In this document: piece after piece, positions 1 to 64,000 of the stretch
How the letters are laid out: each line of letters begins with the position of its first letter
Position numbering within the stretch: the first letter of the stretch is position 1
Assembly: GCF_900102075.1 (NCBI RefSeq)
Contig: NZ_FNAV01000009.1
Span: 1 to 64,000 of the forward strand
Direction of reading: 5' to 3'
Source of the DNA: Salipiger thiooxidans
GTDB taxonomy: Bacteria; Pseudomonadota; Alphaproteobacteria; Rhodobacterales; Rhodobacteraceae
Length of the DNA stretch: 64,000 nt
Made by a program: the position numbers and the translations under genes
Notes under the pieces: model-generated
The model's input: the letters and a program-made list of their open reading frames with translations, nothing else
Told to the model about the DNA's origin: nothing
Database searches by the model: none

Positions 1-327
1 ACCTTCGACCGCGGCACGGAATTCGTGTCATGGCCGCACCTGCAGGCCCAGCTCGGAACCCAAACGTGGTTCTGCGACCCCTCCTCGCCTTGGCAGAAAG
101 GCACAGTCGAGAACACCAACCGCCGGCTCCGCCGCTGGCTTCCAAGGCAGCGTGACGTCGCTGCCATGACAGAGCCCGAGCTGAAGCAACTCTGCGACCA
201 GCTCAACAACACGCCCCGCAAATGCCTCGGCTGGAGGACCCCGGCCGAGGTCTTCCGAGAAAAGATGATGGAGGAAATCGGCCGACGCCCCTACCCTCGC
301 AGGTCATGGGAGTCGCGCTTCAAGTAG
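1..327 (+). CDS. IS30-family transposase, C-terminal fragment
   Basis: The frame is open from the window edge and ends at a TAG at 325, so the 5' part lies outside the window or is lost. The visible 108 residues are the end of an rve/DDE integrase core. An FDRGTEF block carries the second acidic residue, CDPSSPWQKGTVEN carries the final Glu with its Lys/Gly neighbours, and an LNNTPRKCLGWRTPAEVF segment is typical of IS30 transposase ends. It would cut and rejoin the ends of its own element. I cannot see the left end, so whether the copy is complete is open. I could not identify the right inverted repeat in the bases after the stop. Confidence 0.85.
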   Translation, partial: TFDRGTEFVSWPHLQAQLGTQTWFCDPSSPWQKGTVENTNRRLRRWLPRQRDVAAMTEPELKQLCDQLNNTPRKCLGWRTPAEVFREKMMEEIGRRPYPRRSWESRFK

Positions 328-400
328 CGCACACACTTAGGGATCTGCGCACCACACCCCCTTCAGACGCCGAGAATGCCTCCCATATACGGTTCCCAGG

Positions 401-431
401 CTGACAATTCTTCCCAGAATGGCACTATAAT
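401..431 (+). promoter_or_regulatory. Putative promoter of psuK-psuG
   Basis: A perfect TATAAT (426-431) is preceded by CTGACA (401-406) at 19 bp, or by TGACAA (402-407) at 18 bp. It lies about 115 bp before the psuK start, in the gap after the transposase. The spacing is slightly long, so the -35 assignment is uncertain. Confidence 0.4.
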
Positions 432-548
432 CCAATGGCTTGGGCTTCGTTCCTCAGGTCCCGCTCACACGGTCCATCGCAGAAGATCCGCCGGCAGCAT
501 GCGTTCTGCCTCTTGCCCGGAACGCGCGGCTCGGTCACAACTCCCCGC

Positions 549-1442
549 ATGGAAGAGACACCGGACATCCTCTGCATCGGCTCCGTACTCTGGGACGTCA
601 TCGGCCGATCTGCGAGCCACATGCGTCAGGGGTCGGATGTTCCCGGGCACATCACCCGGCTGCCCGGCGGCGTCGCGCTGAACATCGCGATGACCTTCGC
701 CCGCTTCGGGCTACGCCCCGGGCTGCTCAGTGCCGTCGGCCGCGACCGCGAAGGCAACGAACTCACCGAGGCCTGCGCCCAGCTCGGGTGCGAGACCGGC
801 TATCTCTACCGCTCCGATGACCTGCCGACCGACCGCTACATGGCGGTCGAAGGCGCCAACGGGCTCATTGCCGCGATTGCCGACGCGCATACGCTGGAAC
901 GCGCCGGCGCGCGCATCCTGCAGCCGCTGCTCGACGGCACCCTTGGCAGCGTCGAGGCGCCCTACAACGGCCCCATGGCGCTCGACGGCAACCTGACCGA
1001 AACGCTGCTCGACGAGATTGCGCGCGACCCGGCCTTCGCCGCCGCGGACCTGCGCATCGCGCCCGCGAGTCCCGGCAAGGCCGAGCGGCTGATGCCGTTC
1101 CTGCGCGCCCGTCGCGGCGTGCTCTACGTCAATCTCGAGGAAGCCGGGCTGCTCTGCCGGACCAGCTTCGACAGCGCCCCGCAGGCCGCCGCCCGGCTGG
1201 TCGAGCGCGGCGCCGCCCGGGCCGTCGTGACCAACGGCGGCGATGCCGCCTGCGATGCGACGCCCGAGGGCATCGTCGCAGAATGTCCGCCCGAGGTGCT
1301 GGTGACCCGTGTCACCGGCGCCGGCGACACCTTCATGGCCGCGCATATCGTGGCCGAACTTGGCGGCGCAGGCCGGGCCGAGGCGCTCGACCGCGCGCTT
1401 GCCGCCGCCGCCACATACGTATCCGGAGACATCCCGTCATGA
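549..1442 (+). CDS. psuK: Pseudouridine kinase (PfkB family)
   Basis: A ribokinase/PfkB sugar kinase of 297 residues. It is expected to phosphorylate pseudouridine to pseudouridine 5'-phosphate in the cytoplasm. The N-terminal PfkB signature with its GGVALNIAM stretch is at about residues 40-48. The C-terminal TGAGDTF motif (about 257-263) carries the catalytic Asp and anion hole. The frame is open further upstream (to 435), but those residues do not resemble a kinase start; the ATG at 549 begins the MEETPDILCIGS strand typical of the fold. The stop overlaps the psuG start in an ATGA. The sugar specificity is inferred from the psuG neighbour; alone it could be any PfkB kinase. Confidence 0.85.
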   Translation: MEETPDILCIGSVLWDVIGRSASHMRQGSDVPGHITRLPGGVALNIAMTFARFGLRPGLLSAVGRDREGNELTEACAQLGCETGYLYRSDDLPTDRYMAVEGANGLIAAIADAHTLERAGARILQPLLDGTLGSVEAPYNGPMALDGNLTETLLDEIARDPAFAAADLRIAPASPGKAERLMPFLRARRGVLYVNLEEAGLLCRTSFDSAPQAAARLVERGAARAVVTNGGDAACDATPEGIVAECPPEVLVTRVTGAGDTFMAAHIVAELGGAGRAEALDRALAAAATYVSGDIPS

Positions 1443-2356
1443 GCCTTCTGTCCCTGTCCGCCCCCGTTGCCGAAGCTCTTGCGCAGGGCGCGCCGGTGGT
1501 GGCGCTGGAATCCACCATCATCACCCACGGCATGCCGTGGCCGCGCAATCTCGAGATGGCGCGCAAGGTCGAGGACACGATCCGCGCCGAGGGCGCGGTT
1601 CCCGCCACCGTCGCGGTGATCGAAGGCAAGCTCTGCGTCGGGCTCGACGATGCCCAGCTCGAGTCGCTGGCGCAGGCGCGCGGCGTCGCCAAGCTCAGCC
1701 GCGCCGATCTCGCGGTCTGCATGGCCCAGGGCGGCACCGGCGCCACCACTGTGGCCGCGACCATGATCGCCGCGGCCCGCGCCGGCATCACCTGTTTCGC
1801 CACCGGCGGCATCGGCGGCGTGCATCGCGGCGCCGAACAGAACTTCGACATCTCCGCCGACCTTCAGGAACTGGCGCAGACGCCGGTGACAGTTGTCTGC
1901 GCCGGCGCCAAGGCCATCCTCGACCTGCCGAAGACGCTCGAGGTGCTCGAGACGCTGGGCGTGCCGGTCATCGCCTATGGCCAGGACCAGCTTCCGGCCT
2001 TCTGGTCGCGCGAGGCCGGGCTGCGCGCGCCGCTGCGCATGGACAACCCGCTCGAGATCGCCCGCGCTGCTGCCATGCGCGCGGCTCTCGGCCTGCCGGG
2101 TGGGCAGCTCGTGGCGAACCCGATCCCCGCCGAGGCCGAGATCCCGCGCGAGGTGCTGGCCCCGGTGATCGCCCGCGCCACCGCCGACGCCGAGTCCCAC
2201 GGCATCCGCGGCAAGAGCCTCACGCCGTACCTCCTGCAGCGCATCTTCGAGCTGACCGAGGGCCGTTCGCTCGAGGCGAACATCGCGCTGGTGCTGCACA
2301 ACGCAAAGTTGGGTGCGCGCATTGCGATGGAAATGAGCGCCCTGCCCCGGAATTGA
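1439..2356 (+). CDS. psuG: Pseudouridine-5'-phosphate glycosidase
   Basis: A protein of 305 residues, the usual length for the PsuG/YeiN family. It splits pseudouridine 5'-phosphate into uracil and ribose 5-phosphate, the second step of pseudouridine salvage. Visible family marks are ALESTIITHGMPWPRN near the N-terminus, the GGTGATTVAATM segment, and the FATGGIGGVHRGAE loop, which supplies metal and phosphate ligands. Its ATG shares bases with the psuK stop, so the two are probably translationally coupled. A new transcription unit (DUF502) follows after 82 bp. RNA turnover is the expected source of substrate. Confidence 0.93.
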   Translation: MSLLSLSAPVAEALAQGAPVVALESTIITHGMPWPRNLEMARKVEDTIRAEGAVPATVAVIEGKLCVGLDDAQLESLAQARGVAKLSRADLAVCMAQGGTGATTVAATMIAAARAGITCFATGGIGGVHRGAEQNFDISADLQELAQTPVTVVCAGAKAILDLPKTLEVLETLGVPVIAYGQDQLPAFWSREAGLRAPLRMDNPLEIARAAAMRAALGLPGGQLVANPIPAEAEIPREVLAPVIARATADAESHGIRGKSLTPYLLQRIFELTEGRSLEANIALVLHNAKLGARIAMEMSALPRN

Positions 2357-2438
2357 GCGAACGGTGCCGGGGCGCCATTGTAGAGCCTCCGGCGAACGCT
2401 TACGTTCACGTCAAGCAATTGCGCGCTCCGGGACCCAG

Positions 2439-3134
2439 ATGAACACCCCCTTCGACGAAAAACCCCGCAGGCCCGGCCTGTTCGCCTCGCTCCGTGCGAG
2501 CTTCCTGACCGGGCTCGTGGTCATCGCACCGATCGGGCTGACCATCTGGCTGATCTGGACGATGTTCGGCTGGGTCGACGGCTTCGTGCTGCCGCTGATC
2601 CCGTCGCGCTTCAACCCCGAGGAATACGTGGGCATCAACCTGCGCGGCCTCGGGGTGATCTTCTTCCTCGTCTTCACCATCCTCGTGGGCTGGATCGCCA
2701 AGGGCCTCATCGGCCGCTCGCTGATCCGCTTCGCCGAGACCCTCGTCGACCGGACGCCGGTGGTGCGTTCTATCTACTCGGGCATCAAGCAGATCGCCGA
2801 GACTGTCTTCGCCCAGTCCGAGCGCAGCTTCGAGCGCGCCTGCCTCGTGCAGTATCCACGCAAGGGAATCTGGGCGATCGGCTTCATCTCGACCAAGGCC
2901 AGGGGCGAGATTGCCACGCGGGCCGAAACCATGGGCGACCTCGTGTCGGTCTTCGTGCCGACGACTCCGAACCCGACCTCGGGCTTCCTGCTGTACTTTC
3001 CCGAGGAGGACGTCGTCGAGCTCGACATGTCCATCGAGGACGCGGCCAAGCTGGTGATCTCGGCGGGGCTCGTCTATCCGCCCGAGAAGCCCGGCGGCAA
3101 GCCGCAGGTCGAGCCGGTGCGCAAGGCGTCCTGA
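2439..3134 (+). CDS. DUF502 family inner-membrane protein
   Basis: A protein of 231 residues of the DUF502 family, whose biochemical function is unknown. A short polar N-terminus rich in Arg/Lys is followed by one hydrophobic helix (about residues 22-46) and a second (about 65-90). The remaining soluble part contains FVPTTPNPTSGFLLYFP, the most recognisable family block. The C-terminal tail is Pro/Lys rich. The frame extends upstream to 2364, but the ATG at 2439 gives the expected start. No partner gene next door points to a role. Confidence 0.8.
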   Translation: MNTPFDEKPRRPGLFASLRASFLTGLVVIAPIGLTIWLIWTMFGWVDGFVLPLIPSRFNPEEYVGINLRGLGVIFFLVFTILVGWIAKGLIGRSLIRFAETLVDRTPVVRSIYSGIKQIAETVFAQSERSFERACLVQYPRKGIWAIGFISTKARGEIATRAETMGDLVSVFVPTTPNPTSGFLLYFPEEDVVELDMSIEDAAKLVISAGLVYPPEKPGGKPQVEPVRKAS

Positions 3135-3283
3135 CCGCGCGGGCGCCGAACGCTTCCGAACTGATCATTTCCCCGGAAACCGGGTTGCTGGCAGCGCGTC
3201 CCCGGATGATGCGCCTTTGTCTTGTGCGCAACTCATGCGAGCATTTATCCCGCTCAAGTCATCCATTTCAGACGGAGAGACCC

Positions 3284-4324
3284 ATGCTTCAGCGCATCCG
3301 TCACGGGGTTTGCATCCTTCCCCTCTTGCTCGCCACAGCACTTCCGGGACCCCTGCCCGCCGGCTCTTCGGCGCCGCTCGGCGATTTCGGCGACAACCCC
3401 GGTGCGCTCGACGCGGTGCTCTACACGCCCGATGGCGCCGCGCCGGGCCTGCCGCTCCTCGTTGCGTTGCACGGTTGCAGCATGAGCGCCGAGGCCTTCG
3501 ACGCCGAGACCGGCCTCACCGCGCTTGCCGATACGCTGCCGGCGCTGCTGCTGCTGCCGCAGCAGCGCGAGGACAACCAGATGCACCTCTGCTTCCGCTG
3601 GTACGACGAAGAGGACAACCTGCCCGGTCGCGGCGAAAGCGCCTCGATCATGCAGATGATCGACCATGTCATCGCGACCGACGGCGCCGATCCGGCGCAG
3701 GTCTACGTTCTGGGTCTCTCGGCGGGCGGCGGCATGACGGCGGCGATGATCGCCGGCCACCCCGACCGCTTCGCCGGCGGCGGTATCGTCGCGGGGCCGC
3801 CCTATGGCTGCAACCGCCCGCGCTCCGACTTGGACGGGTTCTGGCACTGGTGGCGCTGGATGCGGGTGATCCCCGCGCTCGACGGCGGCGACGCGGCGCT
3901 CGCCTGCGGCATCAAGGTCACCACGCCCGCCACTGACCGCGCGCCCGAGGACTGGGCCCGCTACGTCCGCGAGGCGGCGGGTGACGGCGACCACGACTGG
4001 CCGCTGATCTCGATCTGGCAAGGGGCCGCGGACGGCACGGTCGACCCGGGCAACCTGACCGAGCTCACCGAGCAATGGACCGCGGTGCAGGGCATCGACG
4101 CCACGCCCGCCAGCACCGAGACCATCGACGGCGCCATCCGCAAGCTCTACCTCGGCGCCGACGGTACGCCCCGGATCGAGACCTGGGAGCTGCCGGGCTT
4201 CGACCACGCCATGCCCATCGACGCGGACGGAGATCCCGCCCCCTGCGGCGAGGCGCGCGATTTCATCACCGATGCCGGGATCTGCGCGGTGCGCGCCATG
4301 GCGCGGTTCTGGGGCCTGCTCTGA
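3284..4324 (+). CDS. Secreted PHB-depolymerase-like esterase
   Basis: An alpha/beta hydrolase of 346 residues of the PHB depolymerase/LpqC esterase family. The first 27 residues form a signal peptide (Arg-containing n-region, ILPLLLATAL core, small residues before the likely cut), so it acts in the periplasm or outside. The family block LHGCSMSAEAF is at 62-72. The nucleophile elbow GLSAG places the catalytic Ser at 146, and a GFDHAMPID block near the C-terminus supplies the His. Candidate substrates are poly(3-hydroxybutyrate) or short oligomers; feruloyl or other ester substrates cannot be excluded. It converges on the patatin gene with a 13-bp gap. Nearby bdhA supports a hydroxybutyrate link. 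Confidence 0.8.
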   Translation: MLQRIRHGVCILPLLLATALPGPLPAGSSAPLGDFGDNPGALDAVLYTPDGAAPGLPLLVALHGCSMSAEAFDAETGLTALADTLPALLLLPQQREDNQMHLCFRWYDEEDNLPGRGESASIMQMIDHVIATDGADPAQVYVLGLSAGGGMTAAMIAGHPDRFAGGGIVAGPPYGCNRPRSDLDGFWHWWRWMRVIPALDGGDAALACGIKVTTPATDRAPEDWARYVREAAGDGDHDWPLISIWQGAADGTVDPGNLTELTEQWTAVQGIDATPASTETIDGAIRKLYLGADGTPRIETWELPGFDHAMPIDADGDPAPCGEARDFITDAGICAVRAMARFWGLL

Positions 4325-4337
4325 GCCGCTGGCCCTG

Positions 4338-5372
4338 TCAGGCGAACATCGCCCGCAGGTCCGCGGTCTGGCGCACACCCACGTCTGCGCCGTGCTCGGT
4401 CAGGAACAGGTCCGCCGCGGCGCGCCCCGCGGCCTTGAGCTGCGCCAGCACCGTCGGCAGCGGCACCAGCTTGGTCGCGGCAGAGAGCTCGTTCATCAGG
4501 TCGTCGTCGGCGATCATGTGCACCCGCAGCTTCTTCATCGCGCCGGGCCGGATCGAGCCCGCCTCGATGAGCCGCTGGACGAACTCGATGGCGCGTAGCT
4601 CGCGCAGGAGTGCTGCGTTGAAGCTGATCTCGTCGATGCGGTTCTGGATCTCCGGCGGGGTCATCGGCACCGCCTCACGGATCAGCGGGTTGATGTTGAC
4701 GATCAGCAGATCATCGGGAAGCGACGGTCGGAACAGCGGGAAAAGCGCCGGGTTGCCCGAGTAGCCGCCATCCCAGAAGGCCTCGGTCTCGCCGGTCTCC
4801 GGGTCGGTCAGTTGCACCGCCTGGAACAGCGTCGGCAGGCAGGCCGAGGCGAGGATCGCCTCCGGACAGAGCCGCTCGCCCTCGAAGACCCGCACCTTGC
4901 CATCGCGCACCGAGGTGGCCGAGACAAAGAACTCGGGGCCCTCGCCGCAGCAGATCCGGCCGAAATCCAGCCGCTCGACGATGCGCTCCAGCGGGTTTCG
5001 GTAGAGCGGGCCCCAGGCGTAGGGCGAGAACATCCGCCCCACCGCCTCGCCCGCCGCATAGGCCGCCGAGTACTGCACCGCCTGGCTCACCAGTCCCGGC
5101 GCCGGCAGGAAGGCGTTCATCCAGTCCGGCACCGCGATGTCGCGCAGCCCAGAGACCTCGTGCCAGAGCCAGTCCAGCGTCTCGCGCGCACCCTCGCGGC
5201 CGTTGCTCGCAAGCCCGGCCTTCAGCGCCGCGCCGTTCAGGGCCCCCGCCGAGGTGCCCGAGATCGCGGCGATCTCGATGTCCTCTTCCTCGAGCAGCCG
5301 GTCGAGCACGCCCCAGGTGAAGGCGCCATGCGCGCCCCCGCCCTGCAGCGCCAGGTTGATGCGTCGCGTCAT
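4338..5372 (-). CDS. Patatin-like phospholipase
   Basis: A protein of 344 residues with the Ser-Asp dyad of patatin lipases. The oxyanion loop GGGAHGAF is at 11-18, the nucleophile in GTSAG at Ser41, and the catalytic Asp in FWDGGYSGNP at Asp201. The family hydrolyses acyl esters of lipids; related proteins associate with PHB granules or act as intracellular lipases. There is no signal peptide. It lies downstream of bdhA on the same strand, 103 bp away, with a palindromic repeat element between, so co-transcription is possible but not certain. Substrate is unknown. Confidence 0.9.
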   Translation of the reverse strand: MTRRINLALQGGGAHGAFTWGVLDRLLEEEDIEIAAISGTSAGALNGAALKAGLASNGREGARETLDWLWHEVSGLRDIAVPDWMNAFLPAPGLVSQAVQYSAAYAAGEAVGRMFSPYAWGPLYRNPLERIVERLDFGRICCGEGPEFFVSATSVRDGKVRVFEGERLCPEAILASACLPTLFQAVQLTDPETGETEAFWDGGYSGNPALFPLFRPSLPDDLLIVNINPLIREAVPMTPPEIQNRIDEISFNAALLRELRAIEFVQRLIEAGSIRPGAMKKLRVHMIADDDLMNELSAATKLVPLPTVLAQLKAAGRAAADLFLTEHGADVGVRQTADLRAMFA

Positions 5373-5394
5373 CCGTGGGTGCCTCCCTCGGGGC

Positions 5395-5466
5395 TTCCAA
5401 TGGCTGAAAATATCCCGGGGTGAATTGCCCGAAGGGCAAGAGGGGCAGCGCCCCTCCGACCCGGCT
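5395..5466. repeat. REP-like palindromic intergenic element
   Basis: Two adjacent short hairpins lie between bdhA and the patatin gene: TTGCCC-GAA-GGGCAA (5425-5439) and GAGGGGC-AGC-GCCCCTC (5440-5456). The 13-base core GGGGCAGCGCCCC recurs in opposite orientation near 12964-12976. Neither stem is followed by a T-run, so a repeat element fits better than a terminator. Confidence 0.5.
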
Positions 5467-5475
5467 CCCGGTCGC

Positions 5476-6249
5476 TCAGAGCGCCGTCCAGCCGCCGTCG
5501 ACCGAGATCGTGGTGCCGGTGATCTGCTCTGCGGCGTCCGAGCACAGGAACACCGCCGTGCCGCCGATCTGCTCGACGGTGGCGAAGGCCTTCGAGGGCT
5601 GGCGCTCCAGAAGCACCTTCTCGATCACCTCCTCCTCGGACATGTTGTACTTCTTCGCGGTGTCGGGGATCTGCGCCTCGACCAGCGGGGTCTTCACGTA
5701 GCCCGGGCAGATGGCGTTGCAGGTGATCGGCTCCTTTGCGGTCTCCAGTGCCACCACCTTGGTCATGCCGACGACGCCGTGCTTGGCCGCGACATAGGCG
5801 GACTTGTAGGGCGACGCCGTCAGGCCGTGCGCCGAGGCCACGTTGACGATCCGGCCCCAGCCTGCCGTCCGCATCTTCGGCAGCGCCGCCGCAGTGCAGT
5901 GGAAGGCCGAGTTCATGTTGATCGCGATGATCGCATCCCACTTGTCGAGCGGGAACTCGTCGATCGGCGACACGAACTGGATGCCGGCGTTGTTCACGAG
6001 GATGTCGCAGCTGCCCGCCGTCTCGATCAGCGCCCGGCACTCGTCCCCCTTCGACATGTCGGCCTTGATGTAACGCGCATCCACCCCGAACTCGCGCCCG
6101 AGCTCCTCGGCGAGCTTGTGGTCCTCATCGGTGTCCGTGAAGGAATTGAGCACGACCGATGCTCCGGCCCGCGCCAGTTCCCGCGCGATCCCGAGCCCGA
6201 TACCGGAATTCGAACCGGTGATGACGGCCGTCTTGCCTTTCAGTGACAT
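5476..6249 (-). CDS. bdhA: 3-hydroxybutyrate dehydrogenase
   Basis: A short-chain dehydrogenase of 257 residues. It interconverts (R)-3-hydroxybutyrate and acetoacetate with NAD. The cofactor loop TGSNSGIG is at 11-18, NNAG at 86-89, and the catalytic Ser139-Tyr152-Lys156 set is visible (ASAHG, SAYVAAK). The segment CPGYVKTPLVEAQI and the C-terminal SVDGGWTAL are characteristic of bacterial BdhA. The start at 6249 is chosen over an upstream in-frame codon (6300) because an AGGAGA ribosome site sits 5 bases before it. A CTGC-N4-GCAA motif at 6289-6300 resembles PhaR-type operators of PHB metabolism, but this is weak evidence. Confidence 0.92.
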   Translation of the reverse strand: MSLKGKTAVITGSNSGIGLGIARELARAGASVVLNSFTDTDEDHKLAEELGREFGVDARYIKADMSKGDECRALIETAGSCDILVNNAGIQFVSPIDEFPLDKWDAIIAINMNSAFHCTAAALPKMRTAGWGRIVNVASAHGLTASPYKSAYVAAKHGVVGMTKVVALETAKEPITCNAICPGYVKTPLVEAQIPDTAKKYNMSEEEVIEKVLLERQPSKAFATVEQIGGTAVFLCSDAAEQITGTTISVDGGWTAL

Positions 6250-6444
6250 GATTGGATCTCCTCGTTGATTTGCCGGCAGCATATCATTCTGCACCTGCAA
6301 GATAAGGGGCTATCTGGTGTGCGGGATTGCCGCGGCAAGGTTCACGGTTTCGGGATTGGCCAAGCGCTCACGAGCCCGTTAGAAGCCCCGCGAGACCCCG
6401 GTTCCTTCCGGCGCTAACACGGTACTCCAACACCGCTCCGAACC

Positions 6445-6520
6445 AAAAAAAACGCCGGCACGAGGCCGGCGTTCAGTCATTGAGGCAGGTTTCATACAGG
6501 CAAGAAACCTATCGAGCAGT
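6445..6520 (-). ncRNA. Candidate small RNA, about 76 nt, two hairpins
   Basis: On the minus strand a good sigma70-type promoter (6527-6555) predicts a start at an A at 6520. The transcript would contain a 7-bp hairpin (AGGTTTC 6487-6493 with GAAACCT 6504-6510, 10-nt loop). It ends at a strong intrinsic terminator: a 9-bp GC-rich stem (6451-6459 with 6465-6473, 5-nt loop) followed by eight Ts on the transcribed strand (6452 down to 6445). No convincing open reading frame with a ribosome site fits inside. Promoter, compact body and terminator together are the usual architecture of a trans-acting sRNA. I cannot assign it to a known family. Confidence 0.6.
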
Positions 6521-6526
6521 GATATT

Positions 6527-6555
6527 GTTATACGCGCTTTACCGCCGGAGTCCAA
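6527..6555 (-). promoter_or_regulatory. Promoter of the 6445-6520 small RNA
   Basis: On the minus strand TTGGAC (6555-6550) and TATAAC (6532-6527) are separated by exactly 17 bp, and a purine lies 7 bases downstream as start site. This is one of the best promoter matches in the window. Confidence 0.6.
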
Positions 6556-6576
6556 GCTAAAAGTTTGAAAAGACGT

Positions 6577-6600
6577 AAAAGCCCCGGTAGGGTCCGGGGC
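6577..6600 (-). terminator. Minus-strand terminator-like hairpin upstream of the sRNA
   Basis: A 7-bp stem, GCCCCGG (6581-6587) with CCGGGGC (6594-6600), has a 6-nt loop and is followed on the minus strand by TTTT (6580-6577). It lies just upstream of the sRNA promoter and could stop antisense transcription coming from the peptide-binding protein gene. In the other direction it sits in that gene's leader. Confidence 0.4.
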
Positions 6601-6635
6601 CAAGAAAACAAGGGCAGAACGGGATTGTTTCGGAA

Positions 6636-8453
6636 ATGATGGGTGATATTTTCTGCCGCCGCGCGGTCGCCGCGGTTCTGGTCGCGGCGAGTCTCGGACT
6701 GCCGGGAATCGCGGAGGCAGAACCGCAGCACGGCATAGCGATGTACGGCGAACCCGCCCTGCCCCCGGATTTCGATCACCTGCCCTACGCCAATCCCGAC
6801 GCCCCCACCGGCGGGCGTCTGGTGATGGGCGAAACCGGCAGTTTCGACAGCCTCAACCCGCATATCCTCAAGGGGACGGTGCCGTGGCAGCTCCGCTTCC
6901 TCGCCTACGAAAGCCTCATGGGACGCAGCTGGGACGAACCCTTCACGCTCTACGGCCTGCTGGCCGAAAGCGTCGAGACCGGCCCGAATCGTGAGTGGGT
7001 CGAGTTCACCCTCCGCCCCGAGGCGCACTTCTCGGACGGTAGCCCCGTCACCATCGAGGACGTGATGTGGAGTTATGAAACCCTCGGAACCGAGGGCCAT
7101 CCCCGCTACCGAGGCACCTGGAGCCAGATCGAAAGCATGGAGCAGACCGGCCCGCGCTCGGTCCGCTTCACCTTCAATACCGACGACCGCGAGCTGGCGC
7201 TCATCATCGGCATGCGCCCGATCATGAAGAAGGCGCAGTGGGACGGCCGCGACTTCGCCTCGAGCGGGCTTGACGTGGTGCCGGTGTCCTCGGCGCCTTA
7301 CGTGATCGAGAGCTACGAGGCGGGCCGCTACGTGACCCTCAGGCGCGATCCGGACTACTGGGGCCGCGACCTGCCCTTCATGAAGGGCCAGGCCAACCTC
7401 GACGAGATCCGCATGGAGTTCTTCGGCGACGGCACCGTGCAATTCGAGGCGTTCAAGGCCGGAGAGCTTAACGCGATCCGCGAGAACAACGCCGAGAAGT
7501 GGCTGACGCAATACGATTTTCCCGCCGTTCAGCGCGGCGACGTGGTGAAGTCCGAGATCGGCCACGGACGGCCCACCGGCATGACCGGCTTCGTGATGAA
7601 CACCCGCCACAGCGCCTTCGCCGACTGGCGCGTGCGCGACGCGATGATGCACGCCTTCAACTTCGAGTACATCAACGAGACCATGACCGGCTCGCGCCAG
7701 CCGCGCATCACCTCGTATTTCTCCAATTCCGAGCTCGGCATGAGCCACGGCCCCGCCGAGGGCCGCGTGCGCGAGATGCTCGAGCCCTTCGCCGACGACC
7801 TCCTGCCCGGCGCGCTCGACGGCTACACGGTGCCCGAGGGCGACGGCACCGCGCGCAACCGCAGCAACATCCGCGCCGCCATGGACCGCATGGAAGAGGC
7901 CGGCTGGACGGTGCAGGACGGCGTGATGAAGAACGCCGCCGGTCAACCCTTCAGCTTCGAGATCGTACTGGCACAGGGCTCGGGCGAGGAGCAGTCGATC
8001 ATCGACATCTTCGTGCAGGCGCTCACCCGCATGGGCATCTCGCCGCGGGTGACGGTGATCGACGCCGCGCAATACAACGAGCGCATCAACGCCTTCGACT
8101 TCGACATGACCTTCTTCCGGCGCGGCATCTCGCTGTCTCCCGGCAACGAGCAGCGGCTCTACTGGGGCTCCGAGGCCGCCGACAACATCGGCTCGCGCAA
8201 CCTCATGGGCATGAAGTCCGAGGCCGCGGACGCGATGATCGACACCCTGTTGAACGCCACCAGCCAGGAGGATTTCATCGCCGCGAGCCGCGCGCTCGAC
8301 CGGATCCTGACCACCGGGCGCTACGTGATCCCGATCTACCAGTGGAACGTCTCGCGGATCGCCCACGTCAAGGAACTGAAGTACCCCGATCACCTGCCCG
8401 TCTACGGCGACTGGACCGACTGGATGCCAAACGCATGGTGGTGGCAGGATTGA
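6636..8453 (+). CDS. YejA-like peptide ABC transporter substrate-binding protein
   Basis: A family 5 extracellular solute-binding protein of 605 residues with a signal peptide (about residues 1-28, ending in EAEA). The mature N-terminus HGIAMYGEPALPPDF and the block PYANPDAPTGG match the YejA type, the periplasmic receptor of peptide/microcin-C-type importers, rather than plain DppA. The C-terminal ends in a Trp-rich NAWWWQD. No yejB, yejE or yejF permease or ATPase gene lies beside it, so it would have to work with a transporter encoded elsewhere. Two ATG codons at 6636 and 6639 are possible starts. The gap before it holds a small RNA on the other strand. Confidence 0.88.
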   Translation: MMGDIFCRRAVAAVLVAASLGLPGIAEAEPQHGIAMYGEPALPPDFDHLPYANPDAPTGGRLVMGETGSFDSLNPHILKGTVPWQLRFLAYESLMGRSWDEPFTLYGLLAESVETGPNREWVEFTLRPEAHFSDGSPVTIEDVMWSYETLGTEGHPRYRGTWSQIESMEQTGPRSVRFTFNTDDRELALIIGMRPIMKKAQWDGRDFASSGLDVVPVSSAPYVIESYEAGRYVTLRRDPDYWGRDLPFMKGQANLDEIRMEFFGDGTVQFEAFKAGELNAIRENNAEKWLTQYDFPAVQRGDVVKSEIGHGRPTGMTGFVMNTRHSAFADWRVRDAMMHAFNFEYINETMTGSRQPRITSYFSNSELGMSHGPAEGRVREMLEPFADDLLPGALDGYTVPEGDGTARNRSNIRAAMDRMEEAGWTVQDGVMKNAAGQPFSFEIVLAQGSGEEQSIIDIFVQALTRMGISPRVTVIDAAQYNERINAFDFDMTFFRRGISLSPGNEQRLYWGSEAADNIGSRNLMGMKSEAADAMIDTLLNATSQEDFIAASRALDRILTTGRYVIPIYQWNVSRIAHVKELKYPDHLPVYGDWTDWMPNAWWWQD

Positions 8454-8552
8454 CGATACGCGCTAATATGGCGTGACATGGCCGGGCAACACGGTCAGGG
8501 GAACACCCCACAGGCACCAAGACCAACAAAGACAAATGAAGCGAGCAGACAG

Positions 8553-8666
8553 ATGAAACAGGCAATCCTTCTGGCCTTCGTGGCCCTTGTCGCGGCCTGC
8601 GGCACCATCGACGGCGTCGGTCAGGACATCTCCTCGGCCTCGAGGACCGTCGAGAGCTGGTTCTGA
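8553..8666 (+). CDS. Entericidin A/B family small lipoprotein
   Basis: A 37-residue protein. It has a short charged start, a hydrophobic stretch (ILLAFVALVA) and a lipobox LVAAC that places the acylated Cys at about residue 16. The mature GTIDGVGQDISSAS matches the conserved part of entericidins, with the GVG-DIS core. Family members are small envelope lipoproteins linked to stress and toxin/antidote-like effects, but their role in alphaproteobacteria is unclear. The start at 8553 is preferred over an upstream in-frame ATG (8478) because that extension would bury the lipoprotein signal. It lies between the YejA-like gene and the response regulator. Confidence 0.85.
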   Translation: MKQAILLAFVALVAACGTIDGVGQDISSASRTVESWF

Positions 8667-8757
8667 TCCCGGTCTTAGACCTTTTGGCACGTTTTACGCA
8701 GGCCCTCGGACGCGCTATCCTGTGGAACGGGAGCGAGGACACGGAAGAGCCGCCAAG

Positions 8758-9459
8758 ATGAGAGAACGAGCCGAAATCCTGTCGGAACGCGGGCAGTCGC
8801 GGGCGCTGGTGGTCGACGACCACCCGCTGTTCTGCGACGCGCTCACGCTGACGCTGCAATCCATCGCGGATTTCGAAGAGATCCGCACGGCGGGGACGCT
8901 TGAGAAGGCGCTCGACATCGTGGCGCAGGGCGAGCCGCCCGACCTCGTGATCCTCGACCTCAACCTGCCCGACGTGAACGGGCTGGACGGGCTGGTGCGG
9001 CTGCGCAATGCCGCCCCCCGAGCCGCCATCATCATCGCCTCGTCCATGGCCGACAACCGGATGATCAGCCAGGCGCTCAAGGCCGGGGCCGACGGTTTCG
9101 TGCCCAAGCACTCGCAGCGCTCGGTGTTCCGCCGCGCCTTCGAGGCCATGGCCCGGGGCGAGGCCTTCACCCCCGACGGCTACATCGACCCGCAGGGCCC
9201 CGGCGAGGACGGCCCCGGCGATGCGCTCGAACGGCTGGCGACGCTCACCGGCCAGCAGGCCCGGATCCTGTCGCTGATCTGCGAGGGCAAGCTCAACAAA
9301 CAGATCGCCTATGACCTCTCCATCGCCGAGACCACGGTCAAGGCGCATGTCACTGCAATCATGCGGAAACTCGGCGTTCACAGCCGCACGCAGGCGGTGC
9401 TGATCGCGCAGGAAGCGCATTTCAGCCGGGTCTTGCCAAACGAAGGTGCCGCGCCGTAA
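8758..9459 (+). CDS. LuxR/NarL-type response regulator
   Basis: A protein of 233 residues with an N-terminal receiver domain (about 15-135) and a C-terminal LuxR helix-turn-helix (about 165-230). The acidic pocket Asp20-Asp21, phospho-acceptor Asp67 (in VILDLNLPDVNG) and the conserved Lys in GFVPKH are present. The DNA-binding part reads through LNKQIAYDLSIAETTVKAH. It should bind DNA when phosphorylated, and the hybrid kinase two genes downstream is the obvious candidate partner. The ATG at 8758 starts about 10 residues before the receiver; in-frame sequence further upstream looks non-coding. A weak promoter (TTTACG-17-TATCCT) lies upstream. Confidence 0.92.
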   Translation: MRERAEILSERGQSRALVVDDHPLFCDALTLTLQSIADFEEIRTAGTLEKALDIVAQGEPPDLVILDLNLPDVNGLDGLVRLRNAAPRAAIIIASSMADNRMISQALKAGADGFVPKHSQRSVFRRAFEAMARGEAFTPDGYIDPQGPGEDGPGDALERLATLTGQQARILSLICEGKLNKQIAYDLSIAETTVKAHVTAIMRKLGVHSRTQAVLIAQEAHFSRVLPNEGAAP

Positions 9460-9529
9460 TCTGTCCGCCACATCGCTTGGGAGGGTCGATGTCTTGGACT
9501 GCGCCATGCCGCGCTCCTCGGGGGAGGAC

Positions 9530-10705
9530 ATGACGGACACCCGTGCCTCGGACGCCAACGGCGCCCTGAGCCTTGCTCAGGTGCCCTGCGACGCGCGCGA
9601 CGCTGTCGCCGCGATCTCGGCGCAGCTCGGTCCCGGACCGTTCGAGCTGGTGTGTTTCTTCGTCTCGCCTCAGGCGGATTTCGCAGCGCTCAACCGGGCC
9701 TTCAGCGGCGCCTTCGGCAAGGCCGACGTCTTTGCCTGCACCACCGCCGGCGAGATCGGCCGCAGCGGCTACGAGGAAGGCCAGATCATCGCCATCGGCT
9801 TCCCCTCGGCGCTGTTCACCGTGGACGCGCTGGCGATCGACAATCTCGACACGCTCGACGACCGCCGGGTGATCGACCAGCTCATCCAGCGCCGCATGAG
9901 CCTCAATGTGGAAGCTCCTGATAAGGGTTCGGAATTCGCCTTCCTGATGGTCGATGGGCTGTCGATGCAGGAAGAGAATCTCGCCTCTATCCTGGCCTCG
10001 GCCATGGGGCCGATGCCGCTTTTCGGAGGCTCGACCGGCGACGGAACCGACTTCGGCGCCACGTGGCTGTCGTGGAATGGCCGGGTCCGGCGCAACGCTG
10101 CGCTGCTGGCGCTGGTGCGCAGCCGCTGCCCGGTCAAGGTGTTCAGCATCGACCACCTGCGCCCGACCGAAACCCGCATGGTCGTCACCCGCGCCGATCC
10201 CGACAGCCGCATGGTGATGGAGATCAACGGCTCGCCCGCCGCCGCCGAATACGCCCGGCTGCTGGGCAAGGATCCGCACCAGCTCGACACCTTCACCTTC
10301 GCCGCCCACCCGGTGGTGGTGCGGCTTGGCGACAGCCACCACGTGCGCTCGATCCAGCGCGTCGACGAGCACGGCAACCTCATGTTCTTCTCTGCCATCA
10401 ACGAGGGCATGGTGCTCACCCTTGCCGAGCCCGAGGACATGGCTGCGCATCTCGACCGCGCGCTCGGCACGCTTTCGGAGGGGCGCCGGCCGCAGCAGAT
10501 CCTCGGTTGCGATTGCGTGCTGCGCCGGATCGAGGCCGGGCAATTCCAGCAGACCCGCGCGATCTCGGACATCCTGTCCAAGCACAATGTCATCGGCTTC
10601 AACACCTATGGCGAACAGATCGGCGCGCTGCACGTCAACCAGACCCTGACCGGCGTGGCGTTCTACGCCCCGGATGGACCTGAGGATGATCCTGCATGTC
10701 ATTGA
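9530..10705 (+). CDS. FIST-domain sensor protein (NosP-like)
   Basis: A protein of 391 residues made of FIST N-terminal (about 30-220) and FIST C-terminal (about 225-370) domains. Conserved glycine-rich blocks include CTTAGEIG, LFGGSTGDG and GFNTYGEQIG. FIST proteins sense small ligands; the best-studied branch, NosP, binds haem and nitric oxide and controls an adjacent histidine kinase. Here the kinase gene overlaps the 3' end by 10 bp, which fits that arrangement. The ATG at 9530 is chosen because GGGGGAGG sits 5 bases before it; another ATG at 9506 has no such site. Ligand identity is an inference from gene context. Confidence 0.85.
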   Translation: MTDTRASDANGALSLAQVPCDARDAVAAISAQLGPGPFELVCFFVSPQADFAALNRAFSGAFGKADVFACTTAGEIGRSGYEEGQIIAIGFPSALFTVDALAIDNLDTLDDRRVIDQLIQRRMSLNVEAPDKGSEFAFLMVDGLSMQEENLASILASAMGPMPLFGGSTGDGTDFGATWLSWNGRVRRNAALLALVRSRCPVKVFSIDHLRPTETRMVVTRADPDSRMVMEINGSPAAAEYARLLGKDPHQLDTFTFAAHPVVVRLGDSHHVRSIQRVDEHGNLMFFSAINEGMVLTLAEPEDMAAHLDRALGTLSEGRRPQQILGCDCVLRRIEAGQFQQTRAISDILSKHNVIGFNTYGEQIGALHVNQTLTGVAFYAPDGPEDDPACH

Positions 10706-12912
10706 TAAACCCTGCAGATCCCATCGAGGTTCAGAACGAAAAGCTGCTGCGCATCGCGGAATCTCTGATGCGCCACGTCGAGCACAACAGCGCCCAGTCC
10801 GGCGAGGCATACGCCCAGTTCGAACGCGCCGCCCTGCTCGAGAAGCGGGTGCGCGAGCGAACGCTCGAGCTTGAGCGCACGCTGAACCTGCTGCACGAGT
10901 CCAACGCCCAGCTTGCGCGGGCCAATGACGAGACCGAGGCCGCCCGCCGCAACCTCGCCGACGCCATCGAGACGGTCTCCGAGGGCTTTGCTCTGTTCGA
11001 CGGCAACGATCTTCTGGTGATGTGCAACTCGCGCTTCTGCCGCGATTTCCGTGACACCGTGCGCGACCTGCGCCCCGGGCTGGCCTTCGAGGACTACGTC
11101 GACCGGGTGAGCCGCTCGCGCTACCTGTCGCTGCCCGAAGGCACCAGCGCCGAGGCCTGGGCCCGCGACCGGATGCGCAAGCACAACGACCGCCGCGTGC
11201 TCTTCAACGTGCGCCACGGGCAGGACCGATGGCTGCAGGTCTCCGAGCATCGCACCGCCAACAGCGGCACGGTGATCCTGCAGACCGACGTCACCGACAT
11301 CATCCGGCTCGAGCGGCAGGAACGGTTGAAGCTCAAGGACAAGCAGACGCGGATGATCCGCGCCACGCTCGACCATCTCGACCAGGGCGTCTGCATCTTC
11401 GACGAGACCGCCCGGCTGGTGGCGTGGAACGAGAAGATCGGCACGCTGCTGAACCTCCCCGTTCGGCGTCTGCATCTGGGCGCCTCCTTCGAGGGGCTGA
11501 ATGGGCTGCTGGAGCCTGAATTCCATTTCGCCAGCGATGGTGCCCGCGAGGGCTTTCGCCATTGGGCGGAACAATCCGGGCGGCGTGGGCCGATCAGCTT
11601 CGAGCTGACCCGCGACGTGGGCACGGTGCTGCAGGTCTTCGGGCGCGGCATGCCCGACGGCGGCTTCCTGTTCTCCTGCACCGACGTCACCGCCGAGCGC
11701 GAGGCGGCGCGGCGGCTGACCGAGGTCAACGAGATGCTCGAGCAGCGGGTGATGGAACGCACGCTCGAACTCGAGGACGCGCTGTCGGCGGCGGAACGGG
11801 CCAATGCCTCGAAGTCACGCTTCGTTGCCGCGGCGAGCCACGACCTGCTGCAGCCGCTGTCCGCCGCCAAGCTCTTCATCTCCTCGCTCGCGGACCGGAT
11901 GGGCAACGACGGCGACCGGGCGGTGCTGGGCAAGGCGGAGTCGGCGCTGACCTCGGCCGAGCAACTGATCGACGCGCTGCTCGACATCTCGAAGCTCGAG
12001 TCCGATGCGCTGAAGTTCGACATCCGGCCCGTCGCGCTGCGCGAGATCATCGGGCCCCTCCGCGACGAGATGGAGGTGCTCGCGGCGCGCAAGGGCCTGA
12101 AGCTCCGGATGATCGACAGCGGGCTCACGGTCGAGAGCGACCCGTCCTACCTGCGCCGGGTGGTGCAGAACCTCGTCGCCAACGCCATCCGCTACACCGA
12201 CGCAGGCCGCGTCGTCGTGGGGATCCGGCGCCGTGGCGGCGCTGCCCGGATCGAGGTCTGGGACACCGGCCCCGGCATCGCCGAGGAGGACCAGTCCACC
12301 ATCTTCGAGGAGTTCAAGCGGCTCGACACCCGCGCCTCGAGCAACGACGGGCTGGGGCTCGGGCTTGCCATCGTCGAGCGAGCCTGCGCCCGGCTCGGGC
12401 ACCCGCTGGGGCTCTGGTCCGAGCCCGGGCGCGGCTCGTGCTTCATGGTGAGCCTGCCGGTGGTCGGCGGTGCCGTGCCGTCGCGGCCCACGGTCGCCGG
12501 ACCTGCGCGACCGAGCGGGCTGGCGCAGGCGGGGCTGATCGTGCTGCTGGTCGAGAACGACCCGCAGCTGCGCCGCGCCATCACCGTGCTCATGGAGAGC
12601 TGGGGCGTCAACGTGATCGAGGCCGAGGACGCGGCCAGCGCGCTCGACCTGCTGCAGGATCTCGAGATCACCCCGGACGCGCTGTTGCTCGACTACCAGC
12701 TGGGCGCGGGCATGACCGGCACACAGCTCTTCGGCGAGATCACCACGCGGCTCGGCCGCCTGCCCTGCGCCATCGTTTCGGCCGACCGCTCGGAGGCGCT
12801 GCGCGAGGCCTGCGCGGCGTTGCAGATCGAGCTCCTGGCCAAGCCCGTGGACCGGCATCGGCTGGGGCGGTTCTTCGACGCGGTGGTGCGGGGGACGCTG
12901 GCGGCGGAGTGA
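10696..12912 (+). CDS. Hybrid PAS histidine kinase paired with the FIST protein
   Basis: A protein of 738 residues. It starts with a long coiled coil (about 45-90) and two PAS-like sensor regions (about 90-200 and 215-340), then another coiled coil. The HisKA domain has its phospho-acceptor His382 in ASHDLLQPL. The HATPase domain shows the N box QNLVANAIRYT, G1 DTGPGIAEED and G2 GLGLGLAI. A C-terminal receiver has acceptor Asp666 in LLLDYQLG. There are no transmembrane segments, so it is cytosolic and likely receives its signal through the FIST protein. The layout resembles NahK/ErcS'-type kinases. The 10-bp overlap with the FIST gene implies coupled translation. Confidence 0.9.
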   Translation: MSLINPADPIEVQNEKLLRIAESLMRHVEHNSAQSGEAYAQFERAALLEKRVRERTLELERTLNLLHESNAQLARANDETEAARRNLADAIETVSEGFALFDGNDLLVMCNSRFCRDFRDTVRDLRPGLAFEDYVDRVSRSRYLSLPEGTSAEAWARDRMRKHNDRRVLFNVRHGQDRWLQVSEHRTANSGTVILQTDVTDIIRLERQERLKLKDKQTRMIRATLDHLDQGVCIFDETARLVAWNEKIGTLLNLPVRRLHLGASFEGLNGLLEPEFHFASDGAREGFRHWAEQSGRRGPISFELTRDVGTVLQVFGRGMPDGGFLFSCTDVTAEREAARRLTEVNEMLEQRVMERTLELEDALSAAERANASKSRFVAAASHDLLQPLSAAKLFISSLADRMGNDGDRAVLGKAESALTSAEQLIDALLDISKLESDALKFDIRPVALREIIGPLRDEMEVLAARKGLKLRMIDSGLTVESDPSYLRRVVQNLVANAIRYTDAGRVVVGIRRRGGAARIEVWDTGPGIAEEDQSTIFEEFKRLDTRASSNDGLGLGLAIVERACARLGHPLGLWSEPGRGSCFMVSLPVVGGAVPSRPTVAGPARPSGLAQAGLIVLLVENDPQLRRAITVLMESWGVNVIEAEDAASALDLLQDLEITPDALLLDYQLGAGMTGTQLFGEITTRLGRLPCAIVSADRSEALREACAALQIELLAKPVDRHRLGRFFDAVVRGTLAAE

Positions 12913-12957
12913 GCGGGCTTGGACGCGGACCCCGGGGGGCGGGCCTGGTGGCCGGTG

Positions 12958-13007
12958 TTGCCGGGGGCGCTGCCCCCGTCCGCTGACGCGGACTCCCCCG
13001 GAGTTTG
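12958..13007. repeat. REP-like palindromic intergenic element
   Basis: Two hairpins follow each other: GGGGGC-GCT-GCCCCC (12963-12977) and GTCCGC-TGAC-GCGGAC (12978-12993), then CCCCCGGAGTTTG. The core GGGGCGCTGCCCC is the exact reverse complement of the core at 5442-5454. It lies between the convergent kinase and DUF853 genes, so it may also help end transcription. Confidence 0.5.
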
Positions 13008-13029
13008 TCGGGCAAGATGAAGGGGCGGC

Positions 13030-14571
<1,542 letters not shown>

Positions 14572-14599
14572 GGATCCTCTCCGGCCACCCACCGCAGCA

Positions 14600-14628
14600 A
14601 GAATACATTCTTAACCATTTGATGCCAG
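14600..14628 (-). promoter_or_regulatory. Possible promoter of the DUF853 gene
   Basis: On the minus strand CTGGCA (14628-14623) and TATTCT (14605-14600) are 17 bp apart, 29 bp before the start codon. On the plus strand the spacer contains TTAACCAT (14611-14618), which equals a CtrA half-site. Both assignments are tentative. Confidence 0.35.
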
Positions 14629-14639
14629 TGTCGTTTTTG

Positions 14640-14721
14640 CTCGGGGCATCATGTCCTCTCCTGCTTCGGGCAGACTTCCTCCCTGTCAGACTGGCCGCGC
14701 CCTCACGGGTGCGGCCTTTTT
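14640..14721 (+). ncRNA. Candidate small RNA ending in a strong terminator
   Basis: Between two divergent genes lies a plus-strand intrinsic terminator: a 10-bp stem (14693-14702 with 14707-14716, one G-U pair, 4-nt loop) followed by TTTTT (14717-14721). No plus-strand gene precedes it, so it should end a short transcript that starts inside this gap. The body upstream carries a CTGC-TTCGG-GCAG mini-hairpin and an unpaired CTTCCTCCCTG stretch complementary to ribosome-binding sites, as in CCUCC-motif sRNAs of this family. I found no convincing promoter, so the 5' end given is a guess. Confidence 0.4.
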
Positions 14722-14755
14722 CGGCATCGTGATCGCGAGGTTGTGAGAAACCCTG

Positions 14756-14784
14756 TTGACCGTTGCAAAAGAGTTTCGTAGCGT
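14756..14784 (+). promoter_or_regulatory. Promoter upstream of the IalB-family gene
   Basis: TTGACC (14756-14761) and TAGCGT (14779-14784) are separated by 17 bp, with an A at 14791 as likely start. This leaves a leader of about 184 nt before the coding start at 14975, which contains a terminator-like hairpin. Confidence 0.5.
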
Positions 14785-14828
14785 TCGCCCAATGACAAAG
14801 TCGGCCGGTCCGGCAGGGAGCAAGGGGG

Positions 14829-14860
14829 AAGGGGCCGTTTGGTCCCTTTTCTCTTTTGTT
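14829..14860 (+). terminator. Terminator-like hairpin in the IalB leader
   Basis: The stem AAGGGGCC (14829-14836) with GGTCCCTT (14841-14848, one G-U pair, 4-nt loop) is followed by a T-rich run to 14860. It lies about 40-70 nt after the promoter start. It could be an attenuator for the IalB gene or the end of an independent sRNA of about 67 nt. Confidence 0.45.
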
Positions 14861-14974
14861 CGAGCGGGGTTGCAGCTTTCCGCCGCCCTATCCCCCGCGT
14901 CCTTTTACGGCCTGACACCGCTCTGCGGACATGCTAACCGGGCCGGGAAGCGACACCAGAGTTTAGGAGTTTCC

Positions 14975-15628
14975 ATGACCAGATCGCGAAATGTCCTGTG
15001 GGCACTGCCGCTGCTGGCAAGCCTTGCCGCCGCCCCCGTGCTGGCGCAGGACACTGCAGAGCAGCCCGCCGCAGAGACCGAGGCCCCCGCAGCAGGCGCC
15101 GGCCCCGTCGGCGGTGACCTCACCCTCGGCGAGACCGATGGCGGCGTGCCGGGCGCAAACGGCCAGCAGCCCGAGACCTACATCGCCGCGACCCACGGCG
15201 ACTGGCAGCTCCAGTGCCTGCGCGTGCCCGAGGGCACCGACGCCGAGGATCCCTGCCAGATGTATCAGTTGCTCAAGGACCAGAACGGCGGCAACGTCGC
15301 CGAGGTGAGCATGTTCCGCCTGTCGAACGGCGGTCAGGTCGCGGCCGGCGGCACCTTCATCGTGCCGCTCGAGACCCTGCTGACCCAGAAGGTGACGATC
15401 TCGGTCGATGGCGGTCAGGCCAAGCGCTACGATTTCTCGTTCTGCACGCAGGTCGGTTGCTACGCCCGTGTCGGCTTTACCGCCGATGACGTCGCGCGCT
15501 TCAAGGGGGGCAAGTCGGCGAAGGTGACCATCGTTCCGGCGCTGGCGCCCGATCAGGAGGTCGAACTCGACATGTCGCTGTCCGGCTTCACCGCCGCCTA
15601 CGACGCGAGCTCGGCCCTGCGCCAGTAA
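14975..15628 (+). CDS. Invasion-associated locus B (IalB) family protein
   Basis: A secreted protein of 217 residues. A signal peptide covers about residues 1-25 (Arg near the start, LLASLAAAP core, VLAQ cut). An acidic Ala/Glu/Gly-rich linker follows, and then the IalB domain (about 70-215), recognisable from HGDWQLQC, the paired Cys residues and the FCTQVGCYARVGF block. IalB-type proteins are periplasmic or envelope proteins of unclear mechanism in free-living alphaproteobacteria. TAGGAG precedes the ATG at 14975; the longer in-frame extension starting at 14756 overlaps the promoter and is not coding. A terminator follows the stop. Confidence 0.88.
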   Translation: MTRSRNVLWALPLLASLAAAPVLAQDTAEQPAAETEAPAAGAGPVGGDLTLGETDGGVPGANGQQPETYIAATHGDWQLQCLRVPEGTDAEDPCQMYQLLKDQNGGNVAEVSMFRLSNGGQVAAGGTFIVPLETLLTQKVTISVDGGQAKRYDFSFCTQVGCYARVGFTADDVARFKGGKSAKVTIVPALAPDQEVELDMSLSGFTAAYDASSALRQ

Positions 15629-15660
15629 TCGCGGTCACGCGTTCGATACCAAAGACGTGA

Positions 15661-15694
15661 AACCGCCGCGGGGAGCGATCCTCGCGGCGGTTTT
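15661..15694. terminator. Intrinsic terminator between ialB and lpxB
   Basis: A 10-bp stem, AACCGCCGCG (15661-15670) with CGCGGCGGTT (15683-15692), is followed by TTTT on the plus strand. It lies between convergent genes and probably serves mainly the IalB gene; on the other strand only TTT follows. Confidence 0.7.
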
Positions 15695-15720
15695 GCGTTT
15701 CAGCCTTTTCGGTGCCGTTT

Positions 15721-16878
15721 TCAGTCCTGTCCCAGCCCTTCGAGCACCGCCTGTGCGGCGCGGTCGCCGGGGTGCGGTCCGTCGCGCCCCAGACGCTCCA
15801 TGGTCAGCGCCATGGCCTCGGACTGTGCCTCGGGTGCATCGATCACCTGCAGCAGCGCCTCGGCGATCGGTTCGGGGCGACAGTCCTTGCCGATGAACTC
15901 GGGGATGGTGCGGGTCTCGGAGACCAGGTTCACGAGATTGACCGTATCGACCAGCAGCAGCCGCCCGATGATCTGCCGCGACAGCCAGCCCATGTCGTAG
16001 CCGATGACCATGGGCGTCGCGGCGGCGGCGAGCTCGAGCGCTACGGTGCCCGACGCGGCCAGCGCCACGTCGGCAGCCCCGAAGGCGGCGCGCTTCTCGG
16101 CGGCGGCCTCCTCGCCCAGACTGCGCGGATCGAGCACCAGCGGGTTGCCCGGCCAGTCGGCGCAGAGCTCTTCCACCAGCGGCGCAACCGGGGTCGCGGC
16201 GGGGATCACCAGCTGAAGCTCGGGGCGCGCGGCATGCACACGCTCCGCCACCTCGCGGAACACCGGGCCCAGCCGGCTGATCTCCGAGCGGCGCGAGCCC
16301 GGCAGCACCAGCGCCATGGGCGCGTCGCCGATTCTGTGTCGGGCGCGGAAGGCGGCCTGCTCGCCGGGCGACGCCTGCGGCTCGGTCACCACCGGGTGGC
16401 CGACGAAATCGCAGCGCATCCCGGCGGCTTCCATGTAGGGCGGCTCGAAGGGCAGCAGCGCCAGCACCTGGTCGACGTGGGCGGCCATCTTGGCGGCGCG
16501 GCCCGGGCGCCAGGCCCAGACCGTGGGCGCCACGTAATGCACCACGCGGATGTCGGAGGCCGCCTTGACCTGCTTGGCCACGCGCAGCGAGAACTCGGGC
16601 AGGTCGACCGTCACCAGCGCATCGGGACGGGCAGCGACCACCGCCTCGGAGGTCTCGCGGATGCGCGCCTTCAGCGCCCCGTACTGGCGCAGGATCTCGG
16701 TGATGCCCATGACCGAGATCTCGTCCATGGGAAACAGGCTCTCGAGCCCCTCGGCGATCATGCGTTCGCCGCCAATGCCGGTGAAGCGGACGTCGGGCAC
16801 GCGCCGACGCAGGCCCTGCATCAGCGCCGCCCCCAGCTTGTCGCCCGAAGGCTCGCCCGCGGTGATGAAGATGTGCAT
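15721..16878 (-). CDS. lpxB: Lipid-A-disaccharide synthase
   Basis: A GT19 glycosyltransferase of 385 residues. It joins UDP-2,3-diacylglucosamine and 2,3-diacylglucosamine 1-phosphate at the inner face of the cytoplasmic membrane. Family marks are the N-terminal ITAGEPSGDKLGA, FTGIGGERM, VYAPTVWAWRPGRA-type segment (here VHYVAPTVWAWRPG) and VLPGSRRSEI. The ATG at 16878 overlaps the lpxI stop in an ATGA; a GTG one codon upstream (16881) is possible but less likely. It is the last gene of the fabZ-lpxA-lpxI-lpxB run. Confidence 0.95.
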   Translation of the reverse strand: MHIFITAGEPSGDKLGAALMQGLRRRVPDVRFTGIGGERMIAEGLESLFPMDEISVMGITEILRQYGALKARIRETSEAVVAARPDALVTVDLPEFSLRVAKQVKAASDIRVVHYVAPTVWAWRPGRAAKMAAHVDQVLALLPFEPPYMEAAGMRCDFVGHPVVTEPQASPGEQAAFRARHRIGDAPMALVLPGSRRSEISRLGPVFREVAERVHAARPELQLVIPAATPVAPLVEELCADWPGNPLVLDPRSLGEEAAAEKRAAFGAADVALAASGTVALELAAAATPMVIGYDMGWLSRQIIGRLLLVDTVNLVNLVSETRTIPEFIGKDCRPEPIAEALLQVIDAPEAQSEAMALTMERLGRDGPHPGDRAAQAVLEGLGQD

Positions 16879-17663
16879 CACGGGCGCTCCCGGACCCAGA
16901 GGAAGAGCCCGGCCTCGTCGAGCAGCGACAGCACCTCGCCGCGGTCCAGAACCATGACGCCGCCCGCCGAGACGACGATGCCCGCGAGCCCGGCGCGAAT
17001 GGCGCCGCGGGCGGTGCGGGGCCCGATCACCGGCAGGTCGACGCGGGTGTCCTGCCCGGGCTTCTCGGCCTTGTAGAGGACCCCGCCCTCGGCGCCGGTG
17101 AGGGCGTCGATCATGGCGTCGGTGCCGGTGGCGTCGTCCTCGCGGGCGAGAAGCTCGGTGTCGCGGATGACGCAGGCCTGTCCGAAGTCGCGGGCGCCCT
17201 GCTCTGCGCTGACGCGATCCCCCAGCAGCGCGGCGGCTCGGGCGGCCTCGTCTGGCTGGGCGCGGGTGGGCACGCCCTCGGGCGGCAGCAGGCTCGGTGC
17301 GGCCTCGTGGGCGCCGACGATCTCGAACCCCTGCTCCTCGAGCAGCGAGATCACGATGCGCAGCGCACCGTCATCGCCACGCTTGAGCGCACGGCGCATA
17401 GCGGGCAGCATCAACGCGGTGCGCCAGTCGAGCCGCGACAGCCGGAGCTCGGGGCGCTGGACGCGGCCGCACATGCAGATCCGCCGCACACCCTTGCGCC
17501 GCAGCCAGTGCAGGAAGCCGCCAAGACGCTCGACACGGAAGCTGCGGTCCACCGTCAGCCCCTCGGGCGCGTGCGGCTCAAGGGCGCAGATCAGCGGTCG
17601 CTCGGTCGAGGCCTCTGCCACCGCGCGGGGCAAGGCCCCCTGCCCTGCGATCAGTGCCAGCAC
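16878..17663 (-). CDS. lpxI: UDP-2,3-diacylglucosamine diphosphatase LpxI
   Basis: A protein of 261 residues of the LpxI (DUF1009) family. It hydrolyses UDP-2,3-diacylglucosamine to 2,3-diacylglucosamine 1-phosphate and stands in for LpxH in many alphaproteobacteria. Visible blocks are LALIAGQGALPRAVAEA at the start, GGFLHWLRRKGVRRICMCGRV, and near the end DLPVIGPRT with AGLAGIVVSAGG. The start codon is GTG (17663-17661), 4 bases after the lpxA stop. Position between lpxA and lpxB matches the pathway order. Confidence 0.93.
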   Translation of the reverse strand: MLALIAGQGALPRAVAEASTERPLICALEPHAPEGLTVDRSFRVERLGGFLHWLRRKGVRRICMCGRVQRPELRLSRLDWRTALMLPAMRRALKRGDDGALRIVISLLEEQGFEIVGAHEAAPSLLPPEGVPTRAQPDEAARAAALLGDRVSAEQGARDFGQACVIRDTELLAREDDATGTDAMIDALTGAEGGVLYKAEKPGQDTRVDLPVIGPRTARGAIRAGLAGIVVSAGGVMVLDRGEVLSLLDEAGLFLWVRERP

Positions 17664-17667
17664 GGTC

Positions 17668-18453
17668 TCAGCCCGGCGTCAGGAAGTGACGGTCGCTGTC
17701 ACCGAGGATGAAGGCCACGATCTCACGCACGTAGTCGCTCTGGGTTTCGTCTCCCAGCCGGCGTGCTCGGTCGGCAAAGGCACCCTCACCCTGCGCCAGC
17801 ATCTGGAACGCGGCGCGCAGCGCGGTGATGTCGGAGCGGCTCACGCCCTTGCGCTTCAGCCCCACGAGGTTCAGCCCGTCGAGCTTACCGCGCGGCGCCT
17901 GCACGAGGCCGTAGGGGATCACGTCGTTGGTCACCATGGTGACCGCACCGATGATCGCCCCGCGCCCGATGCGCACCCACTGGTGCACGCCCGAAAGGCC
18001 GCCGACGATGACGTCATCGTCGAGCACGCAGTGCCCGGCGATGGCCGAGTTGTTCACGAGGATCACCCGGTCGCCGATCTGCGCGTCGTGGGCCACGTGG
18101 CAACCCGCCATGAACAGGCCGTCGTCGCCGATGCGGGTGACGCCGCCACCGCCCTCGGTGCCGCAGTTCATGGTGACATGCTCGCGGATGCGGTTGCGCT
18201 TGCCTATGACCAGCCGGGTCTTCTCGCCACGGAACTTGAGATCCTGCGGGATCTCGCCGATCACCGCGAAGGAGAAGATCACCGTCTCTTCGCCGATCTC
18301 GGTGTCGCCGGTGATCACGACGTGGGATTTCAGCTCGACGCGCGGACCGAGTACCACCTCGGCGCCGACGTGACAGAAGGGGCCGATGCGGCAACCTTCC
18401 CCGATCTGCGCGCCCTCCTCGACGACGGCGCTGGGGTGGATCTCGGTGCTCAT
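17668..18453 (-). CDS. lpxA: UDP-N-acetylglucosamine acyltransferase
   Basis: A left-handed beta-helix acyltransferase of 261 residues. It transfers 3-hydroxyacyl from ACP to UDP-GlcNAc, the first step of lipid A synthesis. Hexapeptide repeats fill residues 1-190. The catalytic His lies in the [13 protein letters not shown] region and the active-site loop in NEGTEGGGG-like [11 protein letters not shown]. The C-terminal helices begin at [12 protein letters not shown]. The ATG at 18453 overlaps the fabZ stop (ATGA). The open frame continues upstream inside fabZ in another frame and is not used. Confidence 0.95.
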
Positions 18454-18911
18454 GCGGGCAGGTCCATCATCGCTGTGAATTCGGCCTCTGCGGCCATCTC
18501 GCCGTCGACCTCGGCCACCCCCGCGAATTTCCAGACCTTGCCGCCGGGCTTGCCGCGCACCGTGGTGAGCTTCATCCGCAGCTGGTCGCCGGGCACCACC
18601 ATGCGGCGGAACTTGCACTTGTCGATGGCCATGAAATAGACCTTCAGGTTCTTGTCCGCGAGGCCGAGCGCTGTGCCCACCATCACCGCCGAGGTCTGTG
18701 CCATCGCCTCGACGATGGTGACGCCGGGCATGATCGGCTGACCGGGGAAGTGTCCCTGGAAATGGGGCTCGTTCATGGTGACGTTCTTGATGCCGACGGC
18801 GGACTGGTAGCCGTCGATGTCGACGACACGGTCCACGAGCAGGAACGGGTAACGGTGCGGCAGGATCCGCTGGATAAGGTGAATGTCCGCGGAAAGCAGC
18901 GTATCGGTCAT
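18450..18911 (-). CDS. fabZ: 3-hydroxyacyl-ACP dehydratase FabZ
   Basis: A hot-dog-fold protein of 153 residues. It dehydrates (3R)-3-hydroxyacyl-ACP in type II fatty acid synthesis and competes with LpxA for the same substrate. The N-terminal [13 protein letters not shown] and the catalytic His in [15 protein letters not shown] are clear, with the active-site Glu following in [10 protein letters not shown]. It is the first gene of the lipid A run and overlaps lpxA by 4 bp. A gap of 166 bp separates it from skp. That gap holds a GGTCCGG-CCGGACC hairpin (18948-18967) of unknown role. Confidence 0.96.
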
Positions 18912-19077
18912 CTTGGGCCTTTCGTTTCCGACTGTCGTCCCTTGAACGGTCCGGTAAACCCCGGACCCACGTCCCGCCGGGATCTTCCGAAGGGAACGGG
19001 CGGAAAGCGATGCAGGGACCGTTCAGGTCTTTCAAGAAACGCTGTAGCAACAGCAGCCCCGGGGGGCAAGCGCGGCC

Positions 19078-19782
19078 CTACTCCTGCGCGGGGGCGCTCT
19101 GCTGGGGCTGACTGTCCGGCCGGGTCTGGGGGTGAGTGTCAGGCATGATGTCCGGCTGCGCCTCGGGCATGATGTCCGGCTGCGCCTCGGGCTGCACGTC
19201 AGTCTGGGTACCGAGCTGGCCCTGCGGTGCCTCGGCGCTGCCGTCGCCGATCGCCTCGTCGATGCGCGAGATGGCGGTGTCGGTGATGTCGATCACGTCC
19301 GCCGCCAGGAACACCGAGCGCTCGTCGATGATCACCGCAGCACCTGCCTCCTTCATGAGATCCGCAAGGACGGGCTGCGCGGCGGCCATGAACTGGCGCC
19401 GCCGCTCATCGGAAACGTTGCCGAGCGCGCGCGCCTTGGAGTCCTGCTCGCGGCGCAGCTCCTGCACCTTCTGGTCGAAGGCATCCGCCAGCTCGCGGAA
19501 TTCGGTCGGCGGCACGGTGCCGCGCTTCTCGGTGAGGGCGCGTTCCTCATCGGTGAGCGCCGCCTCGATGCGGCGGTTCTCGGCAGAGATCGCAGCACCC
19601 TCTTCCTCGAGCGCCGCGGTGACACGGCGCCCGTAGGCGCTTTCTCCGAAGAGCCGGTCGAACTCGACCGTCAGGATCACGCTCTGCACCACGCCCGGGC
19701 GCGTCGCCTCCTGCGCGGCAAGTGGCGCCCCGGCAAGGGCCAGGGCGAGCGCCAGAGCGGATTGCCGCAGCGCCCGACTCAT
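19078..19782 (-). CDS. skp: OmpH/Skp family periplasmic chaperone
   Basis: A protein of 234 residues with a signal peptide (about 1-23, ALALALAGAPLAAQ). The helical Skp domain (about 35-180) is rich in Glu/Arg heptads that form the tentacles of the trimer. Skp holds unfolded outer-membrane proteins for the Bam complex, consistent with bamA directly upstream (1-bp gap). Unusually, the last 45 residues form a Gln/Pro/Asp-rich tail with a tandem EAQPDIMP repeat encoded by an exact 24-bp duplication. The tail is not part of the classic Skp fold and its role is unknown. Confidence 0.88.
   Translation of the reverse strand: MSRALRQSALALALALAGAPLAAQEATRPGVVQSVILTVEFDRLFGESAYGRRVTAALEEEGAAISAENRRIEAALTDEERALTEKRGTVPPTEFRELADAFDQKVQELRREQDSKARALGNVSDERRRQFMAAAQPVLADLMKEAGAAVIIDERSVFLAADVIDITDTAISRIDEAIGDGSAEAPQGQLGTQTDVQPEAQPDIMPEAQPDIMPDTHPQTRPDSQPQQSAPAQE
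19142..19189. repeat. Exact 24-bp tandem duplication in skp tail
   Basis: Two identical 24-bp units (19142-19165 and 19166-19189) lie in frame in the skp 3' end and encode EAQPDIMP twice. Identity at the DNA level, including third positions, suggests a recent slippage event. Confidence 0.85.
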
Positions 19783-19783
19783 C

Positions 19784-22147
19784 TCAGAAGTCGGTCGAGA
19801 TGGTGAAGCTGAAGTTCTGCTCCTTGTCGCGCTTCTCTTTCTTCAGCGCCTTCGAGAAATCGAGGCGAAGCGGACCGAGCGCGCTGTCCCACAGGATCGA
19901 GAAACCGACGACATGGCGGAGCGAGAAGTCCTGATAGAGCACGTCGTTGGTGGTCGAGTTGACGGTGCTGTCCTCGAGCCCCCAGACCGAGCCCATGTCG
20001 TAGAACAGGCCGCCCGAGATGCCGTATTCCTCCGGCAGGCCAAGCGGGAATTCCGCCTCGAACCGGGCCACGGCGTAGTAGTCGCCGCCGAGAGAGTCGT
20101 CGACATCGTCGGCCGCGCTGTATTCGCGCGGACCGATGCCACCGTACTCGAAGCCACGCAGCGTGGAGTCGCTGAGCAGGTAGCGGTCGGTCACCCGGCT
20201 GGAGCCGCTGGAGTAGTTCAGCGCGCCGCCCTCGAACGAGGCCCGCAGCGTGATTTCCTCATTCCAGACACGGGTCTGCGCGATGGCGCGGACGTTGGTC
20301 TTGATGAACGTGGTGTCGCCGCCGACGCCGCCGAGATCCTGGCCGAACTCGAGCAGGACGCCCGCGTTGGGGTTCAGGCCGGTGCGGCGGGTGTCGTAGC
20401 TGAAGGTGTAGCCGAGGCTGCTGTCAAAGCGCGCACCGTCTTCCTCTTCCGCGCGGATGACCTGGCCGGCGTCACCGTCTTCGGTGTTGCGGATGTCCGA
20501 GTAGCCCAGCGTGTAACGCAGGCTCAGACGGCCGTTTTCCGAGATCGGGAACGAGAAGCTCGGGCGGAACTGGCCGCGGCGGGTGTCGAACTCGGCGTAT
20601 TCGTTGTCGGTCTCGCGGTAGCTGGCACCAAGGCCGAAGGCGAGATCGCGGCCAAGGAAGTACGGCTCGACGAAGTTGAAGTTGTAGGACGACGACGAGG
20701 ACGCGGTGTTGACGCCCAGCGACAGCGCCTGGCCACGGCCAAGGAAGTTGGTCTCGCCGAACGAGATCGACGCGCCGATGCCGCTGGTGGTCGAGTACGA
20801 CCCGCCGAAGCCGATGGAGCCGGTGGGCTGCTCGGTGACGTTCACGTCGACGATGACCTGCTGCGGCGTGCTGCCTTCGCGAGCGTCGACCTGCGCGTCC
20901 GAGAAGTAGCCGAGCGCGCGGATGCGTTCGGCGGACTGGCGGATGGCGCGCGGGTTGAACGGGTCACCCTCGGCGGTGTCGAACTGGCGCCGGATCACGC
21001 GGTCGAGCGTGGTGGTGTTGCCTTCGATGTCGATGCGCTCGACGAAGATGCGCGGGCCGCGGGTGAGCTGGAAGCTCACGTCGAGCGTCAGGTTGCGCTC
21101 GTTGCGGGTGACGCGGGGCTCGATGCGCACGAACTGCAGCCCCTCCTCGACCGCGAGCCGCTCGAGGCGGGCGATCTGGTTCTCGACCACGGAGGGCGAA
21201 TAGACCTTGCCGGGCTTCACCGTGAGCGCGTCGCGGAACAGCGGCACGTTGACCTCGGCCAGATCGGATTCGACCGAGATGTTGCCGAAGTTGAACTGCT
21301 GACCTTCCTCGATGTTGAAGGTCACGAAGTAGGCGTCACGCTCCTGCGCGAGCTCGGAGTTGACCCCGGTGATGCGGAAGTCGACGTAGCCGCGCGAGGC
21401 GTAGAAATCCTGCAGGAGCTGGCGGTCGAAGGCGATGCGATCCTCGATGTAGGTATCGCTGCGGATGATCGCGCGCAGCAGGCCGGCCTGCTTGGTCTCG
21501 AGCACGCGGCGCAGGCGCCCGTCCGAATAGGCCTGGTTGCCGACGAAACCGATGCGCTCGATCTCGGTCACGCCGCCTTCGAAGATCTCGTAGACGAGAT
21601 CGACGCGGTTCTCGGAGCGACGGATGAGCTTCGGGGTCACGCGGGCCGAGATCCGGCCCTGCTGGGTGTAGGCGTCGGCGATGGACTGGGCGTCCTGCTC
21701 GGCCATAGACGGGCTGTAGACCCGGCGCGGCTGCGAGCGCACGATCGCGGCGAGGTCCTCGTCCTTGATGCGGCGGTTGCCCTCGAAGGCGATGCGGTTG
21801 ACCGTCGGATACTCGACGACGCGGATCACCAGCGTGTTGCCCTGCGGCAGGATCTCGACCGTCTCGAAGAGGCCCGAGGCGACGATGCGCTGGTAGGCAT
21901 CGTTGAGCTCTGCGGCCGACACCGGTGCGCCGCGCGCGATTCCGGCGTAGCTCAGGATGGTGCCGGGCTCGATCCGCTGGTTGCCCTCGATCGACACGTT
22001 GTTGAAAGAGAAGGTCTGCGCCACGGCCTGCTCGGGAAGCGCCGTGAAAGCCATTGAAAACGCGACGGAAATTGCCGCGAGAGATGCCGTGCCCCTGAAA
22101 ATGCGCGCAAGGCGCGGGAGGCGCGCTCCCGTTTGCCCGTTGGTCAT
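19784..22147 (-). CDS. bamA: Outer-membrane protein assembly factor BamA
   Basis: A protein of 787 residues, central to folding and insertion of outer-membrane beta-barrels. A signal peptide with a long n-region (to about residue 43, ending AVAQT) is followed by five POTRA domains (about 45-440), which start with FSFNNVSIEGNQRIE. The C-terminal 16-strand Omp85 barrel follows. The protein ends in Phe (SFTISTDF), the outer-membrane C-terminal signature. Its own promoter lies at 22181-22209, so bamA-skp can be expressed apart from rseP. Confidence 0.96.
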   Translation of the reverse strand: MTNGQTGARLPRLARIFRGTASLAAISVAFSMAFTALPEQAVAQTFSFNNVSIEGNQRIEPGTILSYAGIARGAPVSAAELNDAYQRIVASGLFETVEILPQGNTLVIRVVEYPTVNRIAFEGNRRIKDEDLAAIVRSQPRRVYSPSMAEQDAQSIADAYTQQGRISARVTPKLIRRSENRVDLVYEIFEGGVTEIERIGFVGNQAYSDGRLRRVLETKQAGLLRAIIRSDTYIEDRIAFDRQLLQDFYASRGYVDFRITGVNSELAQERDAYFVTFNIEEGQQFNFGNISVESDLAEVNVPLFRDALTVKPGKVYSPSVVENQIARLERLAVEEGLQFVRIEPRVTRNERNLTLDVSFQLTRGPRIFVERIDIEGNTTTLDRVIRRQFDTAEGDPFNPRAIRQSAERIRALGYFSDAQVDAREGSTPQQVIVDVNVTEQPTGSIGFGGSYSTTSGIGASISFGETNFLGRGQALSLGVNTASSSSSYNFNFVEPYFLGRDLAFGLGASYRETDNEYAEFDTRRGQFRPSFSFPISENGRLSLRYTLGYSDIRNTEDGDAGQVIRAEEEDGARFDSSLGYTFSYDTRRTGLNPNAGVLLEFGQDLGGVGGDTTFIKTNVRAIAQTRVWNEEITLRASFEGGALNYSSGSSRVTDRYLLSDSTLRGFEYGGIGPREYSAADDVDDSLGGDYYAVARFEAEFPLGLPEEYGISGGLFYDMGSVWGLEDSTVNSTTNDVLYQDFSLRHVVGFSILWDSALGPLRLDFSKALKKEKRDKEQNFSFTISTDF

Positions 22148-22180
22148 GCTGCCAATCCACTCCGCCGTATTTTTTTTACG

Positions 22181-22209
22181 TGAGTAAAGGGATTGGGCAG
22201 GCTTGTCAA
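22181..22209 (-). promoter_or_regulatory. Promoter of bamA
   Basis: On the minus strand a perfect TTGACA (22209-22204) and TACTCA (22186-22181) are separated by 17 bp, about 34 bp before the bamA start. The -35 box abuts the terminator-like hairpin at 22208-22224. Confidence 0.6.
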
Positions 22210-22224
22210 AAGCCGAAACCGGCT
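22208..22224 (-). terminator. Short terminator-like hairpin before bamA
   Basis: The stem AGCCG (22211-22215) with CGGCT (22220-22224) has a 4-nt loop and is followed on the minus strand by TTTT. It lies just after the 41-codon ORF stop and may separate that transcript from bamA. The stem is only 5 bp, so termination would be weak. Confidence 0.35.
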
Positions 22225-22228
22225 GTGA

Positions 22229-22354
22229 CTACAGCGATCCGAGGAAGGCGCCGAAATACAACGCACCCACGATCATGCCGACCGAAAGCAGGCGATCCCA
22301 GTTGATCGTGACAAGAAGGCCGAGGCCGCGACAGCCGGATTGAAGGGTGTGCAT
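22229..22354 (-). CDS. Putative 41-residue single-pass membrane microprotein
   Basis: An open frame of 41 codons from ATG (22354) to TAG (22229), between rseP and bamA on the same strand. The first 20 residues are mixed (a Cys at 8, Arg at 9, then TINWDR at 16-21). Residues 22-41 form one uninterrupted hydrophobic helix (LLSVGMIVGA then LYFGAFLGSL) ending at the stop. The NWDR-then-helix layout looks like a designed N-in or N-out membrane anchor rather than random sequence. Codon choice is GC-rich at third positions like its neighbours. No clear ribosome site is visible. A LexA-box match lies 54 bp upstream (22408-22422). Function unknown; existence needs support from conservation. Confidence 0.5.
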   Translation of the reverse strand: MHTLQSGCRGLGLLVTINWDRLLSVGMIVGALYFGAFLGSL

Positions 22355-22407
22355 TTGTCGGACGCCGGTTCTTTGCGCATTGGGCCGCGACGCGCGCAGC
22401 GGGAATG

Positions 22408-22422
22408 GTTCGGGCGTCGTTC
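22408..22422. promoter_or_regulatory. LexA-box match (GTTC-N7-GTTC) upstream of the microprotein
   Basis: GTTC (22408-22411), seven bases, GTTC (22419-22422) matches the alphaproteobacterial SOS operator exactly. It lies downstream of rseP and upstream of the 41-codon ORF. A weak promoter (TTGGGA at 22433-22428, AACCAT at 22410-22405 on the minus strand) would place the box inside the promoter. About two such matches are expected by chance in 64 kb, so this one alone is not decisive. Confidence 0.4.
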
Positions 22423-22502
22423 TACCATCCCAATATGGCCCAATTGGGGCGATCCGGCGCGCCAGTGCGTGGTGGCGCGCCGAAGGTTTCCTGCGCGTCC
22501 CG

Positions 22503-23846
22503 TCAGGGGCAAAAGAGATCGTTGGTCAGCGCGAAGGTCATCAGCGACAGGATCAGGATCAGCCCGATCGACATCAGCACGTTGAGCGCGCGGTCCGACG
22601 GAGGCTTGCCGCTGACCGCTTCCCAGGCGTGGAACACCAGGTGCCCGCCGTCGAGCACCGGCACCGGGAACAGGTTCAGAAGGCCCACAGCGGTCGAGAG
22701 CACGGCGATGAAGGTGATGAAGCTCTGCCCGCCTTGGCTTGCCATCGCGCCCGAGGTCTGCGCGATGCCGATGGGGCCCGACAGGTTGCACGACGAGATG
22801 TTGCCGATCACCATGTTCCAGAGCCCGGAGAGCGAGCCGGTGATGATGCTCCATGTGCGCTCGACGCCGCCGGTGAAGGCCTCGACGGGGCCCACCATGC
22901 TGGTCGCGGGCTCGAAGGCCAGCCCGCCGACGATGCCGATGCGGTAGACCGTGTGGTAGCCGCCCTCGGGCAGCGGCTCGTCCGTGCGCTTGGGCGTGAG
23001 CTCGAGCTCGAGCGTCTCGCCGTTGCGCCAGACCGTCAGGTCGAGCGGCGCGCCCCCGGAGCCCTCGACCTTTTCCTTGAGCTGATCGAAGGCAAAGGCC
23101 TGCTCGCCGTTGATCGACATGACGATGTCGCCGGGCTCGATCCCGGCCTCGTTGGCAGCGGACCGCGGCACGATCTGGGTGGCGATGGGCGGATAGACAT
23201 AGGGGCCGTCTACTTCGATCTCCTGCCCGTCACGGTTCACGATGTAGGGCAGGATAGCCTCGTGCGGCAGCGTGTCCATGAAGGTGCCGAAAGCCTCGGA
23301 ATCGCCGAAGTCGGGCAGCGGCGCGCCGCCGATCTCGAGGATCTCGTCGCCCTCGCGCAGGTCCTGCGCCACCGGCAGCGCGCGCAGCTCGCCCACGGTG
23401 AAGGGCTCGGCCACCCGGCCCTGCACCATGAAGATGCCGGTGAAGACGACGATGGTGAGCACGAAGTTAAACACCGGCCCGGCGGCGACCGTGGCGGCCC
23501 GCGCCCAGAGCGGCGCGCCGTTCATGGTGCGGCGTTTCTCCTCGTCCGAGAGCTGCGCCATCGCGGCCTCGTCGGCGCCGCCGCTGGCGTTGGCATCGCC
23601 CTTGAACTTGACGTAGCCGCCGAAGGGCAGCGCCGCAATCTGCCACTTGGTGCCGCGCTTGTCGTCGCGCGACCAGATCACCGGCCCGAAGCCCAGCGAG
23701 AACACGTCCGCGTCGATTCCCGACCAGCGGCCGACGATGTAGTGACCATATTCATGGATGGCCACGACCACCGAAAGCGCGACGACGAAGGCGATCAGAG
23801 TGTAGATCAGGCCTCCGAATTCGGGGATCAATTGCGCAATGTCCAA
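22503..23846 (-). CDS. rseP: RIP zinc metalloprotease RseP
   Basis: A site-2-type intramembrane protease of 447 residues. It cleaves membrane-bound regulators, classically anti-sigma factors in envelope stress. The zinc motif HEYGH is at 31-35 in the first membrane helix. Two PDZ-like regions lie around residues 110-300. The second active-site motif, NLFPVPVLDGGHL, is near the C-terminus and followed by membrane helices. The start appears to be TTG (23846-23844), because no ATG or GTG gives the conserved N-terminal helix. It lies 12 bp after dxr. Function in this organism is inferred from the family. Confidence 0.93.
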   Translation of the reverse strand: MDIAQLIPEFGGLIYTLIAFVVALSVVVAIHEYGHYIVGRWSGIDADVFSLGFGPVIWSRDDKRGTKWQIAALPFGGYVKFKGDANASGGADEAAMAQLSDEEKRRTMNGAPLWARAATVAAGPVFNFVLTIVVFTGIFMVQGRVAEPFTVGELRALPVAQDLREGDEILEIGGAPLPDFGDSEAFGTFMDTLPHEAILPYIVNRDGQEIEVDGPYVYPPIATQIVPRSAANEAGIEPGDIVMSINGEQAFAFDQLKEKVEGSGGAPLDLTVWRNGETLELELTPKRTDEPLPEGGYHTVYRIGIVGGLAFEPATSMVGPVEAFTGGVERTWSIITGSLSGLWNMVIGNISSCNLSGPIGIAQTSGAMASQGGQSFITFIAVLSTAVGLLNLFPVPVLDGGHLVFHAWEAVSGKPPSDRALNVLMSIGLILILSLMTFALTNDLFCP

Positions 23847-23858
23847 AACCGGTGCCTC

Positions 23859-25025
23859 TTACTGCTGTTTCATTATTTCGTCCGCGGTAACACGGGCGAA
23901 ATGGTCCGCTTGGCGGACGTTATCAAGAGTGATCCCGGCATGAATGAGGCTCCCCTCGCCGGAAACACGGTTTAGTGTCTCCTCGACGACGGCGGCCATG
24001 CGGGTGAATCCAATGCGTTTTTCGATAAAGGCGTCGAGCGCGCGCTCCTTGGCGGCGTTGAACACCGCCCCCGAGAGCCCGCCGGTGCGCATCACCTCGC
24101 GCGCCAGCCGCAGCGCCGGCCAGCGCGTCTCGCAGGCGGCGCGGAAGGTGAACTGGCCCAGCTTGACGAGGTCGAGCCGCTCGACCGGCAGTTCCTGCCG
24201 CTGCGGGTGATGCAGCGCGAAGCCGATGGCGTGGCGCATGTCCGGGGGCCCGACATGGGCCATCAGCGCGCCGTCGCGGAACCCCACCAGCGCATGGATC
24301 ATCGATTCCGGGTGCACCACGACCTCGATCAGATCGGGGTCGATGTCGAAAAACTCTTTGGTCTCTATGACTTCGAGCGCCTTGTTGAACATCGAGGCCG
24401 AGTCGATGGTGATCCGCTGCCCCATGTCCCAGTTGGGATGGGTCGCGGCCTGCTCGGGCGTCGCCTCGGCCAGCTTCTCGAGCGGCCAGTCGCGGAAGGC
24501 GCCGCCGCTGGCGGTGATGATCACGCGCTCGACGGCGTCGAGATCTTCGCCAATGAGCGCCTGGAAGACGGCGGAATGCTCGCTGTCGACGGGCAGCACG
24601 GCGCTGCCATGGGCCTTGGCGGTTCCCATGACCAGCGGCCCGGCGCAGACCATGCTTTCCTTGTTGGCAAGCGCCAGCGTGGCGCCGGTCTCGAGTGCGG
24701 CCAGCCCCGGAGGCAGCCCCGCGGCGCCAACGATGGCCGACATCACCCAGTCGGCAGGACGTCGCGCCGCCTCGACCAGCGCCTCGGCACCGGCAGCGGC
24801 CTCGATGCCGGTGCCCGAAAGGCGCTCGCGCAGGTCAGGCAGCAGCGCCTCGTCGGCGGTGACGGCGATCTCGGCCCGGAGCTGGCGCGCGTCCTTGGCC
24901 AGCTGCGCGACATTGCGGCCACCGGTGAGCGCCACCACATGATAGGCGGCGGAATTGCGGGCGATCAGGTCAATGGTGTTCTGGCCAATGGACCCGGTCG
25001 CGCCGAAAATGGAGATACGTCGCAT
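23859..25025 (-). CDS. dxr: 1-deoxy-D-xylulose 5-phosphate reductoisomerase
   Basis: A protein of 388 residues. It converts DXP to 2-C-methyl-D-erythritol 4-phosphate with NADPH, the first committed step of the MEP isoprenoid pathway. The NADPH loop GATGSIGQNT is at residues 8-17; substrate and metal motifs include LANKESMV and PVDSEHSA. The ATG at 25025 overlaps the cdsA stop by one base (TGATG). A longer open frame upstream runs through cdsA in another frame and is not coding. Neighbouring uppS uses isoprenoids made by this pathway. Confidence 0.96.
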   Translation of the reverse strand: MRRISIFGATGSIGQNTIDLIARNSAAYHVVALTGGRNVAQLAKDARQLRAEIAVTADEALLPDLRERLSGTGIEAAAGAEALVEAARRPADWVMSAIVGAAGLPPGLAALETGATLALANKESMVCAGPLVMGTAKAHGSAVLPVDSEHSAVFQALIGEDLDAVERVIITASGGAFRDWPLEKLAEATPEQAATHPNWDMGQRITIDSASMFNKALEVIETKEFFDIDPDLIEVVVHPESMIHALVGFRDGALMAHVGPPDMRHAIGFALHHPQRQELPVERLDLVKLGQFTFRAACETRWPALRLAREVMRTGGLSGAVFNAAKERALDAFIEKRIGFTRMAAVVEETLNRVSGEGSLIHAGITLDNVRQADHFARVTADEIMKQQ

Positions 25026-25810
25026 CAAAACCCCGGGGGAAAGTCCACGACTTGCCCGGCGAGCAGCAGGAACAGCGCCGCACCCAGCATTCCGTCGAAG
25101 CGGTCGAGCAGGCCGCCATGGCCGGGGATGAGGGCCGAGCTGTCCTTGACCCCTGCCCGGCGCTTGACCGTGCTCTCGGCCATATCGCCGATCTGGCTTG
25201 CCATTGAGATGGCAACCGAAATACCCATGAGTCCGATCCCGGCGTGGGTGGTGCCCGCGAAGAGCAGACCCACCAGCGCGGCACCGACCCAGCCGGCAAT
25301 GGCGCCGGACCAGGTCTTCTTGGGCGAGACGCGCGGCCAGAGTTTCGGCCCGCCGAACGCGCGACCGGCGAAATAGCCGCCGACGTCGGTGATCACGACG
25401 ACGCAGACCAGCCAGAGCATCCAGACCAGCCCGAGATCGGCGCGCAGCTTCATGAAACCATAGCCCGCGAGCAGGATCAGAGCGGTGAAGACCGCATAGG
25501 TCACCCCGCCGCGCTCCATCCGGCCGAAGCCCGCCATCGAGGGCAGCAGCAGCAGCGGCAGCGCGAAGGCGGGTGGCAGGTAGGCGGCGGCGAGCGCGCA
25601 GCCCCCGGCCAGCACGCCCAGCACCGGCGCCGACTTGTCGCGGGCGGTGTCGACCATGCGCACCAGCTCCCACACCATGATGCCGCAGGCGAGCGAGATG
25701 AAGGCCCGCCACGCGATGCCTCCGACCCAGACCGCGATCAGGCTGAGTGCAATGAGGACCGCCGCCGAGATCACCCGTGGCCGCAGGTCCGTCCAACGCG
25801 AGGAGTTCAT
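25025..25810 (-). CDS. cdsA: Phosphatidate cytidylyltransferase
   Basis: An integral membrane enzyme of 261 residues. It makes CDP-diacylglycerol from CTP and phosphatidate for phospholipid synthesis. About seven hydrophobic segments are visible. The family signature runs through STVKRRAGVKDSSALIPGHG and GGLLDRFDG near residues 214-243, with the conserved Lys-Asp and Asp-Arg-Phe-Asp residues. It overlaps uppS by 4 bp (ATGA) and dxr by 1 bp. Confidence 0.95.
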   Translation of the reverse strand: MNSSRWTDLRPRVISAAVLIALSLIAVWVGGIAWRAFISLACGIMVWELVRMVDTARDKSAPVLGVLAGGCALAAAYLPPAFALPLLLLPSMAGFGRMERGGVTYAVFTALILLAGYGFMKLRADLGLVWMLWLVCVVVITDVGGYFAGRAFGGPKLWPRVSPKKTWSGAIAGWVGAALVGLLFAGTTHAGIGLMGISVAISMASQIGDMAESTVKRRAGVKDSSALIPGHGGLLDRFDGMLGAALFLLLAGQVVDFPPGF

Positions 25811-26532
25811 GCTTTCACGCCCCCGTAGCGCCGTTCGCGGTTGCCATAGGCGGTGACCAGTCGGCCGAACTCCTCGGCGCAGAAATCCGGCCAGAGCGTG
25901 TCGATGAACTCGTATTCCGCGTAGGCCGACTGCCAGAGCAGGAAGTTCGAGATGCGCGCCTCGCCCGAGGTGCGGATCACCAGATCCGGGTCGGGCAGCA
26001 CGCAGGTGTCGAGGTACTTGGGAAGCGTCTCTTCGTTGACCGCATCCGGGTCGAGCTTGCCCGCCGCCACGTCCTGCGCCAGCCGCCGCGTGGCGCGGGC
26101 CACCTCGTCACGGCCGCCGTAGTTGATGGCGATGGTGAGGTTCACGCCGGTGCAGCCCGAGGTCATGAACTCGAGCTCGTCCATCAGCGACACCAGTTTC
26201 TTGTCGAGCCGCACCCGGTCGCCGATGAAGCGCACGCGCACGTTCTCTTCGAACAGCGCGCGGGCCTCCTTGGTGATGTAGCGACGGAACAGGCTCATCA
26301 GCCCCGCCACCTCGGACTGGGTGCGTCTCCAGTTCTCGGTAGAGAAGGCGAAGATCGTGACGTAGCGCACGCCGAGGTCCGGGCAGGCCTCGACGATCTC
26401 GCGAACGCGCTTCGCCCCGGCATGGTGGCCGAACAGTCTCGGGCGCCCACGCCGCTGGGCCCAGCGACCGTTGCCATCCATGATGATGGCGACGTGCCGA
26501 GGTCCGTTCCCCTCGCGGATGGGTTTGGGCAT
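25807..26532 (-). CDS. uppS: Undecaprenyl diphosphate synthase
   Basis: A cis-prenyltransferase of 241 residues. It extends farnesyl diphosphate with isopentenyl diphosphate to the C55 lipid carrier of peptidoglycan and O-antigen. The N-terminal IIMDGNGRWA places the essential Asp at 19, and RTSGEARISNFLLWQ plus AYAEYEF form the second conserved part. The ATG at 26532 is chosen because the longer open frame above it lies within frr in another frame. The gap to frr is 41 bp. Confidence 0.96.
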   Translation of the reverse strand: MPKPIREGNGPRHVAIIMDGNGRWAQRRGRPRLFGHHAGAKRVREIVEACPDLGVRYVTIFAFSTENWRRTQSEVAGLMSLFRRYITKEARALFEENVRVRFIGDRVRLDKKLVSLMDELEFMTSGCTGVNLTIAINYGGRDEVARATRRLAQDVAAGKLDPDAVNEETLPKYLDTCVLPDPDLVIRTSGEARISNFLLWQSAYAEYEFIDTLWPDFCAEEFGRLVTAYGNRERRYGGVKA

Positions 26533-26573
26533 GACGCGGTCCACTCCCTTGGTCCCTGGCACCCGCACGCCGA

Positions 26574-27137
26574 TCAGACCTGCATGATCTCTTCTTGCTT
26601 GTGCTCGAGCGCCTCGTCCACCTTCTTGATGTAGAGGTCGGTGATGTCCTGCACTTCGGATTCCCAGAACTTCTGATCGTCCTCGGCCATGCCGTCGGCC
26701 TTGGCCTTCTTGACCTGGTCCATGCCGTCGCGGCGCACGTTGCGGATCGCGACGCGGGCGTGCTCGGCGTAGTGGCCGGCGACCTTGGTCAGCTCGCGGC
26801 GGCGCTCTTCGTTGAGCTCGGGGATCGGCAGCATGATGATGGTGCCGTTCAGCTGGGGGTTGATACCCAGACCCGACTCGCGGATCGCCTTCTCGACCTT
26901 GCCCACGAGGCCCTTGTCCCACACGTTGATGGTGACCATGCGCGGCTCGGGCACGTTAACGGTGCCCACCTGGTTGATCGGGGTCATCTGGCCATAGGCT
27001 TCGACCTGCACCGGCTCCAGCATCGAGCCCGAGGCACGCCCGGTTCGAAGCGAGGCGAATTCGGTGCGCAGGTTCGACATGGCGCCATCCATGCGGCGCT
27101 TTAGGTCATCGGTGTCGAGTTCGAAATCTTCTGACAT
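26574..27137 (-). CDS. frr: Ribosome recycling factor
   Basis: A protein of 187 residues, the usual RRF length. With EF-G it splits post-termination ribosomes. Typical features are RTGRAS in domain I, INVWDK and the [12 protein letters not shown] loop, then the basic helix [21 protein letters not shown] and [17 protein letters not shown] at the end. The start is at the ATG 27137, not the upstream in-frame codon at 27362. Normally pyrH lies directly upstream; here an RTX gene on the opposite strand separates them, so frr must have its own promoter in 27138-27400. A TATACA box is visible there on the minus strand, without a clear -35. Confidence 0.96.
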
Positions 27138-27403
27138 GGTTGGTCTTGCCCGCTCAGGTGTTTGTCGTTCGGTCCGCTTTCTAGGACAGGCGCGCCCGGA
27201 TGTATAGCTGTCTTGCCGTGAAACGGCCCGTGACGGCGCAATCATCGTCCCTTCCGACGCGTTGCCGCCCCCCTCGGGCCGGAACCCGCTTGGCGGTGCC
27301 GTCATGCTGCAGCGCAGTTTGACAGCTGCCGATGGCACCGCTACCCATTCTCCTAATACCACCCCTGAATTCGTTCGCCTTTCGCATATCGGAGCCCCGA
27401 GAC

Positions 27404-28555
27404 ATGGACAGCGCTAAGCCTGAAGCCCTCAACCTTGAATTGAACTTTTCGGAGCAGTTCGGCGAGACCGCTTCGCAGACCGAGCAGACCGCGGCGCTGG
27501 CCGCCGTCGCCGTGACCAGTGACGACAACGAGCGCAGCGCCTCGCTGCTCGCGATGGCGCTCGGCGGGGACGGCGACGACGTCTGGGAGGGCACCGATGC
27601 GCCGGAATACTACTCGGGCGGGCTCGGCAACGACGACCTCGACGGCGAGGGCGGCAACGACTCGCTCTACGGCAACTCAGGCAATGACACGCTCGACGGC
27701 GGCGACGGTGACGATTACCTCAGCGGCTACACCGGGATGGACAGCATCGAGGGCGACAGCGGCGATGACACCATCTACGGCGGTGGCGGCGCCGACAGTC
27801 TCGAGGGCGACGAGGGCAACGACCTCATCAGCGGCGGGACCGGCAACGACTCCATCGAGGGCGACGAGGGCAACGACAGCCTCTACGGCAACTCCGGCCA
27901 CGACAGCGTCGAGGGCGGCGACGGAGACGATTACATCAGCGGCTACACCGGCAACGACACGCTGGTGGGCGGCGCGGGCGACGACATGATCGTCGGCGGC
28001 TCGGGCAACGACGAGATCATCACCAACTCGGGCGACGATACGGTCTACGGCGGCAGCGACGACGACTTCATCAACGCCTTCTCCGGCAACAACCTGCTGA
28101 ACGGCGGCACCGGCGACGACACCATAAGCGGCGGTGACGGCGACGACAGCATCTACGGCAACAGCGGCGACGATGTGCTCGATGGCCGCGGCGGCGCGGA
28201 TTACATGAGCGGCTACAGCGGCGACGACGTGCTGCGCGCAGGGGGCGGCGACACGCTGTCTGGCGGCAGCGGCGCGGACAGCTTCCTCTTCGAGATCGTC
28301 TACGCCGACAGCACCTCCGTCATCACCGACTTCGAGGCCGGAGTGGACGACATCCAGTTCTACGGCGACGAGTATACCGTCTATCAAGGCGATGCGCTGT
28401 CGCAGGCCGTGCAGGTTGGCGACGACGTGGTCATCACCCGGCAGGTCTACGACGCTTTCGAGGGCGCCGGCGCAACGCTGGAGCTGATCCTCGAGGACAC
28501 GCAGCTGGACGACCTGTCGTCGAGCGACTTCATGGACGGGCTGTTCTACTACTGA
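27404..28555 (+). CDS. RTX-repeat calcium-binding protein
   Basis: An acidic protein of 383 residues. Residues 1-50 are helical with no signal peptide. Residues 53-292 consist of glycine/aspartate-rich nonapeptides (GGxGxDxxx type) that should fold as a calcium-bound parallel beta-roll. A hydrophobic, aromatic C-terminal part (ending DFMDGLFYY) fits an uncleaved type I secretion signal. No catalytic domain is seen. A 25-residue higher-order unit (SLYGNSG to SGYTG) recurs three times, starting at residues 87, 159 and 249. No type I exporter gene is adjacent. The gene is inserted, in opposite orientation, between frr and pyrH and ends at a strong terminator. Role may be a matrix, S-layer-like or adhesive protein; this is a guess. 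Confidence 0.88.
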
Positions 28556-28580
28556 CGCCGGCACCTCCTTCGCAAAACAG

Positions 28581-28619
28581 CACCGCCCGCAGGCCGGAAC
28601 CTGCGGGCGGTGTCTTTTT
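28581..28619 (+). terminator. Strong intrinsic terminator of the RTX gene
   Basis: A 13-bp stem (28581-28593 with 28600-28612) with a 6-nt loop is followed by TCTTTTT. It ends the RTX transcript before the convergent pyrH gene. Confidence 0.85.
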
Positions 28620-28655
28620 GTCGGCGTGGTGTCTGCTTCCAGGGCGGCGTGCGGC

Positions 28656-29381
28656 TCAGCCGACGCGGGTGTAGGTGCCCTGCCCCGCAAGGATGCCGCG
28701 GAACCCGCCCGGCTCGTCCAGCGGGAAGACGATGATCGGCAGGTTGTTGTCGCGCGCCAGCGCGATGGCCGAGGCGTCCATGACCTTGAGGTTCTTCTGC
28801 AGCACCTCGTCGTAGCTCACCTTGTCGTAGCGCTTGGCGTCGGGGTTGGTGCGCGGGTCGCTGTCATAGACGCCGTCGGTGCCGTTCTTGCCCATGAAGA
28901 GCGCCTCGCAGGCCATCTCGTTGGCGCGCAGCGCCGAGGCGGTGTCGGTGGTGAAATAAGGGTTGCCGGTGCCCGCGGCGAAGATGCAGACGCGCTTCTT
29001 CTCGAGGTGGCGCACGGCGCGGCGCCGGATGTAGGGCTCGGCCACCTCGTCCATGCGGATCGCGGTGATCACCCGGGTGTAGACGCCGATCTCTTCCAGC
29101 GCCGATTGCATCGCCAGCGCGTTCATGACGGTCGCCAGCATGCCCATGTAGTCGGCGGTGGTCCGTTCCATGCCCTGCGCGGAACCGGCGAGGCCGCGGA
29201 AGATGTTGCCGCCGCCGATCACCATGCAGATCTCGACGCCCATGTCGTGCACGGTCTTCACTTCCCGGGCGATGCGCTCGACGGTCGGCGGGTGCAGGCC
29301 GTAGCCCTGGTCCCCCATGAGCGCCTCTCCCGAGATTTTCAGCAAGACGCGATTGAAGGTGGTCTGCGGGGTCTCGGTCAT
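28656..29381 (-). CDS. pyrH: Uridylate kinase
   Basis: A hexameric bacterial UMP kinase of 241 residues. It makes UDP from UMP with ATP. Recognisable blocks are [26 protein letters not shown], the [17 protein letters not shown] helix, and [12 protein letters not shown]. The ATG at 29381 has a GGAG site 7 bases upstream and is preferred over a GTG at 29396. The usual rpsB-tsf genes are not upstream; instead the divergent miaA gene follows. Downstream, an RTX gene splits it from frr. Confidence 0.96.
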
Positions 29382-29382
29382 G

Positions 29383-29412
29383 TTGCGCTCCGTCACTGAG
29401 GGGGTCTAGGAT
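29383..29412 (+). promoter_or_regulatory. Possible promoter of miaA
   Basis: TTGCGC (29383-29388) and TAGGAT (29407-29412) are separated by 18 bp, between divergent pyrH and miaA. A perfect palindrome GCAATG-CTG-CATTGC (29446-29460) lies in the predicted leader. Confidence 0.35.
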
Positions 29413-29490
29413 CGGCGCCATATGTGGCCGAAAACCGGCCCCTCTGCAATGCTGCATTGCCGCGAGCGAAGACCTTCGAAGGAGGACGCC

Positions 29491-30387
29491 CTGTCCGATA
29501 TTCTGACCCGGCTGGCGCCCGATCCGGAGCGCCCGGTGCTGATCGCCGGCCCCACCGCCAGCGGCAAGTCGGCGCTGGCGCTCGAGATCGCAGCGCGCGA
29601 TGGCGGCGTCATCGTGAACGCCGACGCGATCCAGGTGTTCTCGGACTGGCGGGTGCTCACCGCGCGACCCTCCGAGGCCGAGGAGGCGCTCGCGCCGCAC
29701 GCGCTCTACGGTCACGTCCCGGGCACGCAGGCATACAGTGTGGGCGAGTGGCTGAGGGATGTCGCGCAACTTATGCGCGGGCCCGGGCGGCTGATCGTGG
29801 TGGGCGGAACCGGGCTTTATTTCAGCGCCCTGACCGAGGGGCTGGCCGAAATTCCGCCGACGCCACCGGCGGTTCGCGACGAGGCGATGGCGCGGCTCGA
29901 CGCGGGCGAGCGCGCCGCGATGGTCGAGGAACTCGACAGCGACACCCGGGTGCGGATCGACACGGCGAATCCAATGCGCGTGGCGCGGGCGTGGGAAGTT
30001 CTGCGCTCTACCGGGCGAGGAATCGCGGCGTGGCAGGATGAGACGCCCCCGCCGCTTCTGCCTCTTTCGCAGGCACAACCCATCGTCTTCGATGCCCCCA
30101 AGGACTGGCTCAGCCCGCGAATCGAAACGCGGTTCCGCAAGATGGTCCGCGAGGGCGCGCTCGACGAGGCCCGCGCCAACCTCGCCACGTGGACGCCCGC
30201 CCTGCCCTCGGCCAAGGCCATCGGCGCCGCCGAGCTGATCGGCCACCTGCGCGGCGAGATGACCCTCGACGAGGCCATCGACCGGGCCACGGTGCTCACC
30301 CGGCAATTCGCCAAGCGCCAGCGTACGTGGTTCCGGGCGCGGATGCGCGACTGGCCCGCGCTGACCCCGGAAGAGAGCGGCGCGTGA
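29491..30387 (+). CDS. miaA: tRNA dimethylallyltransferase, apparent CTG start
   Basis: A protein of 298 residues from the proposed start. It adds a dimethylallyl group to A37 of tRNAs that read UNN codons. The P-loop GPTASGKS is at 20-27, the DxxQ-type motif [19 protein letters not shown] follows, and [14 protein letters not shown] is the substrate region. No ATG, GTG or TTG lies at the expected place. A perfect AAGGAGG (29479-29485) sits 5 bases before a CTG codon at 29491, and conserved sequence begins there. ATGs at 29422 and 29449 would add 23 or 14 residues with no family likeness. The enzyme identity is sure; the start is an inference. Confidence 0.92.
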
Positions 30388-31220
30388 GTGCCGCCCCGGA
30401 CAGTGCCGCGCCCGTGCGCGTGGCCTCTCTGGGGAGCATATCCGGCTGGCGCTACCGTCTGCTGCACGACCGGGGCGATCACACGCTGATCTGGCTGACC
30501 CGCGGACAGGGCCGCGTGATCGTCGACGGCATCCGCCGCGGGCTCGGGCCGCACAACGCGCTGTTCCTCCCGGCGGGCACGCTCTTCGCCTTCGAGCCCG
30601 GCGCGCAGAGCCTTGGCACGGTTCTGCATTGTCCCGCCGGCCGCACCGGGCTCTGGCCCATGGATCCGCTGCACCTGCGGGTGCGGGAAGGCGCGGCGCA
30701 GGGCGAGCTGACGGGCATGCTCGACGCCATGCAGCGCGAACAGGGACAGGACCGGCTGCTGATGGACGAGGCGCTTGGGGCGCAGTCGAGCCTAGCGGCG
30801 GTCTGGCTGCAACGGCAATGCGCGGCGGGTGCCCGCGATGCCCTGCCCGACAGTGCCGCGCACCGGCTGATGCGGCTCTACGCGGGCGCGCTCTCGGCCG
30901 GGTTCCGCAGCGACCGCGGCGTTTCGGACTACGCCGCCGCGCTCGGGGTGACCGCGACCCACCTCACCCGCACCGCCCGCGCCTGCTGCGGCATGACCGC
31001 GGTGGCGATGCTGGCCGAGCGCAAGCTGCACGAGGCGCAGCGCCTGCTCGCCCTGCCCGAACCGGCGGTCAACCGCATCGCCGAGGCGCTTGGTTTCAAC
31101 AGCGCGCCCTATTTCACCCGCTTCATCCGCAGCCACACCGGGCTCTCTCCGACCGAGATCCGCAACGGCGGCAAGCCCGGCGCACGGGCGCCCCAGACGC
31201 GCGGCACCCTTCACCGTTAG
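30384..31220 (+). CDS. AraC-family transcriptional regulator
   Basis: A protein of 278 residues. An N-terminal cupin-like sensor region (about 15-110) precedes a C-terminal AraC DNA-binding domain with two helix-turn-helix motifs (about 175-265). The second shows the typical [31 protein letters not shown]. The start is a GTG overlapping the miaA stop in a GTGA; the open frame upstream runs through miaA. The effector is unknown. The downstream solute-binding protein gene is the most likely local target, though miaA coupling suggests constitutive low expression. Confidence 0.87.
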
Positions 31221-31332
31221 GCGAGGCGGGCGGAAGCCTCTTGCCGCGAGAGGGGCTTCAGGGTTTCATGGCCGCCGAGGGAGAAGACCGGTGCCGGCGC
31301 GACCGTCGGCCCGCGACCATGAAGGACGGGGT

Positions 31333-33012
31333 ATGACGCAGAGGGGAGAAGCTGAACGGGTCCATCCGGGGGCACGCGCCTGCGCACGCGACCTGAAGGC
31401 CGGGCGGCTCGACCGTCGTGAATTCCTGACACGCGCCACGGCGCTTGGACTCAGCGCAACCGCCGCCTACGCGCTCGGCGGGCTCGGCACGCCCGCGCGG
31501 GCCGAGGAAGAGCCCGGCCTCGCCGGTTCCAGCAGCCTGCGCATCCAGATGGAGGTCCGCCCGATCAAGGACCCGCGCACCGCCGACTGGTCAGAGATCG
31601 CCAATTTCTACCGCGGCTGGCTCGAGTATCTCGTCGAGTACAACCGCGACGGCACCGTGCGCGGCATGCTGCTGGAAAGCTGGGAGGTCAGCGACGACGC
31701 CACCGAATACGTGCTGCACGTCCGCCCCGGCGTGCGCTGGAACAACGGCGACGCCTTCACCGCCGAGGACGTGGCGCGGATGTTCCGCTACTGGTGCAAC
31801 CGCGACGTCGAGGGCAACTCCATGGCCGGGCGGCTGGGCTCGATGGTCGACCGCGAGACCGGCCATCTCCGCGAGGGCGCCGTCACCGTCGTCGACGACC
31901 TGACCGTGCGGCTCGCCCTGCCGAAGCCCGACGTCGCACTGATGGTCGGGCTCTCCGACTATCCCGCCGCCGTGGTCCACAAGAGCCACGACCCGCTTAC
32001 CATGCTCGAGAACCCGGTGGGCACCGGCCCCTACCTGCCCGAGAGCCTCGTGCCCAACGAAAGCGCGGTGCTGGTGCGCAACGCCGATCACGACTGGTGG
32101 GGCGCCAGCGCCGAGGGCTTTGGCGGCGCCACCATCGAGCGCATCACCTTCCTCGACTACGGCACCGACCCGGCAAGCTGGCTCGCCGCGGCCAAGGCCG
32201 ACGAGGTCGACATGCTCTACGAGAACATCGGCGATTTCATCGACGCCGCCGACGCGCTCGGCTGGCAGAAATCCGAGGTGGTCACCGGCTCGACCGTCGT
32301 GCTGCGCGCCAACCAGGCGGCGCTGGTCGAGGGCAAGGCGCCCTACTCGGACCTGCGCGTGCGCAAGGCGCTGCAGATGTCGGTCGACAACGAGATCTGC
32401 CTGGAGCTCGGCCATTCCGGCCTTGGTACCGTGGCGCAGAACCACCACGTGGCACCGGTGCATCCCGACTACGCTGACGTGGGCCCCACCCCCTACGACC
32501 CCGAGGCCGCGCTGGCGCTGATGGCCGAGGCCGGGATGGAGGGGTTCGAGCACGAGCTGGTGACGCTCGACGACGGTCTCACCATGCGCACCGGCGATGC
32601 CGCCGCTGCCATGCTCCGCGACGCGGGGTTCAAGGTGAATCGCACGGTCCTGCCGGGCTCGCGGTTCTGGGCCGAGTGGAAGACCTACCCGCTCTCGGTG
32701 ACCGAGTGGAACCACCGCCCGCTCGGCATCCAGGTCATCGCGCTGGCCTATCGCACCGGCGAGCCGTGGAACGAGTCCGGCTACGCCAACGCCGATTTCG
32801 ACGAACTGGTGACCGAGGCGCTCGGCATCGCCGACGACACCGCGCGCAGCAAGGTGATGGCCGAGATCGAGAAGACGCTCCAGCGCGACGCGGTTATCAT
32901 CCAGCCCTACTGGCGCTCGCTCTACCGTCACGTCCGCCCGGGCGTCACCGGTGCGGACATCCACCCGTCGTGGGAGATCCACCTTTACAGGCTCGGCATC
33001 TCGCAGGGCTGA
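31333..33012 (+). CDS. Tat-exported family 5 peptide-binding protein
   Basis: An ABC transporter receptor of 559 residues. A twin-arginine signal ([15 protein letters not shown] at about residues 27-41) with a long n-region indicates export of a folded protein through Tat. The SBP_bac_5 domain follows, with [18 protein letters not shown] and [12 protein letters not shown]. The ATG at 31333 has AAGGACGGGG upstream; the longer in-frame extension overlaps the regulator gene. No permease or ATPase genes are adjacent. Dipeptide, oligopeptide, nickel or glycoside ligands are all possible in this family. The AraC regulator upstream may control it. Confidence 0.87.
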
Positions 33013-33016
33013 GCGC

Positions 33017-34171
33017 TTACTGCGCGGACTCGGTCAGCAGGTCCTCGTAGCGCTGGTCGGTCAGCGTCTTCAGGAAGGCCACAAGCGCGTCGATGCGCTG
33101 GTCGTCGAGCGCGGGCCCCTCGGTGAGTTCGGTCATCGCGATGTTCTCGGCGACCTCGGGCGGGCCGAAGGGCGCGCCGGTCTCGGGGTTGATCTTCCGC
33201 TTTTCGTTCCGGGTGTTGTAGGTGTTGTAGAACAGGATCACCGTGCGCAGATCCTCGAACACGCCGTTGTGCATGTAGGGGCCCGTCACCGCGACGTTGC
33301 GCAGGGTCGGCGTCCGGTAGCGGCCCATGGTGTCCATCGCTCCCGCCACGCCCGGGTTGGCGTGCAGCCCGTCGTCGAGCTTGGTCACTCCATTCGAGGC
33401 CCGCAGGTCCGTGTTCGCCGGGACGCCGAGGTTGTAGTAGCGGTAGTTCGAGAAGGTCTCTTCCCGGTCCATCGCGTTCTGGCGGAGCTTGTGGCAGACG
33501 TTGCAGTTGGTGAACTGCTGCGAGAAGAACAGCAGCCGCCCGAGCTCTTCCTGCTTGGTGAGCTCGACCTCGCCGCGCAGGTAGCGGTCGTATTTCGAGG
33601 TGAAGGGCGCGAACTCGTCGCTGCGCTCGAAGGCGGCGATGGCGCTGGTCATGGCATCGTAGGCGGCGTCGGGATCGTCGAGCACGCCCGCCTCGAAGAG
33701 CGCCGGGAAGGTTTCGGTATAATAGGCGTTCTCGCGCAGGCGCGCGACCACGGCGGCCTTGTCGGCCATCCCCATCTCGAGCGGGTTCAGCGGCGGCCCG
33801 CCCGCCTGCTCCTCGAGCGTGGCGGCGCGCCCGTCGTGGAACAGCCCGCCGACCCAGGCCCCGTCCTCGGCCTGGGCGAAGGCCGGCGCAAAGGCGGCGT
33901 AGGCCGCGGTCGGCGCGTTGCGGTCCCCGATGGACTGCCCGTCATCGCCGGGCGACGCGGCGCCGCGCGGATCGGCAAAGCCATGGTCGGGGTCGTGGCA
34001 ACTTGCGCAGCTCTGGGTGCGGTTCTTCGAAAGGTTCACGTCGAAGAACAGCGCCTCGCCCAGATCCTCGAGCCGAACGGGTTCCGAGGCCGCTGAGCGG
34101 GACACGCTCACGCCAAGACCGGCCACGGCGGTGGCGGTGACGGACAGCGTGAGCAGGATGGCGAGTTTCAT
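33017..34171 (-). CDS. Di-haem cytochrome c peroxidase (CcpA/MauG family)
   Basis: A protein of 384 residues with a signal peptide (about 1-29). Two c-type haem sites are visible: CASCH (Cys55, Cys58, His59) and CNVCH (Cys223, Cys226, His227). Such enzymes reduce hydrogen peroxide in the periplasm with electrons from small cytochromes; MauG-type members instead modify proteins. The GRYRTPTLRNVAVTGPYMHNG block is typical of the peroxidase fold. The ATG at 34171 has GGGAG 7 bases before it and is preferred over an upstream codon at 34204. An FNR-type box lies 52 bp upstream, fitting oxygen-dependent control. It ends 4 bp from the convergent peptide-binding gene. Confidence 0.92.
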   Translation of the reverse strand: MKLAILLTLSVTATAVAGLGVSVSRSAASEPVRLEDLGEALFFDVNLSKNRTQSCASCHDPDHGFADPRGAASPGDDGQSIGDRNAPTAAYAAFAPAFAQAEDGAWVGGLFHDGRAATLEEQAGGPPLNPLEMGMADKAAVVARLRENAYYTETFPALFEAGVLDDPDAAYDAMTSAIAAFERSDEFAPFTSKYDRYLRGEVELTKQEELGRLLFFSQQFTNCNVCHKLRQNAMDREETFSNYRYYNLGVPANTDLRASNGVTKLDDGLHANPGVAGAMDTMGRYRTPTLRNVAVTGPYMHNGVFEDLRTVILFYNTYNTRNEKRKINPETGAPFGPPEVAENIAMTELTEGPALDDQRIDALVAFLKTLTDQRYEDLLTESAQ

Positions 34172-34222
34172 GCGGCGTCTCCCAATTGGGCCCGGAGATG
34201 GCATGACCTCCTAACGCCGACC

Positions 34223-34236
34223 TTGATGCAGGTCAA
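34223..34236. promoter_or_regulatory. FNR/FnrL-type operator upstream of the di-haem peroxidase
   Basis: TTGAT-GCAG-GTCAA matches the FNR consensus TTGAT-N4-ATCAA at 9 of 10 fixed positions. It lies 52 bp upstream of the peroxidase start codon, a position suited to activation under low oxygen. Confidence 0.6.
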
Positions 34237-34272
34237 TTCCTGACGAAAAGCCTTGGTCACTGGGGCGCCGGA

Positions 34273-34890
34273 TCAGCTGCCCCAGATCGTCTTCACGTAG
34301 TTGCGGGTTTCACGGTAAGGCGGCACGCCGCCATGCTTCTCAACCGCGCCGGGACCGGCGTTGTAGGCCGCCAGCGCCAGCCGCCACGAGCCGAACTTGA
34401 CGTATTGCGCCTTGAGATACCGCGCCCCGCCCTCGAGGTTCTGGGCCGGGTCATGCGGGTCGACGCCCAGCCGCTTGGCGGTGAAGGGCATCAGCTGCGC
34501 GAGCCCGATGGCGCCCTTGTGCGACTTGGCGGCGGGGTTGAAGTTCGATTCCTGCTTCACGAGGCGCAGGAACAGGTCCTCGGGCACGCCGTGCCGCCGT
34601 GCCGCGATCCGGGCCATATCGGCGTAGGGGCCGTTGTAGCGCCCGCGGTAGACCGGGGTCGTGCTCTCGTCGCCGCCCATCGGGCCCCACTTGGTGGGTG
34701 TCACCACGGACGGCGGCTGCAGCCGGACCGAGCTGCGGTATTGCTCGGAGGCGCGGGTGTCGAGCACCGTCGTCTGCTGCCGGAACAACATGACGCGGTT
34801 CTTGGTGGAAAGCGTCTCGGCCTGCACGGCAGACGTCGAGAGCGCAGCGCAGACCAGTGCCTGCAACGCGATGGTTTGCAGTCCTCGCAT
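34273..34890 (-). CDS. Lytic murein transglycosylase (SLT domain)
   Basis: A protein of 205 residues with a signal peptide (about 1-24) and a C-terminal SLT (lysozyme-like) domain from about residue 85. The catalytic Glu114 lies in [10 protein letters not shown], followed by [10 protein letters not shown] and [12 protein letters not shown], the three classic SLT motifs. It would cleave peptidoglycan glycan strands in the periplasm with formation of anhydromuramic ends. Residues 30-80 are a disordered linker. It is a single gene; the 292 bp between it and ssb hold a TATAGT box on the minus strand and no further gene that I can see. Confidence 0.9.
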
Positions 34891-35182
34891 GAGATGCCTT
34901 GTCCTGTCCCTTTATCCTTGGCCGGGACTATACCCGACCCGCGAGAAACCGCCAGCCTTGTGCCGGACATGCGGCAGGTGCGCGCTTACGTGTTGTTAAC
35001 CACGCACAGGTGACAGTCGCGGCCGCACGGCGTTTCCGGCTGTCGGGCGGCTTGGAACCGGTTCGGGGCATCGGGCTGTGGCCACCCGCGCCGTCGCTGT
35101 GTAAGGCTCGTCGAAACCCCCTCGGGGGCGGAGAATCGGAACAGGATCCGCGAAGGATCAGAAACAAACGAGTGAGGATGAC

Positions 35183-35734
35183 ATGGCCGGATCCGTGAAT
35201 AAGGTGATCTTGGTGGGCAATCTCGGGGCCGACCCCGAGGTGCGCACCTTCCAGAACGGCGGCAAGGTCTGCAACCTGAGGATCGCGACCTCGGAGAACT
35301 GGAAAGACCGCAACACCGGCGAGCGCCGCGAGCGCACCGAGTGGCACTCGGTCGCGATCTTCTCCGAACCGCTGGCGCGCATCGCCGAGCAGTACCTGCG
35401 CAAGGGCTCCAAGGTCTACATCGAGGGCCAGCTCGAGACCCGCAAGTGGCAGGACCAGTCCGGCCAGGACCGCTATTCGACCGAGATCGTGCTACGCCCC
35501 TACCGTGGCGAGCTGACCCTGCTCGACGGCCGCCAGGGTGGCGGCGGCGGCGGTGACTTCGGTGGCGGTTCGGGCGGCGGCTACGGTGGTGGCAGCGGCG
35601 GCGGTGGCTACAGCGGTGGCCGTGACGACTTCGGCGGCGGCTCCGGCGGTCGCGACGATTACGGCAGCGGCTCGGGCGGCGGTGGCGGCGGTCGCGCCCC
35701 CTCGCGCGATCTCGACGACGAGATCCCGTTCTGA
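35183..35734 (+). CDS. ssb: Single-stranded DNA-binding protein
   Basis: A protein of 183 residues. The OB-fold (1-115) begins with [20 protein letters not shown] and includes EWHSVAIF and [13 protein letters not shown]. It is followed by a long Gly-rich linker with Asp/Ser/Tyr insertions and the acidic tip DDEIPF, which docks repair and replication proteins. It coats ssDNA in replication, repair and recombination. I found no LexA box in its upstream region. A terminator follows within 35 bp. Confidence 0.97.
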
Positions 35735-35765
35735 GCGCAGCCCGCGCCTGATCGCAGAGCTTGGG

Positions 35766-35796
35766 AAAGGGGGGATCACGTCCCCCCTTTTTCTTT
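35766..35796 (+). terminator. Intrinsic terminator of ssb
   Basis: The stem AAAGGGGGG (35766-35774) with CCCCCCTTT (35782-35790) is followed by TTCTTTT. It closes the ssb transcript. Confidence 0.8.
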
Positions 35797-35940
35797 TGGC
35801 GCCGCGCCTGACGCTTCGCGCTGTGTCTGAGAAAGTGCCAACTCCACACCCCGGCGAAAGAAAATCGCCGGACCCCAACTTTTTCCGACGGAACCTTCGG
35901 CCCGTTGCGTTTTGTCTTCCTGTACCAGTCGGAGCAGTCC

Positions 35941-37134
35941 ATGAAGTTGAGCAAGGCCACCGTTGCCATTTCCATCGTCCTGCTATGCGCCGGCGCAGGC
36001 TGGCTGTGGCTCAGGGACACGCAGGAGACCGAGCTCGCCGCGCCCCGCACCGTCGCGGTGACACGTGGCACGGTCGAGAGCACCGTGCTCGCCACCGGGC
36101 TCATCGAGGCCGAGAGCCTCGTCTCGGTCGGCGCCCGGACCTCGGGGCTGGTCGAGGAGCTGCTGGTCGACGTCGGCGACGATGTGGCCAAGGGCGAGCT
36201 CATCGCGCGCATCGACTCGCTCGAGCAGCAGAACGCGGTGCAACAGGCCAAGGCCGACCTCGCCCAGCTCGACGCCGAGATCGCCTCGAACGCCGCCGAG
36301 ATCCGGCTGGCGGAACAGGCGCTCTCGCGGCAGCAGACGCTCATCACCCGCGAGCTGGTGACCACCGAGGATCTTGAATCCGCCGAGGCGACACTGGACA
36401 TGGCGCACGCCAACGCGGCCTCGCTCGAGGCGCAGCGCGCCCGGGCCGAGATCGAGGTGGCGACCGCCGAGCTCGACCTGGAACGCACCCAGATCACCGC
36501 GCCCATCGACGGCACCGTCGTGGCCGTCGTCAGCGACGAGGGCACCACGGTCAACAACTCCTCGGAGACGCCGACCATCGTGAAGCTGGCGCAGCTCGAC
36601 CGGATGGAGATCAAGGCCGAGATCTCGGAGGCCGACGTGGTCAACGTCGCGCCGGGGCAGCTGGTGAGGTTCTCGCTGCTGGGCGCGCCGGACCGGGTCT
36701 ACGAGGCCGAGCTGGCCTCGGTCGAGCCCGCCCCGTCGTCGATCCGCGACAGCGACGAGATCGACACGGATACCGCGATCTACTACAACGCCCGCTTCCT
36801 CGTCGACAATTCCGACCGGCTGCTGCGCATCGGCATGTCGACCAACGTCACCATCATCCTTGGCCGCTCCGAGGACACGCTGACCCTGCCCCTCGCGACG
36901 CTGCCCTCGGCGGGCCCGGAGGGGCGCTACGTGGTGAGCGTCCTGGCCGACGACGACCGGCCCGAGCGCCGGGTGATCGAGATCGGCCTGAAGGACGCCA
37001 CTTCCTACGAGGTGCTGACCGGGCTTGCGGAAGGCGACCGGGTGATCGGTGGCGGTGCCCGGCCCACCGCGGCATCCGCGGCGCAGACCCGCAGCTCGCG
37101 CGGCCCCGGCGGCCCGCCCCCGGGCATGTTCTGA
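35941..37134 (+). CDS. macA: MacA-type membrane fusion protein
   Basis: A periplasmic adaptor of 397 residues of the HlyD/RND family. One N-terminal membrane anchor (about 5-22) is followed by a split lipoyl domain (TSGLVEELLVDVGDDVAKGELI and TQITAPIDGTVVAV), a coiled-coil hairpin between them (about 100-180), and a beta-barrel/membrane-proximal part. The C-terminal tail is Arg/Gly/Pro rich. It should link the MacB-type pump 8 bp downstream to an outer-membrane channel. Substrate is unknown. The ATG at 35941 gives the anchor; a codon 12 residues upstream is less likely. Confidence 0.88.
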   Translation: MKLSKATVAISIVLLCAGAGWLWLRDTQETELAAPRTVAVTRGTVESTVLATGLIEAESLVSVGARTSGLVEELLVDVGDDVAKGELIARIDSLEQQNAVQQAKADLAQLDAEIASNAAEIRLAEQALSRQQTLITRELVTTEDLESAEATLDMAHANAASLEAQRARAEIEVATAELDLERTQITAPIDGTVVAVVSDEGTTVNNSSETPTIVKLAQLDRMEIKAEISEADVVNVAPGQLVRFSLLGAPDRVYEAELASVEPAPSSIRDSDEIDTDTAIYYNARFLVDNSDRLLRIGMSTNVTIILGRSEDTLTLPLATLPSAGPEGRYVVSVLADDDRPERRVIEIGLKDATSYEVLTGLAEGDRVIGGGARPTAASAAQTRSSRGPGGPPPGMF

Positions 37135-37142
37135 GGCCCCCC

Positions 37143-39077
37143 ATGGCACTCATCGACATTCGCGGGCTCGACCGCTCCTTCACTGCGGGCGAGCAGACCA
37201 TCACCGTGCTGCGCGGCATCGACCTTTCGATCGAGACGGGCGAGATGGTCGCCATCATCGGCCAGTCCGGTTCCGGCAAGTCGACGCTGATGAACGTACT
37301 GGGCTGCCTCGACCGGCCCACCCGCGGCGACTACCGCTTCGACGGGCGCGACGTCTCGGCCATGTCCGACCACGAGCTGGCCGAGCTGCGTCGCGACCAC
37401 TTCGGCTTTATCTTCCAGCGCTACCAGCTGATGCCCGAGCTCGACGCTCTGGGCAATGTCGAGATCCCCGCGATCTACCGCGGCGCTCCGCGTCGGGCGC
37501 GGCGTGACCGGGCGCGGGCGCTGCTCGAGCGGCTGGGGCTCGGCGAGCGGCTTGGCAACCGGCCCGGCGCGCTCTCGGGCGGACAGCAGCAGCGGGTCTC
37601 GGTGGCGCGCGCGCTGATCAACGGTGGCGAGGTCATCCTTGCGGACGAGCCCACCGGCGCGCTCGACAGCCAGTCCGGCGAAGACCTGATGGCGCTTCTG
37701 CGCGAACTGCATACCGAGGGGCACACGGTCATCATCGTGACCCACGACCCGAGCATCGCCGCGACCGCAGACCGGGTGATCGAGATCCGCGATGGCGAGA
37801 TCATCGCCGACACGCGCACACGCGAAACCACCGCCCGGCCCCGCATTGCCGCCCCCCAAGGAGGCCACGTGGGGCTCGGCGCCCTCGCCGACCGGCTGCG
37901 CGAGGCGACGCGGATGGCGCTGAAGTCCATGGCCGCGCACAAGCTGCGGTCCTTCCTCACCATGCTCGGCATCATCATCGGCATCACCTCGGTGGTCTCG
38001 GTGGTGGCGCTGGGCAACGGCAGCCAGCAGAAGGTGCTCGAGAACATCGCCTCTATCGGCACCTCGACGATCGACATCCGCCCCGGCACCAGCTTCCGCG
38101 ACCGCCGCGCCAACCGCATCGACACGCTGGTGGGCGCCGATGCCGATGCGCTCGACGGCATGCCCTTCGCAGCCTCGGTCTCGCCCGAGGTCTCGACCAG
38201 CGCCAACGTGATCCACGCGGGCACCACGGCCTCGGCGCAGGTCAAGGGCGTGTCGGCGGGTTACTTCCAGCTTGGCTCCTACACGGTCACCCGGGGCGCC
38301 ACCTTCAACGAGGACGACCTTGCCGCAAGGGCGCAGGTGGCGGTGCTCGACAGCGACGCGGCGGAGACCTTTTTCGACGGCGCAGATCCCATCGGCCAGC
38401 GGGTGCTGATCGGGCGCATCCCGCTTCAGGTGATCGGCGTGGTCGCCTCGTCGGGCGCCAGTTTCGGTCCGCAGTCGATCAAGGTCTTTACTCCCTACAC
38501 CACCGCGATGACCCGGATCACCGGGGCCACCACTGTGGATTCGATCTCGGTGCAGGTCACCGACGGCTACGACATGAGCGAGGCCGAAGCCGAGATCACC
38601 GAGATCCTGACCCGGCGCCACGGCACCGTCGATTTCTTCCTCACCAACACCGACACCATCCGCGAGACCATCCAGTCGACCTCGCAGACGCTGACCTGGC
38701 TGATCTCGGCCATTGCGCTGATTTCGCTGGTGGTCGGCGGGATCGGGGTGATGAACATCATGCTGGTCTCGGTCACCGAGCGCACCCGCGAGATCGGCAT
38801 CCGCAAGGCGGTGGGTGCGCGGCAGTCCGACATCACCGCGCAGTTCCTGATCGAGGCAGTGCTCGTCTGCCTCGTGGGCGGCGCGCTCGGGGTCGCGGCG
38901 GCCTTCGGCTTCGGCGGGGTGATGAGCGTGATCTCTCCGGACACGCGGCTGGTCTACTCGACCGCGACGGTGGCGGCGGCCTTCGCCTCGGCGACGGTGA
39001 TCGGCATCGTCTTCGGCTATCTGCCCGCCCGGTCGGCGGCAAAGCTCGACCCGGTGGTGGCGCTGGCGCGGGAGTGA
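37143..39077 (+). CDS. macB: MacB-type ABC transporter, ATPase fused to permease
   Basis: A protein of 644 residues. The N-terminal ABC ATPase (1-225) has Walker A GQSGSGKS, signature LSGGQQQR and Walker B VILADEP. The permease half has one membrane helix at about 265-290, a large periplasmic domain (about 300-510), and three C-terminal helices of the FtsX type. MacB-type machines use ATP to push peptides, macrolides or lipoproteins through a MacA-linked channel without moving them across the inner membrane. It directly follows macA. No outer-membrane TolC gene is adjacent. Confidence 0.92.
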   Translation: MALIDIRGLDRSFTAGEQTITVLRGIDLSIETGEMVAIIGQSGSGKSTLMNVLGCLDRPTRGDYRFDGRDVSAMSDHELAELRRDHFGFIFQRYQLMPELDALGNVEIPAIYRGAPRRARRDRARALLERLGLGERLGNRPGALSGGQQQRVSVARALINGGEVILADEPTGALDSQSGEDLMALLRELHTEGHTVIIVTHDPSIAATADRVIEIRDGEIIADTRTRETTARPRIAAPQGGHVGLGALADRLREATRMALKSMAAHKLRSFLTMLGIIIGITSVVSVVALGNGSQQKVLENIASIGTSTIDIRPGTSFRDRRANRIDTLVGADADALDGMPFAASVSPEVSTSANVIHAGTTASAQVKGVSAGYFQLGSYTVTRGATFNEDDLAARAQVAVLDSDAAETFFDGADPIGQRVLIGRIPLQVIGVVASSGASFGPQSIKVFTPYTTAMTRITGATTVDSISVQVTDGYDMSEAEAEITEILTRRHGTVDFFLTNTDTIRETIQSTSQTLTWLISAIALISLVVGGIGVMNIMLVSVTERTREIGIRKAVGARQSDITAQFLIEAVLVCLVGGALGVAAAFGFGGVMSVISPDTRLVYSTATVAAAFASATVIGIVFGYLPARSAAKLDPVVALARE

Positions 39078-39099
39078 CCCGCGCCTTTCCGGCGCCCGA

Positions 39100-40212
39100 T
39101 CAGAGCGGCCCGTCCTCGAGCACCCCGTCCGCGGACATCTGCGCGTAGAGCAGCCCCTCGCGCAAGCCGCGGTCGGCAACCGAGAGCCGGTCGGTGGGCC
39201 AGAGCCGCAGCAGCGCCTGCAGGATCGCGGACCCTGACATGATCAGCGCCTGCCGGTCCTGCCCGATGCGCGGATCGCGGCGGCGCCCGGCGGGGCCCAT
39301 CTCGAGATAACGGCGGATCACCGCCTCGATCTGGTCCGAGGTCATGCGCAGCCCGTCGACCTTGGTACGGTCGTAGCGGCGCAGTCCGAGGTGAGAGGCA
39401 GCGACGGTGGTGACCGTCCCCGAGGTGCCGACGATCTGGAATCCCTCGCGCGACTGGGCGTCCTTGTAGGGCGCAAATTCCGAGAGGTTCTCTTCGAAAT
39501 ACCAGCTCATGAGGGCGTAGCGCGCGGCGTCGTCCTCGACGTCCGAGAACTGGTCGCGCAGCGTCGCGACCCCGAGCGGCACCGAGATCCAGTCGACGAC
39601 CTTGGCGGCGGGAAACGGGCTTTCCGGCGGGTGGAACCCCGCGTGCAGCCGCATGATCGCCGCCGGCCGGTCGCGGCGCGGCACCGAGGACAGGTCGATC
39701 CAGACCAGCTCGGTCGAGCCGCCGCCGATGTCGACCACCAGAAGCTGTTCGGTCCGGGTCGAGACCAGCGGCGCGCAGGAGATCACCGCGAGCCGGGCCT
39801 CCTCCTCGGGCTGGATGATCTCGAGCGACAGACCTGTCTCGCGCCGCACCTGCCGGATGAACTCGCGCGCGTTCTGCGCCCGGCGGCAGGCCTCGGTCGC
39901 GACCAGCCGCATGTTCTTGACCTCGTGCCGGCGGATCTTCTGCTGGCACACGCGCAGGGCGCTGATGGTCCGTTGCATGGAGGCACGCGAAAGCCTCCCG
40001 CTCCGCTCGAGCCCCTGCCCGAGCTGGACGGATTTGGAGAACGAGTCGACCACATGGAACTGACTGCCCCTTGGCTGGGCAATCAGCATGCGGCAACTGT
40101 TGGTGCCCAGATCCAGGGCCGCGTAGAGCGCATCTGGATCGGGCGGTTGCGGCGCGGGGCTCTCGACCGGTTTCGGGAAAGCGCCCGCACCCTTGGGACG
40201 CCGTGGCGCCAT
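39100..40212 (-). CDS. Ppx/GppA family phosphatase
   Basis: A protein of 370 residues with the actin-like ATPase fold of exopolyphosphatases. Conserved parts are AALDLGTNSCRMLIAQ (phosphate 1), VDIGGGSTELVWID (phosphate 2) and VGTSGTVTTVAAS. It would hydrolyse polyphosphate and/or pppGpp in the cytoplasm; sequence alone does not separate these. The first 25 residues are Pro-rich and probably disordered. It converges with macB (22-bp gap) and is divergent from the HAD phosphatase gene. In relatives an rRNA methyltransferase (rlmE) often follows; none is seen here. Confidence 0.88.
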   Translation of the reverse strand: MAPRRPKGAGAFPKPVESPAPQPPDPDALYAALDLGTNSCRMLIAQPRGSQFHVVDSFSKSVQLGQGLERSGRLSRASMQRTISALRVCQQKIRRHEVKNMRLVATEACRRAQNAREFIRQVRRETGLSLEIIQPEEEARLAVISCAPLVSTRTEQLLVVDIGGGSTELVWIDLSSVPRRDRPAAIMRLHAGFHPPESPFPAAKVVDWISVPLGVATLRDQFSDVEDDAARYALMSWYFEENLSEFAPYKDAQSREGFQIVGTSGTVTTVAASHLGLRRYDRTKVDGLRMTSDQIEAVIRRYLEMGPAGRRRDPRIGQDRQALIMSGSAILQALLRLWPTDRLSVADRGLREGLLYAQMSADGVLEDGPL

Positions 40213-40446
40213 GTCATGCGCCTTTCCGAATTTTAAGTTGGGGTCAGGATACGCGGCCCCCGGGCACGGCGCAAGGCAGATGCATCAGGGGTGCGAAGGG
40301 TTTGTCGAAAAACGGGGAAAGACCGGCGGTCGCTGTCGGCGACCGGCCGCCCCTGTGCGCATCGGTCCGGGACCCGCCCCTTGACGCGGGCGCCCCCGTG
40401 GTGACTTTGGGAGCGGTAACGCAACCCGGCAAGAACTGGCGACGGC

Positions 40447-41109
40447 ATGGCACTGAAGGCCCTTCTCTTCGATCTCGACGGCACCCTGCTGATCTCGGAC
40501 CCGCTGCACATCGCGGTCTTCGGCGAGTTCTTCGCCGAGCGCGGCATGCCCTATTCCGAAGAGGTCTACGAGCGCCAGATTCACGGCTCGCACAATGCTG
40601 AGATCTTCCCGCGGCTGTTCCCGGGCGAAGATGCCGTTGCGCTGGCCACCGAAAAGGAAGCCCGCTTCCGGGATCGCCTCCAGCCCGGTACGCCGCCGAT
40701 GCCCGGCGCGCCGGAGCTGCTCGATCTCGGCTCGGCCGAGGGCTGGGCGGTGGCCGTCGTCACCAATGCCCCGCGCGAGAACGCCGAGCACATGCTGCGC
40801 GCCATCGGCCTGCGCGAGCGTTTCGAGGTGATCGTGATCGGCGACGAGTGCAGCCGCGGCAAGCCCGACCCCGAGCCTTATCTCGAGGCCATGCGCCAGC
40901 TTGATGTGAGGCCGCAGGATTGCATCGCCTTCGAGGACAGCCAGAGCGGGATGCGCGCGGCGGCGCGTTCCGGCGCCTTTGCTATCGGCGTCTGCTCGGG
41001 GGTGGTGCCTGACCGCCTGCACGAGGCCGGCGCCCGTGCCACGATTACAGATTTCACCGACCCCGCGCTGCCGGGCCTGCTCGACCGTCTGCGCGAGCCC
41101 GGCGCCTGA
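40447..41109 (+). CDS. HAD-superfamily phosphatase (subfamily IA)
   Basis: A protein of 220 residues. Motif I DLDGT places the nucleophile Asp near residue 9, motif II is VVTNAP (Thr), motif III the Lys of GKPDPEPY, and motif IV FEDSQSG. An alpha-helical cap lies between motif I and II. Members include phosphoglycolate phosphatases and beta-phosphoglucomutases; the substrate cannot be assigned. It is preceded by 234 bp that carry a CGGTCGC-GCGACCG hairpin but no further gene. It converges with the radical SAM gene (6-bp gap). Confidence 0.88.
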   Translation: MALKALLFDLDGTLLISDPLHIAVFGEFFAERGMPYSEEVYERQIHGSHNAEIFPRLFPGEDAVALATEKEARFRDRLQPGTPPMPGAPELLDLGSAEGWAVAVVTNAPRENAEHMLRAIGLRERFEVIVIGDECSRGKPDPEPYLEAMRQLDVRPQDCIAFEDSQSGMRAAARSGAFAIGVCSGVVPDRLHEAGARATITDFTDPALPGLLDRLREPGA

Positions 41110-41115
41110 GGGACG

Positions 41116-42201
41116 TCAGAACAGGCTGAGCTGGTCCCCCGCCCGCGCCGGCGGCTGGAACAGGTCCGTGCGCAGCGGCGGCAGTTTGCGGTCGAGCCCA
41201 AGCCGCCGCGCTGCCTTGCGGAAGCGTTGCGCGATGATCTCGGCGTAGTGGCCCTCGCCCCGCATCCGGTGGTGCCACTTGGCGCTGTATTCCTGCCCGC
41301 CATGCATCTCGCGCAGCCGCGCCATGACGCGGGCGGCGCGGTCGGGGTAGTGCTCGGCCAGCCAGGATTGCCACAGCGGCGAGACCTCGAGCGGCAGTCG
41401 CAGCATGATCCAGCTTGCCGCAATCGCCCCGGCCTCGGCCCCCGCCTCGAGGATGCGCTCCATCTCGTGATCGGTGAGCGCGGGCACCACGGGCGAAACC
41501 ATGATCCGCGCCTCGATCCCGGCCTCGTGCAGCTTCCGGATGGTTGCGAGGCGTCGCTTAGGCTGCGGCACGCGGGGTTCCATCCGGCGGGCGAGATCGG
41601 CGTCAAGCGTGGTGACCGAGATCCCCACCCGCGCCAGCCCCTGCGACGCCATCTCCGACAGGATGTCGATGTCGCGCTCGATCAGCGTGCCCTTGGTGAC
41701 GATGGCGACCGGGTGCTTGAAATCGCGCAGCACCTCGAGGCAGGCGCGCATGATGCCCCGGTCGCGCTCGATGGGCTGGTAGGGATCGGTGTTGGTGCCG
41801 ATGGCGATGGTCTGCGGCTGGTAGCGCCGCGCCCTGAGCTCGCGCGACAGCACCTCGGGCGCGTCGGGGCGGGCAATGAGGCGGGTCTCGAAGTCGAGCC
41901 CCGGCGACAGGCCGAGATACGCATGCGACGGCCGCGCGAAGCAGTAGATGCAACCGTGCTCGCAGCCGCGATAGGGGTTGATCGAGCGGTCGAAGGGAAT
42001 ATCCGGGGAGGCATTGTAGGCGACGAGGCTGCGCGGACGCTCCTCGCTGACCTCGGTGCGCAGCGGCGGCAGCTCCTCGTCGCGGTCCCAGCCGTCGTCC
42101 GTATCCTCGTAGGCCAGACGCTCGAACCGCCCCGTCTCACGGCTGGCGGCGCCCCGTCCGGGACGGCGGTCTGGGGAGAGATATCGGGGCGACTGGGTCA
42201 T
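41116..42201 (-). CDS. PA0069-family radical SAM protein (SplB-like)
   Basis: A protein of 361 residues. The radical SAM cluster motif CxxxCxxC is at Cys80, Cys84 and Cys87 (PYRGCEHGCIYCFARP). The family resembles spore photoproduct lyase and the PA0069 group, which have no proven substrate; repair of a thymine lesion is one idea. The N-terminal 60 residues are Arg/Asp rich. The gene has a LexA box inside its promoter, and the predicted transcription start coincides with the A of the ATG, so the mRNA may be leaderless. SOS control points to a role in DNA damage, which is an inference. Confidence 0.9.
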   Translation of the reverse strand: MTQSPRYLSPDRRPGRGAASRETGRFERLAYEDTDDGWDRDEELPPLRTEVSEERPRSLVAYNASPDIPFDRSINPYRGCEHGCIYCFARPSHAYLGLSPGLDFETRLIARPDAPEVLSRELRARRYQPQTIAIGTNTDPYQPIERDRGIMRACLEVLRDFKHPVAIVTKGTLIERDIDILSEMASQGLARVGISVTTLDADLARRMEPRVPQPKRRLATIRKLHEAGIEARIMVSPVVPALTDHEMERILEAGAEAGAIAASWIMLRLPLEVSPLWQSWLAEHYPDRAARVMARLREMHGGQEYSAKWHHRMRGEGHYAEIIAQRFRKAARRLGLDRKLPPLRTDLFQPPARAGDQLSLF

Positions 42202-42207
42202 CGCCTG

Positions 42208-42236
42208 AGGTTAGAACATATGTGGAACACTGGCAA
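42208..42236 (-). promoter_or_regulatory. SOS promoter of the radical SAM gene with embedded LexA box
   Basis: On the minus strand TTGCCA (42236-42231) and TAACCT (42213-42208) are 17 bp apart. The spacer contains GTTC-CACATAT-GTTC (42228-42214), an exact alphaproteobacterial LexA box. The -10 ends 6 bases before the ATG at 42201. LexA bound there would block polymerase. Confidence 0.75.
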
Positions 42237-42435
42237 TCGGGGCCGTGTGGCGCCCTGCCCCCAGGGTCATCGCCGGACCCGCCCTGGCGGCCGGAAGCGG
42301 CGGAAAATCGCTTCATCAATCCCCAGAGCGGAATATGAAAACTCGGTGAAAACAGCCAGAATTCATATCCGTGAAGGGATTGGCCTTTATTCCGAGGGAC
42401 CAAGCCCCTATCTTGAATGGGCAAAGGAGTCGATC

Positions 42436-42609
42436 ATGCCGGTGACACATCTCGTGACCCTGATCATCGCGGTTCTTGCGCTGTCGGGTCTGACTGTCTG
42501 GGCGTTCCTGTCCTGGGGCGCAGGCACTGTGATCCCGCTGCTGGCGGCGCTCGCGCTGGCCGTACGCTGGGCGGTTTCCCCCGTGTCTCCGGACGACACG
42601 CACGCCTGA
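42436..42609 (+). CDS. Small two-helix membrane protein
   Basis: A protein of 57 residues. Two hydrophobic stretches (about 5-27 and 30-46, separated by SWGAG) suggest a membrane hairpin, with a short acidic tail (SPDDTHA). I do not recognise a family. AAAGGAG sits 6-12 bases before the ATG at 42436, which supports translation. The gene lies between the radical SAM and YibQ-like genes, with its own start region in the 234-bp gap. Confidence 0.7.
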   Translation: MPVTHLVTLIIAVLALSGLTVWAFLSWGAGTVIPLLAALALAVRWAVSPVSPDDTHA

Positions 42610-42631
42610 CCAGCTCGCGATGATACGCAGA

Positions 42632-42652
42632 CCCTGCCGCCTTTCGGCAGGG
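42632..42652. terminator. Hairpin between convergent genes
   Basis: An 8-bp stem, CCCTGCCG (42632-42639) with CGGCAGGG (42645-42652), has a 5-nt loop. There is no T-run, so intrinsic termination would be inefficient. It separates the small membrane protein gene from the YibQ-like gene. Confidence 0.4.
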
Positions 42653-42674
42653 CCATCCTGGTGGCCGTCCGGCC

Positions 42675-44192
42675 TTACTCCACGCTCTCCCGCAGGATCG
42701 CCGACACCGGCACCAGTTCCACGCTGCTGGCGCGGTCCTGAAGCCCCCAGAGCAGCAGCGCCGAGACCGTGTCGGCGCGCAGGCGACCCAGCATCACCAC
42801 CGGACCTTCCTGCCGCGCCTTGAAGGCGGCCTGGTCGAGGAAGCGGCGCATCACGCGCGGATCCTGTCCCTCGCCGTCGAAATCGCGGAACACCGTGGCC
42901 GAGGGCACGCCCTCGCGCAGCGCCAGCGCCTGCCCGGTGTTGAGCCCCTTCGGCAGCATTAGCAGCCCGTGCCCGGAGGCGTGCAGGAAGCGCGCTGTCT
43001 GGTCTGCGATCGCGCGCGAGGCCTGCAGACCGTCGCCCGGCGCCTCGAGCACGCCGATGGCCTCGGGCACGGCACCGAGCGCGCCTTCGAGCGAGATCTC
43101 CACGTCCGAGGCCTGCGCGCCTTCGGGGGCGCTGGCCATGGTCAGCACCTCGAAGCCTTCCTCGCGGTAGGCCCGCGCAGCGCCGATGGCGTCGGGGTGC
43201 GAGGGCGAGATGGCGAAGCTCACCGGAAAGGGGAACTCTCCGACAGTCTCGGGGCCAAGCGGCCCGCTGCCGTCGTCAATCAGCACGATGGACATGTGCG
43301 GCTCGCCCGGCGTCAGGTTCGAGGGTGCCGAGAACACATCGAGCGGACGCAGACCGCCCGCGCCGTCCGTGCTATCCGCCGAGGCGGCGGTGTCTTCGCC
43401 AATGCTGGGCAGGCGGTCGCTGGGGCCGGTGCCGTCGCGGCCGATTAGCGACCCGGCGGGCGTGCCGGTGGCCGGGCGGCTCTCGCCCCCGGTCTGCGGC
43501 AGGACGACCACCTCGGGGATCGCCTCCGCCTCGGGCTCCGGCTCGGAGGTCGCACCCTCGTAGGGCGCGGGCATCGGCGGCGCAGCGGTTTCGGTGGCAA
43601 GCTCGGGCGAGGCTTCGGCCTCGGGCGCCTCTGTCACCGGCGAGGTCGCCTCGCCGCGCCGGGGCGCGTTTGCTGCCGCGACGACGGGCTCCGGCGCGGT
43701 GTCGGGCGCATCGGGGGCCACGGGGGCGTCCAGCTCGGTCACGGTCTCGGGCGGGGTGTCATCGAGCGCAGGCTCGGCGATCACGGCTTCGGTCTCGGTC
43801 TCTGCCTCGGCAACAGCGGTCTCTTCGACCTCGGTCTCGGGCTTCGCATCCGCGACAGGGGATACGGTCTCATCTGCCACCGTCTCTGCCTCGGCCATCG
43901 CCTCATCCTTCGCGGGCGCCTCTGCACTGTCGGCGTCGCTAACGGGCTCGGAAACGGCTTCCGCTGCCTCCGTAGGTGCACCACCCTCGGCCACGGTATC
44001 ACCGGTTTCGGGACTCTCCGAAATGGCCCCCGCGACCGGCTCGGCGCCTTCGGCCCCGGGCACCGCCGCGACCTCCGGCTCAGCGCCCGGCAGCGCGCGC
44101 TCGGGCGGGCCCATCGCGATGGACAGAGCCCCCGCACCCGCGACCGAAACCACCGTCCCGATGAGTACGCCTGCGACAAAGCCTTTCGCCAT
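42675..44192 (-). CDS. YibQ-like divergent polysaccharide deacetylase with long disordered linker
   Basis: A protein of 505 residues. An N-terminal hydrophobic anchor (about 5-27) is followed by about 240 residues of low-complexity Ala/Glu/Thr/Val/Pro sequence, many in ETEAE-type runs. The C-terminal domain (about 290-505) is a divergent polysaccharide deacetylase (DUF610/YibQ): HMSIVLIDDGSGPLGPETV, FAISPSHPDAIGAARAYREEG and MLPKGLNTG are visible. It probably reaches through the periplasm toward peptidoglycan. Activity of this branch is unproven. ATG at 44192 is preferred to the GTG one codon upstream. It is divergent from trpG. Confidence 0.82.
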   Translation of the reverse strand: MAKGFVAGVLIGTVVSVAGAGALSIAMGPPERALPGAEPEVAAVPGAEGAEPVAGAISESPETGDTVAEGGAPTEAAEAVSEPVSDADSAEAPAKDEAMAEAETVADETVSPVADAKPETEVEETAVAEAETETEAVIAEPALDDTPPETVTELDAPVAPDAPDTAPEPVVAAANAPRRGEATSPVTEAPEAEASPELATETAAPPMPAPYEGATSEPEPEAEAIPEVVVLPQTGGESRPATGTPAGSLIGRDGTGPSDRLPSIGEDTAASADSTDGAGGLRPLDVFSAPSNLTPGEPHMSIVLIDDGSGPLGPETVGEFPFPVSFAISPSHPDAIGAARAYREEGFEVLTMASAPEGAQASDVEISLEGALGAVPEAIGVLEAPGDGLQASRAIADQTARFLHASGHGLLMLPKGLNTGQALALREGVPSATVFRDFDGEGQDPRVMRRFLDQAAFKARQEGPVVMLGRLRADTVSALLLWGLQDRASSVELVPVSAILRESVE

Positions 44193-44321
44193 CACCGTCT
44201 ACCCTTCTCTGCCCCCGGTCCCGTTCCGGACCTTTGATCCGGCGCATCCCCTTGACGCTGCACCGCCTCCGGGCGCATGTATAGCCCGGACACAAGGCCG
44301 CCTTCCAGCCCGAGATTGACC

Positions 44322-44903
44322 ATGCTTCTGCTCATCGACAACTACGACAGCTTTACTTACAACCTCGTTCATTACGTGGGCGAGCTGGGTGTCGAGGCAC
44401 AGGTCTGGCGCAACGACGCGCTCAACGTGCAGGAGGCGATGGCGATGAAACCCGCCGGCATCCTGCTGAGCCCCGGTCCCTGCGATCCGGACCAGGCGGG
44501 CATCTGCCTCGCGCTGACCGCCGCCGCCGCCGAGACCCGCACGCCGCTCTTCGGTGTCTGCCTCGGTCACCAGACCATCGGACAGGCCTTCGGCGGCAAG
44601 GTCGTGCAGCATTCCGAGATCGTGCACGGCAAGATGGGCACCATGCACCACGACGACACCGGCGTTTTCGCTGGCCTGCCCTCGCCCTTCGAGGCCACGC
44701 GCTACCACTCTCTGGTGGTCGAACGAGAGAGCCTGCCCGACTGCCTCCTGCCCAACGCGTGGCTCGAGGATGGCACCATCATGGGCCTGCGTCACCGCGA
44801 CCTGCCCATTCACGGCGTGCAGTTCCACCCCGAGAGCATCGCCTCGGAGCATGGGCACGCCCTGATCGAGAACTTCCTGAAGACCATGAAAGTCCCTGCA
44901 TGA
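44322..44903 (+). CDS. trpG: Anthranilate synthase glutaminase subunit
   Basis: A class I glutamine amidotransferase of 193 residues. It supplies ammonia to TrpE to make anthranilate from chorismate. The nucleophile Cys80 lies in GVCLGHQ; the His-Glu pair is in VQFHPESI. The start [14 protein letters not shown] is canonical at 44322. The partner trpE is not in the window, so the complex is encoded at two loci. The stop overlaps trpD in an ATGA. Confidence 0.95.
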
Positions 44904-45922
44904 GCGACCGCCTTAAGCCGTTGATCGGCACCGCCGCCACCCGTCCGCTGACCCGAGACGAGGCGGAGGCCGCCTTCGAGGTGCTGTTCGAGGGGGAAGC
45001 CACGCCCGCGCAGATGGGGGGGCTCTTGATGGCTCTCCGCACCCGGGGTGAGACCGTGGACGAATACGCCGCCGCCGCGGGCGTGATGCGCGCCAAGTGC
45101 AACGCCGTGACCGCGCCCGAGGGCGCCATCGACATCGTCGGCACCGGCGGCGACGGCAAGGGCACGCTGAACATCTCGACCGCCACCGCCTTCGTGGTGG
45201 CCGGCGCCGGCGTCACCGTCGCCAAGCACGGCAACCGCAACCTCTCGTCCAAGTCCGGCTCTGCCGACGCGCTGAGCCAGATGGGCGTCGAGGTGATGCT
45301 GCCGGCCACCTCGATCGCGCCGATCCTCGAGAAGGTCGGCATCTGCTTCATGATGGCGCCGATGCACCACCCGGCGATGAAGCACGTGATGCCGGTGCGC
45401 ATGGAACTCGGCACCCGCACGATCTTCAACATCCTCGGGCCGCTGACCAACCCGGCGGGCGTGAAGCGCCAGCTGACCGGAGCGTTCTCGCGCGACCTGA
45501 TCCGCCCGATGGCCGAGACGCTGGGCCAGCTGGGCTCGACGCGGGCATGGCTGGTGCACGGCTCGGACGGCACCGACGAGCTGGCGATCTCGGGCGTGAG
45601 CTGGGTCGCGGCGCTCGAGGAGGACGGCAGCGTGCGCGAGGTCGAACTTCACCCCGAGGACGCGGGCCTGCCCGAGCACCCCTTCGAGGAGATCGTCGGC
45701 GGCACGCCCGCCGAGAACGCCAAGGCCTTCCGAGAGCTTCTTGATGGCGCCAGGACCGCCTATCGCGATGCGGTCCTTCTGAATTCGTCCGCCGCGCTTG
45801 TGGTGGCGGGCAAGGCTGCGGACCTGCGCGAGGGCGTCGCGATGGCCGTCCAGAGCATCGACAGCGGTGCGGCGCTTGCCAAGGTGCAGGCGCTGGCCGA
45901 GGCCTCGAAACTGGCGGCATGA
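44900..45922 (+). CDS. trpD: Anthranilate phosphoribosyltransferase
   Basis: A protein of 340 residues. It couples anthranilate to PRPP, the second step of tryptophan synthesis. The PRPP loop [14 protein letters not shown] is at about 78-91, followed by [17 protein letters not shown] and the [14 protein letters not shown] segment. It overlaps trpG by 4 bp and ung by 4 bp. Start at 44900 is fixed by the overlap and the conserved N-terminus. Confidence 0.96.
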
Positions 45923-46572
45923 CCCCGCCTTCCGACTGGGCCCACCTGCCCTTTTTCGCCAAGGACCTGCCGCGCATCGAAGCCGCGCTCGCGGGGGACG
46001 CGCGCCAGATCCTGCCACCTGCGCCGCAGGTTTTCGCCGCGCTCGATGCCTGCCCGCCAAAGCGTGTCCGCGCGGTGATCCTCGGGCAGGATCCCTACCC
46101 GACGCCCGGCCACGCGCATGGGCTGGCGTTTTCGGTCGAGCCCGAGGTGCGACCGCTGCCGCGATCGCTCAACAACATCTACAAGGAACTGCAGGAAGAG
46201 TTCGGGGCCTGTCCGCCGAACGGAGATCTGCGCTTCTGGGCCGCCCAGGGCGTGCTGCTCCTGAACACCGCACTGACGGTGCCCGCGGGCTCGGCCGGCG
46301 CCCACGCCAAGCTCGGCTGGTCGAAACTCACCGCGCAAGTGCTTGAAACTCTGTCTCAAACGCCGCGCGCCTTCATCCTTTGGGGCAATCACGCGCAGGG
46401 CTTCGCTCCGCATATCCGAGGCGCGGATCACCTGATCCTGCGCTCGGCCCATCCCTCGCCGCTCTCGGCGCGCCGCGGCTTTTTCGGGTCGCGCCCCTTT
46501 TCCCGCGTCAACGAGTGGCTTATTGCAAGGGGCGACACGCCCATCAACTGGACGACGCCGGAGGCCCCATGA
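45919..46572 (+). CDS. ung: Uracil-DNA glycosylase, family 1
   Basis: A protein of 217 residues. It removes uracil from DNA by cutting the N-glycosidic bond. The water-activating loop [20 protein letters not shown] has its catalytic Asp58; the second motif HPSPLSA supplies the catalytic His near residue 181. The family is usually about 220-230 residues, so it is full length. The gene sits inside the trp operon with ATGA overlaps to trpD on one side and trpC on the other, so it is translated from the same message. No functional tie to tryptophan synthesis is known. Confidence 0.94.
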
Positions 46573-47372
46573 CCCAGACGATCCTCGACAAGATCAAGGC
46601 CTACAAGCTGGAAGAGGTCGCCGCCGACAAGGCCGCGAAACCGCTGGCCGACGTCGAGGCCGAGGCCCGCGCGGCCTCGCCCGTGCGCCCCTTCGGTGCC
46701 GCGCTGCGCAAGGCCGCCACCGCGGGCTACGGGCTGATTGCCGAAGTCAAGAAGGCCTCTCCCTCCAAGGGTCTGATCCGTAATGATTTTCATCCCGCGA
46801 CACTGGCCGCCGCCTATGAGCGCGGTGGGGCCACCTGCCTGTCGGTGCTGACCGACACCCCCTCGTTCCAGGGCGCGAAATCATTCCTCACCGAGGCCCG
46901 CAGCGCCACCTCGCTGCCGGCGCTGCGCAAGGATTTCATGTACGACACCTACCAGGTCGCCGAGGCCCGCGCGCTGGGCGCCGATTGCATCCTGATCATC
47001 ATGGCCAGCGTCTCGGACGCGCAGGCCGCCGAGCTCGAGGATGCCGCCCTGAGCTGGGGCATGGACGCGCTGATCGAGGTGCATGACGCGCCGGAACTCG
47101 AGCGCGCACTGGCGCTGAAATCGCCGCTGATCGGCGTGAACAACCGCAATCTCAAGACCTTCGAGACCACGCTCGACACCACGCGCACCCTCTCGAAGGG
47201 GGTCTCGGGCGACCGGCTCCTGATCTCCGAGAGCGGGCTCAACACGCCCGCGGATCTTGCCGACATGGCCGCCCACGGCGCCCGCGCCTTCCTCATCGGC
47301 GAAAGCCTGATGCGTCAGGACGATGTCGAGCTTGCGACCCGGATGCTGCTCAAGGACCCCGTCGCGGCATGA
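46569..47372 (+). CDS. trpC: Indole-3-glycerol phosphate synthase
   Basis: A (beta/alpha)8 enzyme of 267 residues. It closes the indole ring from Cd[15 protein letters not shown] carries the catalytic Lys of strand 2; [21 protein letters not shown] has the second Lys; [15 protein letters not shown] and [16 protein letters not shown] complete the active site. The ATG at 46569 overlaps the ung stop and the stop overlaps moaC. Confidence 0.96.
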
Positions 47373-47845
47373 GCGGCCTCAGCCATTTCGACGCCAAGGG
47401 CGACGCGCACATGGTCGATGTCTCCGACAAGGCCGTGACCGCGCGCATCGCCACCGCAGAGGGCTGGGTGAAGATGGCGCCGGAGACGTTTGAAATCATT
47501 ACCGACGGCCGCGCAAAGAAGGGCGATGTCATCGGCATCGCACGGCTCGCGGGGATCATGGGGGCCAAGAAGACGCCCGAACTGATCCCGCTTTGCCACC
47601 CGCTTCCGGTGACCAAGGTCGCGGTCGAACTGATCCCCGACGCGGATCTTCCGGGCCTGCGCATCGAGGCCACCGTCAAGACCACCGGCCAGACCGGCGT
47701 CGAGATGGAGGCGCTGACCGCGGTCTCGACCGCCGCGCTCACGGTCTATGACATGGCCAAGGCCGTCGACAAGGGCATGGAGATCGGAGGCATCCGCGTC
47801 ATCCTGAAAGATGGCGGAAAATCCGGACGTTACGAGGCAAAATGA
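47369..47845 (+). CDS. moaC: Cyclic pyranopterin monophosphate synthase MoaC
   Basis: A protein of 158 residues. It converts the MoaA product into cyclic pyranopterin monophosphate in molybdenum cofactor synthesis. [18 protein letters not shown] at the start, [10 protein letters not shown] with the essential His, and [17 protein letters not shown] with the catalytic Lys in [12 protein letters not shown] are all present. It follows trpC with a 4-bp overlap, an order common in this family of bacteria. Confidence 0.97.
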
Positions 47846-49008
47846 TCTCTGTTTCCGAAGCTCTGGACCGGCTCTTCTCGCTCGCGGAACCGCTGCCGAC
47901 CGAAGACGTGCAGCTGATCGAGGCCGCGGGCCGTGTGCTCTCGCGCAGTGTCGCGGCGCGCCGTGACCAGCCGCCCTTCGCGGCGTCCGCCATGGACGGC
48001 TACGCAGTGTCCGAGGCCGCACCGGGCCTCAGCTTCACGGTCGTCGGCGAATCCGCCGCCGGGGCGCGCTACCTTGGCCGCATCGGTGCCGGCGAGGCGG
48101 TACGGATCTTCACCGGCGCCCCCGTGCCCGAAGGCGCGAATATCGTTGTCATACAGGAGGATGTGGATCGCGACGGCGACCGCATCACGATCACCGACCG
48201 GCTGGGCCAGGGTGACAATATCCGCGCCTATGGCAACGACTTCCGCGTGGGCGACACGGTGAGCGCGCCACGCGTGCTGACGCCGCAGGACATCGCGCTT
48301 CTGGCCTCGATGAACATCGCCCGTGTGCCGGTGACCCGCCGTCCCAAGGTCGCGCTCATCTCGACCGGCGACGAGCTGGTGATGCCCGGCGAAGAGCCCG
48401 GCCCCGACCAGATCATCGCCTCGAACACCTTCGGCCTGCACGCGCTGCTGCGCCAGATCGGCGCCGAGCCGCGGCTGCTGCCCATCGCCGGCGACAGCGA
48501 GGCGTCGCTGCGCACGGTGTTTGGCCTCGTGGACGACGCCGACCTCGTGGTGACCATCGGCGGTGCCTCGGTCGGCGATCACGATCTCGTCGCGCAAGTG
48601 GCCGAGGCCATGGGCCTCGAGCGCTCCTTCCACAAGGTTGCGATGCGCCCGGGCAAGCCGCTGATGTCCGGCCGTCTGGGCGATGCAATGATGATGGGCC
48701 TTCCGGGAAACCCTGTCTCGGCAATGGTTTGCGGGCATATCTTCATCGCTCCGGTGATCCGCGCCATGCTCGGGCTCGGTGCCGCGCCGGCAGAGCGCAA
48801 GAGCGCGGTTCTGGCCGCACCGGTCGGCCCCAACGGACCGCGCGAGCACTACATGCGGGCCCGTGTCACCCCCGATGGGGTCCGCGCCTTCGAGCGTCAG
48901 GACAGCTCGCTTCTGAGCATCCTCGGCGAGGCCGGCGGGCTGATCGTCCGCCCGCCGCGCGACCCGGCCCGCGAAGCCGGTGAGACCGTGGAGTACGTGC
49001 CCTTCTGA
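47842..49008 (+). CDS. moeA: Molybdopterin molybdenumtransferase MoeA
   Basis: A protein of 388 residues. It inserts molybdate into adenylated molybdopterin. The N-terminal half shows [13 protein letters not shown] and [13 protein letters not shown]; the MogA-like domain has [11 protein letters not shown], the [11 protein letters not shown] loop and [10 protein letters not shown]. The start overlaps the moaC stop. lexA follows after 106 bp with its own promoter. Confidence 0.96.
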
Positions 49009-49054
49009 AGCCCACACCGAAGCGCCCGCCCGTTTCGTCTTTCCCGCGAACGTG

Positions 49055-49083
49055 TTGACACAAATAGTGAACATGCGTAGAAC
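49055..49083 (+). promoter_or_regulatory. lexA promoter with LexA box
   Basis: A perfect TTGACA (49055-49060) and TAGAAC (49078-49083) are separated by 17 bp. The box GAAC-ATGCGTA-GAAC (49069-49083) overlaps the -10, so LexA should repress its own gene. Confidence 0.85.
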
Positions 49084-49114
49084 AAAGGGAAGACAAGCGA
49101 CCGGGGAACGCGCC

Positions 49115-49810
49115 ATGCTGACCAAGAAACAGCTCGACCTTCTGGATTTCATCAACAAGCGGATGCAGCGGGACGGCGTGCCGCCCAGCTTTGACGAGAT
49201 GAAGGAGGCCCTTGATCTGCGGTCCAAATCCGGGATCCACCGGCTGATCACCGCGCTCGAGGAACGTGGCTTCATCCGCCGTCTCGCGCATCGCGCCCGC
49301 GCCATCGAGATTGTCAAGCTCCCCGAAAGCCTCGGCGGACGTCCCGCGGGCTTCGCGCCCAAGGTGATCGACGGCGACATCCCCGACAGCCGCCCCGCCG
49401 CCGCCCGTCCGGTCGCGACCATCGAGGCGATGGAGCTGCAGGTGCTGGGCCGCATCGCCGCCGGTGAGCCGATCCAGTCGATCGCCGACGACCCTCCGGG
49501 CATCGCCGTGCCGACGGGTATGCTGTCCGCGAACGCCCGGCACTATGCCCTTGAAGTGCGTGGTGATTCCATGATCGAGGCGGGGATCAACGATGGGGAC
49601 GTCGTGATCATCCGCGAGACCTCGAGCGCCGAGAACGGCGACATCGTCGTGGCCCAGATCGAGGGCTACGAGGCCACGCTCAAGCGCTTCCGGCGCAAGG
49701 GCGACGCCATCGTTCTCGAAGCGGCCAACCCGGCCTACGAGCCGCGCGTGCTGCCCGTTGGCTCGGTCAAGGTTCAGGGCCGTCTCGTCGGCCTGATCCG
49801 GACCTACTGA
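49115..49810 (+). CDS. lexA: LexA repressor
   Basis: The SOS master repressor, 231 residues. The winged helix at 1-70 includes [10 protein letters not shown] and [18 protein letters not shown]. The self-cleavage site is Ala116-Gly117 (RIAAGEP); the catalytic dyad is Ser152 (RGDSM) and Lys190 (EATLKRF). Damage-activated RecA filaments trigger cleavage. The start at 49115 follows a GGGGAA site. The linker between the domains (about 75-105) is longer than in E. coli, as usual in alphaproteobacteria. The 3' end overlaps the convergent comEC gene by 7 bp. Confidence 0.97.
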
Positions 49811-51846
49811 TCCCTTGACCCCGCCCCGTGCCACAGCCTGTGGCCGGCGGCGGTGACGATACGCGGTCCCTGCGGCGTCAGCCAGACCGCCACGGCCCCG
49901 GTGGCGCGCAGCCGCTCGGGATCGTAGATATCGCAACCGGGGATCTCGGGGATATCGACGCTCGAGACCACCAGTTCGCTGCCGTCACAGCCCCCGAAAG
50001 CCTGCGCCGCCCGCGAGCCCTGCAGATGCGTGACGCGCAGCCCCGCCAGCGTGATCCGGGCGGTGCGCTCTTCGGCGCCCGGAGGCCAGAGCGCGGCAGC
50101 CTCTTCCTGTCCGCCCGCCTGCCCGTCGTTCTCCAGCCAGATCCCAGCCAGGAACCCGGCGCCACGCTCGCGCGAGAGCGCCCGGCCGTTTTCGGTCATT
50201 GCGCCCACCAGCGCGCCGGTGTCGGCGATCAGCACGTCGGGGCGCGCCGAGGCGCTCCAGAGCGCTGCCGCCAGCGCCACGGGCACAAGCCCCGCGAGGC
50301 GGAAACGGCCCTGCCAGAGGCAGAGCATCAGCCCTCCGAGCGCCAGCAGCGGCAGTACCATCGGCCCCGGCGCCAGAACGTGGCCGAGCGAGCCCTCCCA
50401 GCCCGAGACGGTGCGCGCCACGAAGAGGATCCAGTCGAGCGCCGGTTTCATCAGCCAGAGCGCCAGCCAGTCGAGCCCGAACGGCAGCAGCAGTGCTGCG
50501 ACCACCGCCATTGGCACCACGACCATGCCCATGATCGGCACCGAGACGAGGTTGGCCACCAGCCCGTAGTGCGCGATCAGGTTGAAATGCGCCATGGCCA
50601 CCGGTGCGGTCGCCAGCGACGCGGTGGCCGAGGAGACCACGACCGAGATCACCGGGCGTACCCAGCGCGGGGCGTTGCGCTCGGCGCCGCGGTCGCGCAG
50701 CCAGCCGAAGACCGTGACCAGCGCCACGGTGGCTGCGAAGGACATCTGGAAGCCCGGCCCCAGAAGCGCCTCGGGGCGCAGGACCAGCACCACCAGCGCC
50801 GCCAGCGCTACGGCGCGCAGAGAGAGCGCACGGCGGTCACAGATCACCGCGACGAGCATGACGGCGACCATGATGAAGGCGCGCTCGGTGGCGACATTGC
50901 CGCCCGAGAGCGCAAGGTAGCCGGCCGAGGCCGCCAGCGCCACGGCGGCGGCGATCTTCTTGCCGGGCCAGTAGTGGCGGCTGCGCGGATGGGCGAGCAG
51001 CAGCAGCCGGGTGGCGCCGAAGACGAAACCCGCCAGAAGACCCATGTGCAGGCCCGAGATCGCCAGCAGATGCGCGAGGTTGCTGTGGCGCAGGGCGTCG
51101 AGCGTCTCCTGCCCCATGCCTGAGCGGTCGCCGGTCATGATGGCGGCGGCGAAGGCCCCGGATTCGCCCGGCAGCGCCGCCTGCACCCGGGCCGAGAGCC
51201 ACATCCTGGCACGCAGCACGTGCTGGCCGCCTTCCGGGGGCTCGAGCAGCAGCGCCGGCGTGCGGGTGTAGCCCACGGCGCCGAGGCGCAGGAACCACGC
51301 ATGGCGCCGGAAGTCGAAGCCGCCGGGCTCGGCCGCGCCGCCGGGGGGCGCGAGATGTCCGGTGAGGATGACGGTCTGGCCCGGTGCGGGCGTCAGGAAG
51401 CCCTGGGTGCCATGCAGCGCCACACGGACCCGCTCGGGCGTCTCCTGCGGCGCCATCCGGCGCAGCACCACCCGGTCGAGCGTCAGCCGCAGCGCGTCCG
51501 AGGCAGAGCGGTCGATCTCGACCACGCGTCCCTCGACCGGGCCATAGTAGCGGAAACCGAGCTGCGGCGCGGCGACCATGTGCGCCCGTGCCCCCGCAAG
51601 CGCGATGCCGCAAAGGATGAGCCCTGCCGCGATGGCCAGGGGTGCGCGCCCCACCCGAAGCCACCGCGACAGGAAAAGCACCGCCACACCAAGAACGCAG
51701 CACATACCCAACGCATAAATCGGCGGTTCTTCCGGCAAGCCGAAATACAACCCGATCCCCGTGGCGAGTGCCACGGGAACCCATGGAAACAGGTGACCTC
51801 TCTGCTCGGTCAGTGCCGTCTCGAGTCGCACAGCGACCTGCCGCAT
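49804..51846 (-). CDS. comEC: ComEC/Rec2-type DNA uptake channel protein
   Basis: An integral membrane protein of 680 residues. An N-terminal DUF4131-like part has two to three helices and an OB-like periplasmic domain (about 95-220). The Competence domain (about 225-520) includes [30 protein letters not shown], with many helices. The remaining C-terminal region lacks the HxHxDH metal motif of the metallo-beta-lactamase domain found in full-length ComEC, so nuclease activity is not expected from it. In natural transformation and GTA uptake it passes single-stranded DNA into the cytoplasm. It is divergent from gltX and overlaps lexA tail to tail. Confidence 0.9.
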
Positions 51847-51918
51847 ACTTGCTCCTGCCCCGTCCGCTGGTTAAGGAACGCCACGAACGCTACGCCAATT
51901 CTGGTTACCGAAAGGTTA

Positions 51919-53349
51919 ATGAACGCCATGTCCGCCTCGCCCGTCGTCACCCGCTTCGCCCCTTCGCCCACGGGCTTCCTGCACATCGGCGGCGCGCGGA
52001 CGGCGCTGTTCAACTGGCTCTATGCCCGGGGCCGCGGCGGCCAGTTCCTGTTGCGCATCGAGGACACCGACCGCGCCCGCTCGACCCCCGAGGCGACCGA
52101 CGCGATCCTCAAGGGGCTCGACTGGCTCGGGCTCGACCATGACGGCGAGGTGGTGAGCCAGTTCGACCGTGCCGGCCGCCACGCCGAGGTGGCGCGGTCG
52201 CTGCTCGACAAGGGGGCGGCCTACAAGTGCTTCTCGACCCAGGACGAGATTTCCGCATTTCGGGAACAGGCGAAGGAAGAGGGCCGCTCGACCCTGTTCC
52301 AGAGCCCCTGGCGGGATGCCGATCCCGCGACCTTCCCGGACGCGCCCTACGTGATCCGCCTCAAGACCCCGACCGAGGGCGAGACGGTGATCGAGGACGA
52401 GGTGCAGGGCCGCGTGGTGATCCGCAACGACCAGCTCGACGACATGATCCTGTTACGGTCCGATGGCACCCCTGTCTACATGCTGGCGGTGGTCGTCGAC
52501 GACCATGACATGGGCGTCACCCATGTGATCCGGGGGGATGATCACCTGAACAACGCGGCGCGGCAGATGGGCATCTACACGGCCATGGGCTGGGACGTGC
52601 CGGTCTGGGCCCACATCCCTCTGATCCACGGCCCCGACGGCAAGAAGCTGTCGAAGCGCCACGGCGCGCTCGGCGTCGACGAGTACCAGAAGATGGGCTA
52701 CCCGGCGGCGGGTATGCGCAACTACCTCGCCCGGCTCGGGTGGAGCCACGGCGACGACGAATTCTTCACCGATGCGCAGGCCACCGAGTGGTTCGATCTG
52801 GGCGGAATCGGCAAGTCCCCGGCCCGCTTCGATTTCAAGAAGCTCGAGAATCTCTGCGGCCAGCACATCGCCATCGCCGACGATGCTGCACTGCTGCAAG
52901 AGATCGAGGCATATCTTGAGGCGGCCGGTCTCGCTGACCTTACGGAAACGCAGCGCTCCGGCATGGCGCGCGCCATGTACTGCCTGAAGGACCGCGCCAA
53001 GACTTTCCTGGAACTTATTGAAAAAGCTCACTTTGCCCTTGCGTCTGCGCCGCTTGAGATGGACGAGAAGGCGGCCGCCGCGCTTGACCCAGTATCCCGT
53101 GGTATACTGGCTGCGTTGACGCCGCACCTGCAAAGTGCTAGCTGGTCGCGGGAAGAGCTCGAGGGGGTGATGGCCGCTTTTGCAGAGGCACAGGGGACCA
53201 AATTCGGCAAGCTGGCCGGACCCATGCGTGCGGCGCTTGCAGGCCGTTCGGTCACTCCGAGCGTTTTCGACATGATGCTGGTGCTCGGCAAGGAGGAGAG
53301 CCTCCTTCGCATCGAGCAGGCAGCGGCCTCAGGGACGGAGAACGGGTAA
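51919..53349 (+). CDS. gltX: Glutamyl-tRNA synthetase
   Basis: A class I aminoacyl-tRNA synthetase of 476 residues. The HIGH-type motif is in [20 protein letters not shown] and the KMSKS-type loop is KKLSKRHGA. It charges tRNA-Glu (and perhaps tRNA-Gln, later amidated). Two ATGs are possible: 51919, 3 bases after AAAGG, and 51928, 12 bases after it; neither spacing is ideal. gltA follows after 107 bp. Confidence 0.96.
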
Positions 53350-53456
53350 CGCCCCCCTCCGGGATCGTAGCCCTTAACGTCCCGTAAGGTCATGTGAAGG
53401 AAAAGACTGCCGCGGCGCACCCTGCGCCCAGGCCTTTTGATGAGGAACGCAGAAGC

Positions 53457-54755
<1,299 letters not shown>

Positions 54756-54777
54756 TCCGCGGTCTCGACGGACCTGG

Positions 54778-54807
54778 AAAGGGCCGCCCGGTTGGGCGGC
54801 CCTTTTT
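54778..54807 (+). terminator. Intrinsic terminator of gltA
   Basis: A 9-bp stem, GGGCCGCCC (54781-54789) with GGGCGGCCC (54794-54802), has a GGTT loop and is followed by TTTTT; three A bases extend the stem. Confidence 0.85.
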
Positions 54808-54860
54808 CGTTCGGGTGCTTTCGGTCTGGTCGTTGCTGACCGGAGGCGCTGCGCTGGCGG

Positions 54861-54905
54861 CAGGGGGCGGATGCCTCCGGCGGGGATACTTGGGGCCAGA
54901 GGAAG
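54861..54905. repeat. Putative dispersed intergenic repeat
   Basis: A GC-rich stretch with GGATGCCTCCGGCGGGGAT then ACTTGGGGCCAGAGGAAG. This wording is familiar as an abundant intergenic repeat of Rhodobacteraceae, but only one copy is seen here, so the call rests on recollection. Confidence 0.35.
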
Positions 54906-54932
54906 GGCTGGCCGCGGCTCGCCCCGGCGGGC

Positions 54933-55709
54933 TCAGCGCCCTTCGAAATGCGGCGGGCGCTTTTCGAGGAAGGCCACGACGCCTTCCTTGAAGTCGCGGG
55001 TCTTGCCGCATTCGCCCTGCAGCCGCGATTCGAGCGCGAGCTGGCCCGCGAGATCGTTCTGGAAGGCGCCACGGATGGCCGTCTTGATCCGGCCGTAGGC
55101 CTCGGTCGGCCCCTTGGCGAGGTACGCGGCCCGGGCCCTCCAGACGGCGGCAAACTCGGCGTCGGGGACCGCTTCCCAGATCATGCCCATGGCATCCGCC
55201 TGACGCGCCGAGATGCGGTCGGCGAAGAGCGCCGCGCCCATGGCCTTGGCGAGCCCCGCCTGCCGTGGCAGTGCCCATGTCCCGCCGGCGTCAGGAATGA
55301 GGCCGATGCGGGTGAAGGCCTGCATGAAGAAGGCGCTCTCGGTGGCGATCACCACGTCATGCACCAGCGCGAGGTTGGCACCCGCGCCCGCCGCCGCGCC
55401 ATTCACCGCCGCGATGGTCGGCACCGGGCAGTCGACGATGGCGTTGAGCATCGGCTCGTATTCGTCGCGCAGCACCCGCTCGAGGTCGATGTTGGCGGCG
55501 GTCTCGCGGTCGCCAAGGTCCTGGCCCGAGCAGAAGGCCCGGCCGTCGCCGGTGAGCACCACGACGCGCGCCTCGGTCCCCGCCTGCTGTACCGCGTGGG
55601 TGATTTCGGCCCGCATCTGGGTGTTGAGCGCGTTCATCACGTCGGGGCGCGACAGGGTGATGACCGCCACGCCGTCGGCGTTCTCGTATCGGATGGTATC
55701 GTAGATCAT
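54933..55709 (-). CDS. Enoyl-CoA hydratase/isomerase (PaaG-like)
   Basis: A crotonase-fold protein of 258 residues. The oxyanion hole regions are AFCSGQDLGDRE and NGAAAGAGANLALVHDVVIA. The acid is in IGLIPDAGGTWALPR, the wording typical of PaaG (ring-epoxide isomerase of phenylacetate breakdown) and some short-chain hydratases. No other paa gene is near, so a general fatty-acid role is possible. The ATG at 55709 has AGGAGG upstream and is preferred over the in-frame codon at 55790. It is the gene next to ccmF-ccmH in many relatives. Confidence 0.88.
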   Translation of the reverse strand: MIYDTIRYENADGVAVITLSRPDVMNALNTQMRAEITHAVQQAGTEARVVVLTGDGRAFCSGQDLGDRETAANIDLERVLRDEYEPMLNAIVDCPVPTIAAVNGAAAGAGANLALVHDVVIATESAFFMQAFTRIGLIPDAGGTWALPRQAGLAKAMGAALFADRISARQADAMGMIWEAVPDAEFAAVWRARAAYLAKGPTEAYGRIKTAIRGAFQNDLAGQLALESRLQGECGKTRDFKEGVVAFLEKRPPHFEGR

Positions 55710-55912
55710 TGGGGTTTGCCTCCTGCCGCTCCCGTTCGGCGCCATCAAACATGCGGCAGCGGCGATTGGCAAAGGCAAACGCGGCGTCACGACGGCGGGA
55801 ATTCCGCACGTGGTACGGGGGCTTGGCGGGGCCCTTGCGGAGCGTGGCGGGAAGCCGCCTGCCCGGTTCTGCGCGCTTTGTGCGTGGCCGGAAATCGCGC
55901 AGACTGCGGGTC

Positions 55913-56284
55913 ATGAGCTACAAACCCGACGGATACACCGACCTTGCCGCCTACCTGCTGGTGACCGACCCCGAGGACGTGCTGCGCTTTTGCGAGACGG
56001 TGTTCGGCGCCGAGCGCCTGCGCGTGATGCAGGACGGCGAACGGATCATGCATGCCGAATGCCGGATCGGAGACACAGTGCTGATGATGGGCGGCGTCGA
56101 GGAAGGCAACCCCACCATGCTGCACCTCTATCTCGACGACCCCGACGCGGCCTTCGCCCGCGCGCTCGAGGCGGGCGCGGAAGAGCTTCAGCCGATGCGC
56201 GACGGGCGTGATGGCGACCGCCGCGGCGGGTTCCGCACATCCTGCGGCACGCAGTGGTACGTCTCGCGCCAGATCGGGGACTGA
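55913..56284 (+). CDS. VOC-superfamily protein (PhnB-like)
   Basis: A protein of 123 residues with a single vicinal-oxygen-chelate domain, close in wording to PhnB-like proteins (YLLVTDPEDVLRFCETVFGAERL, GDTVLMMGG, LHLYLDDPDAAF). These often form dimers and bind metal or small molecules; no substrate can be named. The ATG at 55913 fits the first strand. Divergent from the hydratase gene and convergent with ccmH (27-bp gap). Confidence 0.82.
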   Translation: MSYKPDGYTDLAAYLLVTDPEDVLRFCETVFGAERLRVMQDGERIMHAECRIGDTVLMMGGVEEGNPTMLHLYLDDPDAAFARALEAGAEELQPMRDGRDGDRRGGFRTSCGTQWYVSRQIGD

Positions 56285-56311
56285 CCCTTCCGGGCGCGGC
56301 CCCTCCAGGCT

Positions 56312-56803
56312 TCAGCCCCTGAGGATTTCCTCGAGCCGAGCCTTTTCCTCGGGCGTCAGCCCGGCCTCGGTGGCCGGCGCCGCGCGCGATCGGTTGCGGA
56401 TGTAGATCCCGCCCGTCACCACCGCCAGCACGAAGAGCAGCGGGCCCGCCGCCCAGAGCAGCCAGTTCCAGCCGCCGGTGGTGGGCTGCAGCAGCACGAA
56501 CTCGCCGTAGCGGTCGACGAGGAAGGCCACGACCTCTTCGTCGCTGTCCCCGGCCACCAGCCGTTCGCGCACCATGAGCCTCAGATCGCGGGCCAGCGAG
56601 GCGTTGGAATCGTCGATGTTCTCGTTCTGGCAGACGAGGCAGCGCAGCCCCTTGGAAAGCTCTCGGGCTCTCGCCTCGAGCGCCGGATCGTCGAGCATCT
56701 CGTCGGGCTGCACCGCCAGCACCGGCCCCGGCAGCACCGTGCCGAGCGCCAGCACCAGCGCGAGCAGCATCGCGAGTTTGCGCAGCATCCCGAGCCCGGT
56801 CAT
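56312..56803 (-). CDS. ccmH: Cytochrome c maturation protein CcmH (CycL)
   Basis: A membrane-anchored thiol-disulfide protein of 163 residues. A signal or anchor helix (about 6-30), the redox pair LRCLVCQNENIDDSNA (Cys-x-x-Cys), then a second hydrophobic helix (about 103-123) and a short tail. It reduces the apocytochrome haem-binding cysteines for CcmF. It overlaps the ccmF stop by 4 bp. An internal Met at 56788 is an alternative start that still includes the signal. Confidence 0.94.
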   Translation of the reverse strand: MTGLGMLRKLAMLLALVLALGTVLPGPVLAVQPDEMLDDPALEARARELSKGLRCLVCQNENIDDSNASLARDLRLMVRERLVAGDSDEEVVAFLVDRYGEFVLLQPTTGGWNWLLWAAGPLLFVLAVVTGGIYIRNRSRAAPATEAGLTPEEKARLEEILRG

Positions 56804-58767
56804 TCCGCCGGCACTCCCCTGGCCGGCACCGTCTTGCGGGCACCGGCGGCGACGCGGAAGCGGCGGTCCGAGAGGCTCAGAAGCCCGCCGAGCGCCATCA
56901 AAATGGCGCCGCCCCAGATCCAGTTGGCGAGCGGCTTGATGTAGACGCGCATGGTCCAGCCGCCGGCGGTCTGCTGGTCGCCGATCACCACGTAGACGTC
57001 GCGCAGGAAGCGGTAGTCGATGGCGGCCTCGGTAGTCGGCATCTTGGCGACCGGGTAGTCGCGTTTCTCGGGATAGAGATGCGCGATCTCGCGGCCGTCC
57101 TCGCGCACCGCGACCTCGCCCATGGTCGAGAAGTAGTTCGGCCCCTGCACACGCTGCACGTCCTGAAGCTCGATCTCGTAGGCGCCGACGGTGAAGGGCT
57201 CGCCCAGCTGCGCGACGCGGATGTCCTCCTGCTGCCACGCCATGAGCCCGGCGATCCCCGCCATGCAGACGCCGAGCCCGGCATGGGCCACGGCCTTGCC
57301 CCAGTCGGCGCGCGGCAGGCGCAGCAGGCGGCGGTAGTCGCGGCTCTGGCCGATGCGGCTCAGGATGTCGGTGACCGAGCCCGCCACCAGCCAGGTGCCG
57401 AGCGCGAGGCCGATCGGCCCCATCAGGCTGCGCCCGGTCTGGATCGTCCAGAACAGCCCTGCCACCGCCAGCGCCAGCAGCATCGCCGGCACGAGCCGGC
57501 GGAAGATCACCCCGAGCTTGCCGCGCTTCCAGCTCAGCATCGAGCCTATAGGCAGCAGCAGGCCCAGCAGCACCATGAAGGGCGTGAAGGCCATGTTGAA
57601 GAACGGCGCCCCGACCGAGAGCTTGCGCTGGAACAGCATCTCCGCAACCAGCGGCCAGAGCGTGCCCACGAAAACCACGAAGCAGGCGACGGCGAGCAGG
57701 ATGTTGTTGGCGACCAGCGCCGACTCGCGACTGACGACGCCGAACACGCCCTTGGCCTGCATCACCCCGGCCCGCGCCGCATAGAGCGTCAGCGAGCCGC
57801 CTGTGAAGATCACCAGGATGGCGAGGATGAAGACCCCGCGCTCGGGGTCGGTGGCGAAGGCGTGGACCGAGGTCAGCACGCCCGAGCGCACGATGAAGGT
57901 GCCGATGAGCGAGAAGCTGAAGGCGAGGATGGCAAGCAGCATGGTCCAGCTCTTCAGCGCCTCGCGTTTCTCGACCACGATGGCCGAGTGCAGCAGCGCC
58001 GCCGCCAGCAGCCACGGCATGAACGAGGCGTTCTCGACCGGGTCCCAGAACCAGAAGCCGCCCCAGCCGAGCTCGTAGTAGGCCCACCACGATCCCAGCG
58101 CGATGCCGATGGTCAGGAACACCCAGCTCAGCAGCGTCCACGGCCGCACCCAGCGACCCCAAGCTGCATCCACCCGGCCCTCGATCAGGGCGGCGGCGGC
58201 GAAGCTGAAGCAGATGCTGAGCCCGACGTAGCCGAGGTAGAGGAACGGCGGGTGGAAGGCGAGCCCGGGGTCCTGCAGCAGCGGGTTCAGGTCCTGCCCG
58301 TCGAAGGGCGGCACCGCGAGGCGCAGGAAGGGGTTCGAGGTGAAGAGGATGAAGGCGTAGAAGGCGACACCCACCATCGCCTGGATGCCCAGGACCCGGG
58401 CCCGCAGGCTGGGCGGCAGGTTGCCACCGAACCAGGCCGCCATGGCGCCGAAGAGCGCCAGGATCAGCACCCAAAGCAGCATCGAGCCCTCGTGGTTCCC
58501 CCAGACGCCGCTGATCTTGTAGAGCATCGGCTTGGCGGAATGGCTGTTCATCACCACGAGCCTCAGCGAGAAGTCCGAGGTGACGAAGGCATGGGTCAGG
58601 GCCGCGAAACTGAGCAGGACCAGCAGGAACTGAGCGGTTGCGGCGGGCTCGGCCACGGCCATCCAGCCGGGCCAGCGTTTCTGCGCGCCCACCATCGGCA
58701 CCACCGCCTGCACGCAGGCGACGAGGAACGCGAGGATCAGGGCGAAATGTCCGAGTTCGGTAATCAT
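56800..58767 (-). CDS. ccmF: Cytochrome c haem lyase subunit CcmF
   Basis: A polytopic membrane protein of 655 residues with about 15 helices. It attaches haem to apocytochromes c. The tryptophan-rich WWD motif WGGFWFWDPVENASFMPWL lies at about residues 227-245, with conserved His residues in helices around it (for example in GNHEGSMLLW). The ATG at 58767 fits MITELGHFALILAF; the frame extends to 58842 without support. ccmE, normally upstream in relatives, is not seen here. Confidence 0.95.
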   Translation of the reverse strand: MITELGHFALILAFLVACVQAVVPMVGAQKRWPGWMAVAEPAATAQFLLVLLSFAALTHAFVTSDFSLRLVVMNSHSAKPMLYKISGVWGNHEGSMLLWVLILALFGAMAAWFGGNLPPSLRARVLGIQAMVGVAFYAFILFTSNPFLRLAVPPFDGQDLNPLLQDPGLAFHPPFLYLGYVGLSICFSFAAAALIEGRVDAAWGRWVRPWTLLSWVFLTIGIALGSWWAYYELGWGGFWFWDPVENASFMPWLLAAALLHSAIVVEKREALKSWTMLLAILAFSFSLIGTFIVRSGVLTSVHAFATDPERGVFILAILVIFTGGSLTLYAARAGVMQAKGVFGVVSRESALVANNILLAVACFVVFVGTLWPLVAEMLFQRKLSVGAPFFNMAFTPFMVLLGLLLPIGSMLSWKRGKLGVIFRRLVPAMLLALAVAGLFWTIQTGRSLMGPIGLALGTWLVAGSVTDILSRIGQSRDYRRLLRLPRADWGKAVAHAGLGVCMAGIAGLMAWQQEDIRVAQLGEPFTVGAYEIELQDVQRVQGPNYFSTMGEVAVREDGREIAHLYPEKRDYPVAKMPTTEAAIDYRFLRDVYVVIGDQQTAGGWTMRVYIKPLANWIWGGAILMALGGLLSLSDRRFRVAAGARKTVPARGVPAE

Positions 58768-58867
58768 GATCAGATGTGTATACGAAAGCCCCCCTGAGCG
58801 GCCAACGGAAATCGAGGGACTGAGGGTATCACTTTGTCGCAATCCCCCGGGCGTGTGGTGACGCGAA

Positions 58868-58894
58868 ACGGGGGCCGCAGAACGCGACCCCCGT
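58868..58894 (-). terminator. Hairpin downstream of the holin gene
   Basis: A 7-bp stem, ACGGGGG (58868-58874) with CCCCCGT (58888-58894), lies between the holin stop and ccmF. Only short T-runs follow on either strand, so it is a weak terminator. Confidence 0.4.
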
Positions 58895-58949
58895 CTTTGA
58901 TCTCACCACAAGCAACCGCAAACATACACTCTGGGGCGTCCGGGCCGCC

Positions 58950-59594
58950 TCACACCGGGCGGCGGACCCAGGACACGGCTCGCGGACCGGAGGCGCGCCA
59001 CTCCGCCAGCGCGGGGTTGTCGTCCGCCGCGCTCCCGGCGAGCGTTGCGCCCTCCGCGGCGTCTTCGGACAGAGCCGCCACCGCCGCGGTCTCCTCGGCG
59101 CCCCCGGAGCCTGACACCGCCGCAGCCGCCCCCGCCTCATGCCCCAAGGGCAGCCGCGCCGCTGCCACAGCCGCCTGCGCGAGGCCGCGGCGGAATTCCT
59201 GGTCCTTGAGCTGCGCGCGGCCGCCGAAATAGAAGGTGACCACAATGCCGAACATCACCCAGGCGGCCTCAGGCAGCACCGCCCAGGCGCCGAAGACCCG
59301 CGCCATGGCCTCGGGGTTGCGGGCGGTCTCGACCAGCATCCACACCAGCCCCAGCACCATGAGCGGGCGCGGCAGGCGGTTCACCCCGTCCATCAGCCGG
59401 TCGAACCAGCCGCGCTGGCGCGGTGCGAACTCGGCCGAGAGCTGCGCCAGCGCGGCGCTGTCGAGCGCATGGGCCCGCCCGGCCGAGGCTTCGGCATTGG
59501 CGCGGAACACCTCGGCCGTTTCGGCCACCACGTTGCGCCCGTCGCCGAACATGCCGCGCAGCGCCGTCCCCACCAGCCCCGTGATCATGCCCAT
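58950..59594 (-). CDS. GTA-type holin family protein
   Basis: A protein of 214 residues. It has two clear hydrophobic helices (about 76-91 and 108-126) and probably a third amphipathic one at the N-terminus. A tail rich in Ala/Gly/Glu follows. It is of the three-helix holin type found next to N-acetylmuramidases in Rhodobacteraceae, as in the pair that lyses cells to release gene transfer agents. It would form lesions in the inner membrane and let the endolysin out. The start overlaps the endolysin 3' end by 10 bp. No GTA structural genes are in the window. Confidence 0.75.
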   Translation of the reverse strand: MGMITGLVGTALRGMFGDGRNVVAETAEVFRANAEASAGRAHALDSAALAQLSAEFAPRQRGWFDRLMDGVNRLPRPLMVLGLVWMLVETARNPEAMARVFGAWAVLPEAAWVMFGIVVTFYFGGRAQLKDQEFRRGLAQAAVAAARLPLGHEAGAAAAVSGSGGAEETAAVAALSEDAAEGATLAGSAADDNPALAEWRASGPRAVSWVRRPV

Positions 59595-60205
59595 GCCGCC
59601 ACCCGCGCGCGGAACTGCGCGTCCGAAAGGTGGTAGCGCGGCGATATGAATTCCTCGGCGCGGCGGATCCAGCCGCCCTTGCCGCCGGCGCGGGTGCGCG
59701 CGTATTTGCGGCTGGCCGGACGGCTGTCCGCCAGCGCGAAATAGTAGTTGCGGCGCGCGATGCCGTAGGCGTCGGCAAGGTGATGCGGCGCTCGCGCCTG
59801 CGCGCGTACGGCGGCGGCCACGGTGCGCGGACCGATGGCACCGTCCACCACCAGCGTCTCGCCCATCTGCACCAGCAGCCGCTGCAGGATCTTCACCGCG
59901 TTGTGGCCCGCGTTCACGTACATGTCGAACACCGACGCCTGCAGCGGCTCCGGAAGTTCGTCGATGCGCGGCGCCACGAAGTAATGCTGCACGAAGATGT
60001 CGACCGCCTGCGCCTGGCTCAGCCGCGCCACGTCCTGCGCGTCGACGTCGCCGTCGCGGTCGAGGTCCAGCCCGAGCCGGCGCATGGTGTGGATGGTAAC
60101 CCCGTATTTCGTCGCCCCGCCGGGATCGTCGGGGTCGTTCACGTAGCCGCCCTCACGGGCGACGATCTCGCCGGCGATGCGCCGGACGTCGCGGTCTGCG
60201 GACAT
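59585..60205 (-). CDS. Holin-associated N-acetylmuramidase (GH108 endolysin)
   Basis: A peptidoglycan hydrolase of 206 residues. The GH108 catalytic domain (about 5-110) has the Glu18 of REGGYVNDPDDPGGATKYGVT, the family signature. A peptidoglycan-binding-like C-terminal part (about 115-200) follows. An EF-hand-like DLDRDGDVDAQD segment is at about 47-58. There is no signal peptide, so the holin is needed for access. The ATG at 60205 has GGGAGA 7 bases before it; the frame extends further upstream but is not coding-like. It is the first gene of the lysis pair. Confidence 0.86.
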   Translation of the reverse strand: MSADRDVRRIAGEIVAREGGYVNDPDDPGGATKYGVTIHTMRRLGLDLDRDGDVDAQDVARLSQAQAVDIFVQHYFVAPRIDELPEPLQASVFDMYVNAGHNAVKILQRLLVQMGETLVVDGAIGPRTVAAAVRAQARAPHHLADAYGIARRNYYFALADSRPASRKYARTRAGGKGGWIRRAEEFISPRYHLSDAQFRARVAAWA

Positions 60206-60293
60206 TTCTGGTCTCCCGCTCTGCTTTGCCTCACACTCGGGGACGCGCCGCCGCTTCCTCGGGACGGGTCCCATGGGCCGAGCCTCGGGGGAA

Positions 60294-60305
60294 TTGGTTA
60301 ACCAA
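60294..60305. promoter_or_regulatory. 12-bp palindrome between endolysin and cupin genes
   Basis: TTGGTTAACCAA is a perfect palindrome, 89 bp upstream of the endolysin start and 27 bp upstream of the cupin start. It includes TTAACC on both strands, close to a CtrA half-site. A regulatory role is inferred from position. Confidence 0.4.
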
Positions 60306-60331
60306 GACACCGAGCATCGCACGGAGCCCGC

Positions 60332-60760
60332 ATGACCCTGACTGCCGACGAGATCATCACCCTGCTCGAGCTCTCGCCCCATCCCGAGGGCGGGCATTTC
60401 CGACAGACCTGGGTGGCCGATGCGCCCGAAGGCGAGAGGCCGGTGGGCACCTGCATCTACTTCCTGCTCAAGGCCGGCGAGAGCAGCCACTGGCACAAGG
60501 TCGATGCGGCGGAGATCTGGCTCTGGCACGCGGGCGCGCCGCTGGTGCTATCGCTTGCCGCGACGGACGAGGGCCCGCGCGAGGACCTGGTGCTGGGTTC
60601 CGACCTCGCCAGCGGCGCCCGGCCCCAGCGTATCGTGCCCGTGGGCCACTGGCAGGCAGCGCGCAGCACCGGCGACTGGACGCTGGTGAGCTGCACCGTG
60701 AGCCCCGGCTTCCGCTTCGAGGGTTTCACCCTTGCCGAGCCCGGCTTCGACATTCCCTGA
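60332..60760 (+). CDS. Cupin family protein (DUF985)
   Basis: A single-cupin protein of 142 residues of the DUF985 (cupin_5) family. SPHPEGGHFRQTW at the start and ESSHWHKVDAAEIWLWHAG carry the likely metal His residues. Family members bind metals or sugars; no reaction is assigned. ACGGAG lies 7 bases before the ATG. Divergent from the lysis genes and convergent with the PRC-barrel gene. Confidence 0.85.
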   Translation: MTLTADEIITLLELSPHPEGGHFRQTWVADAPEGERPVGTCIYFLLKAGESSHWHKVDAAEIWLWHAGAPLVLSLAATDEGPREDLVLGSDLASGARPQRIVPVGHWQAARSTGDWTLVSCTVSPGFRFEGFTLAEPGFDIP

Positions 60761-60792
60761 GGCACGTCTCGCAACGTTCTGATCGCAAAACG

Positions 60793-60822
60793 AAAAAGGG
60801 CCGGAGCGCGAAGCTCCGACCC
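60793..60822 (-). terminator. Intrinsic terminator of the PRC-barrel gene
   Basis: On the minus strand a 10-bp stem (60822-60813 with 60807-60798, one G-U pair) has a 5-nt loop and is followed by TTTTT (60797-60793). Confidence 0.8.
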
Positions 60823-60846
60823 TCGGGTAGACCTGCGAGAGGTGCC

Positions 60847-61635
60847 TTAGTTCACCGGCGATTCGTCGATGTCGGGCATCTCCATCAGCTGTTCCTTGGT
60901 GTAGTTGGTCACCACGACGTACTTGCCGTCGTCGATCGGCGTCAGCGACACGTCGCTCAGCGAGAGATGGACGTGCTTGTCGCCGATGTCGAGGAAGCCG
61001 CCAACCTCGGCCACGATGCCTTCGAAGGAACCGTCGGCGTTGAGGATGATGTCCTCGATCGAACCGATGTTCTCCCAGTTGTCCTGGATCACCATGCCGC
61101 CGTCATTGGTGGCGGCCATCTCGGTGCCGGCGTCAGTGGCGGCCGGATCGGTCGCTGCCGGCTCGGCTGCGGTCATGTCGGTGCCTTCGGCTTCTTCGGT
61201 CGCCGGCAGCTCGTCGTTGACGGCGTAGATGGCGCCGCCGGTGATGTCGCGGGTGCGGATCAGGCCATCGGGGTCGTTGGCGAAGACTTCCTCGAGCGAC
61301 CGCTCGCCTTCGGCCTCCGCGGTCTCCATCGCACCGTCAACCTTGTCGGCGGCGTTGTCGATGGCTTGACCGGCATCGTTCGCGGCGTTTTCCATGGCGT
61401 CGCCGGCTTTCTTGGCGCCGTTCTCGATGGCGTCGCCGGTGTTCTCGGCGGCCTGCTCCATGTTTTCGCCAGCCTGCTCGAGGTTGTTCTCGGCGGCTTC
61501 CATGTTCTGTTCAGCGTTCGTCTCGACCTGCGTGGCCTCATCCTTGGGCTTCACGGTTTCGTCGGCGGTCTGAGCGGAGACGGCGCCACCTGCGGTGAGG
61601 GCGATGGCGGCAACGGTCATGGTAAGGCGTTTCAT
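60847..61635 (-). CDS. Secreted PRC-barrel protein with LEA-like repeats
   Basis: A very acidic protein of 262 residues with a signal peptide (about 1-21, ending SAQ). Residues 35-105 consist of imperfect 11-residue units of the type AENTGDAIENG / AKKAGDAMENA, predicted to be amphipathic helix as in LEA-like stress proteins. A PRC-barrel follows (about 115-145 and 185-240), split by an Ala/Thr/Glu-rich insert. PRC-barrels of this kind are envelope stress or adhesion proteins in alphaproteobacteria; the role here is unknown. GGAGG precedes the ATG. The 119-bp gap to pgi carries a GCCCGGG hairpin. Confidence 0.85.
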   Translation of the reverse strand: MKRLTMTVAAIALTAGGAVSAQTADETVKPKDEATQVETNAEQNMEAAENNLEQAGENMEQAAENTGDAIENGAKKAGDAMENAANDAGQAIDNAADKVDGAMETAEAEGERSLEEVFANDPDGLIRTRDITGGAIYAVNDELPATEEAEGTDMTAAEPAATDPAATDAGTEMAATNDGGMVIQDNWENIGSIEDIILNADGSFEGIVAEVGGFLDIGDKHVHLSLSDVSLTPIDDGKYVVVTNYTKEQLMEMPDIDESPVN

Positions 61636-61754
61636 ATTGTCTTTCCTCCGTACATTGTCGTCACGATGTTGCGACGTCTGCCCTCACAACACACGGAAGC
61701 CCGGGCCGTTCCACCCGGGCCACCTGCCACTGGTAACAAGTTTTTGACGGAACC

Positions 61755-63338
<1,584 letters not shown>

Positions 63339-63371
63339 GTATCTAGTCCCCGTGTGTCTGGTCGGAGCGGT

Positions 63372-64000
63372 TTACTCGGCCCAGTGCACGACCGCCTCGT
63401 CGAGCACCGCGTTGATCGGGGCCTCGGTCGGCGCCAACCCCTTGGCCTTTTCAAGCACGTCGCGCTTGTCGTGGCCATAGATCACCAGGTGCTTTTTCAG
63501 CGCGCCGTCGAGAACCGGCGCGGAAAGCGTAATCCTGGGCTCCGGCGCGCCCGGTGCCCGCATCGGCAGCAGGATCGGTGCCTCGTCGTGCAGCGCCTCG
63601 TCAAGCTTGTCGGCGCCGGGGAAAATCGAGGCGGTGTGCATGTCCGCCCCCATGCCCAGCATCACCACCGCCAGCGGCAGCGCCGGCGCGATGGCACCGG
63701 CAAGCTCGGCCAGCCGTTCCTCGGGCTCGGCGGCCTCGGCATAGAGCGGCAGGTAGCGCGCCGCCGCGGCACGCTCGACCAGCAGCCGCTCGCGCAGCAG
63801 CCGCGTGTTTGAGCGCTCCGAGCTCTCGGGCACCCAGCGTTCGTCGGTCAGCAGCACGTCGACCCGGTCCCAGTCGAGATCGGCGGCGCAGAGCGCGTCG
63901 AAGACCGGCCCGGGCGAGGTACCGCCCGGCACCGCCAGCGCCGCGCGGTCCTGGTGCGACAGCGCCGCGCGCAGTTCTCCCGCAATCTGGTTGGCGAGGT
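63372..64000 (-). CDS. pgl: 6-phosphogluconolactonase, 3' part
   Basis: At least 209 residues of a 6PGL, open to the window edge, so the start lies outside. VPGGTSPGPVFDAL is the substrate loop, VDVLLTDERWVP the family signature, and LGMGADMHTASIFP carries the catalytic His. It hydrolyses 6-phosphogluconolactone. An internal GTG at 63932 is not the start, because family-like sequence (NQIAGELRAAL) continues upstream of it. Located directly before pgi. Confidence 0.93.
   Translation of the reverse strand, partial: LANQIAGELRAALSHQDRAALAVPGGTSPGPVFDALCAADLDWDRVDVLLTDERWVPESSERSNTRLLRERLLVERAAAARYLPLYAEAAEPEERLAELAGAIAPALPLAVVMLGMGADMHTASIFPGADKLDEALHDEAPILLPMRAPGAPEPRITLSAPVLDGALKKHLVIYGHDKRDVLEKAKGLAPTEAPINAVLDEAVVHWAE

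Follow-up and report, generated by a model that had tools for sequence, protein, structure and literature searches.

Between rseP and bamA of Salipiger thiooxidans lies a frame of 41 codons, and the question it raises is threefold: is it a gene, which signal governs its expression, and what could so short a product do beside two genes of the envelope? A first-pass annotation of the 64,000-nucleotide stretch that we analysed (hereafter the window) had proposed a small membrane protein, perhaps a damage-induced regulator of division or of the envelope under the control of LexA. The features discussed are collected in Table 1; the names rseP and bamA, which we take in part from what is known of these families, are also those of that annotation.

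Table 1. Features of the microprotein locus and of the lexA locus, in positions of the window
Feature	Position	Strand	Basis
41-aa membrane microprotein gene, MHTLQSGCRGLGLLVTINWDRLLSVGMIVGALYFGAFLGSL	22229..22354	-	ATG 22354-22352, TAG 22231-22229, 41 codons; relatives and pN/pS
Conserved promoter box: GCC-N8-GCC, directly repeated every 11 bp, with a -10-like TA at its end	22423..22451	-	expectation-maximisation motif and matrix scan
Putative -10, TAGAAC	22419..22424	-	position inferred from the conserved TA (22423)
GTTC-N7-GTTC match, GTTCGGGCGTCGTTC, overlapping the putative -10/start region, not conserved	22408-22422	+	exact pattern match
rseP (site-2 protease family), 5' neighbour	22503-23846	-	ORF; orthologues adjoin the microprotein in other loci
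bamA (outer-membrane protein assembly), 3' neighbour	19784-22147	-	ORF; orthologues adjoin the microprotein in other loci
TTGACA, putative -35 of a separate bamA promoter	22204..22209	-	conserved across loci
TACTCA, putative -10 of the bamA promoter, 17-bp spacer	22181..22186	-	sequence and locus comparison
Short stem-loop, AGCCGGTTTCGGCT, then TTTTG, weak terminator candidate	22211..22224	-	z -1.63 for a 56-nt stretch
lexA	49115-49804	+	TIGR00498 match, 175.9 bits (cut-off 110.95)
lexA operator, GTTCTACGCATGTTC, 31 bp 5' of the lexA match	49069-49083	-	inner bases the same in 9/9 genus lexA genes

The frame is located exactly where the annotation had placed it, and from the comparison of its relatives it is a real gene. 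Among 41 genomes searched, full-length matches free of stops were found in 19/19 other genomes of the genus (59–85% identity) and the microprotein was also found in 3 of 5 other Rhodobacteraceae genera, so that the gene survives the check on conservation that had been proposed for it. The coding test, carried out on 20 genus sequences, gives a pooled pS of 0.52 and a pN of 0.19, i.e. a pN/pS of 0.36: substitutions are mostly synonymous, and the variable sites at codon positions 1, 2 and 3 are 25, 15 and 38 of 41. Across the 79 distinct microproteins the ATG start is invariant. The annotation had remarked that no clear ribosome site precedes the frame, and indeed the window sequence holds no ribosome-binding core before the ATG. 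Such a core is present at −18 to −5 in 52 of the 61 loci outside the genus (9.2 in shuffles), against 2 of the 21 loci assigned to the genus, one of which is a metagenome assembly (L062). The missing site is therefore a trait of the genus and does not betray a false gene. Scanned for Rfam families and for tRNAs, the window gave no matches.

Beyond the genus, a profile of the microprotein detects 271 of 394 genomes of the family, sampled at about one per genus, and leaves 123 without a match; among the matches listed there is one per genome. At the level of the order 225 of 292 genomes match, all of the same family among the matches listed (47 are not). At the level of the class the figure falls to 9 of 385, namely five members of the family and four others; we rejected the latter as relatives, their E-values of 0.001–0.009 being about those expected by chance for a sample of this size. 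Likewise, in 16 genomes outside the family the best matches, found in 4 of the 16, have E-values of 0.346 or higher, which is chance level. A second genome collection, where some Salipiger species are filed as Alloyangia, gives 29 loci, with further copies in Ruegeria, Pelagimonas, Thalassococcus, Tropicibacter and others; a strain of Ruegeria pomeroyi (L067) is among the carriers. Clear matches were thus found, in the searches made, only within Rhodobacteraceae in the GTDB sense, a family in which the microprotein is apparently inherited vertically. Our literature search, confined to listings of open-licence papers, found no published description of this microprotein family.

The neighbourhood is as stable as the frame. 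From 103 loci, 82 were kept after removal of duplicates: bamA lies 3' of the microprotein in 82/82, at a distance of 27–272 nt, and rseP lies 5' in 80/82, the other two having no rseP match within the flank examined. Conservation, synteny and purifying selection together bear out the initial guess of a small membrane protein set among envelope genes. The single match in a plasmid collection, in Pseudorhodobacter turbinis (L269, NZ_CP039965.1, a 1.58-Mb replicon), again shows the order rseP–microprotein–bamA; although its record calls it a plasmid, it may be a chromid, or a chromosome under the wrong label. A typical Rhodobacteraceae locus of the same order is also found under the actinobacterial name Enemella evansiae TN21-6 (L076), and for that reason the title or the assembly is probably mislabelled.

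Is the microprotein gene transcribed apart from bamA? A TTGACA is found within 210 nt 3' of the microprotein stop in 81/82 loci, and is followed by N15–18 and TA in 80/82, counts taken without a shuffle control. A simple promoter scan of positions 22100–22560 did not report this putative bamA promoter, because its −10 is off consensus. The stem-loop listed in Table 1 was not reported by a simple terminator scan of the same interval, and strict terminator-like hairpins occur between the microprotein and bamA in 12/82 loci. The microprotein gene is best read as a short transcription unit of its own, with a possible read-through into bamA.

The idea of a control by LexA came from the GTTC-N7-GTTC match, which is indeed present, 53 bases from the ATG. 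The window has three exact matches to this pattern where 1.21 would be expected, a number attained in 11 of 100 shuffles. At 150 bp or less upstream, an exact box is found at 1 of 82 loci, the one of the window's own genome; at 300 bp or less, at 1 of 61 distinct loci. Boxes with one mismatch within 150 bp are seen at 13 loci for 7.5 in mononucleotide shuffles, an excess that we do not read as a signal. The box 5' of the microprotein is not more than chance. Its sequence can also be compared with genuine operators, since one of the two other matches of the window is the operator before lexA itself. In the 9/9 lexA genes of the genus that were fetched, the window's own included, the operator has the form GAACATGnnTAGAAC, whereas the candidate box, written on the coding strand as GAACGACGCCCGAAC, agrees with it at 0 of the 5 conserved inner bases and shares only the outer GAAC words. 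In three genomes of other families the lexA boxes have other inner bases and the same TAGAAC end. Control of the microprotein by LexA is not supported: the box fails the check on conservation that the frame survives, its inner bases do not fit, and on these two grounds we reject the idea. The functional guess of the first-pass annotation is therefore split: an envelope regulator is still a fair proposal, whereas for a damage-induced division inhibitor nothing is left beyond a non-conserved box and the size class.

Elsewhere in the window, at 42214-42228, the sequence GTTCCACATATGTTC lies 12 bp 5' of a 361-aa radical SAM gene (41116-42201, minus strand; PF04055). It agrees with the genus lexA operator at 3 of 5 inner positions, against 0 of 5 for the box discussed above, and may be a true LexA target.

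What, then, precedes the microprotein gene in all loci? The promoter had been called poor, and a simple sigma-70 scan of positions 22100–22560 gave no match. Expectation-maximisation on the 82 upstream regions yields cGCCcaAATtCTGCCAcATTtgnccGcTA, 23.7 bits over 32 columns, in which GCC is directly repeated at a distance of 11 bp and a TA stands 7 bases after ATT. No locus of the 82 scores below 14.5 bits, the shuffled regions having their 95% point at 0.8 and their maximum at 10.9. As a check on circularity the matrix was re-estimated with the genus left out (61 loci); since the full matrix served as the start, the separation is imperfect. In this form it recovers the same site in 21/21 genus loci with at least 10.0 bits, and when both strands of the 64 kb are scanned the microprotein site comes first, at 21.3 bits vs 9.0 for the next. 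A Pseudorhodobacter locus outside all training obtains 23.7 bits with the same re-estimated matrix. By sequence, the GCC-N8-GCC box is the conserved promoter element of the microprotein gene. The GTTC-N7-GTTC match begins at the end of this element, in the putative −10/start region.

Box and microprotein also come and go together. We fetched the bamA loci of 30 genomes chosen among those listed as negative with the profile, leaving out the less complete genomes and some repeated genera. Box and membrane-helix ORF are concordant in 30/30: five have both and 25 have neither. The five positives carry a box of 11.9–22.6 bits, each with an ATG-started ORF of 36–57 residues containing a membrane helix; their gaps are also longer (420–900 nt) and so offer more room for both features, although two negatives are long as well (354 and 454 nt). 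In the 25 negatives the box score never exceeds 7.1 bits and an ORF of this kind is missing; one of them has a hydrophilic ORF of 29 residues. These 25 have retained bamA, and 24 of them rseP; over the 30, rseP is absent from the fetched stretch in two (L243, L252). On a tree of BamA from 112 loci, the presence or absence of the microprotein needs 11 changes, gain and loss being indistinguishable on this quick tree with many weak forks and no inferred root. Strongly diverged microprotein-like ORFs, outside the reach of the profile, occupy the same place in L232, L237, L242, L243 and L249, with the box, the short head and the membrane helix all kept. A decayed-looking copy is seen in L123, of genus g310, whose relatives L235, L236, L240, L246 and L247 have neither the ORF nor the box.

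Which protein might read this box? Response regulators of the OmpR/PhoB type typically have as their site a direct repeat of 11 bp placed in the −35 region. PMC9275681 makes a similar statement. CenR, an OmpR-family candidate, was rejected by comparison of motifs, TGA-N8-TGA for CenR vs the GCC-N8-GCC found here. GCC-N8-GCC is the consensus of Sinorhizobium meliloti ChvI as quoted in PMC9731502 (original: Ratib 2018), and a box of this consensus is present in the microprotein promoter region; the motif given for ChvI of Caulobacter, TTGC-N3-GCAA, is unlike it. BvrR, the counterpart of ChvI in Brucella, was reported to bind its own operon (PMC9491525). A response regulator near an HPr-kinase-like gene was found in 32 of the 35 loci fetched, from 39 genomes having that gene. 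Its neighbourhood and an N-terminal motif make this regulator a candidate ChvI. The promoters of these chvI candidates have a median score of −1.6 bits for the box in the forward direction, with 2 of 32 above 9.0 bits (the 99% point of random 300-mers), vs a median of 24.8 for the microprotein. On the opposite strand 5 of 32 exceed 9.0 bits. Autoregulation was considered as a support for ChvI and had to be given up, the box being missing from the chvI candidate promoters. A ChvI-type response regulator may control the microprotein, an assignment partly contradicted by the promoters of the chvI candidates themselves. In three genomes (L200, L183 and L193) a high-scoring box lies on the strand opposite the chvI candidate and faces away from it (25.3, 16.3 and 13.5 bits).

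The box is not restricted to the microprotein. Completed with CTAR, the pattern matches 18 times in 384 genomes of the family and its reversed control 0 times, 6 of the 18 matches being at the microprotein gene; a slightly different pattern has 14 vs 2 in 120 genomes, and with one mismatch allowed the result is less clear-cut, 11 vs 3 in four genomes. Behind these boxes we find TadG/TadE-like genes, mreB, dksA, a gene for a KpsT-like ABC ATPase, a cupredoxin-like gene (two genomes) and a family of small membrane proteins (four genera). Pfam backs one Tad protein, DksA and MreB, while the other names are our own reading. The small membrane proteins (L133, L137, L216 and L221; 116–127 aa), which share the GCC-N8-GCC promoter box, are related to each other (BLASTP E 3e-12 to 2e-20), and the three scanned against Pfam have no match there; from sequence and promoter they are likely fellow members of the regulon. 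Several further matches (e.g. L138, L224, L227) have no obvious envelope gene behind them. The genome of the window has four exact matches: the microprotein, a small protein that we read as Flp-like and that has no Pfam match, and two without a convincing gene. The KpsT-like gene, again by our own reading, stands behind a one-mismatch box in two Salipiger genomes (L262, L265), the window's own included.

Among 60 genomes, a Tad pilus domain is found in 35/35 of those with the microprotein or a diverged copy vs 17/25 of those without. Placed on the tree, this co-occurrence provides only four independent contrasts on well-supported branches and is not significant (p 0.25–0.5 in a sign test). The link between the Tad pilus and the microprotein is a lead only.

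For the protein itself, AlphaFold2 predicts two helices, 2–17 and 19–40, with a mean pLDDT of 84.4 but a pTM of only 0.42. Among the 79 distinct members N18 and L32 never vary, 78 keep G35 and 78 keep G39, and a small residue occupies positions 31, 35 and 39 in 79, 79 and 78 of them. Conservation is one-sided on helix 19–40 (p 0.0098); on helix 2–17 it is not (p 0.44), and the amphipathicity of this first helix is not significant (p 0.062). Charges are concentrated at one end: over the 79 members, residues 1–22 hold 163 K/R vs 2 in the rest, and 122 D/E vs 4. By the positive-inside rule the excess of K/R in residues 1–22 would place the N terminus in the cytoplasm. The most likely product is an N-in, single-span regulator or subunit of the inner membrane with an AxxxGxxxG packing face. 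Foldseek found no match in the PDB for the fold, and the search of solved structures by sequence returned a single chance match, surfactant protein C (E 0.82), that we discarded. None of three proteins passed a Pfam or NCBIfam cut-off, nor did any of 56 members pass one of Pfam (best E 0.01).

How do other explanations fare beside an inner-membrane microprotein under an OmpR/PhoB-type activator? A chance ORF or a non-coding RNA, for which one may quote the shortness of the frame and the lack of a ribosome-binding core in the window sequence, has practically no credit in front of the codon-position bias, the invariant ATG and a frame open across 79 distinct proteins. Hardly better placed is a LexA-repressed division inhibitor induced by DNA damage, after the model of SidA of Caulobacter, as first imagined for this locus. 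Certainly the exact GTTC-N7-GTTC overlaps the putative −10/start region, and an operator so placed could repress; SidA, a 29-aa inner-membrane protein (PMC4211646), has a comparable size and a single span; and one-mismatch boxes are somewhat more frequent than in shuffles. However, the exact box exists in one locus of 82 and has none of the inner bases common to the nine genus operators, one of its half-sites, GAAC, belongs to the TAGAAC that ends the conserved element, and this element is a different and strongly conserved promoter signal. It is also very improbable that the microprotein is a small membrane toxin or a holin-like peptide. The idea comes from Phage_holin_2_2 (PF10746), the most frequent weak Pfam match: with an E of at most 1, it is hit by 15 of 56 members (0.015 for the best). 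The match stays below the gathering cut-off—15 vs 25.4 bits in one member—and a query resembling the family found nothing in a phage collection; moreover the sole match among plasmids is the rseP–bamA copy of the 1.58-Mb replicon, and the genomes listed have a single copy each.

Two explanations keep the gene closer to its neighbours. For a leader peptide, or an ORF regulating bamA in cis, one may quote that the frame ends 27–272 nt from that gene in the 82 loci, and that the scarcity of strict terminators (12/82) leaves read-through possible. Yet what is conserved is the amino-acid sequence, down to one face of the membrane helix, and bamA has after the microprotein stop a promoter-like element of its own in 80/82 loci; we consider this proposal improbable. 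A better claim, which we hold for possible while doubting it, is that the microprotein is not an induced regulator and serves constitutively as accessory subunit in a machine of the inner membrane, be it RseP, Sec/YidC or some other complex of the envelope. It would account for the fixed place beside rseP and bamA, for the invariant N18 and L32, and for a helix face with small residues of the kind that packs tightly. On the other hand the gene has its own promoter element, of a type found also before pilus and other surface genes, and in 25 of the 30 profile-negative loci microprotein and box are gone while bamA stays, as does rseP in 24 of these 25.

We favour, with a probability of roughly 0.55, an apparently vertically inherited inner-membrane microprotein that forms its own transcription unit, is activated by an OmpR/PhoB-type regulator, spans the membrane with N terminus in and C terminus out, and tunes the envelope through its packing face, LexA being not involved. 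Of this, the sequence comparison shows the gene with its synteny and selection, the promoter element, the joint occurrence of box and ORF, the separate promoter-like element of bamA and the bias of charges; the activation, the orientation in the membrane and the packing are proposals. The sequence of events might be as follows. A response regulator of this type, for which ChvI, the regulator of envelope stress, would be the first candidate, would bind the GCC repeat in the −35 region and activate transcription. The microprotein would then insert into the inner membrane, helix 2–17 lying near the cytoplasmic face, with a break at the invariant N18 and the membrane helix 19–40 beyond it. The face A31-x3-G35-x3-G39 could pack against itself or against a partner protein of the inner membrane, and this packing would tune the assembly of the envelope or of the surface. 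A more ambitious version, that we advance tentatively and consider rather doubtful, assigns the microprotein to a GCC-N8-GCC regulon as its dedicated effector at the envelope, supposes that this regulon also reaches MreB, Tad pili and capsule export, and lets the microprotein modulate RseP or the outer-membrane assembly route during the remodelling of the surface.

The interest of this locus goes beyond one genome: a large group of environmental bacteria has a conserved small gene where two key genes of the envelope meet, and the box conserved in the promoter of this gene points, from the sequence alone, to a regulon. It asks who reads GCC-N8-GCC in Rhodobacteraceae, and which role a peptide of 41 residues plays in the assembly of the envelope. 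The case also illustrates clearly how a LexA box may look plausible and yet fail on comparison, with a better conserved element beside it.

Among known systems, MgrB, AcrZ and CydX are short bitopic peptides that bind a larger membrane protein. The microprotein resembles them by description, in this short bitopic form, and its clear matches are found within one family only. With the division inhibitors SidA and DidA of Caulobacter it has in common the size class, the single span and an alphaproteobacterial host, again a likeness by description; SidA is controlled by LexA and acts on FtsW (PMC4211646), whereas the LexA box of the microprotein is not conserved. The regulons of ChvI (ExoS/ChvI, BvrR) are nearer by their signal, as the box equals the consensus quoted for S. 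meliloti and is carried by some pilus and surface genes, although here the chvI candidate promoter is devoid of it and the motif reported in Caulobacter differs. Finally, while the CenR motif is given as TGA-N8-TGA and ours reads GCC-N8-GCC, the CenKR regulon of Rhodobacter sphaeroides, as described in PMC9275681, offers in a related bacterium a comparable arrangement: a regulator of the OmpR family and a direct repeat at envelope genes.
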